Source: a virus
Strand: one strand, 5' to 3'
Virus record (IMG/VR): IMGVR_UViG_3300021961_000688
Coordinates: 1 to 22,575 of that record
Length of the DNA: 22,575 bases
The notes below the pieces were generated by a model, which did not search any database, was not told the origin of the DNA, and was given only the letters and a program-made list of their open reading frames with translations. The position numbers were made by a program, and so were the translations under genes. Numbering within the stretch: position 1 is the stretch's first letter; each line of letters begins with the position of its first letter. This document shows, in pieces, positions 1 to 22,575 of the stretch.

Positions 1-941
1 TTTACGAATAGTACGTTCTCTTCGATAGATCCCTGCTTGTCAAGACGAGAGATGATGCTATCAAAGTCAGCAAGAGTAGTTGGGTTACCACCACCCCATA
101 CGTTACCTCTGTTGTTCACAACGTAGAAGATACCTTCAGAACCCTTGTTACCAACTTGAGAGTTAGCAGTTTGAGTTGCTACACCTGAACCAGACTCAGC
201 AGGAACTGCTTCGATCATTGCAGTCTCAAGGTAGTCCTCGAAACGTAGACGAGTCTCGTGCTCAGACTTCAAATACCAAAGGTATCCAGTAGCACCGTTC
301 TCAGTAGTTACTTCTACCCATCCAATCTGAGCCATGTCGGAACCAGATACAGCGTACTTGTCCTTGATGATGATTGGAGAGTTGTCGAAGATTTCGTCTT
401 CAGCCTCCAAAGAACCGATCATTCCTATAGTACCTTTCTTAAATTCAGAACCGTAGATCCAAACAGAAAGAGGGTTAGTTCCAGGGAAAGTCTGTCCTCC
501 ACCTTCGTAGTAAGCCACATCAAATGTACCTGCGGTAGTGTTTACAGCAGTAACGATACCCTTGTTAGAAAGACCTGTAGAGTTTTCAGAAATGAATACA
601 GTCTGACCAACACGGATTGCAATTCCACTTACGTTAGAATCGTTTACAGTGATAGTAGCGGTGTCAGCAGCAGCAGCTGCGTTAGAATCACAGTTTACAT
701 ACTTGGTATGCAAACGACCTTGCTCAGCCCACTTGATCATGTCAGAGTTAGACGGCATCTCAGCACCTACCATTCGAAGGAATGAAGCTACTGTTCTGTT
801 ACCATAACGCTCGAATTCTTTCTCATAAGTATCAGGAAGATACTGGTTCAAGAAGTCAAAGTTGGTAATGTAATTAGTTGATAAAGGGACTTGTTCAGCA
901 CTTGGCTGCAACTGATATCCCGGGCTTGATAATACTGCCAT
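1..941 (-). CDS. Major capsid protein, partial (C-terminus beyond left edge)
   Basis: Probable major head protein. The minus strand reads open from ATG at 941 to the window edge, 313 codons with no stop. The N-terminus (MAVLSSPGYQLQPS) is followed at about residues 25-75 by a stretch with FLNQYLPDTYEKEFERYGNR and FLRMVGAEMPSNSD, the type of N-terminal arm and early helix seen in capsid proteins of Bacteroidota phages. The middle is rich in Gly, Thr, Ser, Val and Asn, as expected for beta-rich HK97-type insertions. Position supports the call: it is last in a TerL, portal, scaffold, capsid series. The 22-nt leader (942-963) is A-rich and has no clear Shine-Dalgarno. Synonymous codon choice looks optimised (GGT, GCT, AAC, CGT), as expected for the most highly expressed virion gene. 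Identity rests on position and general resemblance, not on a diagnostic motif. Confidence 0.8.
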   Translation of the reverse strand, partial: MAVLSSPGYQLQPSAEQVPLSTNYITNFDFLNQYLPDTYEKEFERYGNRTVASFLRMVGAEMPSNSDMIKWAEQGRLHTKYVNCDSNAAAAADTATITVNDSNVSGIAIRVGQTVFISENSTGLSNKGIVTAVNTTAGTFDVAYYEGGGQTFPGTNPLSVWIYGSEFKKGTIGMIGSLEAEDEIFDNSPIIIKDKYAVSGSDMAQIGWVEVTTENGATGYLWYLKSEHETRLRFEDYLETAMIEAVPAESGSGVATQTANSQVGNKGSEGIFYVVNNRGNVWGGGNPTTLADFDSIISRLDKQGSIEENVLFV

Positions 942-963
942 TGTTTTGTTTTGTTTTTAGTTA

Positions 964-2061
964 TTACATTTTTTTAATACTGCGGATTTTTAGACCCTTT
1001 CCAGAATCTGGAGCAACCGCCCTCACCTGCATTCCTCCCTTAGTAGCAACCTCTGGAGCTCTACGCTCAGACATGTTTATATTTTTGGTCTTACGTAAAA
1101 CGTCATCAGTAGCATCCGCTTGGCCTTGCTCATAAAAGAACTTGGCAAACTTCTCAGGATTCATAGCGATAGACAAAGACCTATGGTATCCAGCTGCATC
1201 CTTAATCAAACCACTTTCATCCAAGAACTTATTAACAAAGTTCATTGGACTAGACTGAATTGACTTTAGTTCAGCAGCAGATGCCGGAGCAAACACAATC
1301 TTCTTTTCGTTGACATCGAACTCAAATCCTTTAAAGTCTTTACTAAAGACCTCATCTGTTTTTTGGTCGAACCATCTACGCTTTCGATCACTCTCCTCCT
1401 GTACAGTCTTTGACTGTTTTGTATATTGACGATAGGCTTCAAACTCCTCCTTCTCTTCCTGAGACAAGCCCATTCCACTTGACTCAAGTGGGAACTTATA
1501 TTTCTCTTTCTGAGAGTTGAAGTAATTCTTCGCCTCGGCAATAGCCTTCTTTCTTGCAATCTTTGTACGCTTAATCTTTGACTCCTCATCCAAGTCCTCA
1601 TCGAAGGTATACTCCTCCATTAAGACATCGATATCCTCAGCGTCAAGATTCTGCTGTGTATCTGCAAGGTACTCTCTAAGCAAGGTGTCTGGGTCCATAG
1701 CATCGTAATCCTTCTTGAGTTTCACGAAGTCATCGAAGCCACGCCCAGTCTCCTTCTTATAATTCAAATAAGCAGCGACATCCTCAGGCAACTCTTCATT
1801 GCTCTGTCTCTGTTCCATCAACTCATCAAATGAGTTTATCTGCTTATTGTATCTCTTACCAATATATGAAAGAACTTTTTCTTCCGATAGCTCATCCTCT
1901 TCAAGCTGACTATCTTGAACTGCATTGTCAATATTAGAAGTATCCAAGCCAACTTGTACTTCACCGTTGATTTCCCTTTCATGTTTTTCAAGAAGCTCTT
2001 GTTCAACTTCCTGCATGCTCTTTGGCTCAACTGCATCTAGTGATCTTACTTTGATTTCCAT
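964..2061 (-). CDS. Putative scaffolding / head assembly protein (365 aa)
   Basis: Lies between portal and major capsid genes, the usual place of a scaffold. The protein is highly charged and predicted mostly helical. An acidic N-terminal two thirds (for example the runs around residues 50-65 and 140-165, full of Glu and Asp) includes likely coiled-coil segments. It ends in a short basic tail, GKGLKIRSIKKM. An acidic helical body with a small basic C-terminus is typical of phage scaffolds such as those of P22 and phi29, whose basic end docks onto the coat protein. No protease motif was seen, so processing by a maturation protease is not evident. Start is ATG at 2061, behind a TAAATTTG promoter-like box. 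It could instead be an internal head protein. Function is inferred from context and composition only. Confidence 0.55.
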   Translation of the reverse strand: MEIKVRSLDAVEPKSMQEVEQELLEKHEREINGEVQVGLDTSNIDNAVQDSQLEEDELSEEKVLSYIGKRYNKQINSFDELMEQRQSNEELPEDVAAYLNYKKETGRGFDDFVKLKKDYDAMDPDTLLREYLADTQQNLDAEDIDVLMEEYTFDEDLDEESKIKRTKIARKKAIAEAKNYFNSQKEKYKFPLESSGMGLSQEEKEEFEAYRQYTKQSKTVQEESDRKRRWFDQKTDEVFSKDFKGFEFDVNEKKIVFAPASAAELKSIQSSPMNFVNKFLDESGLIKDAAGYHRSLSIAMNPEKFAKFFYEQGQADATDDVLRKTKNINMSERRAPEVATKGGMQVRAVAPDSGKGLKIRSIKKM

Positions 2062-2081
2062 TTAATTAAATTTTATGTTTA

Positions 2082-2115
2082 CAAATTTATAGATTTTTTT
2101 TTATCGTGGCTCAAA
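2082..2115 (-). promoter_or_regulatory. Bacteroidota-type promoter candidate before scaffold/capsid genes
   Basis: On the minus strand TTTG (2115-2112) is followed after 22 nt by TAAATTTG (2089-2082), which matches the Bacteroidota -7 consensus TAnnTTTG. The box lies about 20 nt upstream of the ATG at 2061, and its -33 part falls inside the end of the portal gene. It would give the scaffold and capsid genes their own extra transcription. The following sequence (TTTGTAAACATAAAA) resembles the element at 18244-18215. Spacing is slightly long compared with the usual 19-21 nt. Confidence 0.45.
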
Positions 2116-4536
2116 CTCTGCCATGTCAAATCCATCAAGCGTATCCTCGTTAGACTCAAAGCTTAATGGAGGTAGATTATTCTTGCGCTGATTAATCAAT
2201 TTAGACTGCTCAGTATTCTGCTGGCTTATTCTCTTAGCCTTTGCGTCCTCCTTCATCTTCTCACGATCAGCAAGAGATATCTCCTTAACACCAGCGATCT
2301 GCATCTGATAGTTAAACTCTTCAGCCATCAACATTCTCTTAAGCTCAGCCTCAGCCTTTAACCTCTCAATATCGAATGCCACCTCCGCCTGCTTGAACTG
2401 CATCTTAGCCTGAGCCTCCAACTGAATCTTCTGCATAGCAGTCTGTGCTGCTAGTTCCTGAGACTGCATCTGCTGCATTGCTGCCATCTCCTGCTTCTGC
2501 ATAGCCATCTTATCCTCACGCTCCTGCTTCTTAACTCTCTTGAGTTTCAACAACTGGTTCGCTAACTTTAGATTCTTAATCTCTCTGATGTCAATAGCAT
2601 CCTCAAGGTTAATGTCACCCTTCGCCAATGCCACCTGAATGTTCTGCTCAAGTTGTGCCTTCTGCTCTTCGTCTGGAGAAATCTCAATGAAGATACCAAA
2701 GTCGTAGATGTACAAATCCTTAATGTCATTCAATATAGACACGTTGTACTTTCCAATCTTATTTGCAAAGTCATCCTTAAAGTCAGCATACTGCAAGATA
2801 TCAGCCACACGATACGTAAGTGCCTCAGCAAGTGAACGATAGATAAATAGACCACTCTCAAGGATGTGTCTAGTAGCAGTGTTCGAGTTAAGTGCCGCTA
2901 GTTTTTGTACACCAACCAATGCATTTGGATCAGGAGTAGAACCATCTCTTGCTTCGTTCAGTCCAGTTACAGACCGAATCATGTCAAGGTAGTGGTTGTA
3001 GTTAGCAATAAGCATCTGAGTCTTAGACGCTCCTGAGTTGGATGTCAGCTGCTGGATAGGTACCCTAGCATTGTTGAACTCACCATCCTGAGTGTAACTA
3101 CGTCCAATAACACTACCAGTCTGGAAGTATAGTCTCAACGCATCCTCAGGGTTGTATGCCGCACCTGTGCCCAAGTCAACCTCATTCAATCCATCAGCAT
3201 CAATGAAGACACCATCAGGAACTGTACGGGCAATAACCTGCTGTAGCTTTAAGTGAGTCAACTGAATCAAGTCAGCAAAAGGAATCATCCTTCTAACCAA
3301 CGACTCAATAACACCCTTATACATTCGTGGTGCTACTGCAACGTAGTTAGGCAATGCATGCTGAGAAGAAGACTTTGGTCTCACCATGTTCTCAGATAGT
3401 TGCCACTTCAATAAGAAGTTGGTGCCCATCACCATTACACCATCATACCATACGTCAATGGTCTTCTCAAGCTTTTCAAACTTACCATCCTCCATCATCT
3501 CTAATGGAGGGTTAAACTGATCGTCCTTCTCAATTACTCTAGTAGATCCGTTCTCAAGAATCTTCTTCTTATAGACCATCTTCTTTGTGGTCTTATAATT
3601 GAAGTACATCAAAGTACAGGTATCTTGATAGAACAAACTGTTCTCGTAAAATCTAGCAGTGTTGTAGTAATCGTACCAGCTCTGAGAGTATTTGGATATT
3701 TCATCCAAGTCCTCACGAGTAAGGGTAGGGTCAATCTTCAACAGCTCAGTCATTGGTACAGTCTTAATCTCACCCCAGTAGAAGCAGTCTTGGAAGAATG
3801 GATCTTCTGTGTAGCTATACACCACGTTAGCAGGGTCAACATAAGACACCTGTACGCCAGCACCTGGCAAGAACTCATGCTTAGCAATACCAATACCTAA
3901 CACAGTCAAGTCGTAGTCAATACGCTTGCGTGTATCCTGGTAGTGGTTCTCATCAAGGATAGTGTTAATCGCTTCTTCTTCGGCAATCTCAATAGCAGGC
4001 TTATACTTAAGCTGCATGTATAATGATAGTTCCTCATCAGTCTGAGGCAACTCCTCTGGGTTAGTCACAAATGGATCAACACCAGTTTCATTCTGTATCT
4101 TTAGCAACAGATCCTTAGCAAGCATCTGGCTCTCAATCATGTCCTGATACTTACTTCTCTTTGCCTGAGACATTGCATCCTGTGCGTATGCCTTTACCTT
4201 AAAGAGTCTATCGCTCATGCCATTGACAACAATGTCAACGAACTTAGGAAGGATAGGTACTGGAGTCCAGTCAAGGTTTAGATAAGATAAGTCACCATCA
4301 ATGGCCAGCTCATTCTTATATTTCTGAACGGATTGTTCACCTCTTGCGTACAAACGCAGTCGGTTAAACTCACCCCATTGATTATAGTATCTACATTGAC
4401 TGCCATCCTTTCTGAACCATTCGTACTGAATAGCCTGACCAATTTGAAGGCCATACTCTGGAGTTGCCTTCTCAGCATCAGATACAAACTGGCTTGGAAA
4501 TGCAGTTGAAGATATATTAATTACGACATCTTTCAT
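2101..4536 (-). CDS. Portal protein (811 aa)
   Basis: Dodecameric ring at the capsid vertex through which DNA is packaged and to which the tail joins. Length (811 aa) fits large portals such as those of crAss-like phages. The N-terminal quarter contains LNLDWTPVPILPKFVDIVV at residues 86-104, typical of the portal stem/wing entry region of this type. The body is mixed alpha/beta with many aromatic residues. From about residue 676 to 770 there is a long Gln/Met/Ala/Glu-rich helix (KMAMQKQEMAAMQQMQSQEL), followed by an acidic tail, as expected for a C-terminal barrel or crown. The ATG at 4536 overlaps the TGA of TerL (ATGA), so translation is probably coupled to the terminase. Its stop lies 39 nt before the scaffold ATG. 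Assignment rests on length, the terminase-portal-capsid order and the helical C-terminus. Confidence 0.85.
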   Translation of the reverse strand: MKDVVINISSTAFPSQFVSDAEKATPEYGLQIGQAIQYEWFRKDGSQCRYYNQWGEFNRLRLYARGEQSVQKYKNELAIDGDLSYLNLDWTPVPILPKFVDIVVNGMSDRLFKVKAYAQDAMSQAKRSKYQDMIESQMLAKDLLLKIQNETGVDPFVTNPEELPQTDEELSLYMQLKYKPAIEIAEEEAINTILDENHYQDTRKRIDYDLTVLGIGIAKHEFLPGAGVQVSYVDPANVVYSYTEDPFFQDCFYWGEIKTVPMTELLKIDPTLTREDLDEISKYSQSWYDYYNTARFYENSLFYQDTCTLMYFNYKTTKKMVYKKKILENGSTRVIEKDDQFNPPLEMMEDGKFEKLEKTIDVWYDGVMVMGTNFLLKWQLSENMVRPKSSSQHALPNYVAVAPRMYKGVIESLVRRMIPFADLIQLTHLKLQQVIARTVPDGVFIDADGLNEVDLGTGAAYNPEDALRLYFQTGSVIGRSYTQDGEFNNARVPIQQLTSNSGASKTQMLIANYNHYLDMIRSVTGLNEARDGSTPDPNALVGVQKLAALNSNTATRHILESGLFIYRSLAEALTYRVADILQYADFKDDFANKIGKYNVSILNDIKDLYIYDFGIFIEISPDEEQKAQLEQNIQVALAKGDINLEDAIDIREIKNLKLANQLLKLKRVKKQEREDKMAMQKQEMAAMQQMQSQELAAQTAMQKIQLEAQAKMQFKQAEVAFDIERLKAEAELKRMLMAEEFNYQMQIAGVKEISLADREKMKEDAKAKRISQQNTEQSKLINQRKNNLPPLSFESNEDTLDGFDMAEFEPR

Positions 4537-7500
4537 CTAATAATTTGACTTTGATTTCCAGTGTTAGCGTACTTTGCGAAATTAACACTAATTTTCGACT
4601 CTTTTTTCTCCGGTAAATATACGTGTTTTTGATTTGCCATTATAGCTAAGCCTGAACTGATTGACGCATCGTGCTTTGTTCTATCATTAATGTCAAACTT
4701 TGCCCAGTCCTCAAGCGTCCTAGTGAACGGCATTGTGCCTATTTCATCTGATGATCTATACGTGCTGGCTAAATCAAACCCTACAAACTTCTCAATGTAA
4801 GACTCAATAGCTGATGCATGTGACTGCTTCACCTCCTCAGAGGAGTTAGGTATACCACCTAGTTCTCGCTCTGTCTTGCTAAGCTTATTCAATGTGCGGT
4901 CAGGTCTATTCATGCTGAATGCCCTGTACCCTCTATTCTTAAAGTGATATAATATACGAGCTTTATTGTTCTCCGCAAGCATAGGCATACCATAAAACAC
5001 ACAGGCCATCAAAACTTCCTCAAAGAATATCTCCGCTGTCTGCGGTCTTGCAATATACTCCAAGAAGAACTGGTTAACAGGAGCATCGTCCATGTGGTAC
5101 TTAGTCATACCATGAAGTGCGCCATTAGATCCACGTCCTCCAACTACTGCTGATATATCATAGGGGTCACATCCAAACGAACCCAGGTGCTCATTGCCTG
5201 GGTACTTCACTCCATTCCTTATTTGAACATTGTTCTGCAAATACAATGGTGGTACCCAGCTAATTAAGAACCTGCCCCTAGAGTCAGGTGTCCATATCAC
5301 CTTACTGTCCTTGATGCCATCCTTCCAGTGAAACGACCCACGTGTCACCATCTGCCCCTCAATACCTGAATCGTTGTAGTCAATCTGCTGGTAAATCTTG
5401 GTAAGGTTAAAGATAGATGACTTGCTCTCATCACGGAATGCATGCGACTCCGTGCGTGGGAACTGACGATAGAACTCGTTGAGTGCATCAGCGTCATTCT
5501 TTAATGACTCCACCTCAGCCTCCCAGTAGTCTACCGCACCATTCTTTATCATCTGCCCATCAACACCAAGAATAGGAGTAACAGGCTTTCGAACCACAGG
5601 CATGCCATACCTATCGATAAAGCCCTCCATGTTCCACTCCATCGGTATAAACAATGAGTATAGACCGCTCTTAGTTTGTCCATTCGCATTTCTAGTTAAT
5701 ACATTTGAGTCATCATATAGTTTCTTGTAGTTGTCCCCACCCTTGCTCAACGCATTCGATGTAGACCCCATCATGCACTTGCCAATAATCTTGCTACCCA
5801 CCCTGAGACAGGTCTTAGTTACTCGCCAGTTGTTCAAAATATTATTTGGCTTAGTCCACTTAGCACTATTCATACTTATCGTAAAGTCAGATAAAATAAG
5901 CTTACGCTCGTCATCATTATCTGCATCTACTTGTATACCAACGTACTCGCCTTTATCTAGATACTCAACAGATACCTTATTCCTTCTTCCCGTAGAAATA
6001 GGATCATAACCTTCAAATGATTTCTTTTCAGTTATTAATGGAATCCTAGAAAGTTCTCCAGATAAACTTATCCTGTATACTTCTGTATTAAAATTTGACT
6101 TATAATTCTTTACATTACTGCAACTTATTCCACAAGAAAGAGCTAACATTCTAATCTGTTCGATTAAATCTTTTTTACTCATTCCTATTGAAATCATATT
6201 CTTTTTCTTATCTGAGTATCCATCAGTCTCAATAATCCCAGCAAGAAGTTGAAGTCTAGATTCAATAGATGACTTCATGTACTGATCAGGAATATACTTG
6301 TTATTGTATACACCAATCTTTCTAAGTTCTGAATTAATTCCTTTAAATCTAAATTCTACTATTTTATCAGACGTACTTTTCTTAAAATCAAAATCAATAC
6401 CTTTCATTTCAGCAATCCTTCCTAGGTAATGCAATATTTCAGGCTCCTCTTCTTTGTTTACAAGTATAGTAAACTCTTGTTTTCTACCATCTCCAAGCCA
6501 TAGTCCTAACAGATATGGCGGTATGCCATCATAGTTATCTGCCATTTCAATACCCTTTGATGTAACTCTTGTTAGATGTTGCTTCACAAACTTTGATTTA
6601 GACATGTACTCCTCTGGAGTCATTATCACCTCTTCATGTCGATGAGCATTATTTCTAGAATTAAACATGTACCGATTGAATACAAGTCTATGGTTTTTTG
6701 TAACGATGTAGTCTTCTCCGTAAGGCTGCTTAACCAAGTATCGGTCTGTTACACCATCAACTCGCTTCATAACTGTCTTTATCTTTCCTCCTTCAACCAT
6801 TACTTTGTCACCAACATTAATATCCCTTATTGGTTTAAACGTAAAGTCAGCCATCAACAGATTGGTATCTGGAGCATAGCATTCATCATGTGCCAAGAAT
6901 AGTAACTTCTCACCATCGTAAGAGTTCTCCTCAGTGTTCTTCCAGTCAATAGTGGTATCAAGACCAATCACCTCAGTGTCAGAGGCATTGGCCATGTTCT
7001 TCTTAGTAATCTTAGATGCAGGTACACGGTACGCAAGCTCAGTCTTTGGCTTGTCCATACCATCCATGATAGGTCTGAAGAAGAATGGTAGCCTACTATT
7101 TATTGGGACCACCTTGTCAGTGAACATCTTCTTAGCATCAGCACCTGTCTTAGACAGGATACCAACACGAGAGTCACGAGCAAGAGTGGCTATGTTCACG
7201 CACTCAGATGATGACATGAATGAGAACCCTGAGCGTCTAATCTTTAGGTATATCATACCAAATGACCTAGTGTCTGCTCTGCATGCCTCCCAGAATATAA
7301 AGAATATGCGGTTAGCCTCACGGTAGTCTGCGTATCCAACGTCAATGCTAGACCACTGCAAGTACATATAATGAGACCCTGTGATGTATGTTGGCTCACC
7401 ATTGTTCATGAACCACATTCCATCCTCACGCCTATCAAACTCTGTCTCAATGTAGTCCACCCACCTGTCCTTAAACTCAGCAGGCATCTCATTCCAGTGA

Positions 7501-7784
7501 AAGATTGACTGTATCTTTGATAACTCCTTTGGCAAATCTTGCCTCTCCCAGTACTGATCCCTGATGTTCTTGCTCCTTGAAAAGCAATCTTTAGGTGCCT
7601 TAGGCAACGCAATATTCAGCCCTGAGATATTTATGATATCACCTATCTCTCCAGTCCTAGATATAACCACCATGTCGTACTGCTCATTGTAGCCGTACAT
7701 CCATGTCCTCCCACTGTTCTTTTTATTTAAAGAGTTCTGTGGGACGTGATCCTTAACGATTCGATATAGACCTTCGCTCTGCAA
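4533..7784 (-). CDS. terL: Terminase large subunit interrupted by an intein (1083 aa precursor, 745 aa mature)
   Basis: ATP-driven DNA packaging motor and headful/cos nuclease. ATPase domain: residues 181-188 (KIRRSGFS) look like a deviant Walker A with its lysine at the front, as in lambda gpA (KSARVGYSK). Walker B is KLLFLAHDE at 293-301, ending in the catalytic Glu301. An intein (302-639) begins directly after Glu301. Nuclease domain: Asp873 (FGCDPYD), Glu938 (LAENN) and Asp1039 (KHDAS) are candidate metal ligands of an RNase H-like fold. Without the intein the protein is 745 aa, normal for a large TerL. The start is uncertain. The frame opens with TTG at 7784, preceded at once by AAGGA; there is no in-frame ATG before the upstream stop, and the first internal Met is residue 29. 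It overlaps the preceding gene by 32 nt and the portal by 4. Confidence 0.93.
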   Translation of the reverse strand: MQSEGLYRIVKDHVPQNSLNKKNSGRTWMYGYNEQYDMVVISRTGEIGDIINISGLNIALPKAPKDCFSRSKNIRDQYWERQDLPKELSKIQSIFHWNEMPAEFKDRWVDYIETEFDRREDGMWFMNNGEPTYITGSHYMYLQWSSIDVGYADYREANRIFFIFWEACRADTRSFGMIYLKIRRSGFSFMSSSECVNIATLARDSRVGILSKTGADAKKMFTDKVVPINSRLPFFFRPIMDGMDKPKTELAYRVPASKITKKNMANASDTEVIGLDTTIDWKNTEENSYDGEKLLFLAHDECYAPDTNLLMADFTFKPIRDINVGDKVMVEGGKIKTVMKRVDGVTDRYLVKQPYGEDYIVTKNHRLVFNRYMFNSRNNAHRHEEVIMTPEEYMSKSKFVKQHLTRVTSKGIEMADNYDGIPPYLLGLWLGDGRKQEFTILVNKEEEPEILHYLGRIAEMKGIDFDFKKSTSDKIVEFRFKGINSELRKIGVYNNKYIPDQYMKSSIESRLQLLAGIIETDGYSDKKKNMISIGMSKKDLIEQIRMLALSCGISCSNVKNYKSNFNTEVYRISLSGELSRIPLITEKKSFEGYDPISTGRRNKVSVEYLDKGEYVGIQVDADNDDERKLILSDFTISMNSAKWTKPNNILNNWRVTKTCLRVGSKIIGKCMMGSTSNALSKGGDNYKKLYDDSNVLTRNANGQTKSGLYSLFIPMEWNMEGFIDRYGMPVVRKPVTPILGVDGQMIKNGAVDYWEAEVESLKNDADALNEFYRQFPRTESHAFRDESKSSIFNLTKIYQQIDYNDSGIEGQMVTRGSFHWKDGIKDSKVIWTPDSRGRFLISWVPPLYLQNNVQIRNGVKYPGNEHLGSFGCDPYDISAVVGGRGSNGALHGMTKYHMDDAPVNQFFLEYIARPQTAEIFFEEVLMACVFYGMPMLAENNKARILYHFKNRGYRAFSMNRPDRTLNKLSKTERELGGIPNSSEEVKQSHASAIESYIEKFVGFDLASTYRSSDEIGTMPFTRTLEDWAKFDINDRTKHDASISSGLAIMANQKHVYLPEKKESKISVNFAKYANTGNQSQIIR
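5868..6881 (-). mobile_element. Intein with LAGLIDADG-type homing endonuclease, in TerL at Walker B
   Basis: In-frame insert of 338 aa that should excise itself from the TerL precursor. Block A starts with Cys302 (CYAPDTNLLM). Block B is TKNHRLVF with the expected Thr362 and His365. Two dodecapeptide motifs mark a LAGLIDADG endonuclease: LLGLWLGDG (425-433) and LLAGIIETDG (513-522). Block F is around 613-636 (EYVGIQVD and LSDFTI). The C-terminal splice residue is Asn639 and the +1 nucleophile is Ser640. The penultimate residue is Met638, whereas most inteins have His. Joining 301 to 640 restores HDE-SAKW, a natural run through Walker B. The insert DNA is visibly richer in A and T than the flanking exteins, which suggests separate acquisition. 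Both dodecapeptide motifs keep the acidic residue, so endonuclease activity is possible. Confidence 0.93.
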
Positions 7785-8046
7785 ATCCTTGTTTGGTTTC
7801 TGTTCTGTTCACTCCCTTGTCCAACATCTCAAGAGCCTCACGCTCAGCCTCTATCCTATTGAGAATCTCAAACGCATCAAAGATGGCTAACTTCTTTGTC
7901 GCTGCGGCATTCTTTAATCTGTCAGCAGACAACTCATCGTCATCCTCATGCTTAATGATGGCCTCCTTGGCAACCTTAATTAGTTGCTCTACAGCCTGGT
8001 GCCCTGCCTCAATTATCTTTAACTTAATTTCTTTAGGGTCTCTCAT
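7753..8046 (-). CDS. Putative small terminase subunit candidate (97 aa)
   Basis: Short, highly helical and charged protein immediately upstream of TerL, overlapping it by 32 nt. Its ATG overlaps the TGA of the preceding gene (ATGA). Small terminase subunits recognise phage DNA and usually sit directly before TerL, with a DNA-binding N-terminus and a central helical oligomerisation region. Here residues 1-35 could form helices rich in Lys and Glu, and 45-80 form a second amphipathic stretch (LKNAAATKKLAIFDAFEILN). No clear helix-turn-helix was recognised. The C-terminal end (NRTETKQGFAERRSISNR) is basic and polar. Function is inferred from position and size; a small unrelated head protein is equally compatible. 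Confidence 0.45.
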   Translation of the reverse strand: MRDPKEIKLKIIEAGHQAVEQLIKVAKEAIIKHEDDDELSADRLKNAAATKKLAIFDAFEILNRIEAEREALEMLDKGVNRTETKQGFAERRSISNR

Positions 8047-8606
8047 AGCTTTATAGTTATCTGATGGTCAAACATCCTATATAACTTCTCCCCATCTACA
8101 TCAAACTCATACTCACTGTCTGGCTTGAAGCATACCTTGTCACCTGTACGAATACCTTGAGATAGGAGATATGCATTAGGGTAGCGCATAATTCCCATGA
8201 GAGGTTCATGGGAGAATGGCTTCTTAATGTACGATTCAATTGCTGGGATAGGCTTAACAAAGCAGTAGCGGTCATAGGTATACCAAATATCGCCTCTGCG
8301 ATATAGGTAGAATTGGTCAGGCTCTATGAAGAACTTATCGTCTCTAAAAAATGACCGACCACTCTTACGTCTACCTCTAATGTCATTGTAGAACTTAAAT
8401 GCATTGTGGTGTACTAATAGTGTATCACCCTGCTGCACAGGACCATCGTATCCATAGGGCACCTCAATCACCTCAGCATATCTGTTGGAGAACTTGTGGT
8501 CCTCCTCTGATGTGTTGACAATGAACTCAATGCCACCAATATCCTTGGTGTTGTTGTATCGCTCACCATTTATTGGCTTCACGATAAAATCAAATGGGGA
8601 CTGCAT
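8043..8606 (-). CDS. Protein with two GroES-like barrel repeats (187 aa), function unknown
   Basis: Not recognised as a named phage family, but both halves resemble the core of the co-chaperonin GroES. Half one: IEFIVNTSEE (a mobile-loop-like position), then RYAEVIEVP, then VQQGDTLLVHHNAFKF, and after a basic insert FFIEPDQFYLYRRGD. Half two (about 144-187): GIRTGDKVCFKPDSEYEFDV, then DGEKLYRMFDHQITIKL. This follows the GroES order of a KxGDxV strand, an acidic turn, a G/D-E-x-hydrophobic strand and a C-terminal I/V strand. A central basic stretch (GRRKSGRSFFRDD) separates them. It lies in the structural cluster just before the TerS candidate and TerL, overlapped by the neighbours on both sides (TAATG and ATGA). 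It could be a co-chaperonin variant or a virion protein that borrowed the fold. The resemblance is by eye. Confidence 0.5.
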   Translation of the reverse strand: MQSPFDFIVKPINGERYNNTKDIGGIEFIVNTSEEDHKFSNRYAEVIEVPYGYDGPVQQGDTLLVHHNAFKFYNDIRGRRKSGRSFFRDDKFFIEPDQFYLYRRGDIWYTYDRYCFVKPIPAIESYIKKPFSHEPLMGIMRYPNAYLLSQGIRTGDKVCFKPDSEYEFDVDGEKLYRMFDHQITIKL

Positions 8607-8833
8607 TAGTAGTTTATATTGTATTCAATTGCAACAGGCATAGTGTAGTTAAACTCCTTCCAGAGAACTACTTCCTGCTTCTCGTTGATAATATAAATTC
8701 TAATTGCTCCGGTGTCTATGGTGAACTTAATGAGATGAATCTCATGGCTATCACCAAGCACCTTCTGCCCTACGATGTAGTGCATGGAGCTACCCTTATA
8801 GTCTGGTCCTACTGATATTTTTCTTATGTCCAT
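8606..8833 (-). CDS. Conserved-type small phage protein, unknown function (75 aa)
   Basis: Not recognised. The predicted product is a compact mixed alpha/beta protein without signal peptide or membrane segment. It starts MDIRKISVGPDYKGSSMHYI and has an alternating hydrophobic pattern in its second half (IHLIKFTIDTGAIRIYIIN), suggesting three or four beta strands. The ATG at 8833 follows the fibre module after a short AT-rich gap. Its TAA shares one base with the next ATG (TAATG), so it is probably translated together with the GroES-like protein. Position between tail-fibre and packaging genes suggests a head-tail or packaging accessory role, but nothing in the sequence proves it. Confidence 0.65.
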   Translation of the reverse strand: MDIRKISVGPDYKGSSMHYIVGQKVLGDSHEIHLIKFTIDTGAIRIYIINEKQEVVLWKEFNYTMPVAIEYNINY

Positions 8834-8857
8834 TAGATTAAATTTTACTAGGCAAGA

Positions 8858-9100
8858 TTATGGAGTATATACCACTCCTAGTTGTCCTGTCCCTGTGATT
8901 CGATACACGTTGCCTGCCACAAGACCACCTGCTAGTGCCGCTGTGTTGTTAGCGTATACAGGTACAGATGGTAGAGGCATTGATAGAATGCTGCCCACAG
9001 TAAAGTTCTTAGTCTTATTGCTGTCCTCAGCATCAGTACCAATTAACTTATCATTGTAGGATACTGAATTGTCAGTTGCGTATGAGTTAATAGTTGCCAT
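8858..9100 (-). CDS. Small fibre-related structural protein (80 aa)
   Basis: Its N-terminal half is a paralogue of the N-terminus of the large fibre. Residues 17-38 read DKLIGTDAEDSNKTKNFTVG and onward, and the fibre has DLLIGTDVNDLNNTKNFTIG at exactly the same residue numbers. The second half (VPVYANNTAALAGGLVAGNVYRI, ending GQLGVVYTP) matches a short motif common in phage structural proteins: Y-A-N-N-x-A-A, then GLxxGxxYR, then a terminal V-V-Y. It is therefore likely to be a virion component that uses the same attachment module as the fibre, such as a short fibre or a cap. It lies 2 nt downstream of the 102-aa gene and 24 nt before the 75-aa gene. Confidence 0.65.
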   Translation of the reverse strand: MATINSYATDNSVSYNDKLIGTDAEDSNKTKNFTVGSILSMPLPSVPVYANNTAALAGGLVAGNVYRITGTGQLGVVYTP

Positions 9101-9102
9101 GA

Positions 9103-9411
9103 TTATTCTGCGTTTACGATTGGCTCAGGTTCAGGTTGTGGAGGCACTGGTGGTACATAGTCACCTGTGATGGTTAGGTTCAGTTGACTTGCAACCCAGT
9201 CATAGGCATACTCATTTGTCTGCCATGCTTGATAGTCCTCTCCAGTCATAGTTAGATTCCCTTGAGCAAGTTGCTGTTGAGCATCACTCAAGATAGAATA
9301 ATAAAATGTTCCTGAAGTACTTAGATTGTCATTAATGCAATATGCATTTAGAATAGTTCCTTCGTCTTGGGTTCCATTTACCCAAATAAATACGGGTTCG
9401 ATTGTTTTCAT
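9103..9411 (-). CDS. Hypothetical fibre-associated protein (102 aa)
   Basis: Not recognised. The N-terminus alternates hydrophobic and polar residues (VFIWVNGTQDEGTILNAYCI, FYYSIL), typical of small beta-sandwich virion proteins. A helical segment follows (DYQAWQTNEYAYDWVASQLN). The C-terminus is Pro/Glu-rich (VPPVPPQPEPEPIVNAE) and probably an unstructured tether. It sits between the large fibre and its small paralogue, with 11 nt and 2 nt gaps. A fibre chaperone, a fibre tip or a minor tail protein would all fit. ATG at 9411 lies in an A-rich leader. Confidence 0.6.
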   Translation of the reverse strand: MKTIEPVFIWVNGTQDEGTILNAYCINDNLSTSGTFYYSILSDAQQQLAQGNLTMTGEDYQAWQTNEYAYDWVASQLNLTITGDYVPPVPPQPEPEPIVNAE

Positions 9412-9422
9412 TTGTTTATTGT

Positions 9423-12400
9423 TTATACGTAATTACCTATTAAGTCTACTAATACTCCATTTATTTGTACTCTTACAAGTGCGTTTGCTGTAGCTGCTCC
9501 ACCTCTAGCGTTACCTAATCTCCAATCAACAGCAGCCGTTTGTGTACCTGCTGTAAGTGTTCCTGTTCTAAATGCTCCATCAACATATAATCTTGCTCCA
9601 ACATCCGTTGTCGTTCCAATCAGCACGTTGCCGGTGGAGGTTATGCGCATTCGTTCGTGAGTAGATAGGTTTACATTATCTGTATTTGAAACGGCTATAA
9701 TAAAATCGCCAGTTCTACCCGCTCCAGATGTTTGAATAGCACCAAAAGCAACAGGAACAAATCCAGCACCTGAACCATTATCTAATCTGCTTCCATATAT
9801 AGCATATTGTCCTGAAGTGCCTGTTCTATTTTCTGAAATAAATTGAGCATCTGTCCCACTTGTTGTTGCATCTCTTCTTGATATAACAACATTAGCCGTC
9901 ACACTACTCGAAAAGGTAGCAGGTCTATCAACTACAAACGAACCTGTTCCTGTGTTGTCACTAAATCTTAGATTAGCACCATTTAGGTACATATCCCATT
10001 GATTAGTTCCACTTGCTCCATAAACTCTTAATCCACTTCCACCTGTACTACTAAAAGTTGTTATTCCACTAAACCTCCCAGTCCCGTTAACGTCTAGTTT
10101 AAAGCCAGCGTCCGTTGTCGTTCCAATCAGCACGTTGCCGCCTGATAAAACAGATAAATAAGGTAATACTACTAAAGAACTATTAGAGTCGCTAAATCCT
10201 ATACTAATTCTTCCTCCAGCATTTCCAATATACCCTAAATTATAAGCACTAGTCGTATTTCTTAAAATTATATTATTTGCTCCAGTTGCCCCTAAATCTA
10301 AATTAGCGTAAGGACTACTCGTCCCAATCCCAACGTTGCCGCTTGAGGTGATGGTCATACGTGGACTATTTCCAGTAACAAATCTTAAACTTTTAGCAGT
10401 AGAATTATAACCACTAATTAAATCTACGCCATTAGTATCGTCAACATAAACTTGAAGTCTTGGCTGATTTGCATCAGTAGTTTGAACGTCAAATAAGTAA
10501 CCCGCTGCTCCTTGTACAAATGATCTTGCATTAGCCGTCACACTACTTGAAAAGGTAGCTGCGCCTGTGGCTAAAATGTTTAATAAAGATACAGAGCCGT
10601 CGTAAGGTTGAATAATTAAAGCACTATGTGAGCTTGTTGAACCTCCTCTTACAGTTAATCCTTCGCCAGTTGCTGACGTGTTATAAATTACCGCTCCATA
10701 ATTACCACTTGTGGCGTGGCTAACTAATAGTCTACCACTAAACCGCCCAGTTCCGTTAACGTCTAGCTTAAAGCCAGTGTCTGTGGTTGTGCCGACTAGT
10801 AGGTTGCCGCCGCTGGTTAGGGTCATCGCTTGGGTAAAACTAATAGCGTTTCCAGCCGTGCCAGATGGGGCTGTATAAAATTGATGCTGGCCGCTTTGTT
10901 GCGAATAAAGATTAGCAAAGTTTGTATTTATGTATCTATAAAAACTACCGTCATAATAAGCGTTAGTTCCAAAATATGAATTGTCATTTACACCACCTAC
11001 AAAAGCATTTTTAATTTGCATTGCGGTTATAACGCCCCACGCGCTAGGTGTTACTCCCAAGCCAAGGTTGCCGTTTGCGTCTAATGTTGCTTTTGTAGTA
11101 CCATAAGTCCTTAGTTGCAATATGCCAGTAGAACCACCACTTGCATTTATAAAAGCGTTGTTGCCATCTATACCAATTCTTAATGCAGTATTATTTGCAG
11201 TTGCACTACTTATAAGTTGCAACAAACTTGCATCAGTTGTACTTTGTATGTCTAACTTATAAGATGGAGTTCCACCAATACCAATATTGGAACTTGCTTC
11301 TTGAATTACACTATTCCCAATCGTACTTGTTCCCGTAAACTTAGGCAAGTAGTTAGTCGTCCCCGTTCCAGTTACTGGGTTAGTCAAAGCGTCCTGCTTG
11401 TTGTTAAAGGTTGTCCAATCAGCAGCACTCAAAGCACCACGATTAGTAGCACTAGCAGTAGGTACGTTTAAAGTTATTACAGGCGTTGTAGTGCTATTAG
11501 CGACTGTACTTGATAGGTCAGTACCACTTGTTCCTAAAGTAAGCGCAGCAACGCTTGTAACAGTCCCTACGCCAGAACCCCCGACAAGAGCAATAGTACC
11601 TGAAGCATTAGGCAAAGTATATACCCTACCACCTGGGACATTAGGTGTTATTGCACTCATATCAAATGAGAAATCAATATTGTTTGCTCCATTTATTGAT
11701 TTGAAGCCAATTATATTAGTCCCAAAGGTATACATTGAGGTGTATCCATTTGTGCCCGTGTTAACTGTTGTGGCGTGCTTAAATCCAAGGAAAGACCCTG
11801 AAGTAGGTGCGGCCCCGTTGATGCTAATCTGTGATGCTGCAAAGGCATTAGTCCCTAAATCTACCGCACCAGTTGCGCCTGTATAAGGCACGTAAGTACT
11901 TGCAGCAGCTGAGGTTGTTAGGTAAGTATTTGAATCTAAAGATCCATCGCCCTTAACAAACTGACTAGAAGTTCCTCCAAGAACCTGTGCAAGAGTTTTG
12001 TTCTCCCACAAACCATTAGACTGCAACTGCAACAACTGACCTGTAACAGGGGAGACTATCTTTACACCTTCATCATTATTTATGTTGCTACCAATCAATG
12101 GCCTAACAACAATGTCTCCATTATTTTTAGAGTTAACCGCAGCAGCAACTAAAACGATATTATTAGGCGCAACAGGAGGGGTAGTCTGAAATCCACCTGC
12201 AACTGTAGTAGATGCATAAAGTAAAGCACCAGCAGTATATGCACTAGTATCAATTCCTGATAACTCACCAAAGTTTGAAACCTGACCAAATGCTCCATTA
12301 GCAATTGTTTCAGATGTAACCCCCATAAAATAACTACTTGGGTAAGTGCCATCAGCCAAGAAAGGAGCAATCAGCAAGTGCCCACTAGCACCATCTGTAC

Positions 12401-14609
12401 CAGCAAATCTTACCGCAGTACCCTTAGGTATGCTTGATCCTGTTGAGTTTTTGACATAGAAATAAGTATCCTGCCCAATGTTCTGGATAGTTCCATTCAT
12501 AATCAAAGCAGCTGTGCTCCTAGAATCATCCCAGTAAATAGTTCCCTGAGATGTTGGAGTACCTGTAGGGGTAGTATCCAATAAGAAATATCCACCAGAC
12601 AATCCATACTCACCTAGGTTTACATTCTGAGTAGCACCAGTGTACGGAACGTACCCAGTAAGCGATGAACTATAATTTGGAATATTAAGCGTATCACCAA
12701 TTAATGTAGCAGGACCACTTGATCCTGTAGTAGTAAGAGTCAAAGAACCCTGTGCTCCAATATCACTAAGAACTTGTGCACCTGTTCTGTACTTGATTAA
12801 CCCACCATCACTAACAATGAACCTGTCTGTATCTACAGTAGCATTTACAATGCTACTCAAATACAAGTCACCAGTTACCTCAAGCTTGTATCCATTGTCA
12901 ACTGTTCCTGTTCCAAGAATAAGATTGCCATTAGCAAACATTCTAGATACCTGAGTACCTCCGATAGACTGAATAATCAATCCATCAGTATAACTATGGA
13001 TAGTTGACCTTGGCGAACCAAAGTTATTCATCTGAATTGAGTACGTATACGCAGTCAATCCAATGTTGGTAAAGTTTACAGTACCTCCAGTAGCACTATT
13101 GTACTGGAAGTTAAACGTATCAGCAGCATAAGACAGTGGACTATTAATCAATGAACTAGCACTACCCCACATAGGCAGCGTATTCGCTGTACCACTGCCA
13201 CTTACCTTGCTGTTAAATGTATTCCAATCGGTGCTCGACAGATATCCGTCTGTTGAGGCTCCGGACTGCGTTATGCCTATTACTCCTGACACAAATGTCA
13301 ATGGAGCATTAACTGATATTGCTCCTTGCTTGCTGTTAAATGCATTCCAGTCTGATGCACTTAAATATCCATCCGTAGTCGAACTCGACTGCGTTATCCC
13401 AATCGTACCGGAACCAGTAATTGTACCACCAGTAAGTGGGCCACTAGTTCCCACACTAGTAACTGTACCTACACTCCAGCTTCTATTCGCAGTCAAGTCG
13501 TAGGTTGTACCATTAATAGTTAACGTAGTAGTATTTAATGCACCATCAGTGATGCCATACCCTGCTAAAGTGGTAGGAGTACCTGTAATCTTGCTCCATG
13601 CTAGTGAAGTAATCCATGAAGGGTTAGCGTAAGAACCATCAGTTCTAACATCACCTACAGTCCATGATCTATCAGCAGATAAGTTGTAGCCAACACCATT
13701 GATTGTAAGCGTTCTTGTAGTTGGTACAGCCCCAACATCACTAGCGGTAAGCACAACAGCACCTACGTATCCATTCACACTTACTACGGCATCGGTATTG
13801 TCTACCTTCTGCCATGCAGTTCCATTGTAAATAGCCCAGTCCCCAACTTGCCAGTCAGTAATTCCATTCAAGTTGGTGGTACCAGCAACATCAACTACAT
13901 AGTAGTATCCTTGAGTACCTACTGAACTCTGTAAGAATGGTGTATTAGTAGCTGCATTCCATACCCCTTGGTAGGTTACGCCAGTTGTTAGCCCATTTAT
14001 CTGGTTCTGAACCTTGCCAAATGCCTGCAATATTGTATCAGTAGATACAATAGTGCCTCCAGTTACGTTCAATCCTGTTAATATCTTGCTGATAACAGCG
14101 GTATTGTCAAGTGTAACTGTAGCATTTCCTGGACCTGAGCCAGTTGCTTCTCCAGAAAGCTGAGTGATATAGCTTCCCTGAGCCTGATAAACTGGAATGT
14201 TTAGTACCTTACCAACATAGGTAGCAGCACCGCTAGTTCCAGTAGTGGTTAGAGAATCAATCGTATTTAAATCCCACGATCTGTTGGCAGACAGGTTGTA
14301 TGTCGTGCCATTAATGGTAAGTGTTCTTGTTTGTGGTGTGTAAAGTGTGCTGTCTAGGCTACCATCAGCCTTTAAAAATTGACTAGCAGTTCCTCCCCCA
14401 ACAATAAATCCACCACCTGTAATGTTGAATGAACCTAAGTTCACATTCCCTGTAGCACCTACGTAGGGTACATAGTCTTGCCCAATTAGATTACCAATAT
14501 CACCTATAGTGAAGTTCTTAGTGTTATTTAAATCATTTACATCTGTACCAATTAACAGGTCGTCAATGGTAGGTATAGAGATAATTGGGTATGTACTTAT
14601 CTTTGCCAT
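9423..14609 (-). CDS. Giant repetitive tail fibre / host-recognition protein (1728 aa)
   Basis: Largest gene of the window. The N-terminal 40 residues (IDDLLIGTDVNDLNNTKNFTIG) are shared with the 80-aa protein and are probably the virion anchor. The remainder is a string of beta-rich, Thr/Ser/Gly/Asn-rich modules. RTLTINGTTYNLSANRSW recurs several times (first at 95-112). YVPYTGATxNVNLG and SQFLKADGSLDSTLYTP types recur. Near the C-terminus GTTTDxGFKLDVNGTGRFSG appears at least twice exactly, with a third degenerate copy. Such repeats form trimeric beta-helical shafts in Bacteroidota phage fibres. The final residues (ALVRVQINGVLVDLIGNYV) show no S74 intramolecular-chaperone signature. The ATG shares a base with the stop of the M15 peptidase (TAATG). 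The frame is uninterrupted. Shaft repeats are good recombination substrates. Confidence 0.9.
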   Translation of the reverse strand: MAKISTYPIISIPTIDDLLIGTDVNDLNNTKNFTIGDIGNLIGQDYVPYVGATGNVNLGSFNITGGGFIVGGGTASQFLKADGSLDSTLYTPQTRTLTINGTTYNLSANRSWDLNTIDSLTTTGTSGAATYVGKVLNIPVYQAQGSYITQLSGEATGSGPGNATVTLDNTAVISKILTGLNVTGGTIVSTDTILQAFGKVQNQINGLTTGVTYQGVWNAATNTPFLQSSVGTQGYYYVVDVAGTTNLNGITDWQVGDWAIYNGTAWQKVDNTDAVVSVNGYVGAVVLTASDVGAVPTTRTLTINGVGYNLSADRSWTVGDVRTDGSYANPSWITSLAWSKITGTPTTLAGYGITDGALNTTTLTINGTTYDLTANRSWSVGTVTSVGTSGPLTGGTITGSGTIGITQSSSTTDGYLSASDWNAFNSKQGAISVNAPLTFVSGVIGITQSGASTDGYLSSTDWNTFNSKVSGSGTANTLPMWGSASSLINSPLSYAADTFNFQYNSATGGTVNFTNIGLTAYTYSIQMNNFGSPRSTIHSYTDGLIIQSIGGTQVSRMFANGNLILGTGTVDNGYKLEVTGDLYLSSIVNATVDTDRFIVSDGGLIKYRTGAQVLSDIGAQGSLTLTTTGSSGPATLIGDTLNIPNYSSSLTGYVPYTGATQNVNLGEYGLSGGYFLLDTTPTGTPTSQGTIYWDDSRSTAALIMNGTIQNIGQDTYFYVKNSTGSSIPKGTAVRFAGTDGASGHLLIAPFLADGTYPSSYFMGVTSETIANGAFGQVSNFGELSGIDTSAYTAGALLYASTTVAGGFQTTPPVAPNNIVLVAAAVNSKNNGDIVVRPLIGSNINNDEGVKIVSPVTGQLLQLQSNGLWENKTLAQVLGGTSSQFVKGDGSLDSNTYLTTSAAASTYVPYTGATGAVDLGTNAFAASQISINGAAPTSGSFLGFKHATTVNTGTNGYTSMYTFGTNIIGFKSINGANNIDFSFDMSAITPNVPGGRVYTLPNASGTIALVGGSGVGTVTSVAALTLGTSGTDLSSTVANSTTTPVITLNVPTASATNRGALSAADWTTFNNKQDALTNPVTGTGTTNYLPKFTGTSTIGNSVIQEASSNIGIGGTPSYKLDIQSTTDASLLQLISSATANNTALRIGIDGNNAFINASGGSTGILQLRTYGTTKATLDANGNLGLGVTPSAWGVITAMQIKNAFVGGVNDNSYFGTNAYYDGSFYRYINTNFANLYSQQSGQHQFYTAPSGTAGNAISFTQAMTLTSGGNLLVGTTTDTGFKLDVNGTGRFSGRLLVSHATSGNYGAVIYNTSATGEGLTVRGGSTSSHSALIIQPYDGSVSLLNILATGAATFSSSVTANARSFVQGAAGYLFDVQTTDANQPRLQVYVDDTNGVDLISGYNSTAKSLRFVTGNSPRMTITSSGNVGIGTSSPYANLDLGATGANNIILRNTTSAYNLGYIGNAGGRISIGFSDSNSSLVVLPYLSVLSGGNVLIGTTTDAGFKLDVNGTGRFSGITTFSSTGGSGLRVYGASGTNQWDMYLNGANLRFSDNTGTGSFVVDRPATFSSSVTANVVISRRDATTSGTDAQFISENRTGTSGQYAIYGSRLDNGSGAGFVPVAFGAIQTSGAGRTGDFIIAVSNTDNVNLSTHERMRITSTGNVLIGTTTDVGARLYVDGAFRTGTLTAGTQTAAVDWRLGNARGGAATANALVRVQINGVLVDLIGNYV
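9604..9633. repeat. 30-bp direct repeat, copy 1 (fibre gene)
   Basis: Thirty bases identical to 10111-10140, encoding part of the GTTTD shaft repeat of the fibre. Perfect nucleotide identity between repeats that otherwise differ suggests recent duplication or gene conversion. Confidence 0.9.
10111..10140. repeat. 30-bp direct repeat, copy 2 (fibre gene)
   Basis: Identical to 9604-9633, about 507 bp apart and in the same frame. A related but diverged copy lies around 10753-10808. The interval between the exact copies is 169 codons, so recombination between them would delete a shaft segment without shifting frame. Confidence 0.9.
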
Positions 14610-15073
14610 TATGGAAGATTAATATAGGAAGTTTTTCCGTTATTTCTAACAGCCTTTAACTTTTGTTTTCTATTTGCTCCTTTAGCATAGCTTACGTGAA
14701 CCCAATCTGGATTGGAATCTGTACCGAATTCCCAAATAAGCTGGTCAAAGTCTAACTTATCCTTAATAAAATCAAACACCATCCTGTTTGTTACTTCTCC
14801 ATTGCTTCCATCCATATCGATGTCAATGGCTTGGCCCTTGCAGTGCTGAGACGATGCGCTGCCCTTAATGAATTTATTAAGAGCCTGTGACCTGTACCCA
14901 GAGCTGATATGGATAGGGACTCCAAAATGAGCACGAATAGGCTCAAACACTTTATCAGCAAGCAACTTAAAATTCTCCAAGTGTTCTGCTGTAGGTGTAT
15001 TGTCGATATTATGTCTCTTAGCTGCATCACTTCTTGTGACCTCTGCTAAGTTTAGGTGAGTGCTGATTTTCAT
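14609..15073 (-). CDS. Peptidase M15-family endolysin / D-Ala-D-Ala carboxypeptidase-like (154 aa)
   Basis: Zinc peptidase that cuts peptide cross-links of peptidoglycan. The M15 signature is clear. SGYRSQALN (58-66) is the substrate-loop arginine region, SQHCKGQAIDID (75-86) supplies zinc ligands His77 and Asp84, and DWVHVS (123-128) supplies His126 with Asp123 at the catalytic acid position. Length (154 aa) is normal for single-domain phage M15_3 enzymes, and there is no signal peptide, so a holin is needed for export. It lies directly downstream of the small membrane proteins, with a 4-nt ATGA overlap, which supports a lysis role. Because it also touches the fibre gene (TAATG), a virion-associated entry enzyme is an alternative. 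A second wall enzyme of a different family is encoded at 20017-20439. Confidence 0.9.
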   Translation of the reverse strand: MKISTHLNLAEVTRSDAAKRHNIDNTPTAEHLENFKLLADKVFEPIRAHFGVPIHISSGYRSQALNKFIKGSASSQHCKGQAIDIDMDGSNGEVTNRMVFDFIKDKLDFDQLIWEFGTDSNPDWVHVSYAKGANRKQKLKAVRNNGKTSYINLP

Positions 15074-15348
15074 TTCTTAATAAAATGTTTATAATGAAAA
15101 AATGCTCCCCATAAAAACACAAAAGCAAGACCACAATTCATAAGAACCTCAGTAAATTGAGGATTAGATAAGGTAATAAAACTTAGAATAGAACCGCAGG
15201 CAATAAATGATAAACCTGTTTTAATAAAAAGCGATTCATATTTAGGTAAAGCTTTTATTTTTTGATTGTTTGAACCAAAAATAAAAATGATAAAGAATAC
15301 CATTGAAATACCAATAATTAGATTGGCAAGTGCGTTGATGTAAATCAT
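15070..15348 (-). CDS. Three-TM small membrane protein, holin candidate (92 aa)
   Basis: Predicted inner-membrane protein with three hydrophobic segments at about residues 3-25 (NALANLIIGISMVFFIIFIF), 40-60 and 68-87, separated by short charged loops, and a Lys-rich C-terminal end (HYKHFIKK). That plan matches class I-like holins. It sits immediately before the M15 peptidase, overlapping it by 4 nt, and after another holin-like gene, also with ATGA overlap. No family was recognised by sequence. It could be an antiholin partner of the 93-aa protein. The DNA here is notably AT-rich. Confidence 0.6.
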   Translation of the reverse strand: MIYINALANLIIGISMVFFIIFIFGSNNQKIKALPKYESLFIKTGLSFIACGSILSFITLSNPQFTEVLMNCGLAFVFLWGAFFHYKHFIKK

Positions 15349-15626
15349 TTTTCCTCTTTTAAAACTTTTTCAGATATTTTTTCTACTCCTTTAAGACCTA
15401 GAAAACCAAGTATAAAAGCAACTCCCATCTGATACTGATTGCTAATGTTAATCATATCGCTGACAATCGGGGTAATGTAATTGGCACTTGAAACACCTGT
15501 TATGATTGCAAACAGAGTTGTCCTTAAATTAATGCTACTATTCTTACCAAGCATGATAAGGCTTCCAAATAAACCTGCCAATGCTATTCCTATATTTACA
15601 CCAATTAATTCAAGAAATTCTTTCAT
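15345..15626 (-). CDS. Holin-like membrane protein (93 aa)
   Basis: Three hydrophobic stretches at roughly 7-26 (LIGVNIGIALAGLFGSLIML), 34-55 (TTLFAIITGVSSANYITPIV) and 64-80 (MGVAFILGFLGLKGVEKI), and a charged C-terminus (SEKVLKEEK). The pattern of a Gly-rich first helix, an S/A-N-Y-x-T-P turn in the second and a G-F-L-G third helix is common in small phage holins of Bacteroidota phages. It would form the inner-membrane lesion that releases the M15 peptidase encoded two genes downstream. The ATG at 15626 follows the previous stop by 3 nt, and its TGA overlaps the next ATG. Best holin candidate of the group, but not proved. Confidence 0.65.
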   Translation of the reverse strand: MKEFLELIGVNIGIALAGLFGSLIMLGKNSSINLRTTLFAIITGVSSANYITPIVSDMINISNQYQMGVAFILGFLGLKGVEKISEKVLKEEK

Positions 15627-15629
15627 AGT

Positions 15630-15845
15630 TTAATTTCCATTGGGTTTTTTAAATATCTTTTCAGCAGCAGTGATTCCTAAAGCAGCAGCAGATAAAGCAG
15701 CAACAGAATAAACAAGTGGCTCGTTTTGATTTTTTAAAAGAGTATAGCACAGCACTATTGCACTAAGGACACCCACAAATCTTTTGCTTGATGCCTCACC
15801 ATTCTCTGACAAGAATCCTTTAGCCCAACCAAAAAACTTTATCAT
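15630..15845 (-). CDS. Two-TM small membrane protein (71 aa)
   Basis: Predicted membrane protein with hydrophobic segments at about 22-37 (RFVGVLSAIVLCYTLL) and 44-65 (VYSVAALSAAALGITAAEKI). The preceding polar N-terminus contains NGEASSKRFVG, a motif I associate with small membrane proteins in lysis regions of Bacteroidota phages. Two helices and a charged tail also fit a class II holin or an antiholin. It belongs to the run of coupled membrane genes: its ATG overlaps the TGA of the 40-aa gene (ATGA). Confidence 0.6.
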   Translation of the reverse strand: MIKFFGWAKGFLSENGEASSKRFVGVLSAIVLCYTLLKNQNEPLVYSVAALSAAALGITAAEKIFKKPNGN

Positions 15846-15964
15846 CGCCCCTGTCCCCTATATTTTTTAGGCTTTTCATCATACTTACCGTATGACTTTT
15901 TAGCTATACCGGTTCTCTTTTTCCCAAAGCTAATCTTTCTTACACTTGCTACTGCCTTTGCCAT
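15842..15964 (-). CDS. Small basic protein (40 aa), unknown function
   Basis: A short gene of 40 codons from ATG 15964 to TGA 15844-15842. The product (MAKAVASVRKISFGKKRTGI, ending KPKKYRGQGR) is strongly basic, with about a third Lys and Arg, and has no hydrophobic core. It is supported as real by exact packing: it starts just after the stop of the 94-aa gene, and its TGA overlaps the ATG of the 71-aa membrane protein. Composition suggests nucleic-acid binding or a minor virion protein. Same general type as the 39-, 45- and 52-aa genes further upstream. Confidence 0.65.
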   Translation of the reverse strand: MAKAVASVRKISFGKKRTGIAKKSYGKYDEKPKKYRGQGR

Positions 15965-15965
15965 T

Positions 15966-16250
15966 CTACTTTAATATTTCAATAATAACTTTTAATGCAC
16001 CAAGGCCAACAAGTGTCACAAGTGCATAAAAATAATTCTTGTATTTTTTTAATTCAGACTTCAATTCATATACCTCTTTCTTCATTGTCCTCAAGTCTCC
16101 AATCATTCCATTAGAGTCCTTGTCAATAGGATTACCAGAGAGTAAAGTGTGCATGTCTTTAACAATAGCCTTAACCTCAGCTACGTCATTTTTTAACGCA
16201 TCCAGTTCTGCTGCCATATAATCAAGCCTACTGTTCTCCTGATGATTCAT
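15966..16250 (-). CDS. Coiled-coil protein with C-terminal TM anchor, XhlA-like (94 aa)
   Basis: Residues about 8-40 and 52-72 form heptad-patterned charged helices (LDALKNDVAEVKAIVKDMHT, MKKEVYELKSELKKY). A single hydrophobic segment at 73-91 (YFYALVTLVGLGALKVIIEI) ends the protein. Coiled coil followed by a C-terminal TM helix is the layout of XhlA/BhlA-type proteins, which cooperate with holins in lysis. Its place just before the membrane-protein run and the M15 peptidase agrees. The ATG at 16250 directly abuts the TAA of the preceding gene. No signal peptide. A structural coiled-coil protein is possible but the TM anchor argues against it. Confidence 0.6.
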   Translation of the reverse strand: MNHQENSRLDYMAAELDALKNDVAEVKAIVKDMHTLLSGNPIDKDSNGMIGDLRTMKKEVYELKSELKKYKNYFYALVTLVGLGALKVIIEILK

Positions 16251-16508
16251 TTACCAAAGAGCTACAATATTGTTGGCTGTTGTAGTGGATGCAAATACTC
16301 TAACTACTTGAAAGCTAGTAACAAATGCATTTGGTACATTTTGGAATGTAATATCATCTCCACCTGCTGTTAATACACGTAGGATTCCACCTGTACCAAC
16401 ATATAATACGCAGCCCTCTACTTCACCATTACCCGGGTTAGGTATATCTACAGTGTCACTTTTAGTGACAACAGCAGCTCTTGATTGTTGTAATTTTTGA
16501 TATGCCAT
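16251..16508 (-). CDS. Small virion-like protein (85 aa)
   Basis: Probable beta-rich structural protein. It starts MAYQKLQQSRAAVVTKSDTV and contains IPNPGNG, LYVGTGGILRVLTAGGDDI and VVRVFASTTTANNIVALW. This pattern of short beta strands joined by Gly and Asp/Asn turns, ending on a hydrophobic W, is common to small decoration or spike-associated proteins of tailed phages that often begin MAY/MAF. No catalytic motif, TM segment or Cys pair (one Cys). It is the first gene of the lysis-type run, following the small basic proteins with an 11-nt gap. Role inferred from fold-like pattern only. Confidence 0.6.
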   Translation of the reverse strand: MAYQKLQQSRAAVVTKSDTVDIPNPGNGEVEGCVLYVGTGGILRVLTAGGDDITFQNVPNAFVTSFQVVRVFASTTTANNIVALW

Positions 16509-16519
16509 GTCTTTGTTAA

Positions 16520-16678
16520 TTATTCTTGTTTATATGGAAACGCACGGTTAAGTGCATCACGTCTTTTACCACAGCCACAATCACTTCCGGTTGCTTTGCT
16601 TACAGCTTCAGCAACTTTCTTAATCCCTGTAGCCTTGGTTACTTTCTCAATAGTATCTCCTAATCCTTTGCTTTTCAT
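16520..16678 (-). CDS. Small DCGC-motif protein (52 aa), unknown function
   Basis: Fifty-two codons from ATG 16678 to TAA 16522-16520. The N-terminal half is an amphipathic basic helix (MKSKGLGDTIEKVTKATGIK). The second half carries DCGCGKRRDALNRAF and ends with PYKQE. A Cys-x-Cys pair followed by a K/R-R-x-x-L-N-x-x-FPY segment is a pattern I have seen in small proteins of Bacteroidota phages. Two cysteines alone could bind metal only as part of an oligomer or with a partner. The ATG overlaps the TGA of the 39-aa gene, which supports translation. Confidence 0.7.
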   Translation of the reverse strand: MKSKGLGDTIEKVTKATGIKKVAEAVSKATGSDCGCGKRRDALNRAFPYKQE

Positions 16679-16794
16679 TTCTTTTTCTTTCCGTATTTTT
16701 TACGACCTATAGAAGCAACAATGGCATCGGCCCTCTTGGAGCCAATGCCTTGCTTTGATTGAATTTTTTCAGATAGTTTACTGAACTTGATCAT
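16675..16794 (-). CDS. Small basic protein (39 aa), unknown function
   Basis: Starts at ATG 16794, inside the end of the 133-aa gene (17-nt overlap); a longer in-frame extension to 16899 would lie entirely within that gene and reads like noise, so I reject it. The product (MIKFSKLSEKIQSKQGIGSK, then ADAIVASIGRKKYGKKKK) has a short helix, an A-x-A-I-x-A-S-I-G-x-K-K-Y-G segment and a poly-Lys end. Several phages encode small proteins of this pattern with unknown role. Its TGA overlaps the ATG of the 52-aa gene. Confidence 0.65.
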   Translation of the reverse strand: MIKFSKLSEKIQSKQGIGSKRADAIVASIGRKKYGKKKK

Positions 16795-17179
16795 CTTCTT
16801 TGTCGGCTTCAATACCTTCAACCCATCCAGCCAAAAACTTAAAGTCCTCAATGCCTTCGGTTGAAAATGTAAACTGATAGAACTCAAAGGTCTCCTCAAG
16901 AAGTTTCTTCATGTCCTTTGACATGCCCTTAATTCCTTCCTTTGTGAACTTATACTCACCCTTCTCACTTAACTCTAGCACACCATTCTTATCAGCGAAC
17001 GCATGATCAAGTCGAATGTCTTCACGCTTCTCGTTGTACTCTTCAAACAAAGGCTTAATCTTTTCAGCAATCTTCTTGATTTTAGCCTCTGCCTTACTTC
17101 CTTTTTCAGTCTGAACTAGATTTAAAATCTGAACTAGACTCAATAACTCTGCATTTGTTTTTGTTACTTTCTGTGACAT
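16778..17179 (-). CDS. Acidic/charged helical protein (133 aa), unknown function
   Basis: Not recognised. Predicted almost wholly helical and rich in Lys and Glu. Helices run from about 8-45 (LLSLVQILNLVQTEKGSKAE and on) and about 80-110. A short beta-like NGVLELSEKGEYKFT (65-79) reads like a hairpin, and the C-terminus is acidic (EADKEDDQVQ). It has its own promoter-like box, TATATTTG, 24 nt before the ATG, which separates it from the strongly basic genes upstream. The low-complexity charge pattern allows a scaffold-like or chaperone-like role, but there is no specific evidence. Confidence 0.7.
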   Translation of the reverse strand: MSQKVTKTNAELLSLVQILNLVQTEKGSKAEAKIKKIAEKIKPLFEEYNEKREDIRLDHAFADKNGVLELSEKGEYKFTKEGIKGMSKDMKKLLEETFEFYQFTFSTEGIEDFKFLAGWVEGIEADKEDDQVQ

Positions 17180-17202
17180 TTGATTTAAATTTTAATGATG
17201 AA

Positions 17203-17210
17203 CAAATATA
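17203..17210 (-). promoter_or_regulatory. TAnnTTTG -7 box before the 133-aa gene
   Basis: TATATTTG on the minus strand matches the Bacteroidota -7 consensus and lies in the only real gap (17180-17211) of this part of the cluster, 24 nt before the ATG at 17179. No convincing TTTG -33 element was found at the right distance, so this may be weak or factor-dependent. Confidence 0.4.
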
Positions 17211-17211
17211 G

Positions 17212-17547
17212 TTAAACTTTAGAAATTCTTTTACCCATGCCTACTCTACTTTTCTCAGCCTTTTTGGCTGCAAGCTTAGCAGGTGATATTTCACTTTTAG
17301 TTTTAGGTGTCTCTGATGACACTCTCTTTGTTGGTCTACAGTACTCATTCTTACCTCCCGCACCACAGGCTTTACCAGTCTTGGTATCCTGCCACTTCTC
17401 TTTCTCCCAACGCTTTAGTGATATTCCTGACTCAGTTTTTCTAACTGAACCAGAAGCCTTTCTGCATTTAGCAATGGCCTGTGAAGCCCTAGCAGAGGGA
17501 AACACATCATAAGATGCTTTAACCTTTTTGTAGCAAGCGTCTTTCAT
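17212..17547 (-). CDS. Basic Cys-containing protein, DUF5872-like (111 aa)
   Basis: Two short conserved-looking modules can be seen. Residues 4-30 read ACYKKVKASYDVFPSARASQ followed by AIAKCRK, a motif found in unrelated viral proteins. Residues 45-83 carry W-E-K-E-K-W-x-D, then GKACG, then EYCRPTKRVSSETPKT, which resembles the small domain DUF5872 of phages and giant viruses (identification from memory). The C-terminus is a Lys-rich tail. Strong basic charge and Cys residues at 5, 28, 61 and 70 suggest nucleic-acid binding, possibly with metal. The ATG at 17547 overlaps the preceding TGA. A minor head protein packaged with DNA is a reasonable alternative. Confidence 0.65.
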   Translation of the reverse strand: MKDACYKKVKASYDVFPSARASQAIAKCRKASGSVRKTESGISLKRWEKEKWQDTKTGKACGAGGKNEYCRPTKRVSSETPKTKSEISPAKLAAKKAEKSRVGMGKRISKV

Positions 17548-17729
17548 TTCTTTTTAGATAACACTTTTCGCTTAGCCTCAGCACTTAAATCCATAAAGTG
17601 ATAAAGGTCTTTGCTAGATTTAGTATGACTTTTACCAGTCATAATCTTTCCATTATGAGCATGCTGGTGTCCAGTCCACTCAACTCCATCCTTCAAATAA
17701 TGACCTCTACTTTTCCAAGACTCGCTCAT
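17544..17729 (-). CDS. Small His-rich basic protein (61 aa), unknown function
   Basis: Sequence features are HYLKDGVEWTGHQHAHNGKI followed by MTGKSHTKSSKDLYHFMDLS and a Lys-rich tail. The central part looks like a beta hairpin built on G-x-x-W/Y-x-G-x-x-H and TGK-x-H-x-x-S-S motifs, seen in small proteins of Bacteroidota phages and in some giant viruses. Six histidines in 61 residues could bind metal. The ATG shares one base with the stop of the 96-aa gene (TGATG), and its own TGA overlaps the next ATG, so the chain is tightly coupled. Confidence 0.65.
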   Translation of the reverse strand: MSESWKSRGHYLKDGVEWTGHQHAHNGKIMTGKSHTKSSKDLYHFMDLSAEAKRKVLSKKK

Positions 17730-18019
17730 CAGTACTTACCTCTTTTACTTTTAGGTGATGATTTAGTAGATCCTCCTGGACCTGCCCATAGGTTCTTGCA
17801 AGCCCAGTATCTAGCAGATAGTTTATCTGTCGCAGTACTGCACTTGTGCCTAGCCTTAAATGAAGACCGTGCCGCTGCCGAATAGTTATGACCATAACCC
17901 TCAGCACCAAAGTGGATTAGCTTCTCTTGTCCATTAGCACAAGCCTTAACCATCCGCTTCTTGCCGGGCCTGTCAGAGGCAACGACACGATTACATTTCA
18001 TCTTAGACTTTTCAGCCAT
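17729..18019 (-). CDS. Basic Cys/His protein (96 aa), unknown function
   Basis: Conserved-looking but unnamed. It opens with KMKCNRVVASDRPGKKRMVK, continues HFGAEGYGHNYSAAARSSFK and then RHKCSTATDKLSARYWACKN, and ends in a Ser/Lys/Gly tail. Cys9, Cys27, Cys60, Cys74, His44 and His58 could form a zinc site. The R-H-x-C-x-x-A-x-D-K-x-x-A-R-Y-W-x-C motif occurs in small proteins of many aquatic phages and large viruses, so far as I recall. Strong positive charge suggests DNA or RNA contact. It is linked by one-base overlaps to both neighbours (TAATG upstream, TGATG downstream). Confidence 0.7.
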   Translation of the reverse strand: MAEKSKMKCNRVVASDRPGKKRMVKACANGQEKLIHFGAEGYGHNYSAAARSSFKARHKCSTATDKLSARYWACKNLWAGPGGSTKSSPKSKRGKY

Positions 18020-18156
18020 TACTTCTTCTTCTTAGCGACTGGCTTAAGAGCTTTCTTAGACGCAGCTTTAACAGCTTTCTTAACAGCGGCTTTCTTCGGT
18101 CCACCTAGGACAGCGGCTTTGGGCATACCCATAGCCATCATTTGATCTCCTTTCAT
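18019..18156 (-). CDS. Ala/Lys-rich histone-tail-like microprotein (45 aa)
   Basis: Forty-five codons from ATG 18156 to TAA 18021-18019. The product starts MKGDQMMAMGMPKAAVLGGP and continues as Lys/Ala repeats (KKAAVKKAVKAASKKALKPV, then AKKKK). This composition is like the C-terminal tails of histone H1 or bacterial H1-like proteins and suggests non-specific DNA or RNA binding. A preceding AAAGGAGAT stretch lies inside the start region, so internal ATGs (codons 6, 7, 9) with a better Shine-Dalgarno spacing are alternative starts: GGAG sits 4-8 nt before the Met6/Met7 codons. Coupled on both sides: ATGA with the 19-aa frame, TAATG with the 96-aa gene. Confidence 0.6.
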   Translation of the reverse strand: MKGDQMMAMGMPKAAVLGGPKKAAVKKAVKAASKKALKPVAKKKK

Positions 18157-18212
18157 TTCTTCTTTGGTTTGTAAGAGGTTGCGGTTTTAACTTTTTGTGT
18201 ACAGGGTTTCAT
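18153..18212 (-). CDS. Possible 19-aa leader peptide (MKPCTQKVKTATSYKPKKK)
   Basis: First ATG after the -7 box at 18244-18237, 25 nt downstream of it. The frame is 19 codons, basic like all the following genes, and its TGA overlaps the ATG at 18156 (ATGA), the same coupling used along the rest of the cluster. That placement argues for translation as a leader or microprotein. The size alone gives no statistical support, so this may be only an untranslated leader. Confidence 0.4.
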   Translation of the reverse strand: MKPCTQKVKTATSYKPKKK

Positions 18213-18224
18213 GACTTTTATGTT

Positions 18225-18232
18225 TACCTTTG
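18225..18232 (+). promoter_or_regulatory. TAnnTTTG -7 box for the winged-helix gene (plus strand)
   Basis: TACCTTTG on the plus strand, 22 nt before the ATG at 18254. No TTG lies at the usual -33 distance; the nearest TTTTTG ends at 18197, 27 nt upstream. It lies back to back with the minus-strand box at 18237-18244, so the two promoters must compete or be co-regulated. Confidence 0.4.
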
Positions 18233-18240
18233 TTTACAAA
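18229..18240. promoter_or_regulatory. Small palindrome between divergent promoters (operator candidate)
   Basis: TTTGTTTACAAA is a perfect inverted repeat of TTTGT with a 2-nt centre. It overlaps the ends of both -7 boxes. A dimeric winged-helix protein bound here would block both promoters at once; the gene at 18254 encodes such a protein. AT-rich palindromes this short also occur by chance. Confidence 0.4.
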
Positions 18241-18269
18241 TGTAATAATAAAAATGAAATCAAATCAAA
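18237..18269 (-). promoter_or_regulatory. Promoter candidate for the minus-strand late cluster
   Basis: On the minus strand TTTG (18269-18266) and TACATTTG (18244-18237) are separated by 21 nt, a good match to the Bacteroidota -33/-7 arrangement. It points into the 18 kb minus cluster, with the first ATG 25 nt downstream. The -33 element lies inside the first codons of the divergent winged-helix gene. Best promoter match in the window. Confidence 0.55.
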
Positions 18270-18730
18270 GAGACTACCTCAAATACTGGAAAGTAATACG
18301 CACCTACTTCAAAGTAAAGCACAATCTAACCCAAGCGGACATAGATATGCTACTCTTCCTTTACTCAGAAAGATACTTCAACTTCACCACATTCAAGGAG
18401 TATGAAAAACTTTTTACCTGGGATATAGAGCGATTTGAAAAACTAAAGAAGCTAGGATGGATAGAACTATTTTCTACCAAGCAACCAGGCAGACCTGCCA
18501 TGAGGTCTAAGGCACTGTACTCACTATCCTATAAGGCAAAGCGAATGGTAAACTCTATGTACAAAAAGATAGAGGGAGAAGAAATTCCAGAGACTCTCTG
18601 CAATAATCCACTCTTCAAAAAGAATGTAAAGCCATCAGAGAAGCCTTACAAGGAAATGATTAAGATGATGAATAAAGAGATTCGAGAGAATAGGGCTACA
18701 GGACAAGAACTACGTCACGTTCCTGAATAA
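18254..18730 (+). CDS. Putative winged-helix (MarR-like) DNA-binding protein (158 aa)
   Basis: Likely regulator. From ATG 18254 the protein has an N-terminal helix (YLKYWKVIRTYFKVKHNLTQ), then LTQADIDMLLFLYSE, a helix-turn-helix-like segment (FTTFKEYEKLFTWDIERFEK), and LKKLGWIELF followed by a basic wing (STKQPGRPAMRSKALYSLSY) and a long helix (KAKRMVNSMYKKIEGEEI). This order is that of MarR-type winged-helix domains. The rest (about 110-158) is polar and basic. The frame is open upstream to TTG 18230, but that would cover the -7 box, so the ATG is preferred. It stands alone on the plus strand, divergent from the late cluster, and its 3' end overlaps the convergent GroES gene by 35 nt. DNA binding is inferred from pattern, not shown. 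Confidence 0.65.
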   Translation: MKSNQRDYLKYWKVIRTYFKVKHNLTQADIDMLLFLYSERYFNFTTFKEYEKLFTWDIERFEKLKKLGWIELFSTKQPGRPAMRSKALYSLSYKAKRMVNSMYKKIEGEEIPETLCNNPLFKKNVKPSEKPYKEMIKMMNKEIRENRATGQELRHVPE

Positions 18731-18953
18731 TTACACAGTGCTCGTCATTAATAATCATCACGTAGCTGTTGGCTTTATCATAGTACACCTCATCACCAGC
18801 CTTAATTGCATTAACCTCAGTACCTGAGTTGATGACTACTCCACGCTTATATCTTAACTGGTTGGTATCTTCTCCAGAAAGTACTAGTCCTGAAGATGTC
18901 TTTACTTCCTCATCAACAGTCTTGATGATGATATTCTTTCCTATCGCCTTCAT
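18696..18953 (-). CDS. groS: Co-chaperonin GroES (85 aa)
   Basis: Lid of the chaperonin folding chamber. The single-domain barrel is recognisable: KAIGKNIIIKTVDEEVKTSS, then the mobile loop ending in GLVLSGEDT, a RGVVINSG turn, then KAGDEVYYDK and a final ERDVVLVL strand. Length 85 aa is short compared with about 95 in bacteria. Shortening lies mainly in the middle (the roof hairpin region). The hydrophobic tripeptide of the mobile loop (L-V-L) that contacts GroEL is kept. The partner GroEL is encoded at 22241, 3.3 kb away and in another transcription unit. The ATG overlaps the TGA of a 34-aa membrane protein (ATGA). Its end overlaps the convergent winged-helix gene. Confidence 0.85.
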   Translation of the reverse strand: MKAIGKNIIIKTVDEEVKTSSGLVLSGEDTNQLRYKRGVVINSGTEVNAIKAGDEVYYDKANSYVMIINDEHCVIIQERDVVLVL

Positions 18954-19054
18954 GTGAGCGTTAAAATTAAAATGGTTGCGACAATAGCACCGAATAGGGC
19001 CCCAATCAAAAGCCCATCAACAAAGTTCTTTAGGTCTCTTTCGTTTACTGCCAT
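18950..19054 (-). CDS. Membrane microprotein (34 aa) co-translated with GroES
   Basis: Thirty-four codons from ATG 19054 to TGA 18952-18950. MAVNERDLKNFVDGLLIGAL is followed by FGAIVATILILTLT. The protein has a polar, charged N-terminus and one hydrophobic helix (about 14-34) with small residues in a GxxxG-like spacing (GLLIGALFGA). The stop overlaps the GroES ATG. Single-TM microproteins of this kind may be holin modulators or membrane anchors of lysis. No homologue recognised. The preceding gap 19055-19105 is AT-rich, with only an imperfect -7 box (TATATTGG). Confidence 0.6.
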   Translation of the reverse strand: MAVNERDLKNFVDGLLIGALFGAIVATILILTLT

Positions 19055-19105
19055 CGTATTATATTTATGTTGCCAATATAGTAAATAGTTGCAAAATAAA
19101 AAAAA

Positions 19106-20020
19106 ATGGTAACTTTATGGACAACAAAAAATGTTCTGATGAATCTAAAAAAGGTTAGCAGAAATGTTCATGTCCTTGAACTTAGTAAAGAAGAAACTAA
19201 ATTAGCACTACTGTCTGACATTCACTGGGACAACCCAAAGTGTGATAGAGATAAGCTAAGGGATCACTTAGACTACTGCTTAAAGCACAATATACCAATA
19301 CAAATTAATGGTGACTTCTTCTGCCTAATGCAGGGGAAGTACGATCCAAGAAGAAACAAAAAGGATATTCTTCCTGAGCACAACAAAGCAAACTACATTG
19401 ATGCTGTAATAGAAGATGCAGTAGAATGGTGGGCTCCCTACTCACATTTACTAACCGTAATAGGTTATGGTAACCACGAAACGGCAATCATAAAAAACTT
19501 AGAGACTGATCCTCTACAAAGATTTGTAGATTTATTAAACTACACCAAAAAGACTAGCGTTCAAACTGGTGGATATGGTGGATGGATAGTATTAAAGTAT
19601 TATCTTAACGGTAACACTGTGATGAGTAAGAACCTTAAGTACTTCCACGGATCTGGAGGAGGTGGTATAGTTACAAAGGGAGCCATAAACCTTACACGTG
19701 CACTGGAGATGTATGAGAACATGGACGTATTTATCATGGGACACATACACGAGAACTCCAGCCGTAACGATGTCAGGGATTCAATTAACTTTAATGTTGG
19801 AAAAAAAGTATTTGAGATAGAGCACAAGCAGATTCACCTAGCAATAACAGGCTCATACAAGGAAGAGTACCAAGATGGAGCCTTCGGGTGGCATGTTGAG
19901 CGAGGAGCTCCTGTAAAACCTACAGGAGGTAGGATCTTGACTCTATCTGGAAGAGAAGTAAATAGAAAAGACAATAGATATTACGAGTTATTAGTAGACA
20001 GTTGCAAGTTTCCAGTATGA
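19106..20020 (+). CDS. Calcineurin-like metallophosphoesterase (304 aa)
   Basis: All core motifs of the family are present in order: DIH (Asp38, His40 in LALLSDIHWDNP), GD (Asp70 in QINGDFF), GNHE (Asn123-His124), a His181 in YFHGSGGGG, and GHIH (His213, His215 in FIMGHIHENS). These bind two metals and hydrolyse phosphodiesters or phosphomonoesters. The family covers DNA/RNA nucleases, 2',3'-cyclic phosphodiesterases and protein phosphatases, so the substrate cannot be read from the sequence. Length (304 aa) is a full single domain. It is the first gene of the plus cassette, and its TGA overlaps the amidase ATG. A start at Met12 (about 11 residues shorter) is also plausible, as the first residues look non-conserved. 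A phosphoesterase co-expressed with lysis genes is unusual. Confidence 0.85.
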   Translation: MVTLWTTKNVLMNLKKVSRNVHVLELSKEETKLALLSDIHWDNPKCDRDKLRDHLDYCLKHNIPIQINGDFFCLMQGKYDPRRNKKDILPEHNKANYIDAVIEDAVEWWAPYSHLLTVIGYGNHETAIIKNLETDPLQRFVDLLNYTKKTSVQTGGYGGWIVLKYYLNGNTVMSKNLKYFHGSGGGGIVTKGAINLTRALEMYENMDVFIMGHIHENSSRNDVRDSINFNVGKKVFEIEHKQIHLAITGSYKEEYQDGAFGWHVERGAPVKPTGGRILTLSGREVNRKDNRYYELLVDSCKFPV

Positions 20021-20439
20021 ATAGGCCAATAAAGTACATAGCAATACACTGTACAGCAACACCACAGACTGCAACAGTGGCTTCAATACAGAGGTATTGG
20101 AAGGATAGCCTAGGATGGAGTAGCCCTGGGTACCATTTTCTCATTGAGCCCAATGGAACTACTCATCAACTGCTAGATTTTAACGGTGTTGCCAATGGAG
20201 TAAAGGGATTTAACAAGGAATCTGTACACATCAGTTACATTGGAGGTGTAAATAAGAATGGAATACCGGTAGATAACCGTACAGATGCCCAAAAAAAGGC
20301 CATATTAGAGTGCATTAACTGTATAATTGATTGGAGTGATAACAAATGCTTGATAATCCAAGGCCATCGTGACTTTCCTAATGTAAAAAAGGCTTGTCCA
20401 TCCTTCGATGCTAAAGCAGAATACAGAGGAATTGTATGA
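20017..20439 (+). CDS. N-acetylmuramoyl-L-alanine amidase, T7-lysozyme type (140 aa)
   Basis: Zinc amidase (amidase_2/PGRP fold) cleaving the bond between MurNAc and L-alanine. Motifs: IAIHCTAT with zinc ligand His11, PGYHFLI with Tyr39 in the T7 Tyr46 position, and GHRDFPNVKKACPSFD with His117, Lys125 and Cys127, which match T7 His122, Lys128 and Cys130. Length (140 aa) is a minimal domain without wall-binding extension or signal peptide. The start is ATG 20017, whose first bases overlap the phosphoesterase stop (ATGA). In T7 this enzyme also binds the RNA polymerase; no such function can be judged here. The second lytic enzyme of the window after the M15 peptidase. Confidence 0.92.
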   Translation: MNRPIKYIAIHCTATPQTATVASIQRYWKDSLGWSSPGYHFLIEPNGTTHQLLDFNGVANGVKGFNKESVHISYIGGVNKNGIPVDNRTDAQKKAILECINCIIDWSDNKCLIIQGHRDFPNVKKACPSFDAKAEYRGIV

Positions 20440-20657
20440 AAGCAGTACTAGAGTTTGACTTACCTGAGGATAACTGGGAGTTTCAGGCCGCAATTAATGG
20501 AGGCAAATACAAAAGTGCTATATGGAACTACGATCAGTGGCTTCGTGCAGAGATGAAGCACGGTGAGTTAGACAAAAAAATATATGAAGCCTACGATACT
20601 TGTAGAAAAAAATTAAGAAACATACTTGAGGAAGACAATTTATTTATTGAACAGTAA
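20436..20657 (+). CDS. Small conserved-type phage protein, unknown function (73 aa)
   Basis: Starts MKAVLEFDLPEDNWEFQAAI and has a Lys-rich helical body with WLRAEMKHGELDKKIYEAYD. The opening A-x-L-E-F-(D/N)-L-P-E-D with a downstream E-F-x-x-A-x-x-G is a pattern seen in many phage proteins of unknown function near replication or lysis genes. No catalytic residues are apparent. The ATG overlaps the amidase stop and its TAA shares a base with the next ATG, so it is expressed with the lysis proteins. Confidence 0.7.
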   Translation: MKAVLEFDLPEDNWEFQAAINGGKYKSAIWNYDQWLRAEMKHGELDKKIYEAYDTCRKKLRNILEEDNLFIEQ

Positions 20658-21205
20658 TGAAACAGTTATTTGATGACGAGAGAATACGAATTGCAGTAGT
20701 TGCATTCTTGATTGGAGTGGTACTAACATTCATCGTGTATCCAAAGCCTGATGCAGAGACCATTTACAAGTTCACTACCAAAACCGAAACAGATACTGCA
20801 TACGTTGAGGTACTAGATACTGTATACGTCCCTAAGAATCGCATCAAAACTCAAGTTATTAGGGATACAGTCCTTGTAGACAACAAGCCTAAAATTAGCC
20901 ATTTTGAGACTACTTTCCCTTTTGACTATGGAAGTACTAAGGTTAGCGGAGAAGTACTCGGAGAAGTGCTTAAAATGACCGCTACGAGCGACTATAATTT
21001 TCCAGTGGTAACCAACACGGTTACAAACACAGAGACTAAGACGATTATAAAGAAGAGCAAAGGATTATATCTAGGCGCAAACGTAAACTCTTTGTTACAA
21101 CCAGGCGCAAGCGCATCCTATGTAGACAACAAGTATATCTTCCAGTACCAGTACCAGCCTTTGCAGAAGGTGCATCAGATAGGAGTGTCAAAGAAGTTAT
21201 TTTAA
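20657..21205 (+). CDS. Membrane-anchored periplasmic protein, spanin-like (182 aa)
   Basis: The N-terminus is short, with one TM helix at about 11-28 (RIAVVAFLIGVVLTFIVY), then a long polar region predicted to lie in the periplasm. The middle is rich in Thr, Val and Lys (TDTAYVEVLDTVYVPKNRIK, TVTNTETKTI), suggesting extended beta structure. The end has alternating aromatic and polar residues (ASYVDNKYIFQYQYQP, ending KLF), like an outer-membrane strand or an oligomerising beta region. Last gene of the amidase cassette. In Gram-negative phages the gene following the endolysin often codes for a spanin that disrupts the outer membrane. No lipobox, so if it is a spanin it is of unimolecular or inner-membrane type. 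Identification is by context and topology. Confidence 0.55.
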   Translation: MKQLFDDERIRIAVVAFLIGVVLTFIVYPKPDAETIYKFTTKTETDTAYVEVLDTVYVPKNRIKTQVIRDTVLVDNKPKISHFETTFPFDYGSTKVSGEVLGEVLKMTATSDYNFPVVTNTVTNTETKTIIKKSKGLYLGANVNSLLQPGASASYVDNKYIFQYQYQPLQKVHQIGVSKKLF

Positions 21206-21206
21206 T

Positions 21207-21357
21207 TCGGAATAATTCCGATAAGGTTAAAGATATTTTACATTGTGATTTTTACGACAAGTCGTACCCTATAAGGTACATTATAAAAGCAAATCACAGT
21301 ATAGTATCACTATCGGGTATAATTTGAGAGATAGCACCTTTCGGTTTAAATTATTCC
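21207..21357 (+). ncRNA. Highly structured intergenic element, ncRNA or bidirectional structured terminator
   Basis: Between the stop of the plus gene (21205) and the convergent minus gene (21351). A composite outer helix can be drawn: 21209-21217 with 21349-21357 (9 bp), 21218-21221 with 21341-21344 (4 bp), 21223-21227 with 21336-21340 (5 bp), leaving only a 1-nt and a 4-nt bulge. Inside are a stem 21242-21251/21291-21300 (10 bp with one G-U), enclosing hairpins 21253-21258/21261-21266 and 21264-21268/21275-21279, and a stem 21310-21314/21330-21334. A competing hairpin, 21207-21213/21215-21221, is a 7-bp perfect palindrome. The wobble T243-G299 pairs only in plus-strand RNA. There is no U-run for an intrinsic terminator. 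No Rfam family recognised. Confidence 0.6.
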
Positions 21358-21602
21358 TTTGGTAATCTTTGTTTAATCTTACTTTCAAACTTATCAAATC
21401 TAGAGTCTATGTGAGAATTTAAACTCACCAACTCTCGATCAATCCTACTATTCAACTCATTATAGAAGTCAGTTGAAACTTTTTCTAAATATTCAAAATT
21501 AGATTCAACATTTCTCAATTGAGTACCTACCTTAACAACAATCACAACCCCAATTATCAATAGGACTGTAACTACTCCTAAAACAAAATATACTATTTCC
21601 AT
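21351..21602 (-). CDS. Membrane-anchored coiled-coil protein (83 aa), unknown function
   Basis: One N-terminal TM helix (about 4-24, VYFVLGVVTVLLIIGVVIVV) followed by an amphipathic coiled coil (about 30-78: VESNFEYLEKVSTDFYNELN and onward) with charged residues in heptads and a short Lys-rich end. Such N-in, TM, coiled-coil proteins recur in aquatic phages and may anchor a complex to the membrane. The ATG at 21602 follows a hairpin-prone leader (CTTTC, 6 nt, GAAAG) that could hide the start, and its stop codon lies within the structured element at 21349-21357. It lies downstream of the tRNA-like element and is probably co-transcribed with the MazG-like gene. Confidence 0.65.
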   Translation of the reverse strand: MEIVYFVLGVVTVLLIIGVVIVVKVGTQLRNVESNFEYLEKVSTDFYNELNSRIDRELVSLNSHIDSRFDKFESKIKQRLPKE

Positions 21603-21636
21603 CTTTCTTTCGTTTAAGAAAGGTACTATCTCTCTG

Positions 21637-21690
21637 TAGTCAGGACAGGATTCGAACCTGTAAGCAGCTACCCATTGTATACACCTGACT
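21637..21690 (-). ncRNA. tRNA-like element, 54 nt, lacking an anticodon arm
   Basis: Read on the minus strand it has a perfect 7-bp acceptor-like stem (AGTCAGG 21690-21684 with CCTGACT 21644-21638), a perfect 5-bp T-stem (ACAGG/CCTGT) and the canonical T-loop TTCGAAT (21656-21650), directly abutting the acceptor 3' strand as in tRNA. One unpaired base (A) follows at 21637, then CAGAG; CCA is not encoded. Only 22 nt lie between the acceptor and T-stem, beginning T-G (like positions 8-9) and including a D-loop-like TGGGTAG; no anticodon arm can be drawn. It is not a decoding tRNA. It overlaps the last 23 nt of the MazG-like gene, whose TAG stop lies inside it. Confidence 0.6.
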
Positions 21691-21943
21691 TTTTTGCATG
21701 AATTTTTAACAAGACTAGGTATCCAATCAAGTCATTCACCACGTCTTCGTCATCCTTATCCAAGCTACCGTTCTTAATTCGCTTCAGCTTGTCATCGATG
21801 CGTATAAGCAAGCCCTCCTTAGGGGAGAGCTTACTAAACACACCAATAGGTTCAAGTGCTGAGTTGCCGTACTTCTCGTTCTTATAGACAAGCATATCTC
21901 TAATCTCATCTAGTATACTACTGACCTCTTCTTTAAAGCTCAT
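21668..21943 (-). CDS. MazG-like / nucleotide-modification-associated small protein (91 aa)
   Basis: Residues 15-45 carry DMLVYKNEKYGNSALEPIGV, and the following RIDDKLKRIKNG and EDVVNDLIGYLVLL are characteristic of small all-alpha NTP-pyrophosphatase-like proteins, notably the DUF1599/Nmad1-type family found with phage nucleotide metabolism (assignment from memory). The E-D-V-x-x-D-L-x-G-Y segment supplies the acidic metal-binding helix. Length 91 aa is close to the short members of the family. It may clear non-canonical or host dNTPs. The ATG at 21943 lies inside the end of a 28-aa membrane frame (11-nt overlap). The TAG at 21668 is part of the tRNA-like element. Confidence 0.7.
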   Translation of the reverse strand: MSFKEEVSSILDEIRDMLVYKNEKYGNSALEPIGVFSKLSPKEGLLIRIDDKLKRIKNGSLDKDDEDVVNDLIGYLVLLKIHAKKSGVYNG

Positions 21944-22019
21944 ACAGAAGTATCACTACAAGTGCGAATAGCAATGCCAGTCCAACAATGCACAACCACT
22001 CCTTAAGCCTGCTGCTCAT
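21933..22019 (-). CDS. Membrane microprotein (28 aa)
   Basis: Twenty-eight codons from ATG 22019 to TAA 21935-21933. The charged N-terminus (MSSRLKEW) is followed by one long hydrophobic helix (LCIVGLALLFALVVILLYEL). It bridges the gap between the 78-aa gene, which it overlaps by 17 nt, and the MazG-like gene, overlapping it by 11 nt. The hydrophobic pattern is too regular for a random frame but the size prevents certainty. Function unknown; similar in plan to the 34-aa protein beside GroES. Confidence 0.5.
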   Translation of the reverse strand: MSSRLKEWLCIVGLALLFALVVILLYEL

Positions 22020-22239
22020 AAAATGGTTTAAATTTATCACCTTTGAGATACTGACTGCTTCGGAACTTAGATCGTCCCTTCTTTACTAGTAGTCCATCCT
22101 CAAACAGAATGTAGAACTCATTCTCATCAAACACTTTTGAGGTGGGTAGGTATTCTACCCAACTCTCAACTGTCTTGCGGTTCTCGTCAATTACTCTAGT
22201 TGCTTGTCCGTGGCCAAACGGATTTAGTACCTGCTCCAT
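22003..22239 (-). CDS. Hypothetical protein (78 aa)
   Basis: Start chosen at ATG 22239, 1 nt after the GroEL stop; the longer frame to 22308 would overlap GroEL fully. Not recognised. The product (MEQVLNPFGHGQATRVIDEN and on) has beta-strand-like segments (VESWVEYL, EFYILFEDGLLVKK) and a basic C-terminal part (KGRSKFRSSQYLKGDKFKPF). No signal peptide, TM segment or Cys. Tight linkage to GroEL suggests co-expression, but gives no function. Confidence 0.65.
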   Translation of the reverse strand: MEQVLNPFGHGQATRVIDENRKTVESWVEYLPTSKVFDENEFYILFEDGLLVKKGRSKFRSSQYLKGDKFKPFYEQQA

Positions 22240-22240
22240 A

Positions 22241-22575
22241 TTATCGCACCTCGTATGCTCTAGCCATCGTGATGATAGCGTTCGTTGATAGAATAGTTGT
22301 TGCCACACTCACTGCATTCTGCAATGCGCTACGTGTTACCTTCAGTGGGTCAATCACACCCATCTTAATCAAGTCACCAGTCTGCCCAGTCTTCAGATTG
22401 TAGCCATGTCCAACAGGTATGGCCTCCTTGTACACATCGCTTGGCTTCAGCCCTGCATTCGCAAGGATCTGCTGGAATGGTGCCATCATTGCATTCGACA
22501 AAATCTTAACAGCTGCACTGTACTCTACGCTATAGTGGAAGCTACCAGTTGGTATCAACGCAGCAGTCTCATCCA
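22241..22575 (-). CDS. groL: Chaperonin GroEL, C-terminal part (partial, 5' end beyond right edge)
   Basis: The frame is open to the window edge (about 110 residues visible), so the window holds only the C-terminal equatorial part. Clear GroEL signatures are seen: SVEYSAAVKILSNAMMAPFQ and QILANAGLKPSD, then VGHGYNLKTGQTGDLIKMGV and IDPLKVTRSALQNAVSVATT, matching the bacterial order up to the VTRSALQ-A-x-SVA helix. It ends at MARAYEVR, without the Gly-Met-rich flexible tail of bacterial GroEL. In a phage the pair GroEL and GroES is likely to fold capsid or other virion proteins. The next gene follows 1 nt later. Confidence 0.95.
   Translation of the reverse strand, partial: DETAALIPTGSFHYSVEYSAAVKILSNAMMAPFQQILANAGLKPSDVYKEAIPVGHGYNLKTGQTGDLIKMGVIDPLKVTRSALQNAVSVATTILSTNAIITMARAYEVR

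Follow-up and report, generated by a model that had tools for sequence, protein, structure and literature searches.

The window, i.e., the whole 22,575-nucleotide stretch of viral DNA analysed here, carries a 54-nt tRNA-like fold that is real and not the product of chance and that represents the smallest member found, among the matches listed, of a phage tRNA-like family comprising at least 204 distinct elements (at least 162 in an earlier set). The reading proposed here, which we place slightly on the probable side, is that in this large and unnamed class of phage RNA the acceptor/D/T core of a tRNA serves as a processed and stable scaffold for fast-evolving non-decoding domains, the cassettes being exchanged between uncultured (probably Bacteroidota) phages and the window element representing the minimal, anticodon-less form. 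There is, in our estimate, an even chance that this element is specifically the shortest subtype found of a leucine-tRNA-derived, non-decoding family whose RNAs are probably processed like tRNAs and act on tRNA-directed host factors.

Read on the minus strand from 21690 to 21636, the element is AGTCAGG-TGTATACAATGGGTAGCTGCTT-ACAGG-TTCGAAT-CCTGT-CCTGACT-A-C (Table 1). An earlier, sequence-only reading, not explicit as to the strand, had described here a tRNA-like fold with a 7-bp acceptor, a 5-bp T stem, a TTCGAAT loop and 22 nt between the stems, and had placed within it the stop codon of a MazG-like gene; all of these details are borne out, both stems being perfectly Watson-Crick paired and the TAG lying at 21668-21670. 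Compared with the tRNA family (RF00005), the element has the 7-bp acceptor and the 5-bp T stem with a TTCRANY loop, its D-arm region consists of 3 bp closing an AAUGG loop (4-5 bp in relatives) and the anticodon arm with its 7-nt loop is missing, only the linker being left. A TTCRANY loop, a 5-bp T stem and an adjoining 7-bp acceptor within 100 nt come together at a single place in the window and in none of 300 dinucleotide-shuffled windows, which rules out a chance fold; the folding energy of the element by itself is ordinary (z about 0). At this position ARAGORN calls no tRNA and Rfam yields no relevant match.

Table 1. Features of the tRNA-like element and of the flanking genes in the window.
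Feature	Position	Strand	Remarks
tRNA-like element, 54 nt	21637..21690	minus	A1 = 21690, discriminator A73 = 21637
Acceptor stem 5' strand, AGTCAGG	21684..21690	minus	Sequence common to most of the family (matches listed)
Reduced D-arm-like hairpin, UAC-AAUGG-GUA	21669..21679	minus	From folding and inspection of copies
7-nt linker in place of anticodon and variable arms	21662..21668	minus	
T arm, ACAGG-TTCGAAT-CCTGT	21645..21661	minus	
Acceptor stem 3' strand, CCTGACT	21638..21644	minus	
A73-C74	21636..21637	minus	C74 kept across the family
MazG-like ORF, 91 aa	21668..21943	minus	Label from the sequence-only reading; without Pfam match; last codons and TAG within the element
Small downstream ORF, hydrophobic N-terminus	21351..21602	minus	

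With the MazG-like protein as query, 80 IMG/VR loci were obtained, and near MazG in L002, L003, L018, L024, L051 and L052 the T-arm and 3' acceptor are those of the window, L018/L024 and L052 differing by one or two substitutions. In all six, AGTCAGG and a leucine-type D-arm (TGGCGGAA...) lie 79 to 150 nt upstream of the T-arm. The sequence-only reading had recommended looking at this site in related phages for longer tRNA relatives; such relatives are present and keep their stems. Acceptor and T-arm are shared, but the interiors are long and mutually unrelated. A normal tRNA-Thr is found near the corresponding place in L004 and L025.

Exact scans of IMG/VR, whose contigs come from uncultured phages, returned at least 120 stretches each with a T-arm/acceptor probe, with the AGTCAGGTGGCGGAA probe and with the D-arm only, the resulting family abundance and acceptor shares being lower bounds partly shaped by the probes. 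The common layout consists of the acceptor AGTCAGG/CCTGACT, a tRNA-Leu-type D-arm, a near-constant T-arm and A73-C74, with a hypervariable interior replacing the anticodon arm; by virtue of its paired acceptor, T-arm, A73-C74 and non-standard interior, the window element belongs to the family so defined. The length ranges from 55 to 192 nt (162 elements among the matches listed), the median being about 104 nt for long members. Two true tRNA-Leu(UAA) carry the same D-arm, and the family looks, from its sequence, derived from a leucine-type tRNA.

Covariation of the acceptor is the strongest evidence that selection maintains the structure of an RNA and not DNA alone. Indeed, among the matches listed, 22 distinct acceptors with at least two differences from AGTCAGG are paired on average at 6.55 of 7 positions, as compared to 3.45 with shuffled partners (maximum 4.18 in 1000), and since the deviating acceptors remain paired it is the fold of the RNA that is under selection. 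The D-arm probe, which carries no acceptor information, identified 95 distinct loci among the matches listed, 93 of them with a T-arm downstream and 83 of these 93 with a full 7-bp acceptor. Within the same limits, the D stem is paired in 175 of 204 elements (71 when shuffled) and, where it is other than GCG, in 42 of 55 (25 when shuffled), while C74, absent from all probes, is present in 200 of 204 elements and A73 in 190. Decay would erase the compensatory changes in the acceptors, the conserved C74 and the D-stem pairing, and it is for this reason improbable that the elements are functionless tRNA-Leu copies persisting via recombination of their shared ends, a drift with which the hypervariable interiors (147 clusters among the 162 elements listed), the exchange of cassettes at the T-arm described below and the reduced D stem of the window copy would be consistent.

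The two acceptor strands bear also on the attachment site suggested by the sequence-only reading, i.e., on a relic of integration that would match the 3' end of a host tRNA. The attP/attB cores resemble a T-arm plus the 3' half of an acceptor and, according to PMC9897764, prokaryotes commonly contain partial tRNA genes derived from integrated elements; here, however, both strands are present and covary, each phage has many copies, and the exact 3' end occurs in only 8 stretches among 84,980 species genomes, all of them MAG contigs and none showing a host tRNA with this 3' end. The covarying strands and the lack of a matching host tRNA 3' end in these genomes speak against the attachment site, and such a relic is barely credible. 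Five of the 8 MAG contigs are labelled as Bacteroidota taxa, which makes hosts of this phylum likely. Among 50,697 records of isolate phages only partial matches were found, and in no case was 80% of the window element or of a generic one spanned; no family of its own was found in Rfam for these RNAs, and a search of the literature, confined to open-licence papers and hence weak evidence of novelty, returned no description of one.

No motif is common to the interiors of the 162 elements listed, the motif UAGGGNGUGYRCANCCCGACC being restricted to L002-L004, L112 and L264, and their folding is modestly better than that of shuffled sequences (mean z -0.60, elements listed). Rfam matched neither a group I intron nor any other family to the interiors; many long members match RF00005, but only when 30-60 nt are inserted at the anticodon arm, and ARAGORN calls a tRNA in 39 of the 162 elements listed, about a quarter, so that most members are overlooked by a standard tRNA finder. 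A few could perhaps decode, e.g., the Lys-UUU form in L126. It is nevertheless very unlikely that the elements are functional tRNAs of the ordinary kind which serve codons in the infected cell and happen to have unusual introns or arms: plausible anticodon loops occur in some members, which often lie among normal tRNAs, but there is no common anticodon, the acceptor is shared regardless of the apparent one, the interiors are too short for group I introns and the 54-nt form is too small to accommodate an anticodon arm. Where a phage has about 30 normal tRNAs, each of these has its own acceptor, whereas AGTCAGG or a close variant of it is common to most of the irregular tRNA-like set.

Constant ends, variable middles and the presence of several copies per phage are also features of a tRNA scaffold bearing an antisense or guide sequence in its interior. 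This possibility is quite improbable, the window copy being almost devoid of an interior; furthermore, comparison of the interiors with 2.5 Mb of phage DNA gave no clear excess of complementary matches over shuffles, the stronger minus-strand matches being apparently unmasked family copies, and with these set aside antisense targets were rejected. As a separate observation, second T-arm-like hairpins occur in the interiors or D-loops of 11 elements (L102, L123, L175, L181, L237, L261 and others), 1.1 being expected.

The elements are mostly intergenic (178 of the 204 listed do not overlap an ORF) and have the orientation of the upstream gene in 127 of 144 listed, the window copy itself lying between two same-strand genes. 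This setting and the conservation of acceptor and T-arm beside a free interior agree with the main rival explanation, tRNA punctuation, whereby the elements would be only RNase P/RNase Z cleavage signals separating gene transcripts and the interior would be free to drift because these enzymes read the acceptor/T helix. Punctuation alone is in our judgment unlikely: long members, at the median length given above, would be costly as a mere signal, the Leu-type D-arm sequence is retained, 61 elements listed are within 300 bp of another tRNA, many inside tRNA clusters, and compensatory changes preserve helices in the interiors of the related copies L135/L156/L172 (GUGU-ACAC to GCGU-ACGC) and the D stem of the L107 class. 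A further possibility is a minihelix that binds a protein.

The 54-nt form is also found in L125, L265, L266 and L267, next to other neighbour genes and with a second tRNA-like sequence alongside. Acceptor and T-arm are identical in these four and in the window, and the small D hairpin, by inspection, has 5 bp in L265-L267, 4 bp in L125 and 3 bp in the window, the pairs being CUAC/GUAG in L125 and GCUAC/GUAGU in L265. Its occurrence in an unrelated phage group points to a transmissible, mobile subtype and not to local decay, with the qualification that the window copy may be weaker and, its D-arm being reduced to 3 bp, could be decaying. Of the relic tRNA envisaged in the sequence-only reading, the descent from a tRNA is retained in the leucine-like character of the family, but recurrence of the 54-nt form in other phages means that the element is no one-off relic.

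How the element came to include the end of a gene is suggested by L001, the window locus on another contig. Between L001 and L002 the identity is 93.8% before the element and 98.6% from the T-arm on, the interiors being unrelated, a pattern indicating that in the window phage the interior was probably swapped and MazG fused to the element by recombination at the T-arm. The MazG tails vary among relatives, which speaks against the MazG C-terminus as origin of the acceptor 5' strand and makes it most likely that the tail of the window MazG is element-derived. The elements behave as cassettes passed between phages. Elsewhere on the minus strand, the window has an apparent intein, a Hint/LAGLIDADG homing-endonuclease insert in a large ORF (4533-7784), and GroES-like and GroEL-like phage genes (18696-18953 and 22241-22575).

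Other tRNA-like RNAs were met alongside. A second phage class of about 158 nt is more conserved and has G73, and its long variable arm contains the core GGGTTGACCACAAAGCCGGC; it is found at L093:588-742 (minus), L121:5303-5469 (minus), L178:836-991 and in about 47 more contigs, with about ten different paired acceptor sequences, and has neither an Rfam match of its own nor a match in isolate phages. Its D-loop inserts (e.g., GGATATATCC in L093, GCGTACGC in L331 and GCTCTAGAGC in L324) change, yet form a perfect palindrome of at least 8 nt in 30 of 43 members, 1.3 being expected, a property that would be compatible with dimers formed through a kissing loop or a duplex. In addition, a 31-nt apical motif with a palindromic centre, UAGGGNGUGYRCANCCCGACCGNAAANAGAA, occurs at L264:751-846, at about 2522 in L112, at L002:3288 and at L004:2321, on a helix in one tRNA-like RNA and beside the element in L002/L004.

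In the family the anticodon domain has given way to a hypervariable interior, and in the window copy 7 nt take its place. Under the mechanism that we propose, the transcript would be trimmed by host RNase P and by the 3' tRNA-maturation path, yielding a stable non-decoding RNA that, in view of A73 and of the Leu D-arm, might be leucylated, because LeuRS ignores the anticodon. This RNA would occupy host factors directed at tRNAs, most likely defence or toxin enzymes that have tRNAs as their target, and the fast turnover of the interiors would reflect an arms race. A 5' cut at 21690 would, in the window phage, additionally sever the MazG-like mRNA a few codons ahead of the stop. The decoy step taken by itself is tentative and rather doubtful; it fits the arms-race pattern and the interplay proposed between phage tRNAs and tRNA-cutting enzymes (PMC10264068).

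It has long been asked why phages carry tRNAs. Many of them have a second set of tRNA bodies with one common acceptor and no obvious decoding, often beside the normal tRNAs, and, should these undergo processing and be stable, some of the phage "tRNA" repertoire would serve as decoys or for RNA stability or mRNA punctuation.

Among known RNAs, tRNA-Leu (RF00005, a type II tRNA) shares with the family the acceptor, the D-arm GGCGGAAU(U)GGUAGACGC, the T-arm, A73 and C74, and differs from it in that the family lacks a conserved anticodon arm and has a hypervariable interior, the window copy being without both anticodon and variable arms. The elements resemble tmRNA in their tRNA-like ends, in the absence of a normal anticodon arm and in the insert between D-arm and T-arm. 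Unlike tmRNA, the window element has by inspection U3-A70 instead of the G3-U70 alanine identity pair, the D stem of the family is usually paired, the long interiors share no motif fit for a tag frame and the 22-nt interior of the window is too small for a tag reading frame and pseudoknots; no tmRNA was reported by ARAGORN. The bacterial Y RNA YrlA has a tRNA-like module with a T-arm that is used outside translation, and would be a putative parallel; the phage element gives no Rfam match to it. Finally, the phage tRNAs by which tRNA-cutting defences are evaded or neutralised (PMC10264068; PARIS commentary, PMC11455837) are likewise tRNA bodies that a phage carries and whose anticodon region is altered, but they are decoding tRNAs with changes in the loop, whereas the family described here has a replaced anticodon domain or none.
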